Shown one piece after another: positions 1 through 64,000 of a DNA stretch of 64,000 bases (the first letter of the stretch is position 1; each line of letters starts with the position of its first letter). Below the pieces are notes generated by a model that saw nothing but the letters and a program-made list of their open reading frames with translations, was not told where the DNA came from and made no database searches. Both the position numbers and the translations under genes were made by a program. The stretch lies in NCBI RefSeq assembly GCF_001856665.1, contig NZ_CP017781.1, positions 1,054,001 to 1,118,000 on the forward strand, written 5' to 3'. This DNA comes from Rhodobacter xanthinilyticus (GTDB lineage: Bacteria; Pseudomonadota; Alphaproteobacteria; Rhodobacterales; Rhodobacteraceae).

Positions 1-2
1 CC

Positions 3-659
3 ACCGATCCGGGGCTGATGTTTGCCACCGACGGCCCGACGCTCCCCGAGATCCTGCCCGAGGATCTGTGGCAAGAGCTCGCCACCGTGGCCACCGCGCG
101 CGGCATGCCCGCGGTTCTGGTCGCCAAGATGCGCCCGGCCTTCCTGTCGATGATCCTGTCGATCCCGCCCTGCGCGCTCACCGAGATGGCCGAGGGCGGC
201 GGCGGGCTCGACAAGGCGCTGATGGCCGAGGCCGCGGCGCGCGATCTGCCGGTGCGCGCGGTCGAGCCCTATGACACGCTCTTCACCCTCTTCGAGGAGA
301 TCCCGCAGGAGGATACCGAGGCGATGATCCGCGCGACGCTGGTCGGCGCGGAGGATGGCCCGTCGAATTCGGTGACCATGGGCAACCTCTATTTCGCCCG
401 CCAGCCGCGGCTGATCTGGGAATTCTCGCGCCATGAGGCGCTCGCGGCGGGCCTCGACCCCGAGGAGGTCGCGGCGCAGATGGATCTCGCCGAGGAGCTG
501 CTCGTCGTGCGCCGCAACCGCGCCTGGATCGCGCCGGTCGAGGCCGCGCTCGCCGAGGGGCCGGCGGTGCTCGCGGTGGGCGCGCTGCATCTTTCGGGGG
601 CGGTGGGGGTGCTCGCGCTCCTCGAGGCGGAGGGCTTCACCGTCACCCGTGTCGATTGA
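3..659 (+). CDS. TraB/GumN family protein, C-terminal part (5' end outside window)
   Basis: The reading frame is already open at the left edge, so this is the C-terminal roughly 218 residues of a longer protein. It resembles the TraB/GumN (YbaP) family. The closing segment contains the conserved GALHL motif (the family has a Gly-Ala-x-His-Leu/Pro-Gly element near the C-terminus) and long Ala/Glu-rich helices. The N-terminal signal peptide and the first GNMH-type motif expected for the family would lie before base 1 and cannot be checked. Members are predicted secreted or envelope-associated metal-dependent hydrolases of poorly defined substrate. It ends 80 bases before ppaC in the same direction. 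Confidence 0.75.
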   Translation, partial: TDPGLMFATDGPTLPEILPEDLWQELATVATARGMPAVLVAKMRPAFLSMILSIPPCALTEMAEGGGGLDKALMAEAAARDLPVRAVEPYDTLFTLFEEIPQEDTEAMIRATLVGAEDGPSNSVTMGNLYFARQPRLIWEFSRHEALAAGLDPEEVAAQMDLAEELLVVRRNRAWIAPVEAALAEGPAVLAVGALHLSGAVGVLALLEAEGFTVTRVD

Positions 660-740
660 GCGCGCCCGTTAGCGCCAAACGGATGACAAGCCCCGCGCAA
701 GCCCCTATAACGCGGCCGAAACGCAGATCCGAGGGATTCC

Positions 741-1661
741 ATGACCACCAAGGTTTTCGGCCACAAGGCCCCTGACACCGACTCGACCGGCTCGCCCATC
801 ATCTGGGCCTGGTATCTGAACGAAGTGAAAGGCGTGCCCGCCACGCCGGTGCTGCTCGGTGAGCCCAACACCGAAGCCGCCTTCGTGCTCAAGCACTGGG
901 ATCTGGCGAAACCCGAGATCATCTCGGGCGTCGAGGCCGGCGAGAAGGTCGTGATCGTCGACACCAACAACCCCGCCGAGCTCCCCGAGGGCATCAACAA
1001 GGCCGATATCACCGCGATCATCGACCACCACAAGCTGGTCGGCGGCCTCGAGACCAAGGGCCCGATCGACATCACCATCCGCCCGCTCGCCTGCACCGCG
1101 ACCATCATGTATGACCTGATGGGCGAGGATGTGAAAAAGGCTCCGCGCGGGATCAAGGGCGCGATGCTGTCGTGCATCCTCTCCGATACGCTCGAGTTCC
1201 GCTCGCCGACCACCACCGCCCATGACAAGGCCGTCTGCGAGGCGCTCGCGGCCGATCTGGGCGTGTCGATCAACGAGCTCGCTTCGGCGATGTTCGAGGC
1301 GAAATCGGACGTGTCCGAGTTCTCGGACGCGGCGCTCCTGCGGATGGATTCCAAGGAATACAACGTCGACGGCACCGAGCTGCGGGTTTCGGTTCTCGAG
1401 ACCACCGCGCCGAAGCTGATCCTCGACCGCAAGGCGAGCCTGATGGCTTCGATGGTCGATGTCGCCAAGGAAGATGGCGCCGATCAGGTGCTGCTCTTCG
1501 TCGTCGACATCCTGAACGAGGAGGCCACGCTTCTGGTGCCGAACGATCTGGTGAAGAAAATCGCCGAGGCGTCGTTTGGCTGCACCGTCGAGGGCGATAC
1601 CGTGGTTCTGCCCGGCGTGATGTCGCGCAAGAAACAGATCATCCCGGCGCTGAAGGTCTGA
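741..1661 (+). CDS. ppaC: Manganese-dependent inorganic pyrophosphatase (family II)
   Basis: A cytosolic enzyme of 306 residues that hydrolyses pyrophosphate to two phosphates, pulling biosynthetic reactions forward. Family II signatures are all present: GHKAPDTDS at residues 7-15, the metal-binding DTNN at 74-77, the DHH motif at 95-97 (IIDHHK), and the C-terminal SRKKQ active-site loop near residue 295. The length matches the usual ~310. An SD-like GAGGGA lies just before the ATG. A strong hairpin with a T-run follows the stop codon, so it appears to be a monocistronic unit or the last gene of one. Confidence 0.97.
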   Translation: MTTKVFGHKAPDTDSTGSPIIWAWYLNEVKGVPATPVLLGEPNTEAAFVLKHWDLAKPEIISGVEAGEKVVIVDTNNPAELPEGINKADITAIIDHHKLVGGLETKGPIDITIRPLACTATIMYDLMGEDVKKAPRGIKGAMLSCILSDTLEFRSPTTTAHDKAVCEALAADLGVSINELASAMFEAKSDVSEFSDAALLRMDSKEYNVDGTELRVSVLETTAPKLILDRKASLMASMVDVAKEDGADQVLLFVVDILNEEATLLVPNDLVKKIAEASFGCTVEGDTVVLPGVMSRKKQIIPALKV

Positions 1662-1684
1662 TCCGACCAGGATCGTGATGAGAG

Positions 1685-1710
1685 GGGCGGGGGGAAACCT
1701 CCGCCCTTTT
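1685..1710 (+). terminator. Rho-independent terminator after ppaC
   Basis: A 9-bp GC stem (GGGCGGGGG pairing with CCTCCGCCC, one G-U pair) with a GAAA-type loop is followed by TTTT. It lies 24 bases after the ppaC stop codon. Confidence 0.8.
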
Positions 1711-1750
1711 GCATGCGGGGGAGGGGGCTCCGCCCCCGCCGGCGCGCCGG

Positions 1751-1780
1751 CCCCCCGGATATTTGGGCATCGTTGAAGGG
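1751..1780 (+). repeat. Intergenic repeat, copy 1 (CCCCCGGATATTT family)
   Basis: A GC-clamp followed by CCCCCGGATATTTGGGCATC and then GTTGAAGGG. The same pattern of C-run, GGATATTT, short spacer, ATCnTTGAAG recurs at three other intergenic places in this window. It lies in the 200-base gap between ppaC and the HAD gene, which otherwise shows only GC-rich palindromic sequence. Confidence 0.6.
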
Positions 1781-1862
1781 GCGGGCTTTGCCTTTTTCAC
1801 ATCCCTGTCCTATAGCGGGGGCAGGATCGGCGCGCGACGCGCAGCAGACAAGATGAGGCAGC

Positions 1863-2741
1863 ATGACCCGGATCGTTCAATCTCTGGCCGAAATCTCGGC
1901 GCCCTATGACGCGCTCTTTTGCGATCTCTGGGGGTGTCTGCACAATGGCGTGGCGCCCTTCCCGGAGGCGGTGGCGGCGTTGCAGGGGTTCCGCGCGACG
2001 GGGGGCAAGGTGGTGCTGCTGACCAATGCGCCGCGCCCGGCGCCCTTCGTGATTGCGACGCTCGAGCGGATGGGGGTGCCGCGCGACGCCTATGATCTCG
2101 TGGTCAGTTCGGGCGACGCGGCGCAAGATGCGATGTTTGCCGGCGCAGTCGGGCGCAAGGTCTGGCATCTCGGGCCGGAGAAGGATGCGGGCTTTTTCGA
2201 GCAGATCCCGGCCGAATGGCAGGGGCAGGCCGAGATCGAGCGGGTGAGTTTCGAGGAGGCCGAGGGGATCATCTGCACCGGCCCCTTCGACGAGATCAGC
2301 GAGGTGCCCGAAGATTATCGCGCGCGCTTCCTGCTCGCCAAGGGGCGCGGGCTGCCGATGCTGTGCGCCAACCCCGATATCGTCGTCGATCTGGGCGAGC
2401 GGCGGATCTATTGCGCGGGCGCGCTGGCGGCGCTTTACGAGGAGATGGGGGGCGAGGCGATGTATTTCGGCAAGCCCCATCCGCCGATCTATGACCTCGC
2501 GCGGCGCAAGCTCGCGGCGATCGGGGGCGTCGAGGATGGCCGGATTCTGGCGATCGGCGACGGCATCAACACCGATGTCGCGGGCGCCGTGGGCGAGGGG
2601 ATCGACGCGCTCTTCGTCACCGGCGGGCTTGCGGTGGACCAGTTCGGCGCCGACCCGGAGGCGCCGGAGGCCGAGCTGCTCGCCACCTGGCTGGCCGCGC
2701 GTCAACAGGACCCGCTCTTCTCGATCGGCAAGCTGCGCTGA
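1863..2741 (+). CDS. HAD-superfamily hydrolase, TIGR01459-like
   Basis: A 292-residue HAD hydrolase of the class IIA type. The N-terminal catalytic motif reads DLWGCLHNG (Asp21, with Trp23-Gly24 where most HADs have a second Asp), which is the hallmark of the TIGR01459 subfamily common in alphaproteobacteria. Motif II is in VVLLTNAPR, and motif IV is GDGINTDVAGA near residue 232. The substrate is not known; relatives include NagD-like sugar or nucleotide phosphatases. It is cytosolic, with no signal peptide. It is a single gene after the repeat-containing spacer, followed by an AT-rich gap before the MaoC gene. Confidence 0.88.
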   Translation: MTRIVQSLAEISAPYDALFCDLWGCLHNGVAPFPEAVAALQGFRATGGKVVLLTNAPRPAPFVIATLERMGVPRDAYDLVVSSGDAAQDAMFAGAVGRKVWHLGPEKDAGFFEQIPAEWQGQAEIERVSFEEAEGIICTGPFDEISEVPEDYRARFLLAKGRGLPMLCANPDIVVDLGERRIYCAGALAALYEEMGGEAMYFGKPHPPIYDLARRKLAAIGGVEDGRILAIGDGINTDVAGAVGEGIDALFVTGGLAVDQFGADPEAPEAELLATWLAARQQDPLFSIGKLR

Positions 2742-2786
2742 GTCTTCGCGGCGCTGCGCAATATCCTTGCGCGGCGTCGATCTTCA

Positions 2787-2803
2787 TCGAAAATTAATTT
2801 CGA
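2787..2803. promoter_or_regulatory. AT-rich palindrome upstream of the MaoC gene
   Basis: TCGAAA and TTTCGA form perfect 6-bp arms around ATTAA, in an AT-rich island (TTAATT, TTTTATTG) within an otherwise GC-rich sequence. It lies about 70 bases before the MaoC start codon, the expected place for a promoter and operator. The cognate regulator is not identifiable. Confidence 0.4.
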
Positions 2804-2869
2804 TTTTATTGCTTTGGTAAGCCCCGCCATGTTATGCCGCAGTGCAACATCCACCTGAGGGCAGGACCG

Positions 2870-3307
2870 ATGACCCAAGATTTCACCCCCGGCACCATCT
2901 ATCTCGAAGACCTCGAAGTCGGCATGAGCCGCTCGCTCAAGAAGGTCGTCACCGACCGCGATATCGAGATGTTCGCCGAGGTCTCGACCGACCACAACCC
3001 CGTGCACCTGAACGACGACTATGCCAATGCGACGATGTTCAAGGGCCGCATCGCGCATGGCATGCTCTCGGCGGGGCTGATTTCGGCGGTGATCGGCGAG
3101 CAGCTTCCGGGCCATGGCACGATCTATCTCGGCCAGTCGCTGAAATTCACCGCGCCGGTGCGCCCGGGCGATGAGGTCACCGCGACCGTCACCGTCACCG
3201 CGATCGACCCGGCCAAGCGTCGTGTCACCCTTGAAACCCACTGCGCGGTGGGCGATACCGTGGTGATCAAAGGCGAGGCCCAGGTTCTGGCGCCCTCGCG
3301 CGGCTAA
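2870..3307 (+). CDS. MaoC-like (R)-specific enoyl-CoA hydratase family protein
   Basis: A single hot-dog fold domain of 145 residues. The hydratase signature is visible: an Asp followed five residues later by His in STDHNPVHLND, then GRIAHGMLSAGLIS. Family members hydrate (R)-enoyl-CoA, for example to feed polyhydroxyalkanoate synthesis from beta-oxidation, or act on other acyl-CoAs. I place the start at the ATG at 2870 because GAGGGCAGGA precedes it; an earlier in-frame ATG at 2834 lies in the AT-rich leader and has no SD. It is followed by ribF 36 bases downstream. Confidence 0.88.
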   Translation: MTQDFTPGTIYLEDLEVGMSRSLKKVVTDRDIEMFAEVSTDHNPVHLNDDYANATMFKGRIAHGMLSAGLISAVIGEQLPGHGTIYLGQSLKFTAPVRPGDEVTATVTVTAIDPAKRRVTLETHCAVGDTVVIKGEAQVLAPSRG

Positions 3308-3343
3308 CCACGGACCGGCGCCTCGCGTCGGCGGGGCAAGGGT

Positions 3344-4267
3344 ATGAAGAAGTTCACGCAGTGGCAGGGCCTGCCGGAGACCGCGCGCGGCGCCTCGGTG
3401 GCGCTTGGCAATTTCGACGGGCTGCATCTCGGGCATCAGTCGGTGATCGATCTGGCGCGCGGGAAGGGTCCGCTCGGCGTGATCACCTTCGAGCCCCACC
3501 CGCGCGAGCTCTTCGCCCCTGACGCGCCGCCGTTTCGGCTGATGAACGCCGAGGCGCGGGCGAACCGTCTGGAAAAACTGGGCGTCGAGCGGCTCTTCGA
3601 GCTGCCGTTCGATGCCACCCTCGCCGGGATGGAGGCCGAGACCTTCGCCCGCGAGATCCTCGCCGAGGGGCTCGGCGTCGCCCATGTCGCGGTCGGCGGT
3701 GATTTCCGCTTCGGCCGGGGGCGGGCGGGCGATACCGCCGGGCTGATCGAGCTCGGCCGCCGCTACGGCTTCGATGTGACCATCGCGCCGCTCCTGCATC
3801 TCGACGGGCTCGAGATTTCCTCCACCGCGATCCGCACCGCGCTCGCCGAGGGCCGCCCGGGCGATGCCGCGGCGATGCTGGGCCATTTGCACCGTATCGA
3901 GGGCGAGGTGATCCACGGCGAGAAGCGCGGCCGCGCGCTCGGCTTCCCGACCGCGAACATGTCGCTCGGCGGGCTGCACCTGCCGCGGCTCGGCGTCTAT
4001 GCGGTCAAGGTCGATGTGCTGACCGGGCCTCAGGCGGGCCATTACCTGGGCGCGGCCAGCCTCGGCGTGCGCCCGATGTTTGGCGAGAATGCCCCCAATC
4101 TCGAGACCTATCTCTTTGATTTCCAAGGCGATCTCTACGGTCAGCACCTCTCGGTCGCGCTGGTGGAGTTCCTCCGCCCCGAGCTCAAGTTCGACGGCCT
4201 GCCGGGCCTTCTCGAGCAGATGGCGCGCGATTGTGCGCAGGCGCGCGAGATCCTTGCCCGGGCGTGA
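3344..4267 (+). CDS. ribF: Bifunctional riboflavin kinase / FAD synthetase
   Basis: Converts riboflavin to FMN and then FAD using ATP, in the cytosol. The N-terminal nucleotidyltransferase half has GNFDGLHLGH at residues 22-31, FEPHPRELF, and the SSTAIR motif. The C-terminal flavokinase half has GEKRGRALGFPTANM near residue 195 and the NLETYLFDF/LRPE region. At 307 residues the length is normal. It follows the MaoC gene closely and is followed by the Cys-cluster protein 46 bases downstream. Confidence 0.96.
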   Translation: MKKFTQWQGLPETARGASVALGNFDGLHLGHQSVIDLARGKGPLGVITFEPHPRELFAPDAPPFRLMNAEARANRLEKLGVERLFELPFDATLAGMEAETFAREILAEGLGVAHVAVGGDFRFGRGRAGDTAGLIELGRRYGFDVTIAPLLHLDGLEISSTAIRTALAEGRPGDAAAMLGHLHRIEGEVIHGEKRGRALGFPTANMSLGGLHLPRLGVYAVKVDVLTGPQAGHYLGAASLGVRPMFGENAPNLETYLFDFQGDLYGQHLSVALVEFLRPELKFDGLPGLLEQMARDCAQAREILARA

Positions 4268-4313
4268 GCGCGGGCCCCTTTCCCTTCCGCGCGCGATGGA
4301 GCACGCTTCCGCC

Positions 4314-4763
4314 ATGACCGACCTGCGCCCCGAATTCTGGACCCTGCCGCTCGCCAAGCTGACCCCCGTCGAATGGGAGGCGCTCTGCGATGGCTGCGGC
4401 AAATGCTGCCTGAACAAGCTCGAATATGAGGATACGGGCGAGCTCGAATTCACCCGCGTCGCCTGCCGGCTGCTCGATGGCGAGACCTGCCGCTGCATGT
4501 CCTACGAGACGCGCCACACCTACGTCCCCGAATGCGTGCGCCTGACCCCGAAGACGATCCGCAAGATCGCCTATTGGATGCCGGCGAGCTGCGCCTATCG
4601 CCTGCGATTCGAGGGTAAGCCCTTGGAAGAGTGGCATTATCTGATCTCGGGTTCGCCCGAGACGATCCATGAGGCGGGCCAGAGCGTGCGCGGCTGGACG
4701 GTCTCCGAGGCCGAGGTGCCCGAGGACGATTGGGATCAATACACGATCGAGGATCTGGGATGA
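4314..4763 (+). CDS. YcgN/YkgJ-type cysteine cluster protein (UPF0260)
   Basis: A 149-residue protein with the UPF0260 cysteine pattern: CDGCGKCC near the N-terminus, a Cys in VACRLLDGETCRC, and a fourth cluster Cys in VPEC. These cysteines probably bind a metal or Fe-S/Zn centre. Function is not established for the family (YcgN in Escherichia coli). The ATG at 4314 is chosen because the conserved domain starts directly after it. The stop codon overlaps the start of ltaE (ATGA-type overlap), so the two are translationally coupled. Confidence 0.85.
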   Translation: MTDLRPEFWTLPLAKLTPVEWEALCDGCGKCCLNKLEYEDTGELEFTRVACRLLDGETCRCMSYETRHTYVPECVRLTPKTIRKIAYWMPASCAYRLRFEGKPLEEWHYLISGSPETIHEAGQSVRGWTVSEAEVPEDDWDQYTIEDLG

Positions 4764-5812
4764 ACTTTGCCTCCGACAACACCTCCGGCGTCGCGCCGCA
4801 GATCCTCGCCGCGCTCGGGCGCGCCAATGCGGGCCATGTGCCCTCCTACGGCGCCGACCCGTTGACCGAGGCCGTCGAGGCCGAGATCCGCACGATCTTC
4901 GAGGCGCCCGAGGCGCGCGTTTTCCTCGTCGCGACCGGCACCGCGGCGAACGCGCTCTCCTGCGCGATCCTGACCGACCCTTGGGCCGCGATCTTCTGCC
5001 ACCGCAACGCCCATATCGAAGAGGATGAATGCGGCGCGCCGGAGTTCTTCACCGGCGGCTCGAAGCTCGTCCTGGTCGACGGCGAACATGCGAAAATGGC
5101 GCCCGAGGCGCTGCGCCGCGCGATCGCGCATACCGGGCGCGGGGGCGTCCATAACGTGCAACGCGGCATGGTCTCGATCACCAATGCCACCGAGGCGGGC
5201 GCCGTCTACACCCCCGACGAGGTCGCGCAACTCTCGGAAATCGCGCGCGATTTTCATCTGCCGGTGCATATGGACGGGGCGCGCTTCGCCAATGCGCTCG
5301 TCGCCTGCGATGCCTCCCCCGCCGAGATGACCTGGCGCGCGGGCGTCGATGTGCTGAGCTTTGGAGGCACGAAAAACGGCTGCATGGGCGTCGAGGCGGT
5401 GGTGATCTTCGACCCCGCCCGCGCCGCCGAATTCGAGCTGCGCCGCAAGCGCGCGGGCCATCTCTTCTCGAAACACCGCTTCCTCGCGGCGCAGATGGCG
5501 AGCTATCTCGAGGGCGGGCTCTGGCTCAACCTTGCGCGCCACGCCAACGCCATGGCCGCGCGGCTGGCCGAGGGCCTGGCGGCGACGCCCGGCGCCACGC
5601 TCGTCCATCCGCCGCAGGCCAATGCCGTCTTCACTGCTTTCCCGCGCGCGGCCCATATCCGCGCCCAGGCCGGCGGCGCGCAGTACTACCTCTGGCCCTT
5701 TGACCAATCGCTCGCTGGCCCGCCCGAGGAGCCGCTCGTGGCGCGGCTCGTCTGCTCCTGGGCCACGACCGAGGCCGAGATCGACGCGTTCCTGGCGCTG
5801 GTGCGGGGCTGA
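4760..5812 (+). CDS. ltaE: Low-specificity L-threonine aldolase
   Basis: A PLP enzyme of 350 residues that cleaves L-threonine/allo-threonine to glycine and acetaldehyde. The fold-type I signature SFGGTKNG contains the Schiff-base lysine Lys205; HMDGARFAN near residue 170 holds the PLP-pyridine-binding Asp. The start overlaps the preceding stop codon (ATG at 4760, TGA at 4761). It ends exactly one base before the stop codon of the convergent gene on the other strand, so no terminator separates the two. Confidence 0.93.
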   Translation: MNFASDNTSGVAPQILAALGRANAGHVPSYGADPLTEAVEAEIRTIFEAPEARVFLVATGTAANALSCAILTDPWAAIFCHRNAHIEEDECGAPEFFTGGSKLVLVDGEHAKMAPEALRRAIAHTGRGGVHNVQRGMVSITNATEAGAVYTPDEVAQLSEIARDFHLPVHMDGARFANALVACDASPAEMTWRAGVDVLSFGGTKNGCMGVEAVVIFDPARAAEFELRRKRAGHLFSKHRFLAAQMASYLEGGLWLNLARHANAMAARLAEGLAATPGATLVHPPQANAVFTAFPRAAHIRAQAGGAQYYLWPFDQSLAGPPEEPLVARLVCSWATTEAEIDAFLALVRG

Positions 5813-6229
5813 TCAGCCCTCCTCCGGCGCGCCCTTCATCAGCCGCTCGGCCTTCTTGCGCACCAGAACCGAGCGCAGATCATGCATCGCGAGGAGGAGC
5901 GCGTCGGTCACCTCGTCGAGCTGGGCGTCGGAGGCCTTGGCCTGCACCCATTGCGTCGTGAGGTTGAGATAATCCACCGCGCGGTGAATATCGTCGATGT
6001 CGCGCCGCGCCAGAACCTCCTGGCGGCGCGCCATCCAGCCGTTGATCTCGGCGAGATCGGCCTCGGTCAGCTTGCGCTCGCCCTGGGCCTTGATCTCGCC
6101 GTTCTTGATGTTGACGACGGCGATCTGATCCATCTCGATGCGCCGCTGGCGGTTCTCGGTATCGACCCGAAACACCGCCGCGCCGTTCTCGCGGATCCGA
6201 AAATAATACTCCGGCAGATCGCCCGCCAT
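5813..6229 (-). CDS. Conserved hypothetical protein of Rhodobacteraceae type
   Basis: A 138-residue, highly charged, probably all-helical cytosolic protein with a beta-rich N-terminal part (YYFRIRENGAAVFRVDTENR). I do not recognise a named domain and see no catalytic motif, signal peptide or membrane segment. It lies 26 bases downstream of the aspartate aminotransferase gene on the same strand, so the two are probably co-transcribed. Confidence 0.7.
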   Translation of the reverse strand: MAGDLPEYYFRIRENGAAVFRVDTENRQRRIEMDQIAVVNIKNGEIKAQGERKLTEADLAEINGWMARRQEVLARRDIDDIHRAVDYLNLTTQWVQAKASDAQLDEVTDALLLAMHDLRSVLVRKKAERLMKGAPEEG

Positions 6230-6255
6230 CGTCCCCCCAATCGGCCCTTCGGGCC

Positions 6256-7497
<1,242 letters not shown>

Positions 7498-7539
7498 TTA
7501 CGCTCCGCCCCGGATGTGATCAAGAGAGAGGAGCGGGGC

Positions 7540-7917
7540 ATGAGCGATTGGTTCGGGGCCGATGAGGCAACCTTCGGCGATCGGCTGACGGGGGCGCGCG
7601 AGGCGGCGGGGCTGAGCCAGGAGGAGCTCGCCCAGCGGCTTGGCGTGCGGCTCGAGACGCTGGCGAGCTGGGAGGATGACATGGCCGACCCGCGCGCCAA
7701 CCGCCTGCAAATGGTCGCGGGCATGCTCAATGTGTCGCTGATGTGGCTCCTGACCGGCGAGGGCGAGGGGCTTGACGGCCCGCCCGAAGCGCGGGAAGAG
7801 GCACAGGACGTGCGCGAGACCGTGCGCGAGATCCGGGCGATCCGGACGGTTGTGGAAGAGCTCGACGCGCGGCTGGGCCGGCTCGAGCGGAAATTGGCGG
7901 CGGAGGGGCAAGCATGA
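7540..7917 (+). CDS. XRE-family transcriptional regulator
   Basis: 125 residues. A Cro/C1-type helix-turn-helix occupies residues about 11-70 (LTGAREAAGLSQEELAQRLG and then LETLASWEDDMADPRANRL), followed by a C-terminal helix that looks like a short coiled coil (VRETVREIRAIRTVVEELD). That layout suggests a dimeric DNA-binding protein without a ligand domain. GAGCGGGG precedes the ATG. It overlaps sdhE by four bases, so the two are coupled. The target is unknown; divergence from the aminotransferase gene hints at that shared promoter region. Confidence 0.88.
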   Translation: MSDWFGADEATFGDRLTGAREAAGLSQEELAQRLGVRLETLASWEDDMADPRANRLQMVAGMLNVSLMWLLTGEGEGLDGPPEAREEAQDVRETVREIRAIRTVVEELDARLGRLERKLAAEGQA

Positions 7918-8186
7918 GCGAGACGCAGGATGCGCGGCTGAAACGGATGCGGATGCGCAGCTGGCGGCGCGGCACCAAGGAGATGGACCTGATCCTCGGG
8001 CCCTGGGCGGATGAGAAACTCGCCACGATGGATGCGGCGGCGCTCGAGCTCTATGATTTGCTCCTCGAGGAGAATGATCAGGATCTCTACCCCTGGGTTT
8101 CGGGGGCGCAGCCCTGCCCGCCGCAATATCTTGAGCTCCTGACCGAGATTTCGGCCTTCGCCAAGGCCCGCCACGGCCGCGTCTGA
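7914..8186 (+). CDS. sdhE: Succinate dehydrogenase assembly factor 2 (SdhE family)
   Basis: 90 residues. It matches SdhE/SDHAF2, the small protein that promotes covalent attachment of FAD to SdhA. The family motif is recognisable as RMRSWRRGTKEMDLILGPW near residues 12-30 (equivalent to the RGxxE motif: Arg-Gly-Thr-Lys-Glu), followed by the acidic LLxxxDQDLYPW segment. It is cytosolic. It is not next to sdh genes here but coupled to an XRE regulator. Confidence 0.92.
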   Translation: MSETQDARLKRMRMRSWRRGTKEMDLILGPWADEKLATMDAAALELYDLLLEENDQDLYPWVSGAQPCPPQYLELLTEISAFAKARHGRV

Positions 8187-8311
8187 GCCGCCCGCACGCG
8201 CGGTTTGCGCCGAAATTGTGACGTATTTGCCGGGAATTTTCCTCGCTTAACAAAATTTTGGGGAATTTTCGTCAAAGTCGGTTTCGGGATGCGAGGCTGG
8301 CGGAGAACGGA

Positions 8312-8821
8312 ATGACTTTTCAAACCCCTGTGACGGAGCCCGTCAAGGACACGGCCCATCCGGGTCTGATGGCCGGCTATCTGGATACGCTGTCGCTGCT
8401 CGAGCGGCTGCATCGGCTGTTGCTCGACGTGATCAAGGATGAATTCGAGCGGCTCGGGATCCTCGAGATCAACCCGGTGCAGGCGCTCTTGCTGTTCAAT
8501 ATCGGCGAGAACGAGGTGACTGCGGGCGAGCTCAAGAGCCGAGGCTATTATCAGGGCTCGAACGTGTCCTATAACCTCAAGAAGCTGGTCGATACCGGCT
8601 ACATGCATCATCAGCGCTGCGATATCGACCGCCGCTCGGTGCGGGTGCGCCTGACCGACAAGGGCAACCAGATGCGCGCCGCCGTGGCCGAGCTTTTCGA
8701 GCGTCACGCGATCGGCATGGAAGGCCGCGGCGTCATCACCTTCGAGGCGATGGACGAGGTGAACCGCACGCTGCGCCGGATGGAGCGCTACTGGACCGAC
8801 CAGATCCGCTATATCTACTGA
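8312..8821 (+). CDS. MarR-family winged-helix regulator (LdtR-like)
   Basis: 169 residues. The winged helix spans about residues 45-125 (PVQALLLFNIGENEVTAGEL, then NVSYNLKKLVDTGYMHHQRC and RRSVRVRLTDKG for the wing). It resembles LdtR-type regulators of alphaproteobacteria, known in Liberibacter and Sinorhizobium to control an L,D-transpeptidase; that assignment is by family resemblance only. The start is the ATG at 8312, after the purine-rich GGAGAACGGA; an upstream in-frame ATG (8258) lies in the AT-rich promoter-like leader. Confidence 0.85.
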   Translation: MTFQTPVTEPVKDTAHPGLMAGYLDTLSLLERLHRLLLDVIKDEFERLGILEINPVQALLLFNIGENEVTAGELKSRGYYQGSNVSYNLKKLVDTGYMHHQRCDIDRRSVRVRLTDKGNQMRAAVAELFERHAIGMEGRGVITFEAMDEVNRTLRRMERYWTDQIRYIY

Positions 8822-8914
8822 TCCCTGCCGTCAGGTCAGCCGCGCCCGCTGTGGCGCGGGCTTGCCTGAGGCGGGCGCGCCGTGCTTCTCTGGGTCGAAC
8901 CGGGGGAGGGGAAC

Positions 8915-10075
8915 ATGCGGAAAGTCTTGCGGATCGCTCTGACGGTCCTTGTCGTGCTCATCGGGGTCGCGGGCGCCGCGGCGCTGTGGAAACGCGAGGA
9001 GATCACCCGCCTGCTCGCGGTCAATCATCTCTTCGATGCCGATCGGATCGTCGCGAATTTCTCGCATATGGACGGGCTCTTTTTCCATCGCAGCCTCGAT
9101 CGCGGCACCGGCCCGGTCTCTGCGCTGCCGTCCGGGCCGCCCGAGACGCTCTCTCCCGAGGCCCGCGCCTGGGTTGAGCGGCGCGCGGTCACCGGCCTTG
9201 TGATCTTGCGCGAGGGCGCGCTGGTCCATGAAAGCTATTACCACGGCACCGCGCCCGAGGATCTGCGGATCAGCTGGTCGATGGCCAAATCGGTGCTCTC
9301 GGCGCTCTTTGGCACGCTCCATGCCGATGGCACGATCCCCGATCTCGACGCCGAGGTGACCGATTTCGCCCCCGCGCTCAAGGGCTCGGCCTATGAGGGC
9401 GCCACGATCCGTGATGTGCTCACGATGTCCTCGGGCGTCGCCTTCAACGAGGATTACCTCGATTTCAACAGCGATATCAACCGGATGGGTCGCGTGCTCG
9501 CGCTCGGCGGCTCGATGGATGGCTTCGCCGCCTCGCTGAAGACCCGCGATGCCCCGCCCGGCACGCGGATGCATTATGTCTCGATCGACACCCATGTGAT
9601 CGGCATGGTGATCAAGGGCGCGACCGGGCGCGACCCGGCCGATCTGATGGCGGAGCGGATCATTGCGCCGCTCGGCCTCGAGGCGAGCCCGGTGATGCTC
9701 ACCGATGGCGAGGGCACAGCCTTCGTGCTCGGCGGGCTCAACCTGCGCACCCGCGATTACGCCCGCATCGGCCAGATGTTCTTGCAAGGCGGTGCCTGGA
9801 ACGGCCGCCAGATCGTGCCGGCCCCGTGGGTCGCGGCCTCCACCGCGCACCAGGCGCCCGGCGGCGCGGGCTATGGCTACCAATGGTGGGTTCCCAAGGA
9901 TAACGCCTTGCACGGAAACGATTATCTCGCCCGCGGCATCTATGGCCAATATATCTACGTCAACCCTGCCGCGCGGGCGGTGGTGGCGGTGAACGCGGCC
10001 GATCGGCTGTTTCGCGAGGCGGGCGTCGATGACGAGAACCTCGCCATGTTGCGCGCGCTTGCCCATGCGCCGTGA
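8915..10075 (+). CDS. Serine hydrolase, beta-lactamase / class C-like family
   Basis: A 386-residue protein with one N-terminal membrane segment (LRIALTVLVVLIGVAGAAAL) and the rest in the periplasm. The catalytic SxxK is SMAK in SWSMAKSVLSALFG near residue 125, and the second motif probably lies in HYVSIDTHV. This fold covers penicillin-binding proteins, esterases (EstB) and amide hydrolases such as 6-aminohexanoate-dimer hydrolase; which of these applies cannot be told from sequence. The start is at 8915 because GGGGGAGGGG precedes that ATG. Confidence 0.85.
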   Translation: MRKVLRIALTVLVVLIGVAGAAALWKREEITRLLAVNHLFDADRIVANFSHMDGLFFHRSLDRGTGPVSALPSGPPETLSPEARAWVERRAVTGLVILREGALVHESYYHGTAPEDLRISWSMAKSVLSALFGTLHADGTIPDLDAEVTDFAPALKGSAYEGATIRDVLTMSSGVAFNEDYLDFNSDINRMGRVLALGGSMDGFAASLKTRDAPPGTRMHYVSIDTHVIGMVIKGATGRDPADLMAERIIAPLGLEASPVMLTDGEGTAFVLGGLNLRTRDYARIGQMFLQGGAWNGRQIVPAPWVAASTAHQAPGGAGYGYQWWVPKDNALHGNDYLARGIYGQYIYVNPAARAVVAVNAADRLFREAGVDDENLAMLRALAHAP

Positions 10076-10154
10076 CGCCCGCGCCGCTTGACTTCGCGCC
10101 CGCGCGCCCCAAACCTTGAGCAAAGCCCAACCCTTGAGAACGGCGGAGGTCGGC

Positions 10155-10538
10155 ATGGAGATGGAGCCCTCGGTGAACCTGCTCGGCGGCCCGCTCGAGC
10201 CCTGCTCGATGGCGCCGCGCACCGGCTTCTTCCGCGACGGCCATTGCAACACCTGCTGGGAGGATCGCGGCGCCCATACTGTCTGCGTGATCACCACCGC
10301 CGAATTCCTCGCCTTCTCGGCCTATGTCGGCAATGATCTGACCAGCCCGCGGCTCGAGCTCGGCTTCACCGGCCTCAAACCGGGCGATCGCTGGTGCCTG
10401 TGCGCGGGCCGCTTCTGGGAGGCCCATGACGCGGGCTGCGCGCCGCCGGTCGTGTTCGAGGCCACGCATCGGCGCACCCTCGAGGTCGTGCCGATGGAGG
10501 TCTTGCGCCTTTACCGCGTGCTCTCGCCCTTCGATTAG
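10155..10538 (+). CDS. DUF2237 family protein
   Basis: 127 residues with the DUF2237 signature: [63 protein letters not shown] and a final [10 protein letters not shown] segment. The spaced Cys and His residues suggest metal binding, but the family's function is unknown. Cytosolic. The stop codon overlaps that of the convergent epmA gene by four bases. Confidence 0.9.
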
Positions 10539-11581
10539 CGGATCAGCGGGTCGACCGGCGTCCAGATCACATCGTCGATCCGCGGCGCCGAAGTGGCGAG
10601 CATCACCAGCCGGTCGAAGCCGAGCGCGATCCCCGAGGCCGCCGGCATGATCGCCAGCGCTGCGAGAAAATCCTCGTCGATCGGGTAGCGCTCGCCATAG
10701 ATCGCCTGTTTCTCCTCCATCTCGGCCTCGAACCGGCGCCGCTGCTCGACCGGGTTGGTGAGCTCGCCAAAGCCGTTCGCAAGCTCCACCCCGCAGGCGT
10801 AAAGCTCGAACCGCTCCGACACCCGCGCGTCATCGGGCGCGGGCCGCGCCAGCGCCGCCTCCGCCGCCGGATAGCGGTCGAGCACCACCGCGCGGCCATG
10901 CCCCAGATGCGGCTCGATCTTCTCGACGAGCACCTTCGAGAGCAAAAACGACCAGCTGTCGTCCTCGCGCACCGCGATCCCCGCCGCCCGGCACGCGCCG
11001 CGCAGCGCCGCCGCATCGGTCTCGGCGCCCTCGCAACTCGCCAGCAGATCGACGCCGGCGTAATAGTCGAAGGCCTCCGCCACGCTCACCCGCTCGGGCG
11101 CGGCAAACGGGTCGCATTCCGCGCCGCGATAGCGCAGAACCTCCGCCCCCGCGCCCTCCGCCGCCAGCCGCAAGAGCGCCGCGCAATCCGCCATCAGCGC
11201 GGTATACTCCTCGCCCACCCGATACCATTCGAGCATCGTGAACTCCGGGCTGTGCCGCTGCCCGCGCTCGCGGTTGCGCCAGACATGGGCGAAGGCAAAG
11301 ATCCGCTCCTCCCCCGCCGCGAGCAGCTTCTTCATCGCAAATTCGGGGCTCGTGTGCAGATACATCGGATGGCCCACGCCATCATTGCCGATCGCGCGGG
11401 TCTCGAACCCGTGCAGATGCGCCTCATTGCCCGGGCTGATCTGCAGCGCCGAAGGGTCGACCTCGAGAAACCCCTCCGCCCCGAGCCATCCCCGGATCGC
11501 CCCCTGGATACGGTTGCGCGCCAAAAGCGCGGGGCGGCGGTCGGCATGGCGTTCGGGGCTCCACCACGGGGTCTGGCTCAT
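10535..11581 (-). CDS. epmA: EF-P lysine--lysine ligase (PoxA/GenX/YjeA)
   Basis: 348 residues. This is a class II lysyl-tRNA synthetase-like catalytic core without the N-terminal anticodon-binding domain, which defines EpmA. Class II motif 2 is visible in [20 protein letters not shown], and motif 3 in [13 protein letters not shown]. The enzyme attaches (R)-beta-lysine to a lysine of elongation factor P. It is divergent from efp with a 96-base intergenic region, directly linking enzyme and substrate. The companion 2,3-aminomutase EpmB is not in this window. Confidence 0.95.
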
Positions 11582-11677
11582 CTGGACAGGCTTTTCGCTG
11601 GAAATCTGGTTGCGGATGGTTTAGGCGCTTCGCCATCCGGGCGCCAGAGCCTGCTACACTCATCAAGGACCAGACCC

Positions 11678-12247
11678 ATGGCAAAAGTGATCGCCTCCTC
11701 GATCCGCAAGGGCAACGTTATCGACATGGATGGCGTTCTCTACATCGTTCTCACCGCCGAAAACGTCCACCCGGGCAAAGGCAACTCGGTGACCCAGGTC
11801 GAGATGCGCCGCATCTCGGACGGCGTGAAGGTCTCGGAGCGCTGGCGCACCGTGGACAGCGTCGAAAAGGCCCATGTCGACGAGAACGAATTCGACTTCC
11901 TCTACGAGGATGGCGAAGGCTATCACTTCATGAACCCCGAGACCTATGACCAGATCACCGTCTCCGAAGACGTGGTCGGCGACGCCAAGGTCCACCTGCG
12001 CGACGGCATCCGCGTGTGGATGCTGACGCACGAGGGCGTGGCGCTCTCGATCGAACTGCCGCAGAAGGTGACCGTCGAGGTCGAGGAAACCGAGCCGGTC
12101 GTCAAGGGCCAGACCGCGTCCTCCTCCTACAAGCCCGCCACCTGCACCGGCGGCATCCGCGTGATGGTGCCCCCCCATATCGGCGTCGGCACCCGGATCA
12201 TCATCAACACCACCGATAACTCCTACGTCGAACGCGCCAAGGATTGA
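11678..12247 (+). CDS. efp: Translation elongation factor P
   Basis: 189 residues in three domains (KOW-like, then two OB folds). It relieves ribosome stalling at polyproline stretches. The modified loop reads HPGKGNS with Lys34 in the position used by EpmA-type modification, rather than Arg32 used by the EarP system, which agrees with the adjacent epmA. The C-terminal GTRIIINT signature is intact. A strong terminator follows. Confidence 0.97.
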
Positions 12248-12267
12248 TCCTCGGCCCGAGCGGATTG

Positions 12268-12294
12268 AAAAAGGCGCCCCACGGGGCGCCTTTT
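12268..12294 (+). terminator. Rho-independent terminator after efp
   Basis: GGCGCCCC and GGGGCGCC flank a 2-base centre, with AAAAA before and TTTT after. The symmetric A/T runs mean it could work on either strand. Confidence 0.9.
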
Positions 12295-12412
12295 GCGTTG
12301 GGGGCGGGGGGATTGCGGTCGCCACTGTCGTCGCCGGCGAACGGATGACCGAGACATACGGTGACGCCGTTCAGAACAGCCCGGGCCTCGAATTTCTCAT
12401 CGGCGCAAAAGC

Positions 12413-12437
12413 AAAACGGCCCCGCGCGGGGGCCGTC
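12413..12437 (-). terminator. Rho-independent terminator after irr
   Basis: Reading the minus strand, ACGGCCCC and GGGGCCGT form an 8-bp stem followed by TTTT. It lies about 20 bases past the irr stop codon. Confidence 0.85.
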
Positions 12438-12456
12438 GCCGAAATCCGCGCGGGTC

Positions 12457-12873
12457 TCAGACCCTGCGCACCCGGATCACCACATCGACCCGCGTCACCT
12501 CGGCGCCCTCGGGGGCGGCGGGCAGGCGGGTGATCTCGAGCTCCTCGGCCGGCGCGTCCGAGATCCGGTTCTCGTCTTCCCACAGGAAATGCGGGTGATC
12601 GTCCATCCGCGTGTCGAAATACGACCGCGTGCCGTCCACCGTGATCTCATGCATGATCCCCGCCGCGCAAAAGGCGCGCAGCGTGTTGTAGACCGTGGCA
12701 AGCGAGACCTTTTCGCCCGCCTCATGGGCTGCGGCATAAAGCCCCTCGGCGGTCACGTGGCGGTTGTGGCCATCGCCCACCAGCAAGCTCGCCAGCGAAA
12801 GCCGCTGGCGCGTGGGGCGCAAACCTCCCTTGGCGAGCCATTCCTGGCCCCTCTCAACTGCGATCGTCGTCAT
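12457..12873 (-). CDS. irr: Iron response regulator Irr (Fur superfamily)
   Basis: 138 residues from the preferred ATG at 12873 (an in-frame ATG 24 bases upstream is possible). The Fur-type winged helix includes LRPTRQRLSLASLL and VSLATVYNTLRAF. In alphaproteobacteria Irr replaces Fur as the global iron regulator, binding ICE motifs when haem is low. The N-terminal haem regulatory motif with a Cys-Pro seen in Bradyrhizobium is absent: the region LAKGGLRPTRQR has no cysteine. The second haem-ligand site is kept as HPHF in MDDHPHFLWED. It is divergent from fabA, an arrangement common in Rhodobacteraceae. Confidence 0.93.
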   Translation of the reverse strand: MTTIAVERGQEWLAKGGLRPTRQRLSLASLLVGDGHNRHVTAEGLYAAAHEAGEKVSLATVYNTLRAFCAAGIMHEITVDGTRSYFDTRMDDHPHFLWEDENRISDAPAEELEITRLPAAPEGAEVTRVDVVIRVRRV

Positions 12874-13024
12874 TTTCAGCGTCTCCCGATCCTCCATATA
12901 TCGCGCACGGCGGGCTTTTTTCAATGGTTTTCGGCCCGTCGCCGGCTTTTGAGCGAAACCGTTGCCCTTGCGTGCGCGCCCGCGCGGGTGCTAGAGGGAA
13001 GGCAACGGACAAGGGGGGAAGCCG

Positions 13025-13534
13025 ATGGCAAACTATCCGACGAGCTTCGGCAAGGAAGATCTTCTGAAATGCGCGCGTGGCGAGCTGTTCGGGCCGGGCA
13101 ATGCCCAGCTTCCGGCGCCGCCGATGCTGATGATGGACCGCATCACCGAGATCTCGGGCGATGGCGGGCTGCATGGCAAGGGCCATGTCGTCGCGGAATT
13201 CGACATCACGCCGGATCTGTGGTTCTTCGACTGCCACTTCCCCGGCAACCCGATCATGCCGGGCTGCCTCGGGCTCGACGGGCTGTGGCAGCTCACCGGC
13301 TTCAACCTCGGCTGGCGCGGCTGGACGGGGCGGGGCTATGCGCTCGGCGTCGGCGAGGTCAAGCTTACCGGCATGGTGCGCCCCGATCGCAAGATGCTGA
13401 CCTACAAGGTTGATTTCACCAAGGCCGTGCAGACCCGCCGGCTGACCATGGGCGTCGCCGACGGTATCGTCGAGGCCGATGGCGAGGTGATCTACATGGT
13501 CAAGGACATGAAGGTCGCGCTCTCCGAGAGCTGA
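13025..13534 (+). CDS. fabA: 3-hydroxydecanoyl-ACP dehydratase/isomerase FabA
   Basis: 169 residues; dehydrates 3-hydroxyacyl-ACP and isomerises trans-2- to cis-3-decenoyl-ACP, the branch point for anaerobic unsaturated fatty acid synthesis. The hot-dog fold active-site pair is His71 in [12 protein letters not shown] and Asp85 in GLDGLWQL, one residue off the E. coli numbering. An SD (AAGGGGGGA) precedes the ATG. First gene of the fabA-fabB-fabI operon. Confidence 0.97.
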
Positions 13535-13567
13535 GCCCGACCCAACCCAACTTCAAGGAGGCCGCCC

Positions 13568-14797
13568 ATGCGCCGCGTCGTCATTACCGGGCTCGGGATC
13601 ATCTCGCCCATCGGCAACAACGCCGAAGAAGTCACCGCCAGCCTGCGCGCCGGCCGCTCGGGCATCGTCTTCGCGCCCGAATATGCCGAACATGGCTTCC
13701 GCAGCCAAGTCAAGGGCCAGCCCCGGATCGTGCTCGAGGACCATATCGACAAGCGCAACCTGCGCTTCATGGGTCCGGGCGCGGCCTATAACTTCCTCGC
13801 GATGGAACAGGCGATCGCCGATGCCGGCCTCGCGCCCGAGGATGTGTCGAACCCGCGCACCGGCCTCGTGATGGGCTCGGGCGGCCCCTCGACCTCGAAC
13901 CTCTTCGAGGCGCACAAGATCGTCGTCGAGAAAGGCGCGCCCAAGCGCATGGGGCCGTTCATGGTCACCCGCTGCATGTCCTCGACGAACTCGGCCTGCC
14001 TCGCCACGCCCTTCAAGATCAAGGGCGTGAACTATTCGATCACCTCGGCCTGCTCGACCTCGGCGCATTGCATCGGCAACGGCGCCGAGCTGATCCAGAT
14101 GGGCAAGCAGGACATCGTCTTCGCCGGCGGCGGCGAAGAGCTCGACTGGACGCTCTCGTGCCTCTTCGACGCGATGGGCGCGATGAGCTCGAAATACAAT
14201 GACGCTCCGGAAACCGCGTCGCGCCCCTTCGATGCGACCCGCGACGGCTTCGTCATCGCCGGCGGCGGCGGCGTGGTGGTGCTCGAAGAGCTCGAACATG
14301 CGCTCGCCCGCGGCGCCAAGATCTATGCCGAGCTGACCGGCTACGGCGCGACCTCGGACGGCAATGACATGGTCGCCCCCTCGGGCGAGGGCGGCGAGCG
14401 CTCGATGCGCCTCGCCATCGGCACCCTGCCGGAAGGCCGCAAGATCAACTACATCAACGCGCATGGCACCTCGACGCCGGCCGGCGATGTCACCGAAATG
14501 GACGCGATCCGCCGGATCTTCGGCGAGGGCGCGGTGCCGCCGGTGACCTCGACGAAATCGCTCACCGGCCACTCGCTCGGCGCGACCGGGGTGCATGAGG
14601 CGATCTATTCGCTCCTGATGATGCAGGGCGGGTTCATCGCGGCCTCGGCCAATGTGCGCGAGCTCGACCCGGCGATCCGCCCCGGCGAGATCGTCACCGA
14701 GCTGCGCGAAGGCGTCGAGTTCGACTCGATCCTCTCCAACAGCTTCGGCTTCGGCGGCACCAATGCCTCGCTCGTCATGAGCAAGTATAACGGCTGA
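13568..14797 (+). CDS. fabB: 3-oxoacyl-ACP synthase I FabB
   Basis: 409 residues; a condensing enzyme that elongates the cis-3-decenoyl-ACP made by FabA. The thiolase-fold triad is Cys162 ([12 protein letters not shown]), one His in [11 protein letters not shown] and one in [18 protein letters not shown] lies at a good distance from the ATG. It is 33 bases downstream of fabA and 17 upstream of fabI, in one operon, as usual for species that make unsaturated fatty acids by the FabA/FabB route. Confidence 0.97.
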
Positions 14798-14814
14798 TTG
14801 TTCAAGGAAATCAA

Positions 14815-15603
14815 ATGGCTGATCTGATGAAGGGCAAGCGCGGGCTGGTCATGGGCGTGGCCAATGAGCGCTCGATCGCCTGGGGTATCGCCAAGGCGCT
14901 CGCCGAAGAGGGCGCCGAGCTCGCCTTCACCTACCAGGGCGAAGCCTTCGGCAAGCGTGTCGAGCCGCTCGCCGCCTCGCTCGGCTCCTCGATCCTCGTC
15001 GATGTCGATGTGAACGACGACGCCTCGATGGATGCGGCCTTCGCGGTGCTGAAAGACACCTGGGGCACGCTCGATTTCGTGGTCCATGCGATCGCCTATT
15101 CCGACAAGAATGAGCTCGCCGGGCGCTTCATCCACACCTCGCGCGAGAACTTCAAGAACTCGCTCGCGATCTCCTGCTACAGCTTCATCGACGTGGCCCG
15201 CCGCGCCGCCGACCTCATGCCCGCGGGCGGCTCGCTGATCACGCTGACCTATGGCGGCTCGAACCGGGTGACGCCGTTTTACAACGTGATGGGCGTGGCG
15301 AAAGCGGCGCTGGAAAGCTCGGTGCGCTATCTCGCCAACGATCTCGGGCCGCAGGGCATCCGCGTCAACGCGATCTCGCCCGGCCCGATGAAGACCCTCG
15401 CCGGCGCCGCGATCGGCGGGGCGCGCAAGACCTTCCGCCATACCGAGGCCAACAGCCCGCTGCGCCAGAACGCCACCCTCGAGGCCGTCGGCGGCACCGC
15501 GGTCTGGCTCTGCTCGGATTACGGCGCCTGCACGACGGGCGATGTCGTCATGGTCGATTGCGGCTATCACGTGCTCGGCATGCCGCAGCCCGGCAATATC
15601 TGA
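14815..15603 (+). CDS. fabI: Enoyl-ACP reductase (NADH) FabI
   Basis: 262 residues; short-chain dehydrogenase fold that carries out the last reduction of each elongation cycle. The FabI-specific cofactor site GVANERSIAWGIA is present at residues 14-26, and the catalytic Tyr156 and Lys163 (YNVMGVAK) match the E. coli numbering exactly. It is the target of triclosan-type inhibitors in other species. Last gene of the fab operon; a strong hairpin with a T-run follows. Confidence 0.97.
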   Translation: MADLMKGKRGLVMGVANERSIAWGIAKALAEEGAELAFTYQGEAFGKRVEPLAASLGSSILVDVDVNDDASMDAAFAVLKDTWGTLDFVVHAIAYSDKNELAGRFIHTSRENFKNSLAISCYSFIDVARRAADLMPAGGSLITLTYGGSNRVTPFYNVMGVAKAALESSVRYLANDLGPQGIRVNAISPGPMKTLAGAAIGGARKTFRHTEANSPLRQNATLEAVGGTAVWLCSDYGACTTGDVVMVDCGYHVLGMPQPGNI

Positions 15604-15626
15604 TGTCTTGTGAAATCAACGAGATA

Positions 15627-15648
15627 GGGCGCCCTCGGGCGCCCTTTT
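15627..15648 (+). terminator. Rho-independent terminator after fabI
   Basis: Two GGGCGCCC arms around TC, followed by TTTT. It abuts the stop codon of the convergent membrane-protein gene. Confidence 0.85.
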
Positions 15649-16241
15649 CAATCGCGCTCGATCTTGCGCAGCTCGGCCCGCAGCCGCGCGGAATTGGCCT
15701 GAAACCCCTCCGCATCGCCGAAATCGCAAAAATCGCCGTAATGCGCATGGGGGCCCTTCACCCGGCGCGCGTGCTTGATCGGGCACCAGAATTTCTCCGT
15801 CCGCCCGGCGACCTCGCGCGCGAAGGAAATCACCCCGTTGCCATAGCCGCAATAGACGCAGTTGAGCTTCTGCAAGCCGTTCAGATAGGCCAGCATATGC
15901 CGGTCGATCACCACATGATCGGCGCGTTTGACCTTCTGGATCCCGTAGATCGGGAAGCAGATCGCCTGATAGGCGGAGACGAAAACGTCGAGCAAAAACA
16001 ACGGGATGACCATAGAGTAGATGATCGGCGCGGTGAGCACGACCAAGAACCGCGTGCGCCGCAGGAAGAGCCACAGGTTGACCCGCGCGCGCCGATGGGC
16101 CTCGCGCACGCCCTCCTCGAAGACCACCCGCCCGCGCTCGACATGATAGCGCATCACCGCGCGCCGCGCGGCCCATTCGGTCTCGATCTGCTCCTCGAGC
16201 TCGGCCAGGCGCGCCTGTAGTTTTTCCAGCGTGTCGGACAT
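15648..16241 (-). CDS. Conserved membrane protein with cysteine cluster
   Basis: 197 residues. Residues 1-25 form a short coiled coil (LEKLQARLAELEEQIE). One or two membrane helices follow at about 63-95 (FLVVLTAPIIYSMVIPLFLL and VFVSAYQAICFPIYGI), then a soluble tail with CVYCGYGNG and FWCPIKHARR, a CxxC plus Cys-His set that could bind a metal. I know no experimentally studied member. It is divergent from the alpha/beta hydrolase gene. Confidence 0.75.
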   Translation of the reverse strand: MSDTLEKLQARLAELEEQIETEWAARRAVMRYHVERGRVVFEEGVREAHRRARVNLWLFLRRTRFLVVLTAPIIYSMVIPLFLLDVFVSAYQAICFPIYGIQKVKRADHVVIDRHMLAYLNGLQKLNCVYCGYGNGVISFAREVAGRTEKFWCPIKHARRVKGPHAHYGDFCDFGDAEGFQANSARLRAELRKIERD

Positions 16242-16300
16242 GACGCTCTCCCTCTTTGTCGTTAAGGTAGCGAGAAGCGCGTCAGAGCCAAGGGGAGAAA

Positions 16301-17140
16301 ATGTCGAAGATCCAGTATTTTACCGCCGATGACGGGGCGAAGATCGGCTATCGCGACGCAGGCAACGGGCCGGTGGTTCTGGCGCTGGCGGGGCTCACGC
16401 GGACCGGCGAGGATTTCGACTATATCGCCCCCCATCTCGAAAATTATCGTTTGATCCGAATGGATTACCGGGGCCGGGGGGCGAGCGATTGGACCGGTGC
16501 TGCGAGCTATACCGTGCCGCGCGAGGCGGCCGATGCGGTGCAGCTTCTCGATCATCTGGGCGTGGCGCGGGCGGCGATTCTGGGCACCTCGCGGGGCGGG
16601 CTGATCGGGATGGTGCTGGCCGCAACGGCGCGGGAGCGGGTCGCGGGGCTTTGTCTGAACGATGTGGGGCCGGTGCTTGAGAAGGCGGGACTCGTGCGGA
16701 TTTTCGATTATGTCGGGCGTAACCCCGCGGCGAAAACGCTGGCCGAGCTGGCCGAGAAGCTGCCCCGCGCGATGCCGGGCTTTGCCCATGTGCCCGCAAG
16801 CCGTTGGGCCGAAGAGGTGGCGCACCACTATATCGAGACCGATGAGGGGGTCAAAATCAACTATGACCCGGCGCTGCGCGAGAGCTTTCTCGCGGCGTTT
16901 TCGGGCGAGGAGGTGCCAACGGCCTGGCCGCTTTTTGACGCCTGCGCAGGCCTGCCGCTCGCGCTGATCCGGGGGGCGAATTCGGATCTCCTCTCGGCCA
17001 AGGCCGCCGCCGAGATGCGCGCCCGCCGCCCCGACATGACCTTCGCCGAAGTGCCCGACCGGGCGCATGTGCCGTTTCTCGACGAGCCGGAGGCGGCGGG
17101 GGCGGTGTTAAAATGGCTTAATTTGGCAAGGGCAGATTAA
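16301..17140 (+). CDS. Alpha/beta hydrolase
   Basis: 279 residues with the alpha/beta hydrolase fold. The nucleophile elbow is GTSRGG (Ser near residue 98), the acid is probably Asp in GANSDLL near residue 229, and the catalytic His is in DRAHVPFL near residue 252. The oxyanion region is ALAGLTRTG. There is no signal peptide. The specific substrate cannot be inferred; relatives include esterases and 3-oxoadipate enol-lactonases. Confidence 0.88.
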   Translation: MSKIQYFTADDGAKIGYRDAGNGPVVLALAGLTRTGEDFDYIAPHLENYRLIRMDYRGRGASDWTGAASYTVPREAADAVQLLDHLGVARAAILGTSRGGLIGMVLAATARERVAGLCLNDVGPVLEKAGLVRIFDYVGRNPAAKTLAELAEKLPRAMPGFAHVPASRWAEEVAHHYIETDEGVKINYDPALRESFLAAFSGEEVPTAWPLFDACAGLPLALIRGANSDLLSAKAAAEMRARRPDMTFAEVPDRAHVPFLDEPEAAGAVLKWLNLARAD

Positions 17141-17236
17141 GCGGGGTTTATTTGGGGCTTGGCGCGCAGTCTTGCGGACGGCTTTTTATGCGTGCACGAC
17201 TGATCGCGCATAGTTCCCCATTGCGGAGCAGATACC

Positions 17237-18282
17237 ATGACCACGCTTACGTCCCGCGATCTGTCTCTGGATATTGCACGCGGCTTGGGGATTGTTCTCG
17301 TGGTGTTCGGTCATGCGCTGCGTGGCTTGGTCAGCGCGGGCTTTGTCGACGATAGTGGCTGGAGCGTGCCCGTCGACTACCTGATCTACACCTTTCACAT
17401 GCCCCTCTTTTTCGTCATATCAGGCCTGCTTTTTAGTCCCTCGGTCCAGGGGCAGCGGGCGCCGCTTGGCGCGTTCGTGACGAAAATCCTCGTGCTGCTT
17501 GCTTGGCCCTATTTGCTGTGGTCGCTGCTGCAGGGGGGGGGCAAATCGCGCTGGCGCGGGGCGACGCGGTGAACGGAAACCTGAGTGTTTCTGACCTTTT
17601 CCAGATCTACTGGAAACCCTTTGGGCAGTTCTGGTTTCTCTACGCCATGTTCTTTGCACAGCTGATCAGCTTCCTGGTCTGGCGGCGGGTGCGTCCGTTG
17701 CTGCTCGTGTTTGTGGGGCTTCTGACTTTCCTTGGGGCGTTCTACGCGCTTCCGAAAACGATCATGCTGGTGAGTTATGGGCTCTTCTATTTCTTCGTCG
17801 GGATGATGGCCCGCGAGATGAAACTGCTTGAGCACCTCGGGAGGACATGGCCGTCGGTCGTCGGTTTGTTGCTCGCGGGCGCCTTGGGCGCGGTGTTCTG
17901 TTATGTGGCTGGTGTGCCGAGTTACCTTCCGATTCCGGCCGCGCTGTTCATGGTTCCGGCGGTTCTCGCATTGAGCATCAGGCTGGGTCACGCGCTGGCA
18001 GGAGGGCGGTCGGTCGCGCTGCTCGTGACGATCGGACAATGCTCGATGGGCATCTTCATCTTGCATATCCTCGTCATCGGGGCCGTAAGGCTGGCGATGA
18101 CAAAGTTTCTCAAGGTCAGCGATCCTGCAGTTCTGTTGACGGTGCTCACGCTCTCCGCGACGCTCATTCCCGTCGCGGTTCAGCTCGTCGCGGTGCGGCT
18201 CGGTATCGACAAACTCGTCGGCCTGCCTTCCTCGGTCAAGCGTGGCCGAGGTGTTTTGCGCAAGGATGTTGTGGCGGGGTGA
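17237..18282 (+). pseudogene. Acyltransferase 3 (OafA-like), split by a frameshift at a G9 tract
   Basis: The first frame (17237-17572) carries the family start: a first membrane helix then GHALRG, and later HMPLFFVISGLLF. It runs out after the nine-G tract at 17533-17541. The second frame continues with SDLFQIYWKPFGQFWFLYAM and further membrane helices to 18282. A tenth G (or loss of two) joins them into one protein of about 348 residues, the normal length for membrane acetyl/acyl transferases that decorate envelope polysaccharides. Base composition is lower in GC than the neighbours, suggesting transfer. Either a sequencing error, a true mutation, or slipped-strand phase variation would explain it. 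Confidence 0.85.
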
Positions 18283-18291
18283 GGCCTCGCC

Positions 18292-19206
18292 TCACCCCCA
18301 AACCCCCTCAAACTCCCGCCATTCGCCCTTCGACATGCCCGAGCTTTCCTGCGTCACGGTTTCGCCGGCGAGGCGGCGTTTGAGCACTTCGACCGCCTTG
18401 CCCGAGAGAGTGACGCCGCCGAGGCGATAATCCTCGAAGGCGCCATAGGCCGCGGGCACCCAATCCTTGACGATCCGGCACATGGTCTCGGCATAGACGC
18501 GGATCTCGTATTGCGCGTGGCTATCGGCGCGCAGGCGCAGGAAATGGAACAGATTGTGGAGGTCGATCTTCCAATACCACTGGGTATAGATATTCGCGGG
18601 CAGGTTCATCCGCGCAAGCTCGCGCGCGAGGCCGAGTTTGCCGGCGCTTTCGTCGGGGCTGAGCATATCCTCGTAATGGTCATAGGCGCGCATCGCGTCT
18701 TCGCGCAAGAGATCGAGCACGCGCGCTGCCTCGGCGCCTTCGAGAACCTGGCCGCGGCCCTGGTTGTTCACCGTCGATTGCGCGGCGAGCGCCTCGGGGG
18801 CGGGGATGTAGAATTCGCGGTCGAGGATCGAATAGCGCGCGGAATATTCGTTCACATTCGCCGTGCGGTGGCGGATCCATTGCCGGGCGACGAAGACCGG
18901 CAGTTTGACGTGGAACTTGACCTCGCACATTTCAAAAGGTGTCGAATGCCAGTGCCGCATCAGATAGCGGATCAGCCCGCTGTCATCGGAAACCGCTTTC
19001 GTGCCGCGCCCGTAGCTCACCCGCGCCGCCTGGCAGATCGCCGCATCATCGCCCATGTAATCGATCACCCGCACGAGGCCGTGGTCGAGCACCGGATGGG
19101 CGGTGTAGAGATGCGCCTCCATCCCCGGGGCGGTGGCGCGCAGCGTTTGCGTGGTTTGGGCGCGCTGGGCCGCGATCTCGGCTTGCTGTTCGGGGGTGAG
19201 CGGCAT
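18292..19206 (-). CDS. thyX: FAD-dependent thymidylate synthase ThyX
   Basis: 304 residues from the ATG of [14 protein letters not shown]; makes dTMP from dUMP using methylenetetrahydrofolate, NADPH and FAD. The ThyX signature RHRxxxxNExSxRY is present as [14 protein letters not shown] near residue 123. The conserved C-terminal substrate arginine region is in [11 protein letters not shown]. The frame is open upstream to 19407, but the family N-terminus and a GGAGGA SD (plus-strand TCCTCC at 19211) favour 19206. Confidence 0.94.
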
Positions 19207-19532
19207 GGTGTCCTCCGTGGTGACTCGCCCCGTTATAGCGAAAAGATCGCGCGGCGGAACCGTCGGCGCGGGGCTGAGGCGAATTCGCGCGGGCGTGATC
19301 TGGCGTGATTGTTTCCGCAGGCGAAATTGACTTTGCGGGCGGAGTTGGGCAGGGTGGGGGACGAGGCTGTCAACGGCGGAGTAAAATTGGGCCACGGGGC
19401 GGCGCAAAATTGGGCCACTTTGGGTTTGCGCGAGACGCGGCTGATGGGCGGCGGCCAGTCAGCCGCGCTCTCCATATAGCTTGCGGGTGACTGGCCGCCT
19501 TGGACCGTCAGGTCCAAGTCTGATACTTTGGA

Positions 19533-20297
19533 TCAGGTGTTGTCGCCGGTCTTGCGCGCGCGACTTTGCGCGAGGCGATAGCTTTCGCCGTTCATCTCGA
19601 GGATGTTGACGTGGTGGGTCAACCGGTCGAGGAGCGCGCCGGTCAGCCGCTCGGTGCCGAAGGTCTCGGTCCATTCATCGAAGGGCAGATTGCTGGTGAT
19701 CAGCGTGGCACCGCGCTCGTAGCGCTGGGAGATCATCTCAAAAAGCAGCTCGGCGCCGGTCTTTGACAGGGGCACGAACCCGAGCTCGTCGATGATCAGC
19801 AGCTTGACGGCAGCCATCTGCTTCTGGACGCGCAGCAGCCGACGTTCGTCTCGCGCCTCCATCAGCTCGTTGACCAGCGCGGCGGCGGTGGTGAAGCTGA
19901 CAGACATGCCCTTCTGGCAGGCCGCCAACCCGAGGCCCAAGGCAATGTGGGTCTTGCCGGTTCCGCTGGGGCCAAGGGCGATCACGTTCTCACGCCGTTC
20001 GATCCATTCGCAGCGCGCCAGTTCCAGCACCTGCATCTTGTTCAGCTTCGGGATCGCCTTGAAGTCGAAGCTGTCGAGGCTTTTGGTGGCCGGGAACTTC
20101 GCAGCCTTGATGCGGCGCTCGACCATCCGCCGCTCGCGGTCAATGAGTTCCAGTTCAACGAGGCGCGACAGGAATTGGACATGGTCCAACCCTTCGGCGG
20201 CGCATTGGCGCGCAACCTTCTCGTGTTCCCGCAGGAAGGTGGGCAGCTTCAGCGTCTTCAGATGGTGGGCAAGCAGGATCTTCGGAGCCTCGCTCAT
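19533..20297 (-). CDS. istB: IstB, IS21-family ATP-binding helper protein
   Basis: 254 residues; a DnaC-like AAA+ ATPase that assists IstA in target choice and strand transfer. Walker A is GPSGTGKTHIA near residue 110 and Walker B LLIIDELGF near 167. The start overlaps the end of istA by four bases. Its protein sequence is identical to that of the second copy at 44414-45178. Confidence 0.96.
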   Translation of the reverse strand: MSEAPKILLAHHLKTLKLPTFLREHEKVARQCAAEGLDHVQFLSRLVELELIDRERRMVERRIKAAKFPATKSLDSFDFKAIPKLNKMQVLELARCEWIERRENVIALGPSGTGKTHIALGLGLAACQKGMSVSFTTAAALVNELMEARDERRLLRVQKQMAAVKLLIIDELGFVPLSKTGAELLFEMISQRYERGATLITSNLPFDEWTETFGTERLTGALLDRLTHHVNILEMNGESYRLAQSRARKTGDNT

Positions 20298-21781
20298 TCC
20301 GCCGCCTCCGACATCAAGGCCATGTAGCTGGCCGCACGCGTCGTCTCGACGTTCGCCCGCGGCAGGTAGGGGTAGACATCGAGATCAAGCCTTGGGGGGC
20401 GCTTCTCGACCTGGCAAAGCACGAGGTGCTTCACGGCGTCAAAGCCGACCGCGCCCAGCTTCAGGGCCTTCTTCACGGCGGCATGCAGGTCATCCATGCC
20501 AAAGGTCTCAAGCAGCCGCAGCACCTGCACATACTCGCGGCGCCCCATCTTGAGCATGCGCGCCTCCATCAGGCGGCGCAAAGTCTGGAACTCTTCGGGC
20601 AGGTCCCATTCCGCCAGAGGCGCAGCCTGGTCCAAGGCATTGATCTTGCGCTCGATCAGCGGGAGGTAGTGAACCGGGTCGAAGATCATGTCCTCGCGAT
20701 CGTAACAGCGCGGGTGTCGGGCGATCACCTCCCCGCGACAGCCGATCACGACCTCATCGACATAGCCGCGGATCCAGACATCCTGATGGCCATAGGCGAC
20801 CGGGACCGAGTAATCGTTGGTGTCATAGCGCACGAGCGACTGCGAGCTGACCCTGCCGCTCGCTTGGTCGCAGGCGTCGAACGGGGCAGTAGGCAATGGG
20901 CGCATCGCCGCCAGATCGCGCTGCAGCCTCTCGCCGATCGTCTCCTTGTGACCCCGAAGAATGCGCGTGAGGCGTGCGCAGCACTGCCCTTCAAGGTCGG
21001 CGTTGAAGGCGTCCCAACTGGCAAAGTGGGGGATCGGCACCATGTGGTTGCGGCGGGCGTAGCCGACCATCCCCTCGACAGCGCCCTTGTCGTTCCCCTT
21101 CCCGGGCCGACCATAGCGATCCCGAAACAGGTAATGCGACTGCAAGCCGCTGAACAGCGTGGCGCGGATGCGCGTGCCATCTGGCTGGATCTTCGAGACC
21201 AGGCAGCGGTCGTTATCGTAGAGCACCGACTGCGGCACCCCGCCGAAGAAGGCAAAGGCGCGGACATGCCCGTCTATCCAGGCCTCCGCCGTCGCCGCCG
21301 GATAGGCCCGGACGAAATAGGCATCGCTGTGCGGCAGGTCGATGACAAAGAAATGCGCCTTCTGCTCGACACCGGCGATGACGACGACCGCTTCGCCAAA
21401 ATCGGCCTGAGCATGGCCCGGCGGATGGGCCAGTGGCACGAACATCTCCCGTGTCCGCCGCTCACGCTCACGCACGTAATCCTTGACGATCGTATAGCCG
21501 CCGGTGAAGCCATGCTCGGCCTGAAGCCGTTCCCATATCCGCTTGGCCGTATGACGCTGCTTGCGATGCACCGCCTTGTCGGCTTCAAGCCAGGCGTCAA
21601 TGAACTCGGTGAACCCGTCCAGCTTCGGCCGCCTGATCGGCTTGTCCCGCCGGTAGCCAGGCGGCACCGAGAAGGCCAACATCTTCTCAACCGTCCCGCG
21701 CGAAATGTTGAAATGCTTCGCCGCCGCCCGCGCGCTCATGCCCTCGGCACACGCCAAGCGAACCTTCTTGTAAAGTTCCAC
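20294..21781 (-). CDS. istA: IstA, IS21-family transposase
   Basis: 495 residues starting at GTG. The N-terminal helix-turn-helix is SARAAAKHFNISRGTVEKML; the DDE integrase core begins with QADFGEAVVVIAG (first Asp), has YDNDR for the second Asp and GNDKGAVEGMVGYARR for the Glu, and is followed by the Mu-like C-terminal domain. It is complete and identical in protein sequence to the second copy, so it is probably active. Confidence 0.96.
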   Translation of the reverse strand: MELYKKVRLACAEGMSARAAAKHFNISRGTVEKMLAFSVPPGYRRDKPIRRPKLDGFTEFIDAWLEADKAVHRKQRHTAKRIWERLQAEHGFTGGYTIVKDYVRERERRTREMFVPLAHPPGHAQADFGEAVVVIAGVEQKAHFFVIDLPHSDAYFVRAYPAATAEAWIDGHVRAFAFFGGVPQSVLYDNDRCLVSKIQPDGTRIRATLFSGLQSHYLFRDRYGRPGKGNDKGAVEGMVGYARRNHMVPIPHFASWDAFNADLEGQCCARLTRILRGHKETIGERLQRDLAAMRPLPTAPFDACDQASGRVSSQSLVRYDTNDYSVPVAYGHQDVWIRGYVDEVVIGCRGEVIARHPRCYDREDMIFDPVHYLPLIERKINALDQAAPLAEWDLPEEFQTLRRLMEARMLKMGRREYVQVLRLLETFGMDDLHAAVKKALKLGAVGFDAVKHLVLCQVEKRPPRLDLDVYPYLPRANVETTRAASYMALMSEAAE

Positions 21782-21914
21782 GGTATAAATCTCCCCACCC
21801 TCCCTGCTGCCGCAAGAAGGGAAAAGTGGCAGGATTTTACTCCGCCCGCAGCGAGACGATCCCGCCGCTACCGTGGCCTAATTTTGCACCGCCGTTTCCA
21901 CGAGGCTGGGACCA

Positions 21915-22790
21915 GTGAAAGAAACGATAATGAAGCAGTATCTTTGGCCGTTCGTCGCGGTGGCGGCGCTGGCCGCCTGTGACGGGCCGGCGGTGGTGGG
22001 CGCGCCGACGCCGGATGAGGTGATCACCGGCGGCGGGGTCTGCGACGAGGCCGCGAAGATCTATTGTCTCGATGAGGCCAACAAATTCGTCTATGACGCC
22101 AAGACCGATACGATCTCGATCAACAACCTGCCCTTCGACCTCGCGGGGCAGTATTCCGCCGTCGCGGGCATGACGATCAACGGCTATCAGGTCTATCGCA
22201 ACGATGCGGGCGCGCGGACCTATTATGCGATCTATGTGCCGGGCAAGAACGATGTGACCGCGGCCTCGGTCGTGGCGACGGGCGATTGGCTCGATTACGG
22301 CTATTCGGGCACGATGTATCGCGGCACCGGCGAGGTGAACCTGCCGACCAACGCGCAGGCGAGCTATGCGGGCACCTATCAGGGCATCCGCGTCTACAAG
22401 GATGGCGGCGTGGCCGACCTGACCACGGGCGATATCAACATGGTCGTCGATTTCGAGGATTTCGACAATACCGGCGCGATCACCACCTCGATCGGCAACC
22501 GGGTGGCCTATAATTTCGACGGTTCGGTGCGCGGCGCGCTGCCGGGGCTGGCGGTGGTCGACACCTATCACGAGGATGGGGTGATCAAGGACACCACCGC
22601 CTATGAGGTCAATGCCGATGGCTCGACCGGCTCGACGGGGACGCTCTCGGGGATTTTCGGCGGCACGAACGGCGATCAGATCGCGGGGGTGCTGGTGCTG
22701 AGCGGGCAAGATGCGCTGAGCGCGTCGGGCACCAATGTTCAGGAAACCGCGGCCTTCGTGATCGATCAGGTCAGCCTGATCGTCCCGTGA
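21915..22790 (+). CDS. Surface lipoprotein, TbpB-like barrel (probable SLAM substrate)
   Basis: The protein has a signal peptide ending in the lipobox LAAC (acylated Cys about residue 22 from the GTG, or 17 from the ATG at 21930). After a short linker come beta strands rich in Gly/Asn/Asp, and a C-terminal segment SGIFGGTNGDQIAGVLVLSG that resembles the closing motif of transferrin-binding-protein-B-type eight-stranded barrels. Such lipoproteins are exported to the cell surface by SLAM proteins, and the next gene is one, overlapping this stop codon. The ligand is unknown. The IS21 end lies only 14 bases before the GTG and 29 before the ATG, so the native promoter has been separated. Confidence 0.75.
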   Translation: MKETIMKQYLWPFVAVAALAACDGPAVVGAPTPDEVITGGGVCDEAAKIYCLDEANKFVYDAKTDTISINNLPFDLAGQYSAVAGMTINGYQVYRNDAGARTYYAIYVPGKNDVTAASVVATGDWLDYGYSGTMYRGTGEVNLPTNAQASYAGTYQGIRVYKDGGVADLTTGDINMVVDFEDFDNTGAITTSIGNRVAYNFDGSVRGALPGLAVVDTYHEDGVIKDTTAYEVNADGSTGSTGTLSGIFGGTNGDQIAGVLVLSGQDALSASGTNVQETAAFVIDQVSLIVP

Positions 22791-24154
22791 GAGGGGCGCT
22801 CCAGCGGGTCGCGGCGGCGGCGCTGGCGGGGTGGCTCGCGGCGGCGCCGGCCGGGGCGGAGCCCGCGCCGGGGGCCCCGGGGGCGCAGGTGCTCTCGATC
22901 GAAGAGGCGCGCGGGCTGGCGCTCGCCGCGCATCGGGCGAAGGATGCGCGGCTTGCGCGGGGGCTCGCGCTCGCGCTCTTGCGGCGTGATCCGGGCGATG
23001 TCGTCGCGCGGCAGATCCTCGCGGCGGCGCTTTATGCGGAGGGCGATTTCGCCGGGGCCGAGGCCGAGGGCGCGCGCGCCTATCGGGCCGCGCCGCGCGG
23101 CCCGGCGCGCCATGATGCGGCGATGATCGTCTCGGAGGCGGCGTTCCAGCGCGGCGAGATCGGCACGGCGCGGCGCTGGCTGCGGCGCGCGGCCTGGTAT
23201 GCGCCCGACGCGCAGGCCGAGGCGCTCGCCGTGCGGGCCTATCAAGGCCTTGCGCCGGCTCAGAAATTTACCTGGAGCTTCGATTTTTCCGTCTCGCCCT
23301 CGTCGAATGTGAACGGCGGCTCGGCGACCGATACGGTGACGATCGGCACCTTCGTTCTGCCGCTGCCGGGCGCGCTTACCGCGCTGTCGGGGGTGCAGAG
23401 CCGGGCGAGCCTCGGCGGCGGCTGGGTGCTCGGGCAGAGCGCGCGGTCGCGCTGGCAGGCGGGGGTGAGCGCGACCGGGCTGATGACCACGCTGAGTTCC
23501 GAGGCGAAGGCCAAGGCGCCCGGCGCGAAAGGCTCGGATTACGCCTTCTGGGCGCTCGAGGCCTGGGCCGCGCATCGTGCGCAGCTCGCGGGCGGGGCTT
23601 GGGATGCGCGCGCGACGGCGGGCCACAACGATTACGCGGGCGCGCCGCTGTCGAACTATCTGCGCCTCGAGGCGGGGCGGGATTTCGCGATTGCGCCGCG
23701 GATGGCGCTGCGCATGAGCGGGCTTCTCGAGCGGCAGTTCCGGCTCGATGCCAAGGCGCGCTCGGCCACGATGCAGCGGCTCGGCCTCGATCTCGGGTGG
23801 CGGGCCGCGGGGCCGGGGGCGGGGAGCTGGAAGCTCGGCAGCTATGCGCGCCGGGCGATCTCGGGGACCGATTCGATCGCCTTCGAGGGCGGCGGGGTGA
23901 GCCTCGATTACCGGCCCGAGGCGCCGCTCTGGGGGGCGGATTGGGCGCTTTCGCTCGGCTATGAGAGCCGCGATTACGCCAATGGCCGGGCCGATGACAT
24001 CCTCGATGCCGGGGTTTCGGCGACGCTTCCGGCGCTGCAATATATGGGGTTTGCGCCCGAGCTCGGGCTGAGCTGGCGGCGCGACAGTTCGAACAATGTG
24101 ATCCATGACGGCAGCGAGCTCGGGCTGACGCTCGGGCTGCGCTCGCTCTTCTGA
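22787..24154 (+). CDS. Surface lipoprotein assembly modifier (SLAM, DUF560)
   Basis: 455 residues starting at a GTG that overlaps the lipoprotein stop (GTGA). A signal peptide (LAGWLAAAPAGAEP) is followed by a helical TPR-like periplasmic domain at about 35-160 and then a beta-barrel from about 165 (TWSFDFSVSPSSNVNGGS) to the C-terminal RSLF, ending in Phe as outer-membrane barrels do. This two-part layout matches SLAM, which moves lipoproteins across the outer membrane in Neisseria and other proteobacteria. Genetic coupling with a TbpB-like lipoprotein supports the call; it could be one of the less-studied alphaproteobacterial lineages. Confidence 0.82.
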   Translation: MRGALQRVAAAALAGWLAAAPAGAEPAPGAPGAQVLSIEEARGLALAAHRAKDARLARGLALALLRRDPGDVVARQILAAALYAEGDFAGAEAEGARAYRAAPRGPARHDAAMIVSEAAFQRGEIGTARRWLRRAAWYAPDAQAEALAVRAYQGLAPAQKFTWSFDFSVSPSSNVNGGSATDTVTIGTFVLPLPGALTALSGVQSRASLGGGWVLGQSARSRWQAGVSATGLMTTLSSEAKAKAPGAKGSDYAFWALEAWAAHRAQLAGGAWDARATAGHNDYAGAPLSNYLRLEAGRDFAIAPRMALRMSGLLERQFRLDAKARSATMQRLGLDLGWRAAGPGAGSWKLGSYARRAISGTDSIAFEGGGVSLDYRPEAPLWGADWALSLGYESRDYANGRADDILDAGVSATLPALQYMGFAPELGLSWRRDSSNNVIHDGSELGLTLGLRSLF

Positions 24155-24164
24155 GGGGAGACCG

Positions 24165-24593
24165 ATGAAATTGCGCTATCTGCACACGATGGTCCGGGTG
24201 CTTGATCTGGAGAAAAGCATGGCGTTTTTCGCGCTTTTGGGCCTGCGCGAGACCCGCCGGATCGAGAGCGAGGCGGGGCGGTTCACGCTCGTCTTCATGG
24301 CGCCGGAGGGGCAGGAGGACTGCCCGGTCGAGCTCACCTGGAACTGGGATGGCGATGCGGGCTTGCCCTCGGACAGCCGCCATTTTGGCCATCTCGCCTA
24401 TCAGGTCGAGGATATTTATGCGCTTTGTCAGAGGCTTATGGAGGCGGGCGTGGTGATCAACCGCCCGCCGCGCGATGGCCATATGGCCTTCGTGCGCTCG
24501 CCCGACAATGTCTCGATCGAGCTCTTGCAGGCAGGCGCGCCGCTGGCCCCGGCCGAGCCCTGGGCCTCGATGCCCAACACCGGGCATTGGTGA
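24165..24593 (+). CDS. gloA: Lactoylglutathione lyase (glyoxalase I), VOC family
   Basis: 142 residues, two beta-alpha-beta-beta-beta units. The metal ligands are in place: His7 in RYLHTMVRV, Glu in VELTWNW, His in HFGHLAYQV and Glu in SIELL. The enzyme isomerises the methylglyoxal-glutathione hemithioacetal to S-lactoylglutathione. Length and motif order fit GloA rather than the broader VOC group. It starts 10 bases after the SLAM gene and may be read with it; the convergent pth gene begins at its stop codon. Confidence 0.88.
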   Translation: MKLRYLHTMVRVLDLEKSMAFFALLGLRETRRIESEAGRFTLVFMAPEGQEDCPVELTWNWDGDAGLPSDSRHFGHLAYQVEDIYALCQRLMEAGVVINRPPRDGHMAFVRSPDNVSIELLQAGAPLAPAEPWASMPNTGHW

Positions 24594-25274
24594 TCAGCGC
24601 TTGAAACGCTCGGCGAGTTTTTCGAGCGGGCTGCGCGGATCTTCGGGGGCGGCGGCGGGTTTTTCGGCGGGTTTTTCGGGCGGTTTGGTGCCGGTCGAGG
24701 GCCGCGGCGGCGCGGTGCGCAGGCTCACCGCGTTGAGGAATTTCGCGCTCTCGCCCGCCGCGAGCGCAGGCGCACCGTCCGAGAGGCCGCGCAGCAGGTC
24801 GTCGAGCCAGTCCTGATCGGCCTTGGCGAAATCCGACAGGACGTAATTGGCGACGCGGGCCTTGTCGCCGGGGTGGCCGATGCCGAGCCGGACGCGGGCG
24901 TAATTTTCGCTCAGGTGTTGGTGGATCGAGCGCAGCCCGTTGTGGCCGGCATGCCCGCCCGCCTGTTTGACGCGGATCTTGCCGGGCGCGAGGTCGAGCT
25001 CGTCGTGGAAGACCGTGATCGCCTCGACCGGGATCTTGAAGAAATCGGCCGCGGCGCGCACCGATTGGCCCGAGAGGTTCATGAAGGTTTCCGGTTTGAG
25101 CAAGATCACCCGGGTGGAGCCGAGGCGGCCTTCGGAGACGAGCCCCTGATAGCCTTTGCGCCAGGGGCCGAAGCCGTGGTCGGCGGCGATGCGGTCGAGC
25201 GCCATGAAGCCGATATTGTGGCGGTTGGCGGCATATTTTGCGCCCGGATTGCCGAGGCCGACCCAGAGTTGCAT
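24594..25274 (-). CDS. pth: Peptidyl-tRNA hydrolase
   Basis: 226 residues; recycles peptidyl-tRNA released from ribosomes. The catalytic His is His19 in NRHNIGFMALD, with the acidic partner in FHDELDLAPGKI and the tRNA-binding HNGLRS. The C-terminal 35 residues are a Pro/Lys/Glu-rich tail (KPPEKPAEKPAAAPED) seen in alphaproteobacterial members. The ATG at 25274 is where the family begins (MQLWVGLGNPG) and is preceded by CAGGAGAT. Confidence 0.96.
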   Translation of the reverse strand: MQLWVGLGNPGAKYAANRHNIGFMALDRIAADHGFGPWRKGYQGLVSEGRLGSTRVILLKPETFMNLSGQSVRAAADFFKIPVEAITVFHDELDLAPGKIRVKQAGGHAGHNGLRSIHQHLSENYARVRLGIGHPGDKARVANYVLSDFAKADQDWLDDLLRGLSDGAPALAAGESAKFLNAVSLRTAPPRPSTGTKPPEKPAEKPAAAPEDPRSPLEKLAERFKR

Positions 25275-25333
25275 GGCGATCTCCTGTTTGGGCGGTTTTA
25301 GCGCGGGCCGGGCCGGGGGGCCAGCCCCCCGGG

Positions 25334-25366
25334 CCCCCCGGGATATTTTTGGCAAGATGAAGGGGG
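25334..25366 (+). repeat. Intergenic repeat, copy 2 (CCCCCGGGATATTT family)
   Basis: CCCCCCGGGATATTTTTGGC followed by AAGATGAAGGGGG, between pth and the ftrA-like regulator. It shares the C-run, GGATATTT and GATGAAG blocks with the other copies but carries the variant spacer TTGGCA. Confidence 0.6.
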
Positions 25367-26374
25367 TCAGGGGGTGGGGCGGCCAAAGCGGCGGCGCCAG
25401 GCCGAGGGGGAGAGGCCGTAGCGGGCGTGGAAATGGTGGCGCAGGAGGGCGGCGGAGGCAAAGCCCGCGGCTTCGGCGACGGCCTCGATCGGGGCGGGGG
25501 TGCTCTCGAGGAGTTCGGTTGCGCGGGTGAGGCGGGCCTCGGCGAGGAAGCGGGCGGGGGTGGTGCCGGTGGCGTCGTGGAAGCGGCGCAGGAAGGTGCG
25601 CTCGCTCAGGCCGGCGCGGGCGGCGAGGGCGCGGGTCGAGGGGGGCGCGGCGAGGTTTTGGCGCAGGGCTTCGAGGGCGGGGGCGAGGCGGTCGCCCTCA
25701 TGGGCGCGCGGCACCGGGCGGGGCAGGAATTGCGCTTGGCCGCCGGCGCGGTGGGCGGGCATGACGAGGCGGCGCGCGACGGAATTTGCGGCCTCTGGGC
25801 CGAAGTCGCGGCGGATGATGTGGAGGCCGAGATCCATCCCCGCGGCGGAGCCCGCCGAGGTCAGGATATCGCCCTCGTCGATGTAGAGCACCTCTGGGTC
25901 GAGGCGCACGCGGGGGAAGCGGGCGCGGAAGATTTCGGCGTAGCGCCAATGGGTTGTGGCGGCGCGACCGTCGAGGAGGCCGGTCGCGGCGAGGACGAAG
26001 GCGCCTGAGCAGATCGAGGCGAGGCGGGCGCCTGCGGCATGGGCGGGGCGCAGGGCCTCAAGGAGGGCGGGGGGGATCGGCGCCTCGGCGCCGCGCCAGC
26101 CGGGCAGCAGGATCAGCCCGGCGCCCTCGAGCAGGTCGAGCCCGCCATCGGTTTGCACGGTCAGACCGCCCTGGGCGCGCAGGGGGCCGGGCTCGATCGC
26201 GGCGGTGGCGAAGCTGTACCAGTTCGGGCCCATTTCGGGGCGGGCGAGGCCGAAGATCTCGGCGGCGATGCCGAATTCGAAGGTGCACAGCCCGTCATAG
26301 GCGAGCGCCACGACCCGCGGGCGGGGGAGCGGCGGGAGGGTCAGGTTTGGCAGGATATTTGCGATCGTTGTCAT
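25367..26374 (-). CDS. ftrA: GlxA/FtrA-type AraC-family regulator with DJ-1/PfpI domain
   Basis: 335 residues. Residues about 18-185 form a DJ-1/PfpI-like ligand domain (VVALAYDGLCTFEFGIAAEI, ASICSGAFVLAATGLLDG with the nucleophile-elbow Cys, RVRLDPEVLYIDEG). Two AraC helix-turn-helix motifs follow at about 235-330 (LAARAGLSERTFLRRFHDAT and VAEAAGFASAALLRHHFHAR). Such regulators are annotated FtrA/GlxA; the inducer is unknown. It is divergent from a rhodanese gene, a pairing seen repeatedly in proteobacteria, so that gene is a likely target. Confidence 0.87.
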   Translation of the reverse strand: MTTIANILPNLTLPPLPRPRVVALAYDGLCTFEFGIAAEIFGLARPEMGPNWYSFATAAIEPGPLRAQGGLTVQTDGGLDLLEGAGLILLPGWRGAEAPIPPALLEALRPAHAAGARLASICSGAFVLAATGLLDGRAATTHWRYAEIFRARFPRVRLDPEVLYIDEGDILTSAGSAAGMDLGLHIIRRDFGPEAANSVARRLVMPAHRAGGQAQFLPRPVPRAHEGDRLAPALEALRQNLAAPPSTRALAARAGLSERTFLRRFHDATGTTPARFLAEARLTRATELLESTPAPIEAVAEAAGFASAALLRHHFHARYGLSPSAWRRRFGRPTP

Positions 26375-26437
26375 GGTGCCAGCTTACGCGGCGCGGGGCG
26401 GGCTGGCAAGCTGGGCCCATCAACGAAGGAGAGAGTG

Positions 26438-26839
26438 ATGAACCCCGTTTTGAGCCGCCCCGCCCCCGCCCCCGAGAGCCTGATCGCCGCGCTGGAGGCG
26501 CAATGCGCGCTTCATACCGATTGTTCCGATGTTCATGCGGCTTTTGCCGCGCCGGGCGCGCCGGGCTTTGTGCTTTTGCATACGATGGGCACGCCCGAGA
26601 CCTATGCGCGCCGGCATGTGCCGAACGCGGTGTTCTTGCCGCATCGGCTCATCACCGCCGAGCGGATGGCGGAATGGCCGGGCGAGACGCTGTTTGTCGT
26701 CTATTGCTCGGGGCCGCATTGCAACGCGGCCGAGCAGGCGGCGCTGGCGCTGGCGCGGCTCGGGCGGCCGGTCAAGATCATGCTGGGCGGGATCATGGGC
26801 TGGGAGTTCGAGGGCTTTGCCTTTGCCCATGGCGCCTGA
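26438..26839 (+). CDS. Rhodanese-like domain protein
   Basis: 133 residues with a single rhodanese fold. The active loop is CSGPHC at 90-95, with Cys90 as the persulfide-carrying residue and a second Cys95 inside the loop. The leading region contains HTMGTPETYARRHVPNAVFL, the usual CH2A segment. It probably transfers sulfane sulfur in the cytosol. A good SD (AAGGAGAG) precedes the ATG. It is divergently transcribed from the FtrA-like regulator. Confidence 0.88.
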   Translation: MNPVLSRPAPAPESLIAALEAQCALHTDCSDVHAAFAAPGAPGFVLLHTMGTPETYARRHVPNAVFLPHRLITAERMAEWPGETLFVVYCSGPHCNAAEQAALALARLGRPVKIMLGGIMGWEFEGFAFAHGA

Positions 26840-26854
26840 GGGGCCGCAAAAATG

Positions 26855-26882
26855 AAAACGCCGGGCCTGGGCCCGGCGTTTT
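26855..26882. terminator. Bidirectional terminator between rhodanese gene and rplY
   Basis: AAAACGCCGGG and CCCGGCGTTTT form a long perfect stem with A/T tails on both sides, placed between two convergent genes. Confidence 0.92.
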
Positions 26883-26902
26883 GCTTGTCGGAACGGATCC
26901 GA

Positions 26903-27511
26903 TCAGCCTTCGGCCGCTTCGTCCGCATCGGCCGAACGCAGGCCCGAGGGCGCCGCGATATTGGCGATGACGAAGTTGCGGTCGATGGTGGGCTTGCAGC
27001 CCGCCGGCAGCTCGATGTCGTTGATGTGGATGACATCGCCGATTTGCTTGCCGGTCAGGTCCACGGTGATGTGATCCGGGATGTCGCCCGCGAGCACTTC
27101 GAGTTCGACTTCCGGACGCACGATGGTCAGGGTGCCGCCACGCTTGATGCCGGGGGCGGCGTCCGCGTTGTCGAAGTTCACGTGGATGAACAGGTTGATG
27201 CGCGAGGCGCGGTGGGTGCGCATGAAGTCGATGTGGGTCGGCAGGTCCTTGACCACGTCTTTCTGCACGCCGCGGCAGATCACGCGGACGTCTTCCATGC
27301 CTTCGACCTTCAGGTTGAAGAGGGTCGACATGAAGCGGCCCTTGCGCAGGCGGGTGAGCAGCTTGTTGTAGTCGAAGTTCAGGGCAACCGGCTCTTTGCC
27401 GTCGCCGTAAACGATGCCGGGCACATAGCCCTCACGACGTGCTTGCCGAGCGGCCCCCTTGCCCGTCCCCGTACGCACGAAGGCTTCGATCGTTTCGATC
27501 TCTTTCGCCAT
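26903..27511 (-). CDS. rplY: 50S ribosomal protein L25 / general stress protein Ctc
   Basis: 202 residues. The N-terminal L25 domain that binds 5S rRNA (residues 1-95, with [20 protein letters not shown]) is followed by the TL5/Ctc C-terminal domain (about 100-190, [11 protein letters not shown] region). That two-domain form is standard in alphaproteobacteria. In genomes of this group it is often followed by pth; here pth is nearby (24.6 kb) but separated by the ftrA-rhodanese pair. Confidence 0.96.
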
Positions 27512-27612
27512 TTTCGTATCTCCAAGTTAAAACCCGGGCCTCCTCCAAGGGTGCAGGCCCATGAACGCGTGCCGATAAGCCCTCGGCCGGGCTTTGGCAA
27601 GGAGAAAGTGGC

Positions 27613-28062
27613 TCAGGAGGAGATCCGGGCGGCGAAAAGCGATTCCGCCGAGGCGCGGGCGAGGCGGGCGTCGACGGCCTCGGTATCCTGGCGCGTGGTC
27701 AGGAAGCCTTGCAGCGCCGCATCGGCGTCTTCGCGGCTCATCGCCTCGTCCACACGCTCGCGAATATTGGCGATCACGCTCGACATCGGCACGCCGACGG
27801 CAGGGGCGGGGGGCGCCTCGGGGGCGGGGCTCGCCGCGGGCTCCTCCGGCGCGGGGGCGGTGGCGGCTTGCGCGGCCATCACGGTCTGCGCGATCTCGTC
27901 GAGGGGGCGGGGGCCTGCGGTGCTGTCCCGGCCATAGAGATCCTCAAAGGCCGAGCGGATATCACCGCCTTCGAGCTCATTGGCCGCGGCGGCGGTCGCC
28001 GCTTCGGTGCGGGTGCCGCGGGAGGTGAGCGCGCTGAGCGCGGTCGCAGAAATCTGGGTCAT
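27613..28062 (-). CDS. Hypothetical protein with Pro/Ala-rich linker
   Basis: 149 residues. The N-terminal 60 residues are Ala/Thr/Glu-rich, a Pro/Ala-rich linker occupies about 66-90 (PAPEEPAASPAPEAPPAPA), and a helical C-terminal domain follows (VIANIRERVDEAMSREDADA). I do not recognise it. The codon-position GC pattern and a GGAGA SD support a real gene. It lies 71 bases downstream of lldD on the same strand, with a strong inverted repeat in the gap. Confidence 0.6.
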   Translation of the reverse strand: MTQISATALSALTSRGTRTEAATAAAANELEGGDIRSAFEDLYGRDSTAGPRPLDEIAQTVMAAQAATAPAPEEPAASPAPEAPPAPAVGVPMSSVIANIRERVDEAMSREDADAALQGFLTTRQDTEAVDARLARASAESLFAARISS

Positions 28063-28083
28063 GGCGGGTTCTCCGCGGGTTGC

Positions 28084-28113
28084 TAACGCCTCCTTGATAG
28101 CAAAGAGGCGTTA
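28084..28113. repeat. Perfect 9-bp inverted repeat between lldD and the downstream gene
   Basis: TAACGCCTC and GAGGCGTTA are separated by 12 bases. There is no T-run, so it is not a classical terminator. It could be an mRNA hairpin in the leader of the hypothetical gene at 27613-28062 or a protein-binding site; the minus-strand arm contains an AAGGAGG sequence. Confidence 0.5.
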
Positions 28114-28133
28114 ATCAGCCGTTACCAACCGCC

Positions 28134-29297
28134 TTACTCATAGGCCTCGAAGAAGCCTTTCGGCACCAGCAGGTTCTCGCGCCGCAGATCGGCCACGCGC
28201 CGCTCGCCACACAGCGCCATCGAGGTGTCGAGCTCCTTGCGGATCACCTCGAGCGCCGCGGTCACGCCGGGCTCGCCCATCGCGCCGAGCCCGTGGATAT
28301 AGGCCCGCCCGATCATCACCCCCTTCGCGCCGAGCGCCAGCGCCTTGAGCACGTCCTGCCCCGAGCGGATGCCGCTGTCGAGCCAGACCTCGGTCCGCTC
28401 GCCCACCGCCGCGACGATCTCGGGCAGAACCCGGATCGAGGAGAGCGCGCCGTCGAGCTGGCGCCCGCCGTGGTTCGACACCACGATCGCATCGGCGCCC
28501 ACTTTCGCGGCCATCTCGGCATCCTCGGCGTCGAGGATCCCCTTCAGGATCACCTTGCCGCCCCACATTTCCATCAGCCGCTGGATCCGGTCCCAGTTGA
28601 GCGCCTGGTCGAACTTTTCCGCCGTCCAGGAGCTCAGCCGCGAGGGATCCTCGACGCCGCTGACATGGCCGACGATATTGCCGAAGAAGCGCCGCTTGGT
28701 GCCCAGCATCTCGATCCCCCAACGCCATTTCGTGGCGAGATCGGCGAGCACCGGCAGCGTGAATTTCGGCGGCGCGGTGAGGCCGTTCTTGAGATCCTTG
28801 TGGCGCTGGCCGAGGAGCTGCAGATCGACCGTGATCACCAGCGCCGAGCATCCCGCCGCGCGCGCCCGCTCGAGGATGCGCTTGTTGAAATCATCGTCAG
28901 TGAGCGTGTAGATCTGGAACCAGAACGGCGCGTCGCTATGCGCTGCGACATCCTCGATCGAGCAGATCGACATGGTCGAGAGGGTGAAGGGCACGCCAAA
29001 CTTCGCCGCCGCCCGCGCCGCCTTGATCTCGCCATCGGCGCGCTGCATGCCCGTAAGCCCGACAGGCGCCAGCGCGACCGGCATCGCCACCTCCTCGCCC
29101 AGCATCGTCGAGCGCGTCGAGCGCCCGGTCATGTCGACGGCGACCTTCTGGCGCAGCCGGATCTGGGCGAAATCACTGGTGTTCTCGCGGAAGGTCTGCT
29201 CGGTATAGGAGCCGCTTTCCGCGTAATCATAGAACATCTTCGGCGTGCGCTTGCGGTGGAGCCGCTTGAGATCGTCGATGCAGGTGATAACGGGCAT
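28134..29297 (-). CDS. lldD: FMN-dependent L-lactate dehydrogenase / alpha-hydroxy acid oxidase
   Basis: 387 residues; TIM-barrel flavoprotein of the lactate/glycolate oxidase family. The catalytic His and substrate Arg are in SNHGGRQLDGA near residue 275, and phosphate-binding glycine motifs follow (DSGIRSGQDVLKALALGA). It oxidises L-lactate to pyruvate, passing electrons to the quinone pool at the inner membrane. A palindrome just upstream of the start suggests local repression. Confidence 0.88.
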   Translation of the reverse strand: MPVITCIDDLKRLHRKRTPKMFYDYAESGSYTEQTFRENTSDFAQIRLRQKVAVDMTGRSTRSTMLGEEVAMPVALAPVGLTGMQRADGEIKAARAAAKFGVPFTLSTMSICSIEDVAAHSDAPFWFQIYTLTDDDFNKRILERARAAGCSALVITVDLQLLGQRHKDLKNGLTAPPKFTLPVLADLATKWRWGIEMLGTKRRFFGNIVGHVSGVEDPSRLSSWTAEKFDQALNWDRIQRLMEMWGGKVILKGILDAEDAEMAAKVGADAIVVSNHGGRQLDGALSSIRVLPEIVAAVGERTEVWLDSGIRSGQDVLKALALGAKGVMIGRAYIHGLGAMGEPGVTAALEVIRKELDTSMALCGERRVADLRRENLLVPKGFFEAYE

Positions 29298-29312
29298 GGC
29301 TGGCCTCCTCGA

Positions 29313-29335
29313 ATTGGTTACATCTTGTTACCAAT
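29313..29335. promoter_or_regulatory. Palindrome upstream of lldD, possible GntR-type operator
   Basis: ATTGGT and ACCAAT are perfect arms 11 bases apart; the inner bases are also nearly symmetric (one mismatch pair). GntR/FadR-subfamily regulators of lactate genes recognise ATTGGT..ACCAAT-type sites, though usually with a shorter spacer. It lies 15 bases before the lldD start, where a bound repressor would block transcription. Confidence 0.55.
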
Positions 29336-29402
29336 GCGGGGCGTTTTGCGCAAGGGCAGCGGCGCAGGGGGCGCTGCCCCCTCTTCGGCCTTGCCGAATT
29401 CA

Positions 29403-29431
29403 CCCCCGGGATATTTGAACATCATTGAAGG
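29403..29431 (+). repeat. Intergenic repeat, copy 3 (CCCCCGGGATATTT family)
   Basis: CCCCCGGGATATTTGAACAT then CATTGAAGG, in the spacer between lldD and trpA. It faces a fourth copy in inverted orientation 17 bases away, so the pair can fold into a long hairpin. Confidence 0.6.
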
Positions 29432-29447
29432 AGGAGAGGGCGCCCGC

Positions 29448-29477
29448 TTTCAACGATGCGGAAATATCCTCGGGGGG
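29448..29477 (-). repeat. Intergenic repeat, copy 4, inverted relative to copy 3
   Basis: Read on the minus strand: CCCCCCGAGGATATTTCCGC then ATCGTTGAAA. It is closest to copy 1 in the ATCGTTGAA block. Confidence 0.6.
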
Positions 29478-29532
29478 CTGCGCGGCAGCGCAGCGGGGGC
29501 AGACAGCCCCCTCCGGCGGTGCCGCCAAGGCC

Positions 29533-30324
29533 TCAGGCCGAATGTGCGCCTTTGGCGAGCGCCGCGATCGTGGCGAGCACGGCCTCGGGGCTTTTGCCCG
29601 CGCCGATTTCCTTGACGATCGCCGAGCCGACGACGCAGCCGTCGGCGACGCCGGCGATGGTCTGGGCGGCTTCGGGGGTCGAGATGCCGAAGCCCACGAC
29701 GACGGGCAGGTCGGTCGCGGCCTTGATGCGGGCGACTTCGGGGGCGACATCGGCGGCTTGCGCGGCCTGGCTGCCGGTGATGCCGGTGACCGAGACGTAA
29801 TAGACGAAGCCCGAGGTGTTTTGCAGCACCGTCGGCAGGCGCGCGTCATCGGTCGTGGGCGTCGCGAGGCGGATGAAGTTGATGCCCGCCGCCTGCGCGG
29901 GCAGGCACAGCTCGCTGTCTTCCTCGGGCGGCAGGTCGACGACGATCAGCCCGTCGACCCCGGCGGCCTTCGCATCGGCGAGGAATTTCGTCACGCCGCG
30001 GTTATAGATCGGGTTGTAATAGCCCATCATCACGATCGGGGTCACGTCATCGGTCTTGCGGAAGTCGGCGACCATATCGAGGGTCTTTTGCAGCGTCTGG
30101 CCGCCGTCGAGGGCGCGCTGGCCGGCGAGCTGGATCGTCGGGCCGTCGGCCATCGGGTCGGTGAAGGGCATGCCGAGTTCGATCACATCGACGCCCGCCG
30201 CCGGCATCCCCGCCATCACCGCGGCCGAGGTCGCGATATCGGGGTCGCCCGCCATCAGATAGGCGACGAAGGCCTTTTTGTTCTCGGCCTTGAGGGCGGC
30301 GAATTTGGCGTCGATGCGAGTCAT
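29533..30324 (-). CDS. trpA: Tryptophan synthase alpha subunit
   Basis: 263 residues, TIM barrel; cleaves indole-3-glycerol phosphate to indole and glyceraldehyde 3-phosphate for the beta subunit. The catalytic Glu is in [16 protein letters not shown] and the catalytic Asp in IVVDLPPEE; the phosphate site is [10 protein letters not shown]. The frame is open far upstream, but the ATG at 30324 gives the family N-terminus. trpB is not adjacent, as is common in Rhodobacteraceae. Confidence 0.95.
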
Positions 30325-30492
30325 GGCGTTTCCTTCGGATCTGTCGCAAGCGGTTTGCGGCATGGGGGGCGGAAAATCAAGCGTATGCGGCAGGATTTGC
30401 GCGGCCCGCGGGGGCGGGCGGGCCCGCGCGACTTGCCAGCGCGCCCCGGCCCGCGTAAGAGGCGCCAAACGCACGCCAGCGAGGGGAAGATC

Positions 30493-31590
30493 ATGGGTTT
30501 CAAGATGGGGATTGTCGGCCTGCCGAACGTGGGCAAGTCGACGCTGTTCAACGCGCTGACCAAGACCGCCGCCGCGCAGGCCGCGAACTTCCCCTTCTGC
30601 ACGATCGAGCCCAATGTCGGCGAGGTCGCGGTGCCCGACAAGCGGCTTGACCAGCTCGCCGCGATCGCGGGCTCCAAGCAGATCATCCCGACGCGGATGA
30701 CCTTCGTCGATATCGCGGGGCTCGTGCGCGGCGCCTCGAAGGGCGAGGGCTTGGGCAACCAGTTTCTCGCCAATATCCGCGAGGTCGATGCGATCGCGCA
30801 TGTGCTGCGCTGTTTTGAGGACGGCGATGTGACCCATGTCGAGGGCCGCGTCGACCCGGTGGCGGATGCCGAGACGATCGAGACCGAGCTGATGATCGCC
30901 GATCTCGAGAGCCTCGAGAAGCGGCTGGCGAACCTCACCCGCAAGATCAACGCGGGCGACAAGCAGGCCAAGGAAGATGCGCGGCTGATGGGGGCGGCGA
31001 AAGAGGCGCTCGAGGCCGGGCGCCCGGCGCGCACCGTCACGGTGGCCGAGGATGACCGCAAGGCCTGGAACATGCTCCAGCTCCTGACCGCCAAGCCCGT
31101 GCTTTATGTCTGCAACGTCGAGGAAGCGTCGTCGGCCACCGGCAACAGCCAGTCGGCGCGCGTGGCCGAGATGGCGGCGGCGCAGGGCGCGGGGTTCGTG
31201 GTGATCTCGGCCAAGATCGAGGAAGAGATCAGCCAGCTCGACGCCGAGGAAGCGGTGATGTTCCTCGAGGAGCTCGGGCTGCATGAGGCGGGCCTCGACC
31301 GGCTGATCCGCGCGGGCTACGAGCTTCTCGGCCTCGAGACCTATTTCACCGTCGGCCCGAAAGAGGCCCGCGCCTGGACGATCCGTCAGGGCACGCTCGC
31401 GCCGCAGGCCGCAGGCGTCATCCACGGCGATTTCGAGCGCGGCTTCATCCGCGCCGAGACCGTCGCCTTCGACGATTACGTCAAATACAAGGGCGAGGCG
31501 GGCGCGAAGGAAGCGGGCAAGTTCCGCGTCGAGGGCAAGACCTATGAGGTCAAGGACGGCGACGTGCTGCACTTCCTGTTCAACGCCTGA
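30493..31590 (+). CDS. ychF: Redox-regulated ATPase YchF (Obg-family)
   Basis: 365 residues. The G1 loop is [15 protein letters not shown]3 is in [14 protein letters not shown], and the guanine-specificity loop is replaced by NVEE, the feature that makes YchF prefer ATP. A coiled-coil insert and the C-terminal TGS domain ([20 protein letters not shown] region) are present. It is the last core gene before the mosaic island; the sequence after the stop codon changes character at once. Confidence 0.96.
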
Positions 31591-31705
31591 GGTGGATTGA
31601 CCGGATTCAGTGGCGCGCCTAATCTCGGCGCACGAGTCAATTTGCCACCGAATTTCTAGTGCCGGCGACGCGTTTGAAGCGCAGATTCGGGCATGGATCC
31701 GGGGG

Positions 31706-32572
31706 ATGAAACACAGTCATCTGCTCGAGACGGTTGAAGCCGGCGCGTTCGATGGCGACGATATCCGTATCGATGACGGGGTGTCTGAGGCGCTTCACCT
31801 CCGTGCGCTTGGGCGCGGGGCGGATTGGGTCGCGACCGGATGCCGTTATGATTATGTCGATCCAGATAGCGCCTTTGGCGCACTGAAGCTGTGCTGCGCA
31901 ATCTGCCGGGGCGGGGGAACCTGCTGCGGGTGCGAGCGCAATGCCTTGCGCGGGAAACGCTCGTGCGGCTCGAGGTGCCCAAGCGGACCCATCTGATCCG
32001 CATGCTTCTCGATGAGGGGGCGGTGCTTGATGACGGTTTGTTCCGCCCGGCCTGTGCGCCACACCGTCTGAGCGACGACTCGGCCGGTTTGGATCAAGCC
32101 GAGGCGATCATTCGCGGTGCGGCAGTCTCCTCCTTGCCGGTTGTTTATCTCTCCGCGCTTGAGGGCGGAGGATGGGCGCTTCGGCGCGACGAGGTCGCCC
32201 GCCTGGCCACCGATCTCGGTGGGGTCGCGCAGGTTGTTTGTGAGCCTTCGCGAGAGTTTTCCTTCCGGCTGGACCAGAGCGTCCTATCGCGCATCGCCGC
32301 CCTCAAGGCCATGTCGGTGAAAGAGTTGAAGGCCGAATGGGAACGGCTCCTCGGCAGCGCCGCGCCGAACAACAGCCGCGCCTTTCTCGAGGCTCGCATC
32401 GCCTATCGCCTGCAGGAACTGACCTATGGCGGTACCGACCACGAAACCCGCCGCATGCTGGACCTGCTCGCGGACGAGGTCGAGGGCGTCTCCCGCCGCA
32501 AGAACCAGATCGCGGACGGGGCACTGGTCTTGCGCACGCTGCGCGTGAATGCTGCGGCCAAGCTCGGCAACG
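31706..32572 (+). pseudogene. Chimeric remnant: unknown N-terminal module fused to a DUF2924 fragment
   Basis: A frame from ATG 31706 runs to about 31885 (ending FGALK), then coding character shifts to the next frame (AVLRNLPGRGNLLRVRAQCL), where an open frame starts formally at GTG 31891. This second part contains LPVVYLSALEGGGWALRRDE and ends SREFSFRLDQ. At about 32275 it changes into SVLSRIAALKAMSVKELKAE and RAFLEARIAYRLQELTYGG, the N-terminal half of a DUF2924 protein, a family found beside phage-type recombinase genes. After about 32560 the frame is only the shadow of a minus-strand gene. I read it as at least three joined pieces; no function is expected. Confidence 0.6.
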
Positions 32573-32784
32573 CGATGCAAATCGGCGACCATTCCGGCGT
32601 TCCAGCCGGCAACGGTTCCTTCGAAATGCGCCGCCAGAGCTGCCCGAATGGTTGGGGCCTCTCCCTCGAATGACACAGGCAGTTCATCCTCGCCGAAGTG
32701 CCGAACGAACAACGCCCGCATCAGGGCCGGATCAATGGTCTTGAGAAACTTCGGATTAACAAATTTCTTGAGATCGGAACCCAC
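32560..32784 (-). pseudogene. Truncated gene, unidentified N-terminal fragment
   Basis: From a GTG at 32784 (or TTG at 32799) the minus strand encodes DLKKFVNPKFLKTIDPALMR and continues through VRHFGEDELPVSFEGEAPTI to MVADLHRVAELG, after which it runs into the antisense of the DUF2924 fragment. About 75 residues of a longer protein therefore remain. I cannot name the family. Its end marks a recombination junction near 32560. Confidence 0.5.
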
Positions 32785-32944
32785 GGGAATACCTCGCAAA
32801 CGGCCGGCGTGTTCTGATTATGTTCCAAACGATGGATCAACCATAAGTCGAGTCCGGCCTTTCGCATAACCGCCATCTTTCCCTGTGGGACGTTTCTCGG
32901 CTCGGCTGAGTAGAGGCAGGGCAAGCCAACACGGACTTGCTCGC

Positions 32945-33145
32945 ATGAAACGCCCCAATCCCCTGCCACCCGACCAGATGACCGCCGCCGAGCGCCGCGC
33001 CGAATTGTGCGGGCTGCTCGCCCTCGGGCTGGTGCGTTTGATGCAGCGAGAACGCGGCAAACCTTCTGACGATACTGGAGAAATTCCGGAGGGGATGGGC
33101 CTGCCGTCGAACCTTCTTCACCACCTAATTCATTGTTTTATATGA
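32945..33145 (+). CDS. Small recombinase-cluster protein, 3' end altered by the candidate att site
   Basis: 66 residues, beginning KRPNPLPPDQMTAAERRAEL and continuing with a short helix (LLALGLVRLMQRE). Proteins starting NPLPPDxMTxxERxxE are common as short genes next to DUF2924 and serine-recombinase genes in alphaproteobacteria. The last codons overlap the 17-bp repeat at 33101, and the frame then ends in AT-rich sequence. If the element between the repeats is removed, the frame reads on into the right flank for 10 more codons before a stop. No function is known. Confidence 0.5.
   Translation: MKRPNPLPPDQMTAAERRAELCGLLALGLVRLMQRERGKPSDDTGEIPEGMGLPSNLLHHLIHCFI
33101..33117 (+). repeat. Candidate attL: 17-bp direct repeat
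   Basis: CTGCCGTCGAACCTTCT, identical to 39511-39527. Seven bases upstream there is also a shared CGGAGGG at both sites. The sequence just inside this copy is AT-rich. Confidence 0.6.
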
Positions 33146-33324
33146 CACTTATGGTGACTTAAATGGTCATCTGGTTCAGTCGCGACTGGCAGCGAAACGG
33201 ACGACTGTGGTCCCTATGCTGTCATGCGGAGATCAACGGACCTGTCCGCTGCGGCGCGCTGTGGATTCACGACGGCCATCACCCGTCCCGCGCGTTTTTG
33301 GCCTTCCTGAGAGGGGTGCCAAAA

Positions 33325-34493
33325 TGTAGCCACGTCTCATCGCATTGACATGACGGCAGTTTTTTAAGCGCCGTGGTGGAGCCCGGCAAGATGAATTCGA
33401 CGTTTTCCCTCCTTCTGGTCTTCCTGGCCCGGTTCTTCATGCCGCGGCACAACGCGCAGATGCGGCTGCTCAAGGCCCAGATCCATATTCTCCGGGCCCG
33501 CATCCCGGCGCAAAGGATCATCCTGTCGCCCGCCGAAAAATCCGAGCTGCTGCGCATCGGGGCGGAGTGCGGACACGATATCGACGGGCTCATGGAGGTG
33601 GCTAGGCCCGCGACCTACAAGCGCTGGCTTGCCCAGATGCGTGATGGGCGCGCCTTCAAAGCCGTGGGCAGGCCGCGCCTGACGCAGGAGCTGCGCGACG
33701 TCATCATTCGCATCGGCTCGGAAAATCTCCTCTGGGGCTACAAGCGGATCGCCGGGGAGCTGAAAAAGCTCGGGCTCTATGCCGGCGCCAACTCGGTCAA
33801 GCGCATCCTCGATGAGGCGGGCATCCACCCCAGCCCCGAGAAGCGGAAGAAGAAGCCGGCCCTGCCGTGGACCACCTTCGTCAGGGCACATATGGAAAGC
33901 ATGGTGGCCTGCGACTTCTTCACCAAGACTGTACTTACCGCCCGCGGGCCGCTGACGGCCTATGTGCTGATCTTCATCCATCTCGGCAGCCGCCGCGTGT
34001 TCTGCAGCGCCCCGACCTACGCCCCCGACTCGGCATGGGTGACCCAGCAGGCCCGCAATACGCTGATGTGGTGCGCGGACCAGGAGATCACGCCGGGTTT
34101 CCTGATCCGCGACGCCGACACCAAGTTCAGCGTCAGCTTCGATGCCGTCTGGGCGTCGGAAGCTGCCCGGGTCATCCAGATCCCGCACCGGGCGCCGAAC
34201 GCAAATGCCTTTGCGGAATCCTTCATCGGCACCATCAAGCGCGAATGCCTGGATTTCTTCGTCTGCTTCAGCCGGTCCCAGCTCGATTACATCCTGCGCA
34301 CATGGGTGCGCCATTACAATGTCGAGCGTCCGCATCGGGGGCGGGAGATCGGGAACAATGTGCTTCAGGTCGATTTCAGCCCCGCCCGCGACGGCCCGAT
34401 CCGCCGCCGGCACCAGCTCGGCGGCATCATCACCTCCTACACCCGCGATGCGGCATGATCCGCGGTCTGGAATCTGGTCTCAGCGTGGCCACA
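33325..34493 (+). mobile_element. Insertion sequence with single rve-type transposase
   Basis: Imperfect inverted ends flank one transposase gene: left TGTAGCCACGTCTCA and, read inward from the right, TGTGGCCACGCTGAGA. I find no target duplication, and the right end lies only 18 bases from the next IS, so the flank may have been rearranged. The ends are less certain than the gene. Confidence 0.55.
33391..34458 (+). CDS. Transposase with integrase core domain
   Basis: 355 residues. The N-terminal part carries helix-turn-helix segments (VRRPRLT-like region AVGRPRLTQELRDVIIRIGS and WGYKRIAGELKKLGLYAGA). The DDE core follows: MVACDFFTKTV (Asp), GFLIRDADTKFSVSF (Asp in the second position), and NAFAESFIGTIKRECLDFF (Glu), then the usual HYNVERPHRG. 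This single-ORF layout resembles orphan rve transposases related to IS481/IS3 types. A GTG 18 bases upstream is an alternative start. Confidence 0.85.
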   Translation: MNSTFSLLLVFLARFFMPRHNAQMRLLKAQIHILRARIPAQRIILSPAEKSELLRIGAECGHDIDGLMEVARPATYKRWLAQMRDGRAFKAVGRPRLTQELRDVIIRIGSENLLWGYKRIAGELKKLGLYAGANSVKRILDEAGIHPSPEKRKKKPALPWTTFVRAHMESMVACDFFTKTVLTARGPLTAYVLIFIHLGSRRVFCSAPTYAPDSAWVTQQARNTLMWCADQEITPGFLIRDADTKFSVSFDAVWASEAARVIQIPHRAPNANAFAESFIGTIKRECLDFFVCFSRSQLDYILRTWVRHYNVERPHRGREIGNNVLQVDFSPARDGPIRRRHQLGGIITSYTRDAA

Positions 34494-34579
34494 TGGCGCG
34501 CCCGGAGGTGTTGACCTGCCCCCCGGAAGTTCCCTCGCTGTGATGTAGAGTCTGCCCAACCTGAGAAGGAGCAGACGAC

Positions 34580-34843
34580 ATGAGGAAAAGCCGGTTCACC
34601 GAGGCGCAGATTATCGGGATGATCAAGGAGCAGGAGGCGGGTTTGCCGACTTCCGAGCTTTGCCGGAAGCACGGGTTGAGCCCCGCGACGTTCTACAAGC
34701 TCAAGGCGAAGTATGGCGGGATGGACCTGTCGGACGCCAAGCGGCTGAAGCAGCTCGAGGACGAGAACGCGAAGCTGAAGCGCCTTCTGGCGGATGCGAT
34801 GCTGGACAACGTGGTTCTGAAGGATCTCTTGGGAAAGCCCTGA
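34580..34843 (+). CDS. IS3-family OrfA
   Basis: 87 residues: helix-turn-helix ([20 protein letters not shown] and [19 protein letters not shown]) followed by a leucine zipper ([20 protein letters not shown]). It binds the IS ends. The 3' end overlaps orfB in the -1 frame around GGGAAAGCCC (34831-34840), the probable site of -1 translational frameshifting to make the OrfAB transposase. Confidence 0.93.
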
Positions 34844-35733
34844 CGACACCGGTGCAACGGCGGGAGGCGGTGCTGCGGGCGATGAGGGATCATCCGATCT
34901 CTCAACGCCGGGCCTGCGTCCTGATCGGTGTCGATCCGAAGACGGTGCGGCGTGACAGGCCGCTCGATAACCCGGAAATCCGTGAGGCGATGCACAAGAT
35001 CGTCGAGAAGCGCCGTCGCTTCGGCTACCGGCGCGTGGGTATCCTGCTGGAGCGCAAGGGCATGATCATGAACGAAAAGAAGCTCTACCGCATCTACCGG
35101 GAAGAGGGCCTGTCGGTGCGTCGACGCCGTGGCCGCAAACGGGCGCGCGGCAGCCGAACGCCGATGCCGGTGCCATTGCGCCCGAACCAGCGGTGGTCTT
35201 TGGACTTCCTATCCGACACGTTCGGGGCCTGCCGCAAGTTCCGCATCCTGGCCGTCAACGACGATCGCTGCCGCGAGAACCTTGCCCTGATTGCCGACAC
35301 CAGCATCTCGGGGGCCAGAGTGGCGCGGGAACTCGATGCGCTGGTCAGGATTTACGGCAAACCCGCTTGCATCGTTTCTGACAATGGCACCGAGTTCACC
35401 AGCAAGGCCATTCTGAAATGGGCTAACGAGAACGGCGTCGAATGGCACTACATCGATCCGGGCAAGCCGCAGCAGAACGGATTCATCGAGAGCTTCAACG
35501 GCAGCCTGCGCGACGAATGCCTGAACGAGGAGATCTTCGACAGCCTGGCCGATGCCCGCCGCAAGCTGGCACTCTGGCGCTACGACTACAACAACGTCAG
35601 GCCGCATTCCTCGCTGGCCAACAAGACCCCGGCAGAAGCGCGCCGGGCGCTTGAGCAATCTGAGGGCTCCGCGCCCGGCGCGCTTGCCACACCCGAAACC
35701 AACCAATATCAACCCCAAGGACTCTCGTTATGA
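34840..35733 (+). CDS. IS3-family OrfB (DDE transposase domain)
   Basis: About 297 residues in the -1 frame relative to orfA. It has an HTH_21-type region ([20 protein letters not shown]) and the DDE triad: Asp in WSLDFLSD, Asp in [11 protein letters not shown], Glu in [17 protein letters not shown], then the [11 protein letters not shown] signature. It is complete and probably expressed as the OrfAB fusion by -1 frameshift rather than from its own start. Confidence 0.93.
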
Positions 35734-36018
35734 ACGAGGGACGACCGGGGGGCAGGTCAGCGCCTAGGGGAAGGAAATAGCGCCGTGAAAGCAAGAAACC
35801 CGGGCCTCAACCCCGGTCTGCGGAGGGGGTTCGACAGAGACACACGAAATGTCCCTGCCGAAAATGTCCCCCCGCGTTTCCACAGCGGAGGCCAGCTAAA
35901 ACCCATGGGATCAGGGGCTTATCGCAGGATTGACAGTTCTGGATTATTGTCCCTCGTTCGGCTGGGCCAGAGCCTGCTTGCGATCAAAAAAGCACCGACG
36001 GCAGGGACGACATCAGCC

Positions 36019-36726
36019 TTAAGCGAACGGGGTTGCGAGGACGCGCCTTTCCATCACGTCAAGGAACGCAGGGTCATAGGCTTCATCAACATGGTTGTTG
36101 TTCCATAGGCCCGAGCGGCGGACCTTGACGCGCGTGCAGGCGTGACCCAGCCAGTTGGCCGACGGTGGATCAATCTCAGTCTGCCCCCACCCACTCAGCA
36201 GCGCGATGGCCCCCCGTTCGATGACCCCACGCTCACTTTCGGCCCCCGGATCATCGTCAACGGAAAGCCACAGGACAGGCATCGCCCCGATGGTTCGGCT
36301 GACCAGCCGCTCCAGCTCAATCTCTGCCGCGCGGACAGGGCTTGACGCGTTGCTGCGCTGGGTGTCCCAAGTCGGGCAGGAAAGCCCGTCACGGGCGATC
36401 AGAGCGCTTCCTACCAGCAACCGGAAGATTGACCCCCGGTGATTGCCCCCGCCGCTCCTGAGCGCCCCACGGTGCTGGGACAGCCGGGTCCAGAGCGTGG
36501 TCTTGGAGCCGGGTTTCAGGGCATGGGTTCCGACACGCACAACGCGGGCACCATCGCCCGAACCGCTGCGCTGCTCTCCCAGCTCGAAGAAGAAATACAC
36601 GCCGCGCAGCGGGCAGTCCCGGCTGGCGCTTTCAGGTAGAGTTCGAATAGTGCCTTGCCTGCCTTCAAGCATTTTCAGGATGTCATAGAAACGCATTATG
36701 TCTTCTACCCGAGAACTCATTCCCAT
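36019..36726 (-). CDS. GIY-YIG nuclease-like protein
   Basis: 235 residues. The N-terminal part has GVYFFF at 42-47 and VRVGTHAL at 63-70, spaced like the GIY and YIG strands, then LWTRLSQHRG at 78-87, where GIY-YIG enzymes carry the conserved Arg on the first helix. A conserved-looking tail GLWNNNHVDEAYDP follows near residue 210. I infer a GIY-YIG-related nuclease fold, but the catalytic Tyr and Glu are not certain. It lies 76 bases downstream of the HTH-type gene and integrase on the same strand and could be the cargo or a partner of the element. Codon use is less GC-biased than in core genes. Confidence 0.55.
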   Translation of the reverse strand: MGMSSRVEDIMRFYDILKMLEGRQGTIRTLPESASRDCPLRGVYFFFELGEQRSGSGDGARVVRVGTHALKPGSKTTLWTRLSQHRGALRSGGGNHRGSIFRLLVGSALIARDGLSCPTWDTQRSNASSPVRAAEIELERLVSRTIGAMPVLWLSVDDDPGAESERGVIERGAIALLSGWGQTEIDPPSANWLGHACTRVKVRRSGLWNNNHVDEAYDPAFLDVMERRVLATPFA

Positions 36727-36802
36727 CTTCCCCGTGAGAAGTGCGACACGAGCGCAGCGCGTGGAGCTACTGTCACCATGTCCATTTCTTTATGTCCTTT
36801 GG

Positions 36803-37645
36803 TCAGAATGGTGACTGTATTTCATGATTATTAAGTATCTTATCAATTTGGTCATAAAGGATCGGACCTTTCCCGAGATTTTCTTGTATGAACATGTGAT
36901 AGAACTCGATAGCCACCGGCCAAAATCGGCGCGTGACAGAGATGGCCGGGTAGTGAAAAAACTTCTTTTCGAAGTGTTCGGCGTTGCCGTCGAAGGCATC
37001 GCCTTCAACTTTGGCAACTTCTACTGCCAGGCCCACCCCCGCCGAAAAACCTGACCAGTTCTCCACAACAGTTCGCAGGATGTCAGGCGCAAGGCCTATC
37101 GGCGCGTCCTTGACCATCCCGACGAGCAGGCCGAAATCGTCTCGCTTTTCTTTTCGCCCAGTCGCCTTTCGCCAGTCAGCGACCATGATGCGGGCAAAGT
37201 CCTCGTGCGTCATGTCGGACGGAGCCCCGATCCTGAACAACTTGCGGGTTCTTTTTTCGATGACCTTGGTGATGGTATGAAACGGAGGCTTGCTGACGAT
37301 CCGCTGCACCTGCTTAGAGCTGACACCAACAGCCTGTGCCAAATCTTCGTGGGTGATCCCAGCCCAGTCGCGCCCCTCGGCATGGATCGGGGATAGTTCT
37401 GTCCAGTGCTTGACCTGAGCGTAAATTTTCTTGGTGGTCCCATTCAGGATGTCTGGTTCGGGCTGAGGCGTCTTGCAGAGTTTTTGATACTGTTCGAAGC
37501 CATATGTCGTGAACTTCCCGCTATCGACGGGCGGCGGCACAAGGGGCTTTGCTGGCTCGCCCTCGAAAATTTGCTTCTTGAACTGCTGCTTTGCAACGGC
37601 TGTGAGCTTTTGGAGCCAGCCTTCGGTCGGGGGAACGTCAGCCAT
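36803..37645 (-). CDS. Hypothetical protein with central helix-turn-helix
   Basis: 280 residues from the ATG of MADVPPTEGWLQ. A helix-turn-helix is likely near residues 100-125 (THEDLAQAVGVSSKQVQRIV), followed by a basic patch (IEKRTRKLFRIG). The C-terminal half is helical and aromatic (FHYPAISVTRRFWPVAIEF) and matches nothing I know. The start overlaps the integrase stop codon by 8 bases, so it is translationally coupled to the integrase; candidates are an excision/replication regulator or a cargo gene. The lower GC content marks it as acquired. Confidence 0.6.
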   Translation of the reverse strand: MADVPPTEGWLQKLTAVAKQQFKKQIFEGEPAKPLVPPPVDSGKFTTYGFEQYQKLCKTPQPEPDILNGTTKKIYAQVKHWTELSPIHAEGRDWAGITHEDLAQAVGVSSKQVQRIVSKPPFHTITKVIEKRTRKLFRIGAPSDMTHEDFARIMVADWRKATGRKEKRDDFGLLVGMVKDAPIGLAPDILRTVVENWSGFSAGVGLAVEVAKVEGDAFDGNAEHFEKKFFHYPAISVTRRFWPVAIEFYHMFIQENLGKGPILYDQIDKILNNHEIQSPF

Positions 37646-39398
37646 GCTCGCCCCCCTTATCCCAGCCGAACCCAGTTGCATGGCTGAGGTCGAGGCCGGA
37701 GTATTGCACCTTTTCGATCTCTTCTTTCAGCCGCCCCAGCGAAGCGCCCTTGCCGTAGCCCCAATGGGCCGCATCGTCAGCATGGCCGCAAAGCTGCATG
37801 GCGATGGCATCGGTTACGTTCGCATCGTGCAGGGCATCCACAAAGTTGTGGCGAAAGCTGTGGAACACATGCAGCGGCGTCCTGAACCCCCAGGCATTGC
37901 CGAGGTTGTACCAAAACTTTGACCATGGCTGACTATAGGTGCCGTCACTGCCGAGCTTGAGGTCCGGGAATATCCGCCCTTTGCCCCGGCTGGCCACATA
38001 GTCGAGGAAACCAAGGGCAAGGATCGCCGAATGGATCGGCACGCGGCGATAGCTGGACCCGGTCTTGAGGTTCTTGATCTCCTCCGCCTCTTCGTCCTCC
38101 CATTTCGAGATGTCGAAATAAGTCACGCCGTCTTCTGTGCGGATGTCCGATTTCAAAAGCTGAATAATCTCACCCGACCGCATCCCCGCGTAAAGCGCGA
38201 TCACGGGCACCCAATAGCGACCGTCCTTAAGCCGCAGATCACCCGGCACGCCTGAGTGCTTCAAGCTCCGCCGCCCAGTGTAGATCGGGGTCTTGAAGAT
38301 CAGCTTGAGCTGATCGGTGTCGTAGGGCAGGCGCTTGGGCTTGCCCTTGGGCGGCTTCTTGACAAGCAGCTTGAGGTCAGCACCCGGAGCCTTGGGCAGA
38401 TATTCCTCGGCCACCATCCACGCGACGAACCGCTTGAAGAAATCAAACCGCTTTTTTTGCGTCTCATAGCCCATCTTGGGTAGGTCATGCCCCGCCTTGA
38501 TCGCCGCGACCGGGTCAAGGTCGCGGGTTTCAGGCTTCTTCTGATAGTGCGCCGGTATCTGCCCGATCAGGTCGCGCAACGCCTTCATGTCGGCGGTATC
38601 GAGAAGCGAGGCGGGCTTGTCGAAGTCGATCACGGCGCGGGCCAGATCAAACGTCAGGCGCAGATCGCCAAGGGTCTTTTCCTTGATGTTCTGGGTGGCC
38701 AGTGCCTGCTCGTACTTGATTGCAAGCTCCCGCAGCGGCGGGGCGGGGGCGACCGCTAGGGGCGCTGGCATCGAGGCAGGGGGAACAATCGCCGGGATCA
38801 CCGCGTCCGGCGATGAGGTGACACCTGCGAAAAGCGGATCGGCAATCTGCGTCTGGGCATAATCGCCGTGCAGCTTGGCGAGAAGCAAACGATCCGCCTC
38901 GATCTTCGCCCGCAAGAGCCCCGTCTGGGCACGTTGGAGCGCCTGATAGCGGCTGGTGAAGGTGCTTTGGGGGATGGCCTCCACAAGAGCCGTTGCCTCG
39001 CTCTGGATGTCGCTGGGGAAGTCCCTGACCGCAAGACGCCGCCTGAGGAGGGCGAGCCGGGTTTCCAGCGTGGCGATGCAGTCCTCGACGTCCACCTCCG
39101 CTTCGGGGGCGAAGATGTCGGCAAATTCCTGTCCCCAATCCAGCGCCTCGCGGAAATAGTCGCGGATCGCCTGATCTATCGCCGCATCTTGCCCCTGAGC
39201 CATCCTCCGCGCCTCCGTCACCACGAGATCAACGTGATTGCTGATCGTGCGGCATCGCATGAGAGCCAATGATCGCTCAGCAGTCCTTAAGGAAATCTTA
39301 ACCTCTTTTCGGCCCGCGACATCCCACAAATCCTGTGGAACCGAGGCGCGAAAATAGAAGGTCCGCCCGCGCGTAACCAGCCGTGGTATCGTGGCCAT
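37638..39398 (-). CDS. Tyrosine recombinase/integrase (DUF6538-type N-terminus)
   Basis: 586 residues from the ATG of MATIPRLVTRGRTFYFRASV, an N-terminal segment typical of DUF6538 integrases. A SAM-like core-binding domain lies about 225-330. The catalytic domain has Arg in ALYAGMRSGEIIQLL, the His-x-x-Arg box in HSFRHNF, His in LCGHADDAAHWGYGKG, with the nucleophile Tyr in that last motif. It would integrate and excise DNA at the adjacent direct repeats. The start chosen gives the family N-terminus; an upstream in-frame start exists at 39452. Confidence 0.92.
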   Translation of the reverse strand: MATIPRLVTRGRTFYFRASVPQDLWDVAGRKEVKISLRTAERSLALMRCRTISNHVDLVVTEARRMAQGQDAAIDQAIRDYFREALDWGQEFADIFAPEAEVDVEDCIATLETRLALLRRRLAVRDFPSDIQSEATALVEAIPQSTFTSRYQALQRAQTGLLRAKIEADRLLLAKLHGDYAQTQIADPLFAGVTSSPDAVIPAIVPPASMPAPLAVAPAPPLRELAIKYEQALATQNIKEKTLGDLRLTFDLARAVIDFDKPASLLDTADMKALRDLIGQIPAHYQKKPETRDLDPVAAIKAGHDLPKMGYETQKKRFDFFKRFVAWMVAEEYLPKAPGADLKLLVKKPPKGKPKRLPYDTDQLKLIFKTPIYTGRRSLKHSGVPGDLRLKDGRYWVPVIALYAGMRSGEIIQLLKSDIRTEDGVTYFDISKWEDEEAEEIKNLKTGSSYRRVPIHSAILALGFLDYVASRGKGRIFPDLKLGSDGTYSQPWSKFWYNLGNAWGFRTPLHVFHSFRHNFVDALHDANVTDAIAMQLCGHADDAAHWGYGKGASLGRLKEEIEKVQYSGLDLSHATGFGWDKGGEHG

Positions 39399-39510
39399 CC
39401 TTGCCCTCACTGTACCAGTTGACTGTACCAGGGCGCAGGTATTGACCTTCACGAAAACGGGTATCGTTTAATATCAGCAAGTTAGCGGGGTAATGGCGGA
39501 GGGAACGCGA

Positions 39511-39527
39511 CTGCCGTCGAACCTTCT
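39511..39527 (+). repeat. Candidate attR: 17-bp direct repeat
   Basis: CTGCCGTCGAACCTTCT, second copy. It lies about 110 bases upstream of the integrase start. An inverted ACCTTCTC/GAGAAGGT pair begins inside it and continues to the right (39521 and 39571 regions), which may be part of a recombinase binding site. Confidence 0.6.
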
Positions 39528-39672
39528 CTGGGAAAAACTCCATGAAATCAATGCTTCATGACGTCGTGGGAGAAGGTTGCATCGGCTGCTGAGCCCCGTT
39601 GCGCGAGAACTCTGGTAGTCACGGAACGCCGCATCTTGGGCCAAGGACTTTCGGCAGCAGCGCCGGGACCTG

Positions 39673-40107
39673 TCAGGTGGTTTCCTGCGGGCCATGGTGG
39701 GGCGCCGTGCAGTGGCCGTGATCCCCAAGCACCTCGATCACCCGGCAGTCGCGGATCGCACCCCCGGCGCATTGGACGACCATGCGTTCCAGTTCCGCCT
39801 TCAGGGCAGTCAGCCGGGCAATGCGGTCCTCGACGGCCACCAGTTGGGCCCGCGCGATGGCGTCTGCGGCGGCGCAGGACTGGTCGGGCCGGTCTGACAG
39901 GCTGAGAAGGTCGCGGATCGCATCCAGCGGGAAACCGAGTTCACGGGCATGGCGGACGAACCTCAGCCGGTCTTGCGCCATCTGCCCGTAGAGACGCTGG
40001 TTCCCGGCACTCCGCTCTGCCTCGGGGAGGATACCGATGTCCTCATAGTATCGGATCGTCGGCACCTTGACGCCGGTGGCCTCGCTCAGTTTTCCGATGG
40101 TCAGCAT
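39673..40107 (-). CDS. MerR-family metal-responsive regulator (ZntR/CadR-like)
   Basis: 144 residues from the ATG of MLTIGKLSEATGVK. The MerR winged helix occupies residues 1-70 (VPTIRYYEDIGILPEAERSA), then a dimerisation helix. Metal-site residues are Cys in DQSCAAAD and the C-terminal QCAGGAIRDCRVIE with a further HGHC, which fits Zn/Cd/Pb sensing. It is divergent from a P1B-type ATPase with a MerR-type promoter between them. Confidence 0.92.
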   Translation of the reverse strand: MLTIGKLSEATGVKVPTIRYYEDIGILPEAERSAGNQRLYGQMAQDRLRFVRHARELGFPLDAIRDLLSLSDRPDQSCAAADAIARAQLVAVEDRIARLTALKAELERMVVQCAGGAIRDCRVIEVLGDHGHCTAPHHGPQETT

Positions 40108-40116
40108 GATATGTCC

Positions 40117-40147
40117 TTGCACCTCTAGTGGCTAGAGAGATTACGAA
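40117..40147 (+). promoter_or_regulatory. MerR-type promoter/operator of the metal ATPase
   Basis: A -35 box TTGCAC and a -10-like TACGAA are separated by 19 bases, longer than the usual 17, and the spacer contains the perfect dyad CTCTAG-TGG-CTAGAG. Over-long spacers with a centred dyad are the hallmark of MerR-activated promoters. Confidence 0.85.
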
Positions 40148-40199
40148 GGACTCTGAGAGAATTCAACCGGTGCAGGCAATGCACAGGGAAAGGTATGGA

Positions 40200-42500
40200 A
40201 TGTCAGGGAAATCAGCATCCGAATCGCAGGAATGGACAGTGTCCGGCATGGACTGCGCGTCCTGTGCCGCCAAGATCAGGAGCGCTGTCGAACGGTTGCC
40301 GGGCGTATCGGACGTCAACGTCGCGATCATGTCCGAGAAGCTGACACTGAAGCTGGAGCCCGGCACCACGCCGCGCGACAAGATCGAAGCCGCGGTGGTC
40401 AGCCTTGGCTATGGCATCGGCGCGACCCGGGCCGGCAAGGCCAGGGCCTTCGTGCTGCCGGGCGGAGCAGACGCCGCGAGCGGCAACGACCTTATGGGGC
40501 CTGACAGCACCGAAAATGCAGGGCACGACCACGCCCCGCCCTCTGCCAGCGCCGAGGGCCACAGCTCGCTCCCTGACCACGATCACGGCAGCCCCGACCA
40601 CATCCACGATGACCCGGCCGACCGTGGCAAGCGCTGGTATCAGACGGCCAAGGGGCGACTGGTGATCTTTACCGCGCTGCTGCTGGCGGCGGCCTATGCC
40701 GTGAACCTTGTCGCGCCGCAAGTCGGCCGCTGGGCTTTTGTGGCCGCCTGCCTGATCGGCGTTGCCCCGGTGGCGCAGCGCGCCTTCGCTGCGCTGCGGA
40801 TGGGCATGCCCTTCACCATCGAAAGCCTGATGACCATCGCGGCCATCGGTGCCTTGTTCATCGATGCGGCAGAGGAAGCGGCGCTGGTGGTGTTCCTGTT
40901 CGCCGTGGGCGAGGTGCTGGAGGGCGTGGCTGCTGGCAAGGCCCGCGACGGGATCCGGGCGCTGGCCAATCTGGTGCCCAAGACGGCCCAACTGGTCACG
41001 GGCGAGACCACGCGCGAGGTGCCAGCCGCGAGCCTGTCCGTAGGCCAGACCGTCCTTGTCCGCCCAGGCGACCGGATTCCTGCCGATGGCGAGATCACCG
41101 GAGGCACCTCGGGTGTGGACGAAAGCCCGGTCACCGGCGAAAGCGTGCCCAAAACACGCGGGCCCGGGGATGCGGTTTTTGCGGGTGCGATCAACACCGA
41201 GGCGGCCCTGCGCGTGAAAGTCACCAAAGGCCCGGAAGACAACACCATCGCCCGCATCATCCGGCTGGTCGAGGAGGCCGAGGAGGCCCGCGCGCCGACC
41301 GAGCGCTTCATCGACCGCTTCAGCCGTTGGTACATGCCCGCCATCGTCGCCGTCGCGGCGCTGGTCGTCGTCGTGCCGCCCCTGGCCTTCGGTCAGCCGT
41401 GGGACACCTGGGTTTACCGCGGCTTGGCACTTCTGCTGATCGGCTGCCCCTGCGCGCTGGTCATCTCGGTCCCCGCCTCCATCGCCTCGGCCATGTCGAG
41501 CGGGGCGCGACGCGGGCTCTTGATGAAGGGCGGTGCGGTGATCGAGGCGGCGGCGAAGGTCGATGTCGTGACCTTCGACAAGACCGGGACGCTCACGCAT
41601 GGCCGCCCGCAAGTGACGGATGTGGTGCCGTTCGGGGCCACCACCGAAGCCGAGCTTCTGGCCGTTGCGGCAGGGGTCGAGACGGGGTCGAGCCACCCGC
41701 TGGCCATCGCCATCCTGAACAAGGCAAAGGACGCAGGCATCACTGCGTTGTCGTCGCAGGATGCAAAGGCGCTGATGGGCAAGGGGGTTGTCGCAACCGT
41801 GGACGGCGCTCCCGCATGGGTGGCCTCTCCGCGCTATGCAATGGAGCATGGCGGCCTTGATGGCCTCGGCCTGCGACAGGCCACGGCCTTCGAAGAGGAT
41901 GGCAAGACCGCCGTCGCGGTGTTCCGCGAAAAAACCCCGCTTGGCCTGATCGCCATGCGGGACGAGCCGCGCGCGGATGCCAAGGATGCCGTGCGCCAGT
42001 TGACGGCGATGGGCGTGACCGCGGTCATCCTGACAGGCGACAACCCGCGCACCGCCGCCGCGATTGCCGGAAACCTGGGGCTCAAGTTCGAGGCCGACAT
42101 GATGCCCGAAGACAAGCTCGCCTATATCCGCGAGATCGGCACCCAGGGCGGCGTGATGATGATCGGCGACGGCATCAATGACGCGCCCGCGCTGAAACAG
42201 GCGAGCGTCGGCGTGGCGATGGGATCGGGCACAGACGTGGCGCTGGAAACCGCCGATGCGGCGATCCTGCGCGACCGGGTGACCGACGTCCCCGCGACGA
42301 TCCGCCTGTCGCGAGCCGCGATGGCCAACATCCGCCAGAACGTGACCATCGCATTGGGGCTGAAAGCCGTGTTTCTGGTGACCTCGGTTTTCGGTCTGAC
42401 CGGCCTGTGGATTGCGATCCTGGCCGATACCGGGGCGACAGTGCTTGTGACCCTGAACGCCCTGCGCCTGCTTCGGTTCAACCCTGAGCGTGAGAGCTGA
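40200..42500 (+). CDS. Zn/Cd/Pb-transporting P1B-type ATPase
   Basis: 766 residues, inner membrane. An N-terminal heavy-metal-associated domain carries GMDCASC (Cys19, Cys22); a His/Asp-rich stretch follows near 110-145 (DHDHGSPDHIHDDPADRG). The transport motif is CPC at 416-418, the phosphorylation site DKTGTLTHG begins at Asp460, and the hinge is GDGINDAPAL. This is the ZntA/CadA subgroup that pumps Zn2+, Cd2+ and Pb2+ out of the cytosol. I start at 40200, where GGGAAAGG lies 6 bases upstream; an earlier frame start at 40128 would fall inside the promoter. Confidence 0.94.
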   Translation: MSGKSASESQEWTVSGMDCASCAAKIRSAVERLPGVSDVNVAIMSEKLTLKLEPGTTPRDKIEAAVVSLGYGIGATRAGKARAFVLPGGADAASGNDLMGPDSTENAGHDHAPPSASAEGHSSLPDHDHGSPDHIHDDPADRGKRWYQTAKGRLVIFTALLLAAAYAVNLVAPQVGRWAFVAACLIGVAPVAQRAFAALRMGMPFTIESLMTIAAIGALFIDAAEEAALVVFLFAVGEVLEGVAAGKARDGIRALANLVPKTAQLVTGETTREVPAASLSVGQTVLVRPGDRIPADGEITGGTSGVDESPVTGESVPKTRGPGDAVFAGAINTEAALRVKVTKGPEDNTIARIIRLVEEAEEARAPTERFIDRFSRWYMPAIVAVAALVVVVPPLAFGQPWDTWVYRGLALLLIGCPCALVISVPASIASAMSSGARRGLLMKGGAVIEAAAKVDVVTFDKTGTLTHGRPQVTDVVPFGATTEAELLAVAAGVETGSSHPLAIAILNKAKDAGITALSSQDAKALMGKGVVATVDGAPAWVASPRYAMEHGGLDGLGLRQATAFEEDGKTAVAVFREKTPLGLIAMRDEPRADAKDAVRQLTAMGVTAVILTGDNPRTAAAIAGNLGLKFEADMMPEDKLAYIREIGTQGGVMMIGDGINDAPALKQASVGVAMGSGTDVALETADAAILRDRVTDVPATIRLSRAAMANIRQNVTIALGLKAVFLVTSVFGLTGLWIAILADTGATVLVTLNALRLLRFNPERES

Positions 42501-42504
42501 CATC

Positions 42505-42810
42505 ATGATCTCAGGTTTTGGCTGGGCCGCGTTGGCCCTTCTGTTCGGCTATCTGGCTCTGTTCTTCTGGGGTAGTGCGCTGGCGGCGCAAGCGGCGGGT
42601 CGGCCTGTCTGGCTGTTTTCGCGCGCCACGGGACGCGACCGTCTGGCTGCGATGGGCTTCCGTCTCGCCTTCGTACTTGCCTTTTTCGGGCCACTCCTCT
42701 GGCTCGCCATGCCTGCCCTGCACAAGGTCGATCCCCTCTGGACCGAGGGGGGTGCCGTGGTCCTCGGCCTGATCGGAGTATTTGTCGCCGGACTTGGCGC
42801 GATGGTCGCC
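42505..42810 (+). pseudogene. Truncated membrane protein (isoprenylcysteine methyltransferase-like), cut by IS21
   Basis: About 102 codons remain, with three membrane segments (WAALALLFGYLALFFWGSAL, LAFVLAFFGPLLWLAMPAL and VVLGLIGVFVAGLGAMVAW). Genes of this kind after ZntA/CadA ATPases are usually annotated as isoprenylcysteine carboxyl methyltransferase family proteins; the catalytic C-terminal half is missing. The IS21 copy begins at 42811, and the lost half is not on its other side, so sequence was deleted as well. Confidence 0.65.
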
Positions 42811-42929
42811 TGGAAACGGCGGTGCAAAATTAGGCCACGGTAGCGGCGGGATCGTCTCGCTGCGGGCGGAGTAAAATCCTGCCACTTTTCCCTTCTTGCG
42901 GCAGCAGGGAGGGTGGGGAGATTTATACC

Positions 42930-44417
42930 GTGGAACTTTACAAGAAGGTTCGCTTGGCGTGTGCCGAGGGCATGAGCGCGCGGGCGGCGGCGAAGCATTT
43001 CAACATTTCGCGCGGGACGGTTGAGAAGATGTTGGCCTTCTCGGTGCCGCCTGGCTACCGGCGGGACAAGCCGATCAGGCGGCCGAAGCTGGACGGGTTC
43101 ACCGAGTTCATTGACGCCTGGCTTGAAGCCGACAAGGCGGTGCATCGCAAGCAGCGTCATACGGCCAAGCGGATATGGGAACGGCTTCAGGCCGAGCATG
43201 GCTTCACCGGCGGCTATACGATCGTCAAGGATTACGTGCGTGAGCGTGAGCGGCGGACACGGGAGATGTTCGTGCCACTGGCCCATCCGCCGGGCCATGC
43301 TCAGGCCGATTTTGGCGAAGCGGTCGTCGTCATCGCCGGTGTCGAGCAGAAGGCGCATTTCTTTGTCATCGACCTGCCGCACAGCGATGCCTATTTCGTC
43401 CGGGCCTATCCGGCGGCGACGGCGGAGGCCTGGATAGACGGGCATGTCCGCGCCTTTGCCTTCTTCGGCGGGGTGCCGCAGTCGGTGCTCTACGATAACG
43501 ACCGCTGCCTGGTCTCGAAGATCCAGCCAGATGGCACGCGCATCCGCGCCACGCTGTTCAGCGGCTTGCAGTCGCATTACCTGTTTCGGGATCGCTATGG
43601 TCGGCCCGGGAAGGGGAACGACAAGGGCGCTGTCGAGGGGATGGTCGGCTACGCCCGCCGCAACCACATGGTGCCGATCCCCCACTTTGCCAGTTGGGAC
43701 GCCTTCAACGCCGACCTTGAAGGGCAGTGCTGCGCACGCCTCACGCGCATTCTTCGGGGTCACAAGGAGACGATCGGCGAGAGGCTGCAGCGCGATCTGG
43801 CGGCGATGCGCCCATTGCCTACTGCCCCGTTCGACGCCTGCGACCAAGCGAGCGGCAGGGTCAGCTCGCAGTCGCTCGTGCGCTATGACACCAACGATTA
43901 CTCGGTCCCGGTCGCCTATGGCCATCAGGATGTCTGGATCCGCGGCTATGTCGATGAGGTCGTGATCGGCTGTCGCGGGGAGGTGATCGCCCGACACCCG
44001 CGCTGTTACGATCGCGAGGACATGATCTTCGACCCGGTTCACTACCTCCCGCTGATCGAGCGCAAGATCAATGCCTTGGACCAGGCTGCGCCTCTGGCGG
44101 AATGGGACCTGCCCGAAGAGTTCCAGACTTTGCGCCGCCTGATGGAGGCGCGCATGCTCAAGATGGGGCGCCGCGAGTATGTGCAGGTGCTGCGGCTGCT
44201 TGAGACCTTTGGCATGGATGACCTGCATGCCGCCGTGAAGAAGGCCCTGAAGCTGGGCGCGGTCGGCTTTGACGCCGTGAAGCACCTCGTGCTTTGCCAG
44301 GTCGAGAAGCGCCCCCCAAGGCTTGATCTCGATGTCTACCCCTACCTGCCGCGGGCGAACGTCGAGACGACGCGTGCGGCCAGCTACATGGCCTTGATGT
44401 CGGAGGCGGCGGAATGA
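42930..44417 (+). CDS. istA: IstA, IS21-family transposase (copy 2)
   Basis: 495 residues, GTG start, identical in protein sequence to the copy at 20294-21781. The same HTH and DDE motifs are intact. Overlaps istB by four bases. Confidence 0.96.
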   Translation: MELYKKVRLACAEGMSARAAAKHFNISRGTVEKMLAFSVPPGYRRDKPIRRPKLDGFTEFIDAWLEADKAVHRKQRHTAKRIWERLQAEHGFTGGYTIVKDYVRERERRTREMFVPLAHPPGHAQADFGEAVVVIAGVEQKAHFFVIDLPHSDAYFVRAYPAATAEAWIDGHVRAFAFFGGVPQSVLYDNDRCLVSKIQPDGTRIRATLFSGLQSHYLFRDRYGRPGKGNDKGAVEGMVGYARRNHMVPIPHFASWDAFNADLEGQCCARLTRILRGHKETIGERLQRDLAAMRPLPTAPFDACDQASGRVSSQSLVRYDTNDYSVPVAYGHQDVWIRGYVDEVVIGCRGEVIARHPRCYDREDMIFDPVHYLPLIERKINALDQAAPLAEWDLPEEFQTLRRLMEARMLKMGRREYVQVLRLLETFGMDDLHAAVKKALKLGAVGFDAVKHLVLCQVEKRPPRLDLDVYPYLPRANVETTRAASYMALMSEAAE

Positions 44418-45178
44418 GCGAGGCTCCGAAGATCCTGCTTGCCCACCATCTGAAGACGCTGAAGCTGCCCACCTTCCTGCGGGAACACGAGAAGGTTGCG
44501 CGCCAATGCGCCGCCGAAGGGTTGGACCATGTCCAATTCCTGTCGCGCCTCGTTGAACTGGAACTCATTGACCGCGAGCGGCGGATGGTCGAGCGCCGCA
44601 TCAAGGCTGCGAAGTTCCCGGCCACCAAAAGCCTCGACAGCTTCGACTTCAAGGCGATCCCGAAGCTGAACAAGATGCAGGTGCTGGAACTGGCGCGCTG
44701 CGAATGGATCGAACGGCGTGAGAACGTGATCGCCCTTGGCCCCAGCGGAACCGGCAAGACCCACATTGCCTTGGGCCTCGGGTTGGCGGCCTGCCAGAAG
44801 GGCATGTCTGTCAGCTTCACCACCGCCGCCGCGCTGGTCAACGAGCTGATGGAGGCGCGAGACGAACGTCGGCTGCTGCGCGTCCAGAAGCAGATGGCTG
44901 CCGTCAAGCTGCTGATCATCGACGAGCTCGGGTTCGTGCCCCTGTCAAAGACCGGCGCCGAGCTGCTTTTTGAGATGATCTCCCAGCGCTACGAGCGCGG
45001 TGCCACGCTGATCACCAGCAATCTGCCCTTCGATGAATGGACCGAGACCTTCGGCACCGAGCGGCTGACCGGCGCGCTCCTCGACCGGTTGACCCACCAC
45101 GTCAACATCCTCGAGATGAACGGCGAAAGCTATCGCCTCGCGCAAAGTCGCGCGCGCAAGACCGGCGACAACACCTGA
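44414..45178 (+). CDS. istB: IstB, IS21-family ATP-binding helper protein (copy 2)
   Basis: 254 residues, identical in protein sequence to the copy at 19533-20297, with intact Walker A and Walker B motifs. Confidence 0.96.
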   Translation: MSEAPKILLAHHLKTLKLPTFLREHEKVARQCAAEGLDHVQFLSRLVELELIDRERRMVERRIKAAKFPATKSLDSFDFKAIPKLNKMQVLELARCEWIERRENVIALGPSGTGKTHIALGLGLAACQKGMSVSFTTAAALVNELMEARDERRLLRVQKQMAAVKLLIIDELGFVPLSKTGAELLFEMISQRYERGATLITSNLPFDEWTETFGTERLTGALLDRLTHHVNILEMNGESYRLAQSRARKTGDNT

Positions 45179-45358
45179 TCCAAAGTATCAGACTTGGACC
45201 TGACGGTCCAAGGCGGCCAGTCACCCGCAAGCTATATGGAGAGCGCGGCTGACTGGCCGCCGCCCATCAGCCGCGTCTCGCGCAAACCCAAAGTGGCCCA
45301 ATTTTGCGCCGCCCCGTGGCCCAATTTTACTCCGCCGTTGACACTTAGATAGGTAAAA

Positions 45359-45448
45359 TGGCGGAGACGAAGGGATTCGAACCCTCGAGACGGTTTCCCG
45401 CCTGCACCCTTAGCAGGGGTGTGCCTTCGACCACTCGGCCACGTCTCC
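45359..45448 (-). tRNA. tRNA-Ser(GCT), CCA encoded
   Basis: Read on the minus strand the gene starts GGAGACGTGGCCGAGTGGTC and ends TTCGAATCCC then TTCGTCTCCG plus an encoded CCA. The acceptor stem GGAGACG pairs with CGTCTCC, discriminator G. The anticodon loop is CTGCTAA in the stem CACCC/GGGTG, giving anticodon GCT (serine AGC/AGT codons). A long variable arm, typical of serine tRNAs, is present. The 3' end faces the IS21 copy 15 bases away; I find no second copy of this 3' end elsewhere in the window. Confidence 0.95.
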
Positions 45449-45597
45449 GCCGCCTCGTATATGCGGCAACTGCGGGCGGGGCAAGTGCTTTTGCCGCACC
45501 TTCTTTCGGCGCGCGTGGGGGCGATATATCGCACTTTGAGCATTTATTAAGATGTCCTTGATACCCTGGCCGCGGTTGGGAAGACGAGGGGACGGGG

Positions 45598-46311
45598 ATG
45601 TCCAGTTTTCGGGAGCGCTTGCGCGCCGTTTTAACGCGCCCGGGGTTCAGGAAGGGCGACCCGCGCGAGCCGATCAGCTTCGATTCGTTCATCGACCTCG
45701 GCCATGGTCTCTATGCCGAGACCGTCTTGCTGACCACCGATGGCCCCCGCCCGATCGCGCGCGTGGCGGTCGGCGACCGCGTCCTGACCTTCGATCACGG
45801 CCCGCAGCCGGTGCGCCACATCGAGCGGGTGGAGTTCTCCTGGCTGCGCACCGAGGTGCCCGAGGCGCTCTGGCCGCTGCGCCTGCCGCCGGGGCTGTTT
45901 GGCAATACCGAGGAGCGCTTCGTCGCCCCGCAACAGGCGCTCCTGCTCGAAAGCGACATCGCCGAGGAGGATTATGGCGACCCCTTCGTGCTGATCCCGG
46001 CCAATGTGCTCGCGCTGATCCCGCAGGTGGAGCGCGTCAAACCCTCCTCCGAGCGGGTGATCTTCCGCCCCCGCTTCGACCGCCCCGAGCTCGTGCTGAC
46101 GGAAGACGGCGCGGTAATGCTGTGCGATACCGGCTCGATGATCGACGACTGGGGCTTTTACGACGATGACGATGCACCGCTGAGCTACACGACGCTGCCC
46201 GAGGATTTCGCCGTCGACCTGCTCAAACGCGAAATCGCCCGCGATGGCGGGATCGAGGCGCATATCGCCAAGCACCTCTCGCGCTTCGAGAAGTTCCGCG
46301 AGGCGGGGTGA
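45598..46311 (+). CDS. Hint (Hedgehog/intein) domain protein lacking the catalytic cysteine
   Basis: 237 residues. Residues about 35-175 match the Hint-domain proteins common in Rhodobacteraceae: VLLTTDGPRPIARVAVGDRV followed by LTFDHGPQPVRHIERVEF, and then FVAPQQALLLE, where a block with His is usual (HRxxL). The splicing nucleophile should come shortly before, as in CFxxGT; here the equivalent stretch reads GLYAETV, with no Cys. Autoprocessing is therefore unlikely by the standard route. The function of these bacterial Hint proteins is mostly unknown. The IS5 element follows 6 bases after the stop. Confidence 0.75.
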   Translation: MSSFRERLRAVLTRPGFRKGDPREPISFDSFIDLGHGLYAETVLLTTDGPRPIARVAVGDRVLTFDHGPQPVRHIERVEFSWLRTEVPEALWPLRLPPGLFGNTEERFVAPQQALLLESDIAEEDYGDPFVLIPANVLALIPQVERVKPSSERVIFRPRFDRPELVLTEDGAVMLCDTGSMIDDWGFYDDDDAPLSYTTLPEDFAVDLLKREIARDGGIEAHIAKHLSRFEKFREAG

Positions 46312-46750
46312 GGCCTAGGGTCAGGACACATAACCAATAGATGACGGTTGCTGCGAGGGCGATGGCAGACAGGAAGACCTTCGGACACCTGTCGTATCGT
46401 GTCGCAACGCGTCGCCAATCCTTTAGCCTGCCGAACATGATCTCGATCCGGTTCCGGCGTTTGTAGCGGCGCTTGTCGTATTTCACCGCCTTCTTGCGCT
46501 GCTTACGGCCAGGGATGCAGGCGCGTATCCCCTTGTTTTTCAATGCTTCTCTGAACCAGTCGGCATCATACCCCCGATCGCCGAGCAGCCAATCGACCTT
46601 CGGCAGGCTGCTGAGCAGCGCTCGCGCGCCGATGTAGTCGCTGACTTGTCCGGCGGTGACGAAGAGGTTGAGCGGCCGGCCCTGGCTGTCGCAGATAGCG
46701 TGCAGTTTAGTGTTCATGCCGCCCTTCGTCCGACCGATCAGGCGTCCACG
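46223..46750 (-). CDS. IS5-family transposase OrfB
   Basis: Second half of the transposase, in a shifted frame relative to OrfA. It carries the second Asp in LLGDRGYDADW and the Glu in IEIMFGRLKDWRRVATRYDR. Within the IS there is no stop codon after VIYWLC, so the frame reads about 95 bases into the neighbouring Hint gene (antisense) before ending at 46223. It is made by frameshifting on the A5G6 run near 46760. Confidence 0.88.
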   Translation of the reverse strand, partial: RGRLIGRTKGGMNTKLHAICDSQGRPLNLFVTAGQVSDYIGARALLSSLPKVDWLLGDRGYDADWFREALKNKGIRACIPGRKQRKKAVKYDKRRYKRRNRIEIMFGRLKDWRRVATRYDRCPKVFLSAIALAATVIYWLCVLTLGLTPPRGTSRSARGAWRYAPRSRHRGRFRV

Positions 46751-47148
46751 CCCCCCTTTTTCACGCCCAAACTGATCGCTGTTCGGTGGGCCTTGAGGTA
46801 GGTCGCGTCGATCATCACGGTCTTCGTCTCGCTGTGCTCGGCAGCCAGACCGGCCATCATTCGCGCGAAGATGCCCGTGTCGCTCCATCGTTTCCAACGG
46901 TTGTAGAGCGTCTTGTGTGGACCGTAGGCGATGGGGGCATCCCGCCACCGCAAGCCGTTGCGATTGATGAAGATAATCCCACTCAGCACACGTCGGTCAT
47001 CGACGCGTGGCCTGCCGTGTGACTTGGGAAAGAAGGGCTCAAGACGCGCCATCTGGGCGTCGGTCAGCCAAAACAGATCAGACATGTTCACCGCTCGTTT
47101 TCGAACCGTGAATCATGCCATCCCTAGGAAATCAATGGGTCCTGACCC
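46318..47148 (-). mobile_element. IS5-family element, IS427-like (831 bp)
   Basis: Inverted ends GGGTCAGGACACATAACCAA and, from the other side, GGGTCAGGACCCATTGATTT. TA flanks it on both sides (46316-46317 and 47149-47150), the 2-bp target duplication usual in the IS427 group. It sits between the end of the Hint gene and the 3' end of a recombinase-associated gene, whose last codons it replaces. Confidence 0.9.
46738..47091 (-). CDS. IS5-family transposase OrfA
   Basis: 117 residues with the DUF4096-like N-terminal domain (LTDAQMARLEPFFPKSHGRP, then NGLRWRDAPIAYGPHKTLYN) and the first catalytic Asp in MIDATYLKAH. It ends just after GVKKGG on the slippery run AAAAAGGGGGG, where a frameshift joins it to OrfB. 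Confidence 0.92.
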   Translation of the reverse strand: MNMSDLFWLTDAQMARLEPFFPKSHGRPRVDDRRVLSGIIFINRNGLRWRDAPIAYGPHKTLYNRWKRWSDTGIFARMMAGLAAEHSETKTVMIDATYLKAHRTAISLGVKKGGVDA

Positions 47149-47150
47149 TA

Positions 47151-47456
47151 ACCTTCGCGGCCGCAGGTCAGGCGTTTGAGCACCTCCGGCGCCAGATAGG
47201 CGAGGCGCAGCTGGCGGCTGACATGGCGTTCGGCCAGGCCGACGGCCTCGGCCAGTTCCTGGATCGTGACGAATTCACCTGCCTCCATACGCCGCCGCCA
47301 GCCCCAAGCCCGGCCGATGGCGCGCAGGATGTGGGGGTCCTGCGCCTGATCCTCGCTCGGGCTGTAATCGGCGGGCGGCATGATCTTGGGCCGCCCGTTC
47401 TTCTTGCGCAGCTTCAGGGGGATCAGCACGCGGATCGTGCCATTGCCACGGGTCAT
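47151..47456 (-). pseudogene. Recombinase-cluster HTH protein, 3' end cut by the IS5 element
   Basis: About 101 codons. It begins MTRGNGTIRVLIPLKLRKKN and carries a helix-turn-helix near the end (FVTIQELAEAVGLAERHVSR then QLRLAYLAPEVLKRL). Proteins of this pattern are found downstream of serine recombinase and DUF2924 genes in alphaproteobacteria. The stop TAG is formed at the TA duplication of the IS5 element, so the natural C-terminus is lost. The start codon overlaps the stop of the upstream fragment (ATGA), showing it was once in an operon. Confidence 0.65.
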
Positions 47457-47675
47457 TCGGCGGCCTCCATGTCGCGCGGCGCGATCATCTCGCGGATCAC
47501 GCCCGCGACGCCTTCGCGCCCGCGATAGGTATGGAGTTCGTCGAGAATGATGAACTCAAGACCGGACGCGTTCGAAACGACTTTCGAGTCCAGGTCGTCC
47601 TGACGCGTCAGAAGCAATTCTGCCATCATGTAGTTCGTCAGGAGAATGTCGGGCGGATGACCGCCGTGGCGATCA
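47453..47675 (-). pseudogene. DEAD/DEAH helicase fragment joined to another gene end
   Basis: The minus-strand frame reads GGHPPDILLTNYMMAELLLT, then LEFIILDELHTYRGREGVAG, ending EMIAPRDMEAAE at 47453. PPDILLTNYMM and the motif II box DELHTYRGR are characteristic of superfamily 2 helicases of the large DEAD/DEAH type, including those in bacterial defence islands. Only about 50 residues of it remain; the final part overlaps the next gene by ATGA and may belong to a different original gene. An upstream in-frame TGA separates it from the IstB fragment. It is not functional. Confidence 0.6.
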
Positions 47676-47748
47676 GCTCATCGTATGCCGCCTTCATCCC
47701 GTACAACTTCAGCTGGCTCATCGCCTCCAGCACCTGCGATCTTTCCAT
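47638..47748 (-). pseudogene. Truncated istB of a different IS21-family element
   Basis: 36 codons, MERSQVLEAMSQLKLYGMKA then AYDELIATAV, the conserved N-terminus of an IstB-type helper unlike the istB of the two complete copies here. After TAV the frame runs into the helicase fragment and stops. It shows that an older IS21 element took part in building this junction. Confidence 0.7.
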
Positions 47749-47825
47749 GGGTGGGGCAGGGCTCAGGTCCGGTGTTGCGCCATGCTGGTGGATTCGGAGC
47801 CAGGCCGCGATGGGAAGACGCGGCC

Positions 47826-48797
47826 CTACTGCAAGGCCGGAAAGAACCCCGACGGCGAGAGTTCGATCCGTTGCACATCTGGCGTACCGGTTGTCACCGA
47901 CACGATCACCGGCCCAGACAGACCGGGAAAGGACTCGCCGGAGATGGCCCGCAAGGCAAGGTCGACGCCCGCGCGCCCCTGCGCGATCGGGTCGTCGAAC
48001 GGGACCATGGCGACCTGCCCGCCGCGCAGGCCGCGCAATACCGAGTGGCTGATGTAGGTGGCGACCAGCATTGGACGATGGGCGCCCTCGGGTAGCCGAC
48101 GGATCAGCGCCATCGCTCCCTCGATTGCCGGCGCGCTGCCGATAAGCACATCCACGTCAAGATGCTCGGCCAGGGCCTGTTCAACTTCTCGCAACTGCTC
48201 CCTCAGGCCGGTGTCGGCGCGGTATGTGGCGACGATCTCCACCGGGCTGTGTGCGAGACCTTCGGCCAAGCCCTCGTCGAGGATCGGCGCCCAGCCCGAC
48301 TCGGTGGGCCCGGTCACGAGCACGGCGGTGAGTGGTCTGCCTTCTGCCTGCGCGCGCGCGGCAAGAAACTCGCCGACAGCACCCCCCATCGCCCGCCAAT
48401 CGACCCCGATCCAGCCCGACAGCCCCGGCGCTGCCAGTTCGTTGACCAGTGCCAGGACCGGAACTCTTTTCTCGGCGGCGACGACGGCGTCGACCAACCC
48501 TTCATCGTGAGCTGAAACCGCGCCAAGCAGGATCGCGTCGCTGCCGGCCTCAAGACAGGTTTGCAGAAGCTCGATTTGTCGTTCCACCGAGTGATAGCCG
48601 CCGGATTCGAAGGTCAAAAGTTCGGCCCCCGCGGTATCGGCGGCCTGCTCCAGCCCATAGCCGACCGACAGCCAGTACTCGTCCTTGAAGTGGGGAACGA
48701 TGACGCAAAGGCTTGGGGCGTTGGAGGCGACAGCGCCCGTGACCCCGGCCAACAGCAAGATTGCGGGACCAAAAGCGCGCGCGTAGAACGAGGCCAT
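47826..48797 (-). CDS. torT: TorT-like periplasmic TMAO-sensing protein
   Basis: 323 residues from the ATG at 48797, with a signal peptide (FGPAILLLAGVTGAVA). It is a periplasmic-binding-protein fold of the LacI/ribose type: CVIVPHFKDEYWLSVGYGLE at the start of the first lobe, AILLGAVSAHDEGLVDAVVA, and the second lobe with VLIGSAPAIEGAMALIRR. TorT binds TMAO and works with the sensor kinase TorS, whose gene begins on the opposite strand with the two ATGs overlapping in CATG. A longer start (48845, with KPKTLRSCLSKRARAM) is possible and would overlap torS further. Confidence 0.85.
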   Translation of the reverse strand: MASFYARAFGPAILLLAGVTGAVASNAPSLCVIVPHFKDEYWLSVGYGLEQAADTAGAELLTFESGGYHSVERQIELLQTCLEAGSDAILLGAVSAHDEGLVDAVVAAEKRVPVLALVNELAAPGLSGWIGVDWRAMGGAVGEFLAARAQAEGRPLTAVLVTGPTESGWAPILDEGLAEGLAHSPVEIVATYRADTGLREQLREVEQALAEHLDVDVLIGSAPAIEGAMALIRRLPEGAHRPMLVATYISHSVLRGLRGGQVAMVPFDDPIAQGRAGVDLALRAISGESFPGLSGPVIVSVTTGTPDVQRIELSPSGFFPALQ

Positions 48798-51609
48798 GGC
48801 ACGCGCACGTTTCGACAGACAGCTTCGCAGGGTTTTCGGTTTCATCGCCGGGCTTACGGTCGTGGTTGGAATTGTCGCCATTCTTTCGAACCGCTATCTG
48901 GTCGAGACGCACCGGACCTTGATCCAGGACAACTTGCCGGCAGCGAACCTGACCCGGCAAATTCAGGCCGACAGTGCTTATCTTGCAAAGCTGGCCGGCG
49001 CCGTTCCCGATATTGCCGACGTTGCGGGACTTGCGCAATTGGGCCAGGAACTTGTGGTCAGGGTTGACGGGCTGCGCGCATCCGTGGCCCAACTTGCCTC
49101 GCACAGACCGACGGAAACGTCGCCCGATGGACCTTCATTCACGGCGTTGCAGGCGGCGGTCGAACTCGAAACCGCGGCGGCCCTCGCGCGGCTCGCGGCA
49201 CAGGACGCGACGCGCACGCGCCTTGCCGCCGCGGACAGTCTCCTGAATGAGATCGAAGACATCCTGGAACGCCAGATCGACACCGCCCGGGTTCAGGTGA
49301 CGGCGACGATCTCGGACCTCTATGACGCGCCGCACGACCAGGTCGCTCCCGGATTGGATGAACTGGCCGATGCCGACTTCTTTGCTTATGATCGTTTGGT
49401 CGAACTGGCACGGGCGGTCGAGAGCGTACGCAACGGATTGGGCGAGGTCCCACAAATTACCCGCCCGGAGACAGCAAAGGCTCTTGGCGAAGAGCTGACG
49501 GCGGCCTTGGCGACGGTGCAGGGTCGGATTGACTATTTGCCCTCGCCGAACGCGCGCGATGACATCCGGAGGATGGTCGCCGGTGTGGCCGAGACCCTCA
49601 ATCCTGACGGCGTGCTCGCATGGACCGAGAAACGTCTGGTTGCTGAAGGCGAACTGGTGGATGCGCTGGAACGCCTGAAAGACCAAACCGACGGATTGGC
49701 GGTCTATTCCACCGCCCTGTTTGCCAGGATGCAAGCCGAGGCGGCCGCGAGCCAGGCCCGCACGGAGACCGTGAGTTGGTGGATAACAGTTGGACTTGTC
49801 GCCCTCCTCTCCGGCGCGGTTGTCGCTGCGATCGTAGCATGGGCGATTGTCAGTCGGCGCACGGTCGCGCGACTGGCTGCGATCTCGCGCCACATCACGG
49901 CGCTTGCGCGCGGCGACTACGACCGAGACATCCCGGAGACCGGGCATGACGAAATTGGCCGGATGGAGCGGGCCTTGCATGTGCTGCGGTTGCGGGCGGC
50001 CGAAGCGCAACGATTGCGGGGCGAACTCGAAGTGGCCGTCACCCAGCGCACGCGCGACGTGGTGACCGAGATGCATGCCCATGACCGGGCACGCGCCGAG
50101 GCCGAGGATGCGAACCGTGCAAAGACGGAATTTCTCGCCATGATGGGGCATGAGATCCGCACGCCGCTCAACGGCATCGTGGGCATGTTGCGTCTGCTCG
50201 AAGCCGAGGCTGCGGGCGCCGAGCAGAAGAAACGGGCCACCGTGGCGCGGCAAAGCGCCGAGAACCTCCTGGTGATTTCCAACGATATTCTAGATTATTC
50301 CGCGACGCAGGATCGTCGTCCGGTGTTGCGGCCGGTGCACTTCGACATTCGCGAATTGATGGGGCAACTGGCCGGCTATCTCAGGGCCAACGCGGGCGAA
50401 AAGGGCCTTTCCGTTAGCATCGACATGGCCGAGGATGTGCCCCCGGTGTTGTTCGGTGACGTTCAGAAGATCCGCCAGGTGGTCGTCAATCTTCTGTCCA
50501 ATGCGGTCAAATACACCGAGACTGGAAAGGTCGCGCTGCTGCTTGACTTCGCGCCCGATCCGAGAAGCGGCGCGCCCGTGCTCAGTTTCGCCGTGACTGA
50601 CACCGGGCGCGGCATCCCACAGGAGGACCACGCCCGGATCTTCGATGCCTATGCGCGTGGCGACGGTGCGGGGGAGGGCATGATCGAAGGGCTTGGGCTT
50701 GGGCTCAGCATCTGCCGTCGATTGACAGAGACGCTCGGTGGCTCGATCGCGCTCGAAAGCGCGCCTGGGCAGGGCGCGCGCTTCACCCTGACCGTGCCCC
50801 TGGTGATCGGCGATCCGGCCCTCGTGGTGCGACAGGCCGAGACTGTCATCACCCAGAAGTTCGGCAAGCGCGTTCTGGTGGTGGAGGATCAGGCCGTCAA
50901 CCGGATGGTGGCGCGCGGCTTCCTCGAGCGCCTGGGTTGCATGGTGGTGGAGGCCGAAACTGGCGAAGACGCGGTGCGCGTTGCGCTGTCCGAGATCTTC
51001 GACCTGATCCTCATGGATATTGACCTGCCCGACATGACGGGTGGCGAGGCGGCACGCCGGATCAAGGTGGAACGCGAGGGCCAGTCACCGCAGATCGTGG
51101 CCCTGACGGCGCACCGCATTGACGACACGCCGGATCAGCGTTCGGCGCTCCACGTCGACGCGGTGCTGCACAAGCCGCTGTCGCCTCGGGCGCTTGCAGC
51201 GCTACTCGGGCCGGGTTCTGGTGCGCAAGGCGTGGCGGTGCCGGGGGCGGTCTCGGACACCCTTCGGTCCGATATTGACGAGATTGGCGCCGCCGAGACC
51301 GCCGGTATCGTCGACGCCTTCATCGCCGAACTCGGCCCGGCGCTGGCCACCATGCAAGCCGCCCGCGCCGCGTCCGACAGCGAGGCGCTGGCACGTGCCG
51401 CCCACCGGCTCAAGGGCGCCGCCTCGAACTTCGCGATGACGGCGTTCTGCGACCGGCTAGGACATCTGGAGCGTGCCGCGCGCAGTGGCGAGGGCATCGG
51501 TGCGGCCTGGGAGGGGATCGACGAGGCGGCAAGCGAGGCGCTCGCAGAGCTGCGGGCGGCGGCGCGCGGGCTCGGGCTTGTGCTTCAGGACAGCTCGGCC
51601 AACAGGTAG
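48796..51609 (+). CDS. torS: TorS-like hybrid sensor histidine kinase
   Basis: 937 residues, inner membrane. TM1 (FGFIAGLTVVVGIVAIL) at about 15-31, a helical periplasmic sensor to about 330, TM2 (VGLVALLSGAVVAAIVAWAI), HAMP, then the kinase: H-box EFLAMMGHEIRTPLNG, N-box VVNLLSNAVKYTE, G-boxes DTGRGIP and GLGLGLSICRR. A receiver domain follows (VLVVEDQAVN; phospho-Asp in ILMDIDLPDM) and an HPt domain (AHRLKGAASNF). This is the full TorS phosphorelay order. The 3' end overlaps that of torR by 25 bases. Confidence 0.93.
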   Translation: MARARFDRQLRRVFGFIAGLTVVVGIVAILSNRYLVETHRTLIQDNLPAANLTRQIQADSAYLAKLAGAVPDIADVAGLAQLGQELVVRVDGLRASVAQLASHRPTETSPDGPSFTALQAAVELETAAALARLAAQDATRTRLAAADSLLNEIEDILERQIDTARVQVTATISDLYDAPHDQVAPGLDELADADFFAYDRLVELARAVESVRNGLGEVPQITRPETAKALGEELTAALATVQGRIDYLPSPNARDDIRRMVAGVAETLNPDGVLAWTEKRLVAEGELVDALERLKDQTDGLAVYSTALFARMQAEAAASQARTETVSWWITVGLVALLSGAVVAAIVAWAIVSRRTVARLAAISRHITALARGDYDRDIPETGHDEIGRMERALHVLRLRAAEAQRLRGELEVAVTQRTRDVVTEMHAHDRARAEAEDANRAKTEFLAMMGHEIRTPLNGIVGMLRLLEAEAAGAEQKKRATVARQSAENLLVISNDILDYSATQDRRPVLRPVHFDIRELMGQLAGYLRANAGEKGLSVSIDMAEDVPPVLFGDVQKIRQVVVNLLSNAVKYTETGKVALLLDFAPDPRSGAPVLSFAVTDTGRGIPQEDHARIFDAYARGDGAGEGMIEGLGLGLSICRRLTETLGGSIALESAPGQGARFTLTVPLVIGDPALVVRQAETVITQKFGKRVLVVEDQAVNRMVARGFLERLGCMVVEAETGEDAVRVALSEIFDLILMDIDLPDMTGGEAARRIKVEREGQSPQIVALTAHRIDDTPDQRSALHVDAVLHKPLSPRALAALLGPGSGAQGVAVPGAVSDTLRSDIDEIGAAETAGIVDAFIAELGPALATMQAARAASDSEALARAAHRLKGAASNFAMTAFCDRLGHLERAARSGEGIGAAWEGIDEAASEALAELRAAARGLGLVLQDSSANR

Positions 51610-52292
51610 CCTTCTCCGTGCACGGTGATGATCCACTCGGGGTGCGCAGGGTCGGCTTCCAGCTTCTTGCGCAACCGGCCCACCAGCACGTCGACGGTGC
51701 GATTGTCCGGCGCCCATTTCTGGTTCTGAATCATGTCGAGAAGGCGATCGCGGCTAAGGATCACGCCGGGATGGTCCGCGAAAGCGGCAAGCAACTCGTA
51801 TTCGGCGCGGGTGAGCGGCTCGACCGTGCCCGCGTCGTCGATTAGCCGGCGCCGGGTCCGGTCCAGCGACCAGCGGCCAAACCGGGCGTCCGGCAGGGCG
51901 ACGGTCTCGGCGGCGGCCCGGCGCAGATCCTCGACCCGGGCCGCGAGGTTCTTGATCCGGGCAAACAACTCTCGCTTGTCGAAGGGCTTGGTCACGTAGT
52001 CGTCGGCGCCGAGTTCCAGCCCGACGATGCGATCAATCTGATCGGTCCGGGCGGTAAGCAGGATGATCCCGACCTTCGAGACCGCCCGCTGTTCGCGGGT
52101 GATCGTCAGCCCGTCCTTGCCCTCGAGGTTGATGTCGACGAGCAGCACATCAGCCGGGTCGCGCGCAAGGATTTCCTCCATCGCTGCGGCGTCGGCTGCC
52201 TCGCTCACCCGGTACATCTGCTGCTTGAGCTGAGCGGCCAGCCGGCGGCGTGTCACCACGTCGTCTTCGACAATCACGATGTGCTGGCTCAC
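51585..52292 (-). CDS. torR: TorR-like response regulator (OmpR family)
   Basis: 235 residues. Receiver domain 1-120 with the phosphorylation site Asp in VLLVDINLEGKDG and Lys in DDYVTKPFDK; OmpR winged-helix domain from about 135 (LTRAEYELLAAFADHPGVIL, RTVDVLVGRLRKKLEADP). It receives phosphate from the TorS HPt domain and is expected to activate the divergent reductase gene, whose upstream region holds decameric TTACAT repeats. Confidence 0.92.
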   Translation of the reverse strand: MSQHIVIVEDDVVTRRRLAAQLKQQMYRVSEAADAAAMEEILARDPADVLLVDINLEGKDGLTITREQRAVSKVGIILLTARTDQIDRIVGLELGADDYVTKPFDKRELFARIKNLAARVEDLRRAAAETVALPDARFGRWSLDRTRRRLIDDAGTVEPLTRAEYELLAAFADHPGVILSRDRLLDMIQNQKWAPDNRTVDVLVGRLRKKLEADPAHPEWIITVHGEGYLLAELS

Positions 52293-52303
52293 GGAGCGCC
52301 CCT

Positions 52304-52340
52304 TTTACATCCTGTTACATCTTCCTACAGGGCGTTTACA
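52304..52340 (+). promoter_or_regulatory. Decameric direct repeats, probable TorR boxes
   Basis: TTACAT occurs at 52304, 52314 and 52335, with a degenerate CTACAG at 52324. The spacing of 10, 10 and 11 bases places the copies on one face of the helix. TorR of E. coli binds four decameric boxes upstream of torCAD; the sequence here is different but the architecture is the same. It lies between divergent torR and the reductase gene. Confidence 0.75.
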
Positions 52341-52407
52341 TAACCGGCAAGACCGGTTCACACCCGCCGCCTAGTCTTCTGGCAGACAATCCCGAAGGAG
52401 ACCTGTC

Positions 52408-55077
52408 ATGTCATTCGCCACCCCGACCCGCCGCGGCTTTCTCATCGGTTCCGGCGCCCTCGGCCTGTCGAGCCTCTGGGGCACGACGGCGCTGTCCGCG
52501 ATCGATCCGAACTCGTTTTCCGGCCGCGTGTTCCACGCCACCCACTTCGGCCCGTTCGAAGCTGTGGTGCGCGAGGGCAAGATCGTCAGCCTCGCGCCGA
52601 TGATCGAGCTCGATCAGCGGCCGACCGAAATGCTGACCACCGGCATCCTCGATCGCACCTATGACAAGACCCGGATCGACTACCCGATGGTGCGCAAGTC
52701 CTATCTCGAGGGCTGGCAGTCGGGCGACACCAAGCGCGAACTGCGCGGCAAGGAAGAATGGGTGAAAGTGGACTGGGATACCGCGCTTTCGCTCGTCGCC
52801 AAGGCGATCCTCGACACCATCGAGGCGCACGGCAACGAAGGCATCTTCTCGTCGTCCTACGGCGGCTGGGCCAATGCCGGCTCGTTCCGCCCGAACGTGA
52901 TGCAGGGCCGGTTCTTCAACCTGATCGGCGGCTGCTCGACCACCGCCGGCGACTGGTCGGCGGGCGCGGGCCAGATCATCATGCCGCGCATCATCGGCGA
53001 CATGGAGGTCTATTCCGCCCAGACCGCGTGGGAGGTCATCCGCGACAACACCGAGGTGTTCCTGCTGGTCGGCGCCGACCCGATCAAGAACAACCGCGTC
53101 GAATACACCGTGGCCGACCACGGCATGTATGGCCCGTGGGAAGAGATCCGCGACGCCGGGGTGAAGTTCATCTCGATCAACCCGCAGCGCACCGCCTCGG
53201 ATGAATATCTGAATGCCGAGTGGGTGAAGATCATCCCCAACACCGATACCGCGCTGTTCCTCGCCATGGCCTACCACGTGCTCGAACAGGGGCTCGACGA
53301 CAAGGACTACATGGCGAAATACACCGTCGGCGCCGACAAGTGGATCGCCTACGTCAAGGGCGAGACCGATGGCGAGCCCAAGACCCCGGCCTGGGCCGCC
53401 GCAATCACCGGCATGGACGAGGCGAAGATCAAGGAACTGGCCGAGCTTCTGGCCAAGTCGAAGACCGAGATCGCCGGCTCCTGGGCGATCCAGCGGGCCC
53501 ACCACGGCGAGATGATCTACTGGGCGATCGTCAACTTCGCGGCGCTCACCGGCAAGATCGGCAAGCCGGGCGAGGGCGTCGGTTTCTCCTGGCACTATGG
53601 CAACGGCGGCATGCCGCAGGGCGGCAACGCCACCCCGGTCGGCCTCAGCCAGGGCAAGAACTTCGTCGACATGATCTGCCCGGCGAGCCGGATCACCGAG
53701 ATGCTGGAAAACCCCGGCACCGAGTTCCAGTACAACGGCGTGACCCGGACCTACCCGGACGTCTACATGATCTACAACGCCGGCAACAACTTCATGTCGC
53801 ACCAGCAGGACACCAACCGGCTCATCAAGGCGCTGGCGAAGGTCGATCACATCGTCAGCCAGGACATCTGGTGGACGGCGGCGACCCGCTGGGCCGACAT
53901 CGTGCTGCCGGCCACTTCGACGCTGGAGCGCGACGACATCTCGGTCGGCGGTACCTACTCGAACGACAAGATCTACGCGATGAAGAAGGTGATCGAGCCG
54001 ATGGCCGAGGCCAAGTCGGATTACGAGATCTTCGAGGCGCTGGCCGACAAGATGGGCTTCTGGGCGAAGTTCACCGACTCGCTCGAGTTCATCGATCACG
54101 TCAAGGCGGCCTACGCCAAATCCGGCGCGGCGGCGACGGTGCCGTTCGAGGAGTTCTGGGAGAAGGGCTATGCCCGGATGCCGATACCGGCCGAAGCGCG
54201 CAAATGGGTGCGCCACGCCGATTATTATGCCGACCCCGAAGCCAATCCGCTGCACACCGCGACCGGCAAGATCGAGATGTTCAGCCAGGCGATCGCCGAC
54301 CTCGCCATCGAGGACTGCCCCGGCATGCCGATGTGGCTCGAACCCGGCGAGTACCTCGGCAATGCTCAGGAGGGCCAGCTGCATGTGGTCAGCCCGCACC
54401 CGTGGTACCGGCTGCACAGCCAGATGGACAACTCCGAGGGCCTGCGCGCGCTCTACAAGGTGCAGGGCCGCGAGCCGGTGCGCATCAACAGCGAGGACGC
54501 GGCGGCGCGTGGCATCGTCGATGGTGATGTGGTCGAGCTCTACAACGAGCGCGGCACGATCCTTGCCGGCGCCGTGGTGTCTGACGACATCATGCCGGGC
54601 GTGATGTCGATCTACGAGGGCTGCTGGCCGTCGCTGGACAGCAAGGGCCGCGACAACTCGGGGCTGGCCAACTTCCTCACCTCGACCCGGCCCGCTTCGG
54701 GGCTCACCAATGCCACCACCGCCAACACGGTGCTCGCCTCGCTCAAGAAGTGCGAAGACCCGGAAGGGCCGAACATGGCCTACGAGAAGCCGGCGATCAT
54801 CGAGGACATGGAGATCGCGGCGATCGACGACGATGCGCTTGGCCTCGAGCGGGTCGACGCGATCTTCGAGAGCATCATGGCCGACATGTCGCCCGAAGAG
54901 CACCTGTTCTACGAGCGCTGCACCGTCTGCCACGCGCCGCGCGAACCCAGCCACTACACCCAGCTGCAGTGGCAGGCGGTGCTGCCGTCGATGTTCGAAC
55001 GCGCCGGTCTCGACGATGTCGAGCAGGAGACGGTGCGCAACTTCCTGATGGCACGCGCCGCCGACGCGCCGAAGTAA
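52408..55077 (+). CDS. Periplasmic TMAO/S-oxide reductase-type molybdoenzyme with C-terminal haem c
   Basis: 889 residues. A Tat signal (TRRGFLIGSGALGLSSLW) is followed by the Mo-bisPGD catalytic domain of the DMSO/TMAO reductase type III branch, lacking an N-terminal Fe-S cluster motif. Conserved blocks include AGDWSAGAGQIIMPRIIGDM, VGADPIKNN and GSWAIQRAHHGEM. The usual Mo-ligand motif YGWxS reads YGGWANAGS at 151-159. The last 55 residues carry CTVCH at 838-842 in a short c-type cytochrome segment resembling the C-terminal mono-haem part of TorC. The enzyme would reduce TMAO or a related oxide; no torC, torD or membrane anchor gene is present here. SD GAAGGAGA precedes the ATG. Confidence 0.85.
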   Translation: MSFATPTRRGFLIGSGALGLSSLWGTTALSAIDPNSFSGRVFHATHFGPFEAVVREGKIVSLAPMIELDQRPTEMLTTGILDRTYDKTRIDYPMVRKSYLEGWQSGDTKRELRGKEEWVKVDWDTALSLVAKAILDTIEAHGNEGIFSSSYGGWANAGSFRPNVMQGRFFNLIGGCSTTAGDWSAGAGQIIMPRIIGDMEVYSAQTAWEVIRDNTEVFLLVGADPIKNNRVEYTVADHGMYGPWEEIRDAGVKFISINPQRTASDEYLNAEWVKIIPNTDTALFLAMAYHVLEQGLDDKDYMAKYTVGADKWIAYVKGETDGEPKTPAWAAAITGMDEAKIKELAELLAKSKTEIAGSWAIQRAHHGEMIYWAIVNFAALTGKIGKPGEGVGFSWHYGNGGMPQGGNATPVGLSQGKNFVDMICPASRITEMLENPGTEFQYNGVTRTYPDVYMIYNAGNNFMSHQQDTNRLIKALAKVDHIVSQDIWWTAATRWADIVLPATSTLERDDISVGGTYSNDKIYAMKKVIEPMAEAKSDYEIFEALADKMGFWAKFTDSLEFIDHVKAAYAKSGAAATVPFEEFWEKGYARMPIPAEARKWVRHADYYADPEANPLHTATGKIEMFSQAIADLAIEDCPGMPMWLEPGEYLGNAQEGQLHVVSPHPWYRLHSQMDNSEGLRALYKVQGREPVRINSEDAAARGIVDGDVVELYNERGTILAGAVVSDDIMPGVMSIYEGCWPSLDSKGRDNSGLANFLTSTRPASGLTNATTANTVLASLKKCEDPEGPNMAYEKPAIIEDMEIAAIDDDALGLERVDAIFESIMADMSPEEHLFYERCTVCHAPREPSHYTQLQWQAVLPSMFERAGLDDVEQETVRNFLMARAADAPK

Positions 55078-55090
55078 GCCTGACGTCCCT

Positions 55091-55126
55091 GGGGTGGCCG
55101 GTCCCAGCCGGCCGCCCCACCTTTTT
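55091..55126 (+). terminator. Rho-independent terminator after the reductase gene
   Basis: An 11-bp stem (GGGGTGGCCGG with CCGGCCGCCCC, one G-U pair) with a 6-base loop, then ACC and TTTTT. It lies 13 bases after the stop codon and separates the reductase from the cofactor genes, which may be reached by read-through or have their own promoter. Confidence 0.85.
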
Positions 55127-55139
55127 CCGCGAGGCCGAG

Positions 55140-56396
55140 ATGCACGATGTGACTTACCCCGAAGGCACAAGCTGCGAGATGACCCCAGGGCTCTTGCCGC
55201 TGGATGAGGCCGTTGCCTTGGCGCTCGCCCAGGTTTCTCCGATTGCCCAGGCAGAGCGCATCCCGCTCGCCGAAGCTGTTGGGCGGGTCGCGGCGAAAGA
55301 CATTCTGGCCCCCGCCGCCATGCCGCTGTTCGACAATTCGGCCATGGACGGCTTTGCCTTGCGCCTGGCCGACCTCGCTGGTGGCGACAGCCTGCCGCTG
55401 GCCGGAACGGTGCCGGCCGGTGCCGCACCTCGCGATCTGCCCCCGGGCGTCGCGCTTGAGATATTCACCGGCGCGCCGGTGCCGCAGGGCGCCGATGCGG
55501 TGGTGATGATCGAGAACGCGCGCGTTGCGGGCGCACGGGTGCAATTCCACCGCCTTCCGAAAGCGGGAGACAACATCCGTCGCGCGGGGAGCGACCAGCC
55601 TCTCGGTGCGCGCCTTGTTGCGCGCGGCCAGCCGCTTCGGCCCCTGCATGTCGGTCTGCTGGCCGCCAACGGGATCACACAAGTTGAGGTCTCGCGGCGT
55701 CCCCGCGTCGCCGTTTTCTCGACCGGCGATGAACTGACCGGCGGCGGGACCCCCGGCCGGATCCATGACGCGAACCGGCCGATGCTCCTGACGCTGGCGC
55801 GTGAAGCCGGGGCAGAGGCCGAAGACATGGGTATTCTGCCCGACGACCTTGCCGCAACGACCCGGGCCCTCGCCGCGCTCGGCGACCGGTTCGACCTGAT
55901 CCTGACCTCCGGCGCTGTGTCGATGGGAGGGCGCGACCACATGCGCGACGCCATCGTCGCGGCGGGCGGCGCGCTCACCGGCTGGCGGGTGGCCTTGAAG
56001 CCGGGCAAGCCCGTGGCTTTCGGCCGGATCGGAAAGACGGCAATCACCGGGCTCCCCGGGAACCCGTTTTCCGCCTACACCGGTTTCCGTCTCTTTGCCG
56101 GGCCGCAGATCGCGCGCCTTGCCGGCGCCGCGCCCGCACCGTTTGCCTCCGTGCCGGCCCGCGCCGGGTTCGGCTGGAGCCGCAAGCCCGGCCGTGCCGA
56201 GGTCTTCCCGGCCCGCCTTGCGGGCCATGATCCGGCGGGCGTGCAGATCCTCGAACGCCTCGGCGCCGGGGTGTCGGCCACCTTGTTCCCTCTCACCGAA
56301 GCTGACGGGCTGGGCCTCGTCGCTGCCTCGACTGCGCATGTGTCCGAGGGCGACATGATCCGCTGGCAACCCTTCTGCAAGGGAGGTCTGGAATGA
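55140..56396 (+). CDS. moeA: Molybdopterin molybdenumtransferase MoeA
   Basis: 418 residues; inserts molybdate into adenylated molybdopterin. Domain order is as in MoeA: N-terminal domains with FDNSAMDGFALRLADL and the GAP motif FTGAPVPQGADAVVM, the MogA-like domain with STGDEL, TSGAVSMGGRDHMRDA, then FGRIGKTAITGLPGNPFSAY and the C-terminal beta domain. Its start at 55140 follows GAGGCCGAG; a second ATG at 55179 is possible. Confidence 0.94.
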   Translation: MHDVTYPEGTSCEMTPGLLPLDEAVALALAQVSPIAQAERIPLAEAVGRVAAKDILAPAAMPLFDNSAMDGFALRLADLAGGDSLPLAGTVPAGAAPRDLPPGVALEIFTGAPVPQGADAVVMIENARVAGARVQFHRLPKAGDNIRRAGSDQPLGARLVARGQPLRPLHVGLLAANGITQVEVSRRPRVAVFSTGDELTGGGTPGRIHDANRPMLLTLAREAGAEAEDMGILPDDLAATTRALAALGDRFDLILTSGAVSMGGRDHMRDAIVAAGGALTGWRVALKPGKPVAFGRIGKTAITGLPGNPFSAYTGFRLFAGPQIARLAGAAPAPFASVPARAGFGWSRKPGRAEVFPARLAGHDPAGVQILERLGAGVSATLFPLTEADGLGLVAASTAHVSEGDMIRWQPFCKGGLE

Positions 56397-56920
56397 CCGC
56401 GACACCGCTCGCCGCCATCCGGTTTGACGATCAGGACATCGACGGGTTCGTCGCAGGTCTTGTCGAGGTCCTGCGCTCGGCCGGGTGGCGGCTGAGCGGT
56501 GTACTGCAGTCGCGCGGGATCGCCGATACCGAGTGTCATTGCGCCGACATGGATCTGACTTCGATCGCCACGGGCGAGGTCTTTCGCATCTCGCAGCCGC
56601 TTGGCAACGGCTCGCACGGCTGCCGCCTGCATCCCGGCGCGCTGGCGCAATGTTCCGAGGTTCTTGCCGGCGAGTTGACGACGAAGCCGGACCTCCTGGT
56701 GCTGAACCGCTTCGGCCAAGGTGAGAGCGAGGGTCGTGGTTTTCGCGACCTGATCGCGCGGGCGCTCGAGCTCGGGATCCCGGTGCTGACAACGGTGCGG
56801 CCAAAATACGCCGCCGCCTGGGCCGACTTCGGTGGCGAACTGGCCAGTGATCTGCCGTTCGATGCCGATGCGGTCCTGGCATGGGCCCAAGATCAGAAAG
56901 AGGCCCGCCATGCCGCGTGA
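56393..56920 (+). CDS. DUF2478 family protein (Moco-locus NTPase-like)
   Basis: 175 residues. It matches DUF2478: AAIRFDDQDIDGFVAGLVEV at the start, SGVLQSRG, then LVLNRFGQGESEGRGFRDLI and GIPVLTTVRPKY. The family resembles the THEP1/MobB-like nucleotide-binding fold but the classical Walker A is not evident here. Members occur in molybdenum cofactor or molybdate-transport loci, which is the context here: it overlaps moeA by 4 bases and moaA by 11. Its role in cofactor synthesis is not established. Confidence 0.8.
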   Translation: MTATPLAAIRFDDQDIDGFVAGLVEVLRSAGWRLSGVLQSRGIADTECHCADMDLTSIATGEVFRISQPLGNGSHGCRLHPGALAQCSEVLAGELTTKPDLLVLNRFGQGESEGRGFRDLIARALELGIPVLTTVRPKYAAAWADFGGELASDLPFDADAVLAWAQDQKEARHAA

Positions 56921-57926
56921 CTTCCACCCGACCCTTTGCGATGGCCATGGTCGAACGGTGAGCTATCTGCGCCTTTCTGTCACCGACCGCTGCGATCTGC
57001 GATGCACCTATTGCATGGACGAGCGGATGACCTTCCTGCCGAAGCGCGACCTTCTTTCCATCGAAGAACTCGAGCGGCTGGTGGGGGCCTTCATCGACAT
57101 GGGTGTGCGCAAGGTGCGGTTGACCGGCGGCGAGCCCCTGGTGCGGCATGGGATCATGACGCTGGTCGCCGCGCTCGGGAACGCGGTGGCGGCTGGTCGG
57201 CTTGATGAAGTCACCCTGACCACCAACGGCACGCAACTGGCGCGCCACGCCACCGGGCTTGCCGCCAGTGGTGTGCGCCGGGTGAACGTCTCGCTCGATA
57301 CGCTGGACCCGGCGAAATATGCCGCGATCACCCGGCGCGGCCGGCTCGGCCAGGTGCTGGACGGGATCGAGGCCGCGCGGGACGCCGGGCTGAAGGTCAA
57401 GATCAACACCATGGCGCTGCGCGGCGTGAATGACGACGAGGTTCTGGACATCGTCGACTGGGCCGCCGGGCACGGCTGCGATGTGGCCTTCATCGAAGTG
57501 ATGCCGATGGGGCAGGTGGGCGCGGATGAGCGCGCCGGCCAGTACTGGCCGCTCGACGACTTGCGCAAGGTGCTGGAGCAGCGGTTCGACCTGCGCGACA
57601 CCGGGTTCACGACTGGCGGGCCGGCGCGTTACGCCGAGGTCGTCGGCACCGGCCAGCGGATCGGCTTCATCACCCCGATGAGCCACAATTTCTGCTCGAC
57701 GTGCAATCGCGTGCGGGTGAACTGCCGGGGCGAGCTCTTTTCCTGCCTCGGGCGCGAAGGGTCGGTCGACCTGCGTCCGGCGCTGCGGGGCGCTGCGGAC
57801 AACGCGCCGCTTTTCGCCGCGATCGAGGATGCGCTGGCGCGCAAACCGCGCGGCCACGATTTCGGCTATGGCGCGGGCGCGGTTGAAGGCGCTCTGTCGC
57901 GCAGCATGAACCATACGGGAGGCTGA
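56910..57926 (+). CDS. moaA: GTP 3',8-cyclase MoaA
   Basis: 338 residues; radical SAM enzyme that starts molybdopterin synthesis from GTP. The N-terminal cluster motif is CDLRCTYCM (CxxxCxxC), and the C-terminal second 4Fe-4S site is in CSTCNRVRVNCRGELFSCLG. LTGGEPLVRHG and the double glycine at the C-terminus (HTGG), needed in MoaA, are present. The ATG at 56910 overlaps the end of the DUF2478 gene. Confidence 0.96.
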   Translation: MPRDFHPTLCDGHGRTVSYLRLSVTDRCDLRCTYCMDERMTFLPKRDLLSIEELERLVGAFIDMGVRKVRLTGGEPLVRHGIMTLVAALGNAVAAGRLDEVTLTTNGTQLARHATGLAASGVRRVNVSLDTLDPAKYAAITRRGRLGQVLDGIEAARDAGLKVKINTMALRGVNDDEVLDIVDWAAGHGCDVAFIEVMPMGQVGADERAGQYWPLDDLRKVLEQRFDLRDTGFTTGGPARYAEVVGTGQRIGFITPMSHNFCSTCNRVRVNCRGELFSCLGREGSVDLRPALRGAADNAPLFAAIEDALARKPRGHDFGYGAGAVEGALSRSMNHTGG

Positions 57927-57928
57927 CC

Positions 57929-58183
57929 ATGGCCGAGCTTGACGTCGTCTATTTCGCCTGGGTCCGCGAACGGATCGGGCTGCCGCGCGAGCGGGTGCAG
58001 ACGGAAGCCAACGACGTTTCCGAACTGGTCGCTGAACTGCGGGAGCGCGGGCCGCGCTATGCGGCCGCATTTGCCGACCTTTCCGCGTTGCGCGTCGCCC
58101 TCGATCAGGAATTGGCAACCTTTTCCACGCCGCTTTCCGGCATTCGCGAAGTGGCGATCTTCCCGCCGATGACCGGAGGCTGA
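57929..58183 (+). CDS. moaD: Molybdopterin synthase small subunit MoaD
   Basis: 84 residues with the ubiquitin-like fold, ending in the Gly-Gly that carries the thiocarboxylate (FPPMTGG). Starts 2 bases after moaA. The partner large subunit moaE is not in this window. Confidence 0.92.
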   Translation: MAELDVVYFAWVRERIGLPRERVQTEANDVSELVAELRERGPRYAAAFADLSALRVALDQELATFSTPLSGIREVAIFPPMTGG

Positions 58184-58184
58184 A

Positions 58185-58940
58185 ATGCCCGACGGCGCCG
58201 CCCTGGAAGGCCGCTATGCGCGCCACCTCGTCCTGCCCGAGATCGGATCAGCGGGGCAGAACCGGCTGGCCGCCGCGCGGGTGCTGGTGGTGGGTGCGGG
58301 CGGGCTCGGCTCGCCGGTCCTGCTCTACCTCGCCGCCGCCGGCGTGGGCCAGCTCACCATCGCGGACGACGATGTCGTCTCGCTGTCCAACCTGCAACGG
58401 CAGGTGCTCCATGCCACGAGCCGCTTGGGGGACCCGAAGGTCGCCTCGGCCGCGGACCGGCTCGCCGACCTCAATCCCGATGTGCGGATCGTTGCCCATC
58501 CGTTGCGCGTGACCGCGGCGACGGCGCCGATCCTGGTCACCGGGCACGACCTCGTGGTCGATTGCACCGACAACCTCGCGGCGCGCCACCTGTTGAACCG
58601 GGCCTGCGTCGAGGCGGGCGTGCCATTGCTGTCGGGTGCGATCGCGGCCTGGGAGGGGCAGGTCGGGCTTTATGATCCCTCGCACGGTGGCCCTTGTTTT
58701 GCCTGCGTTTTCCCCGAAACCGGCTCGCGCCCGGAACAGGGCAAGGGCGTCGTCGGGGCATTGCCCGGGATCGTCGGGGCGACCATGGCGTTGGAGGCGA
58801 TCAAGACGATCATCGGTGCAGGTGCTTCGCTGCGCGGCCAGCTCCTGCTGATCGACACGTTGTGGAATGACCGTCGACTGGTGCGCGTCGCACGCGATCC
58901 GGCCTGTCCGGTCTGCGGCCGGGAGCACGGCATATGTTGA
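58185..58940 (+). CDS. moeB: Molybdopterin-synthase adenylyltransferase MoeB
   Basis: 251 residues of the HesA/MoeB/ThiF family; adenylates the C-terminus of MoaD. The nucleotide-binding loop is [20 protein letters not shown], followed by [13 protein letters not shown] with the Arg used in adenylation. The two zinc-binding pairs are CFAC and CPVC. It starts one base after the moaD stop and overlaps moaC by 7 bases. Confidence 0.94.
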
Positions 58941-59425
58941 CGCATTTCGATGCTGCGGGGCAGGCCCATATGGTGGATGTCTCCGACAAGCCCGACACGA
59001 GGCGCGTTGCCGTGGCCGAAGCCCGGGTCGAGATGAAGCCGGAAACATTGGCCTATGTCCTCGAAGGGACTTCGACCAAAGGCGATGTGCTGGGGGTTGC
59101 CCGGGTCGCCGGGATCATGGCGGCGAAGCGGACGCCGGACCTGATCCCTCTGTGCCACCCACTTGCCCTGACACGCGTGGCGCTGGAGCTGACCCCCCAG
59201 ATCGAAACCGCCAGCGTTCTGATCCGCGCGACGGTCGCCACCTCCGGCCAGACCGGGGTCGAAATGGAGGCGCTCACCGCCGCCTCCGTCGCGGCGCTCA
59301 CGGTCTACGACATGCTCAAGGCCGTTGAGAAGGGCATGATTGTCACCGGGATCAGGCTGCTCCACAAGGATGGTGGAAAATCGGGCTCGTATGATGCTGA
59401 CAAAGCGGGCGACGTCGGACGATGA
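58934..59425 (+). CDS. moaC: Cyclic pyranopterin monophosphate synthase MoaC
   Basis: 163 residues; converts the MoaA product to cPMP. Conserved blocks are [27 protein letters not shown] and [20 protein letters not shown] followed by LKAVEKGM. Length and motifs are standard for a hexameric MoaC. Confidence 0.96.
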
Positions 59426-59479
59426 CCAAAGCAATCCAAAGACACCCCTCCGCCCCGAAACCCACGAGGGAGACCGTCC

Positions 59480-60019
59480 ATGTCCGTTGACACCCCGCTC
59501 ATCGCCATCCTCGTCGCCTCGGACCGCGCGGCGCGTGGCGCGTATGAAGATCTCGGTGGCCCGGCCGCAGAGGCATGGCTTCGCTGCGCCATCACCACGC
59601 CGGTTCGGTATCAGCGCCAGATCGTGCCGGACGGGCGGGAAACCGTTGCCGCCGCGTTGCGCGCACTTGCCGACGAACAGGCGGCCGACCTGATCCTGGT
59701 TACCGGCGGAACCGGGCCCGCAGAGCGCGACCAGACCCCGGAAGCGTTTGACGCCGTGATCGACAAACGCCTTCCCGGCTTTGGCGAGGCGATGCGGCTG
59801 GCGAGCCTCGCCGAGGTGCCGACGGCGATCCTGTCGCGCCAGGATGCAGGCGTGCGTGGCCGGTCCCTGATCATCACGCTGCCCGGCAAGCCGTCGGCGA
59901 TTTCCACCTGTCTCGAGGCGGTGTTCCGCGCGGTGCCCTATTGCCTCGATCTGATCGGGGCGGCTCGGATCGAAACCGATCCTGGGGTCTGCGACGCCTT
60001 TCGCCCGAAATCGTCCTGA
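59480..60019 (+). CDS. mog: Molybdopterin adenylyltransferase (MogA type)
   Basis: 179 residues of the MoaB/Mog domain; adenylates molybdopterin before molybdenum insertion by MoeA. The signature is ILVTGGTGPAERDQTPEAFD and the second block is SRQDAGVRGRSLIITLPGKP followed by SAISTCLEAVF. It fits MogA better than MoaB by the GLPGxP-like LPGKPSA segment. Starts 54 bases after moaC with its own SD (GAGGGAGA). Last gene of the cofactor cluster; the 230 bases after it hold no gene I can support. Confidence 0.9.
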   Translation: MSVDTPLIAILVASDRAARGAYEDLGGPAAEAWLRCAITTPVRYQRQIVPDGRETVAAALRALADEQAADLILVTGGTGPAERDQTPEAFDAVIDKRLPGFGEAMRLASLAEVPTAILSRQDAGVRGRSLIITLPGKPSAISTCLEAVFRAVPYCLDLIGAARIETDPGVCDAFRPKSS

Positions 60020-60248
60020 TTGCGGAGCGCAAGAGGCTGGCCGGACAGAGCCGGGCCGCAGTCTGCCGCGCTGTCGGGTGCGGGTCAGGGTGATCGATAG
60101 CCAAGGGGAGCATTGCCGTGGCCGCACAGTCGCCGGCACTTGGTGTGGAGAACGTTCGATCCCAGACCCATCCCCTCCGCCACTCCCCCCCTGACACGCG
60201 CCGGCCCGGAGCCGCTCTCCCTCGGGGCGCGCGAGCGTTTCCGGCCGC
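60020..60248. other. Non-coding boundary between Moco cluster and fru operon
   Basis: Between the mog stop and the LacI gene I see no convincing gene. A GTG-started frame at 60118 runs through this gap but is antisense to the LacI gene for most of its length. The gap is a plausible right edge of an acquired tor-Moco block, but no repeat marks it. Confidence 0.4.
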
Positions 60249-61226
60249 TCAGACCGGCGCGGTGGAGCCGCGCACGATCAGCTCGCCCGAGAGCATGATC
60301 CGCCGCGCGGGCGCCGGCCCGCCCGAGATCCGCGCCAGAAGGGCCGCCATCGCCTCGCGCCCGAAGGCCTCGACGGGCTGGCGGATCACGGTGATCCCGG
60401 GGCTGACCAGATCGCTCCAGACCTCATCGTCGAACCCCGCCAGCGCGAGCCGGCCGGGCACCTCGATCCGCCGCTCGCGGCACAGTTTGAGCGCGGCGCG
60501 CAGGAACAGGCCGTTCGACAGGATCAGCGCCTCGGGCGGGTCGGCGTCGAAGAGCTCGGCGAGCGCCGCATGTCCCGCATCGAAGCTCGGCGGCGCCATC
60601 ACCGTGCGCACCGCAAGCCCGTGCCGCGCCAGCGCCGCCTCGACCTCGGTGCGCCGCTCGAGCCCGGTCGCGGAGGTCGAGCCGAAGAGCCCCGCGATCC
60701 GCCGCCGCCCCGAGGCGACGAGATGATCGACGAGCTGCGCCGCGGCGCGGGCATTGTCGAGCACGACGCTGTCAAACCCGCCCTCCGCCAGCCCGCGGTC
60801 GATCAGCACCACCGGCCGGTCGACCCGCGCCAGCGCCGCCGCGCTCAGATGCCGCGTCGGCGTCACGATCAGCCCGCTGACCCGCTCCTCGGCCATCAGC
60901 TCGAGATACATCGCCTCGCGCTCCGGGTCTTCGTCGGTATTGCACAGCAACACCCGCATCCCCGCCGCATAGGCGACATCCTCGACCGAGCGGCTGACCT
61001 GGGTGAAGAACGGGTTGCGGATATCGGCGACGATCAGCCCGATGGTCATCGAGCGCTGCGAGCGCAGCTGGCGCGCGGCGAGATTGGGGCGGTAGCCGGT
61101 GGCCGCCACCGCCGATTCGACGCGCCGCAAGACCTCCGCGCTGACCGGGCCCTGGCCCAGCGCGCGCGACACGGTCGAGGTCGATACACCCGCGGCGCGG
61201 GCGACATCCTTGATGCTGACGGTCAT
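60249..61226 (-). CDS. LacI-family repressor, probable FruR of the fructose PTS operon
   Basis: 325 residues. N-terminal LacI helix-turn-helix (SIKDVARAAGVSTSTVSRAL) and hinge (NLAARQLRSQRS), then a periplasmic-binding-like effector domain (IGLIVADIRNPFFTQVSRSV ... SGLIVTPTRHLS). It is divergent from fruB with palindromic sites in the gap, so it likely represses the operon and releases DNA on binding fructose 1-phosphate or a related sugar phosphate. The effector is inferred from context. Confidence 0.88.
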   Translation of the reverse strand: MTVSIKDVARAAGVSTSTVSRALGQGPVSAEVLRRVESAVAATGYRPNLAARQLRSQRSMTIGLIVADIRNPFFTQVSRSVEDVAYAAGMRVLLCNTDEDPEREAMYLELMAEERVSGLIVTPTRHLSAAALARVDRPVVLIDRGLAEGGFDSVVLDNARAAAQLVDHLVASGRRRIAGLFGSTSATGLERRTEVEAALARHGLAVRTVMAPPSFDAGHAALAELFDADPPEALILSNGLFLRAALKLCRERRIEVPGRLALAGFDDEVWSDLVSPGITVIRQPVEAFGREAMAALLARISGGPAPARRIMLSGELIVRGSTAPV

Positions 61227-61230
61227 GGCG

Positions 61231-61244
61231 TGAAAACGTTTGCA
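61231..61244. promoter_or_regulatory. FruR-type operator near the repressor start
   Basis: TGAAAAC and GTTTGCA form a near-palindrome centred on AACGTT, close in pattern to Cra/FruR sites (TGAAACGTTTCA). It begins 5 bases upstream of the repressor start codon, so it would serve autoregulation. Confidence 0.6.
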
Positions 61245-61335
61245 GCCTGATTTCGCGCATAGAATGACAGAATCCGCCGGGTTTTCAATAGAAACAGCAC
61301 CTGGCGCGCGCGAGGCCCCGGGGGTGGTGAAGAAT

Positions 61336-61357
61336 TTTGTGGGAACGTTCCCGCAAA
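61336..61357. promoter_or_regulatory. LacI-type operator upstream of fruB
   Basis: TTTGTGGGAAC and GTTCCCGCAAA are 11-base half-sites with a single mismatch, sharing the central AACGTT with the other site. It lies 43 bases before the fruB start codon. Confidence 0.8.
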
Positions 61358-61399
61358 CATGCTAGGCTGGCTCCAACTTGGAGATTGGGAGGAGAGCCA

Positions 61400-63970
61400 G
61401 TGTCCCCGAAAGCTGAGCCGGGCCTGTTGCCCCGGGAACTCATCCAGTTGGACGCGCGCGTCGCGGACAAGGCGGAGGCCTTGCGTCAGGCGGCGGCGCT
61501 GCTCGAGGCGGGGGGCTGCACGCGCCCGGGCTTCGCGGCCAGCATGGCGCGGCGCGAGGGCGCGGCGGAAACCTATCTGGGCAAGGGCATCGCGATCCCG
61601 CATGGCATGGTCGAGGATCGCGATCTGATCTTGCGTGACGGGATCGCGGTCTTGCAGCTGCGCGAGGGCGTGGCCTGGGGGCCGGGGCAGGTGGCGCGGC
61701 TCGTCGTCGCGATCGCGGCGCGCTCGGATGCCCATATCGGGATCTTGCGCCGGCTCACGCGGCTGATGCAGGACGAGGCGCGGCTGGCGCGGCTTGTCAC
61801 CACCGCCGACCCCGAGGAGATCATCGCCGCGCTCGAGGGGGCGGAGGCGCCCGCCGCCGAGGCCGCGCCCGCGCAGGATTTCGCGCAGAGTTTCGATTGG
61901 GTGGTGGATTATCCCTCCGGGCTGCATGCCCGCCCGGCGACCGAATGGGCCGAGACCGCGCGCCGGTTCAGCGCCCGGATCCGGGTGCGCCATGGCGCCG
62001 AGGCGGCGGAGGCGCGCACCATGCTCTCGCTCCTGCAACTCGGGCTGAAGGCGGGGGATCGGGTGACGTTCTCGGCCGAGGGCGCCGATGCCGCCGATGC
62101 GCTGGCGACGCTGCGGGTCGTCGTGACCGGCCTGAGCGCGCGGGAAAAGGCGCAAGCGGCCGAGGCGGCGGAGAAGCGCGCGGCGGCGGCCACGGCGGGG
62201 GGCTGGGTCTCGCCCGAGCCGCTCGAGGCCGAGGATGCGCGCCTCGTCGAGGGGGTTGCGGCGGCGCCGGGGCTGGCGATCGGCTGGCTGCACCGGCTGG
62301 AAACCGGCCCGCGCGAGGTGGCCGATCTCGCGCCCGGCGCGCGCGAGGATCTGGCGGGGGCGGCCGATCGGCTGCATGAGGCGTTGGCGCGGGCGCGCGA
62401 GCAGCTCGGCGCGCTCGCCGATGATACCGCGCGCCGTCTGGGCGAGGTCGATGCCGGGATCTTCCGCGCGCAGGCCGAGCTTCTGGCCGACCCGGGCCTC
62501 GTCGCGCGGGTCTCGCAGGCGCTGGTCGGAGGCCACGGGCTCGCCTGGTCGTGGGCGCGCGCGATCGAGGAGACGGCGGCGCCGATGCGCGCCTCGGGCA
62601 ATGCGGTTCTGGCCGGCCGCGCGGCCGATCTGCGCGATGTCGGCCAGCGGGTTCTGGCGCTGCTCGACCCCGCGCTCGGGCGCACCGCGCCGCTCGAGCC
62701 GCCGCCCGGCACGATCCTGATCGCCGATGATCTGACGCCCTCCGATACCGCCGGGCTCGACCCGGCGCGGGTGGTGGGGCTGGTGACCGCGCAGGGCGGG
62801 CCGAGCTCGCATAGCGCGATTTTGGCGCGCACGCTCGGCCTGCCGGCGATGGTCGGGGCGGGGGCGGCGCTCGGGCGGCTCGAGGCCGGCGCACCGGCGA
62901 TCCTCGACGGCACGGCGGGGCGGCTTTACCTCGCGCCGACCGAGGCCGAGCTTGCCTCCGCGCGCGCCTTCATCGCCGCCGAAGAGGCCCGCCGCGCCCG
63001 CGACAGCGCGGCGCGCGCGCTGCCCGCCACCACCACCGACGGCCACCGCATCGAGATCGGCGCGAATATCAACCTCGCCGATCAGGCGCCCTTCGCGCTC
63101 TCGCTGGGCGCCGAGGGGGTCGGGCTGATGCGCACCGAATTCCTGTTCCTCGAGCGCGCCGAGAGCCCGACCGAGGAGGATCAGTTCCAGGCCTATCGCG
63201 CGATGGCGGCGGCGATGGGGGCGCGCCCGCTGGTGATCCGCGCGCTCGATATCGGCGGCGACAAGCAGGTCTCCTATCTCGATCTGCCGCGCGAGGAGAA
63301 CCCGTTTCTGGGCGTGCGCGGCGCGCGGCTCTTGCTGCGCCGGCCCGAGCTTCTGGTGCCGCAGCTGCGCGCGCTTTACCGCGCCGCGCGCGAGGGCGCC
63401 CGGATTTCGGTGATGTTCCCGATGATCACCTCCGAGGCCGAGCTGATCGCGCTGCGCGAGACCGCCGAGCGGATCCGGGCCGAGCTGAAGGCGCCGGCGA
63501 TCCCGCTGGGGATCATGATCGAGGTGCCGGCGGCGGCGCTGATGGCGGACCGGCTCGCGGTGCATGCCGATTTCTTCTCGATCGGCACCAATGACCTGAC
63601 CCAATACGCGCTCGCGATCGACCGGCAAAACCCGGTGCTCGCGCCCGAGGCCGACAGCCTGCACCCGGCGGTGCTGGCGCTGATCGCGGCGACGGTGCGG
63701 GGCGCGCGGGCGAAGGGGCGCTGGGTGGGGGTGTGCGGGGGGATCGCGGGCGATCCGTTCGGCGCGGCGCTGCTCGCGGGGCTCGGGGTCGATGAGCTCT
63801 CGATGACGCCGCGCGATATTCCGGCGGTGAAGGCGCGGCTGCGCGGCGCGGCGATCGCGGATCTGCGGGCGCTGGCCGAGCGCGCGCTCGCGCTGCCCGA
63901 TGCGGCCTCGGTGCGCGCGCTGGGCGCCGATCCGGCGCTTGGCGGCGGCACGGTGGCGGGGGAGGTGTGA
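61400..63970 (+). CDS. fruB: Fused PTS protein FruB: EIIA-Fru, HPr and enzyme I
   Basis: 856 residues, starting at a GTG behind GGAGGAGAG. Three modules in order: EIIA of the fructose type (1-150) with His68 in IAIPHGMVED; HPr (about 165-250) with His176 in PSGLHARPA; enzyme I (about 280-850) with the swivelling His471 in TAQGGPSSHSAILARTLGLP and the PEP-binding domain (GVGLMRTEFLFLERAE, SIGTNDLTQYALAIDRQNPV). It moves phosphate from PEP to the fructose permease FruA. The three-in-one form is typical of Rhodobacter, where it is the multiphosphoryl transfer protein. Confidence 0.97.
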   Translation: MSPKAEPGLLPRELIQLDARVADKAEALRQAAALLEAGGCTRPGFAASMARREGAAETYLGKGIAIPHGMVEDRDLILRDGIAVLQLREGVAWGPGQVARLVVAIAARSDAHIGILRRLTRLMQDEARLARLVTTADPEEIIAALEGAEAPAAEAAPAQDFAQSFDWVVDYPSGLHARPATEWAETARRFSARIRVRHGAEAAEARTMLSLLQLGLKAGDRVTFSAEGADAADALATLRVVVTGLSAREKAQAAEAAEKRAAAATAGGWVSPEPLEAEDARLVEGVAAAPGLAIGWLHRLETGPREVADLAPGAREDLAGAADRLHEALARAREQLGALADDTARRLGEVDAGIFRAQAELLADPGLVARVSQALVGGHGLAWSWARAIEETAAPMRASGNAVLAGRAADLRDVGQRVLALLDPALGRTAPLEPPPGTILIADDLTPSDTAGLDPARVVGLVTAQGGPSSHSAILARTLGLPAMVGAGAALGRLEAGAPAILDGTAGRLYLAPTEAELASARAFIAAEEARRARDSAARALPATTTDGHRIEIGANINLADQAPFALSLGAEGVGLMRTEFLFLERAESPTEEDQFQAYRAMAAAMGARPLVIRALDIGGDKQVSYLDLPREENPFLGVRGARLLLRRPELLVPQLRALYRAAREGARISVMFPMITSEAELIALRETAERIRAELKAPAIPLGIMIEVPAAALMADRLAVHADFFSIGTNDLTQYALAIDRQNPVLAPEADSLHPAVLALIAATVRGARAKGRWVGVCGGIAGDPFGAALLAGLGVDELSMTPRDIPAVKARLRGAAIADLRALAERALALPDAASVRALGADPALGGGTVAGEV

Positions 63971-64000
63971 ATGACGCGCTCGGGCCCCTGCGACGTGCAT
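63971..64000 (+). CDS. Start of the next fru-operon gene, probably fruK (partial)
   Basis: An ATG one base after the fruB stop opens a frame for the last ten codons of the window (MTRSGPCDVH). Position, not sequence, suggests 1-phosphofructokinase, which follows fruB in Rhodobacter fructose operons. Confidence 0.5.
   Translation, partial: MTRSGPCDVH

Follow-up and report, generated by a model that had tools for sequence, protein, structure and literature searches.

A small genomic island with a DUF6538-type tyrosine integrase, probably the second in a stack behind tRNA-Ser(GCT)

What kind of mobile DNA is the integrase-carrying stretch at about positions 33087–39493 of the window (the whole 64-kb stretch of DNA analysed here), and into what did it insert? 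The stretch is broken into by insertion sequences, and an earlier note had described it as an integrative element, with a tyrosine integrase at its right end, that had entered the 3' end of a small gene at 32945. Our analysis upholds the element and its integrase and corrects its anchor and target, from the small gene to tRNA-Ser(GCT). We consider it quite probable that 33087–39493 is a small genomic island with a DUF6538-type tyrosine integrase, lying second in a stack behind tRNA-Ser(GCT), and very probable that it adds one more case to a familiar class of mobile DNA, the tRNA-gene island in a tandem stack.

The gene content is as first described: three minus-strand genes encode the integrase (37638–39452; 604 aa, DUF6538 plus Phage_integrase domains), a protein with a helix-turn-helix (HTH)-like region (36803–37681; 292 aa) and a GIY-YIG-like protein (36019–36726; 235 aa), so that two unfamiliar genes indeed adjoin the integrase, the start of the HTH gene overlapping the integrase end by 44 bp. 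The lower G+C content also held, at 0.58–0.63 per kilobase in the element versus 0.60–0.78 elsewhere in the window. As expected of a tRNA-targeting island, the integrase gene is full length and encodes R425, HSFRH at 531 and, in GHADDAAHWGY, a tyrosine at 556, which we take to be the catalytic residues of a tyrosine integrase. Both insertion sequences had been regarded as later arrivals. This is clear for the plus-strand IS3-family element (ISPfe1-like, 34512–35759), which matches ISPfe1-like elements at 93% and carries inverted ends TGACCTGCCCCCCGG, with no flanking target duplication seen by eye; it is only probable for the second plus-strand unit (33325–34493), because its 361-aa transposase (rve domain, 33373–34458) occurs as a single copy in the genome and its inverted ends, TGTAGCCACG/TGTGGCCACG by eye, are short and imperfect. 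Two transposase units, a truncated left flank and a neighbouring IS21-type element might together suggest a chance assembly of insertion sequences and remnants that no longer moves; this is improbable in view of the full-length integrase with its expected residues and of an integrase end that fits the architecture of its relatives.

The direct repeats were confirmed: CTGCCGTCGAACCTTCT is exact at 33101 and 39511 and occurs exactly twice in the window and twice in the whole genome, where 0.01 copies would be expected by chance in the window with up to two mismatches allowed. A CGGAGGG block accompanies both copies, and with this block included 27 of 31 bases agree, all differences falling within the 7 bases that separate CGGAGGG from the 17-mer. 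Exact 17-bp repeats at both ends, together with joined letters that by eye keep an open frame, are what one would expect of a self-contained element in the 3' end of the small gene, with the 17-mer as duplicated exchange core; that model predicts an intact gene ending in ..LPSNLLWEKLHEINAS. The predicted read-through to ..NAS is in frame by its letters, but it is not the natural end of the gene. When the query was extended to 33117, the five longest related stretches stopped at 33082–33086, ahead of the 17-mer, and shorter ones stopped earlier. Five of six relatives of the small gene (two of the six from one genome, and the query itself cut at 33086) have in common a C-terminal pattern, LH(Y/S)P.D..RHAT, from which the window departs at 33087; the sixth is a remoter relative. 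The 17-mer, moreover, recurs within a dispersed motif beside tRNA-Ser flanks. We therefore rejected the small gene as insertion target, a reading that now seems very improbable. Since the relatives stop ahead of the repeat and have a different C-terminus, the left junction joins an end motif (33087–33117, minus strand), made up of the 17-bp arm and a tRNA-Ser-like part that stops short at ..CCCTCCG, to a broken gene. This truncated small gene (32945–33086, plus strand) belongs to a DUF2924/serine-recombinase cluster in the left flank, and the junction represents either a deletion scar or an off-target insertion. Excision of the element in its present form is doubtful, as its far end lacks CCA and runs into the truncated gene.

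The relatives of the integrase point to the tRNA gene. A scan of genome contigs yielded six loci out of 55 candidate stretches, and a search of 295 genomes of the family at E 1e-80 returned, besides the window's own copy, G092 and G295 (L141), the former being the same contig as L005, so that seven distinct relatives were available. In five of the seven (L003, L004, L005, L007 and L141, of which L007 and L141 contain only part of the integrase gene), ARAGORN places tRNA-Ser(GCT) directly upstream of the integrase. A sixth (L008; 210 residues matched) has tRNA-Ser(GCT) 3.4 kb upstream, and its integrase is directly adjoined by a second copy of the core (2 mismatches in 16), a tandem arrangement as in the window; the seventh (L006) is cut off, beginning inside the integrase gene. 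The arm between core and start codon, represented in the window by 39453–39493 (minus strand; ..GCTAACTTGCTGATATTAAACGATAC..), is common to the window and the integrase relatives at tRNA-Ser(GCT). The far end is visible in only two relatives: in L004 an exact 18-bp copy of the tRNA 3' end stands at either boundary, with 8.1 kb between the two, and L006 ends in an exact 16-bp copy. Relatives bounded by other repeats had been named beforehand as evidence against the element as first drawn, and these two do end in tRNA 3'-end copies instead of the 17-mer, an outcome that goes partly against the 17-bp reading; the lack of a 17-mer at their far ends also counts against the island model. The proposed conserved triad of integrase, HTH and GIY genes was not borne out, as neither HTH nor GIY relatives occur at the six integrase loci, at L140 or at L141; this, too, is an argument against the island model.

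The window has its own tRNA-Ser(GCT) gene (45359–45448, minus strand; ARAGORN), six kilobases from the element on the integrase side, and we presume it to be the anchor of the stack, given the integrase relatives at the same tRNA. Between the two lie a metal-ATPase region and an IS21-type element, which we presume, from open reading frames and ATPase relatives, to form a tRNA-proximal island 1 (39494–45358, minus strand) comprising a MerR-type gene (39673–40122, named from its open reading frame), a metal P-type ATPase for which relatives were found (40128–42500) and istA/istB-like genes (42930–45178, likewise named from their reading frames); no integrase was recognised in island 1 by eye. 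The segment just left of the tRNA (45230–45343) recurs, among the matches listed, in at least 20 other places of the genome at 99–100%, as the end of an insertion sequence would behave. The IS21-type element (42930–45343) reaches to within about 15 bp of the 3' end of tRNA-Ser, and one of the listed recurrences of its end lies elsewhere in the window. At the junction of the two islands, 39494–39527 (minus strand) consists of the 17-bp arm (39511–39527) and a tRNA-Ser-like 3' end ..CCCTCCGCCA; the sequence that tRNA-Ser(GCT) shares with the element's ends amounts to only about CTCCG(CCAT).

The segment 33087–33117 matched other genomes independently of its left neighbour, as did 39487–39534, and alignment of such ends gave a 37-bp motif whose 7-base middle has two common variants. 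The 17-bp repeat is part of this motif, which was found at 30 further places in the loci fetched; at a threshold of at least 24 of 30 specified bases there are 33 distinct places, three of them in the window. The third window copy, a weaker one (60146–60182, minus strand), lies between LacI-type-like regulator and molybdenum-cofactor-like genes, as named by eye. At 14 of the 33 places, none of them in the window, the motif is followed after ..CCGCCA by a known tRNA-Ser 3' flank, the alignment starting within 3 bases of the ..CCGCCA boundary in 12 of the 14. These matches use five of the 21 flanks in our set, and as the five are partly alike, they represent fewer than 14 independent cases; the remaining 19 copies, including the window's three, had no recognised tRNA flank among the 21. 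The opposite side of the motif bore a tRNA-Ser flank in 0 of 30 cases, and 17 of 1040 random control pieces matched, these coming from loci that carry such a flank. Several motif copies are bordered by a sequence that, at L046, forms the 3' flank of a tRNA-Ser(GGA) gene; this tRNA gene is separate from the motif copies of that locus. That the motif might itself be an RNA gene (tRNA, tmRNA or an Rfam family) was rejected: six loci gave no Rfam match, and none of the loci scanned has a tRNA where the motif lies.

The order tRNA-Ser, body and end motif that the island model predicts was found twice: in G215, tRNA-Ser(CGA) is followed by a unit of 1.9 kb encoding a Phage_Mu_F protein, then by the motif, 14 bp past a stop, and in G190, tRNA-Ser(GGA) is followed by 5.1 kb and then by the motif. 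In our reading, the motif marks where islands inserted at tRNA-Ser genes have their far ends. The 17-bp repeat is probably not the exchange core, which is likely to be the shorter block CGGAGGG, i.e., CCCTCCG(CCA). No recombinase has been assigned to most of the motif-bearing islands, which speaks against the island model; three integrase queries, a weak test, detected no integrase in the G141, G181, G215 and G190 stretches, and G181 has no motif at the threshold applied although the comparison with 39487–39534 listed a match there. A motif scan of fifteen tRNA-Ser neighbourhoods of the genus gave only three chance-like matches, at 21/30, and no empty site came to light, which likewise counts against the island model. 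Literature searches for tRNA-Ser islands with Paracoccus or Rhodobacter turned up nothing on the motif by title or abstract start. Two carriers are plasmids of Aminobacter and Peteryoungia and the other motif genomes belong to the window's family, which, together with Paracoccus-type matches, would make the motif alphaproteobacterial in its spread.

Several motif copies have neighbours worth recording. In G141 (L144–L149, 3060000–3179999), three copies in one orientation span 97 kb; a serine recombinase is encoded between two of these, and ARAGORN detected no tRNA there. In Aminobacter, the copy at L035:18680 shares sequence with the end of a serine-recombinase fragment. Phage_Mu_F-type proteins, together with small downstream genes, adjoin the motif in L151:15996–17832 (G215), L043:8081–10366, L059 and L061 (by domain match in L151 and L043, by resemblance judged by eye for L061 and for the small gene in L059), and such units are possibly toxin and immunity cassettes at tRNA-Ser. 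Counting the longest open frame that ends within 400 bp of the motif (open frames, not proven genes), 8 of 36 copies had a frame ending 4–30 bp before it (L151, L021, L022, L030, L036, L058, L059 and L063, with L021/L022 and L058/L063 as close pairs), and 28 had not.

The serine recombinases bear on the left junction. The motif might once have lain next to a module of small gene, DUF2924 gene and serine recombinase, a deletion then having fused the small gene to it, and it may be a serine recombinase, not the tyrosine integrase, that mobilises the motif islands, as in the Dehalococcoides ssrA islands. The small gene is cut at the motif, and the Aminobacter overlap and the G141 recombinase fit as well; the G010 recombinase, however, ends ordinarily, with no motif in the 20 kb fetched, and the window's element encodes a tyrosine integrase whose adjoining arm recurs in the integrase relatives. 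We regard this course of events as possible, though on the doubtful side, and prefer an island moved by its own tyrosine integrase.

On this preferred island model, the integrase would use as its strand-exchange site either the tRNA-Ser(GCT) 3' end or the tRNA-Ser-like end sites left by other islands. Reading from the tRNA, the order would be tRNA-Ser, island 1 with the metal ATPase, an end site, island 2 (integrase, HTH gene and an orphan PDC-M57B gene), a further end site and the remnant of the serine-recombinase cluster, a stack that would have arisen by successive insertion. The model predicts an empty site composed of the small-gene remnant, CGGAGGG, one 17-mer and CTGGGAAAAACTCC, and a circular form with the joint TGGCGGAGGG plus the arm.

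The GIY-YIG-like gene is less novel than had been supposed, as its product matches the PADLOC profile PDC-M57B (E 3.3e-78, residues 6–229), one half of the two-gene candidate defence system PDC-M57; what stands is its place beside the integrase. Compared with the PADLOC pair, the window shares the M57B match, whereas M57A (DUF6884 type) has no match within the 64 kb, be it as adjacent or as fused partner. M57A was present at 14 of 19 other M57B loci, seven of these 14 having supplied seeds of the two profiles. Solved structures matching the protein by sequence were not found, and literature searches returned no paper on PDC-M57, nor on DUF6538. We infer that the protein may act as nuclease and defence cargo. 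A lone candidate for phage defence, lacking the partner that most such genes have, is thereby located on a mobile island. Elsewhere, PDC-M57 genes sit among phage-head-like genes, as judged by eye, in three IMG/VR loci (L117, L118 and L124), and in L125 the two proteins are fused.

The HTH protein matched only weakly (best E 0.011 in PHROGs, 0.023 in Pfam). Its two relatives both lie behind tyrosine integrases, and none was found in plasmids and viral contigs; the single-sequence structure model was unusable (pLDDT 39.7), and five matches of its alignment to solved structures (E 0.086–0.84) were taken as chance. The gene deserves attention for following different tyrosine integrases, and its product might control the integrase or its direction.

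Tentatively, the motif could be assigned to an undescribed, widespread alphaproteobacterial family of tRNA-Ser-anchored gene cassettes, short and often integrase-less, with an end site that mimics the tRNA-Ser 3' end, stacked and shuffled in trans, somewhat like integron cassettes, the end site sometimes lying just after the stop of the last gene. If so, the window would hold two units, one of them with an integrase that could mobilise such cassettes, and different integrases would have the HTH gene as a common partner. The motif could in any case help to map tRNA-Ser islands of this bacterial family, including integrase-less ones, which Islander would miss because, according to PMC4383910, it requires an integrase gene.

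Among known systems, islands of the Islander class have a tyrosine integrase beside a tRNA gene and a displaced tRNA 3' fragment at the far end, and tandem arrays of them are known (PMC4383910). The window resembles these in its integrase-at-tRNA layout, apparent displaced 3' fragment and presumed tandem order, but differs in that the likeness of its junction fragments to tRNA-Ser(GCT) is limited to about CTCCGCCAT and that its far end is cut short. The Dehalococcoides ssrA islands are stacked, each ending in a 3' RNA-gene fragment after a short conserved 15-bp motif, and 15 of 31 have no integration module (PMC3146451). Their integration module has a serine recombinase and their target is a tmRNA gene, whereas the window has tRNA-Ser and an integrase of the tyrosine family; they are the nearest parallel to the motif-plus-fragment ends seen here.
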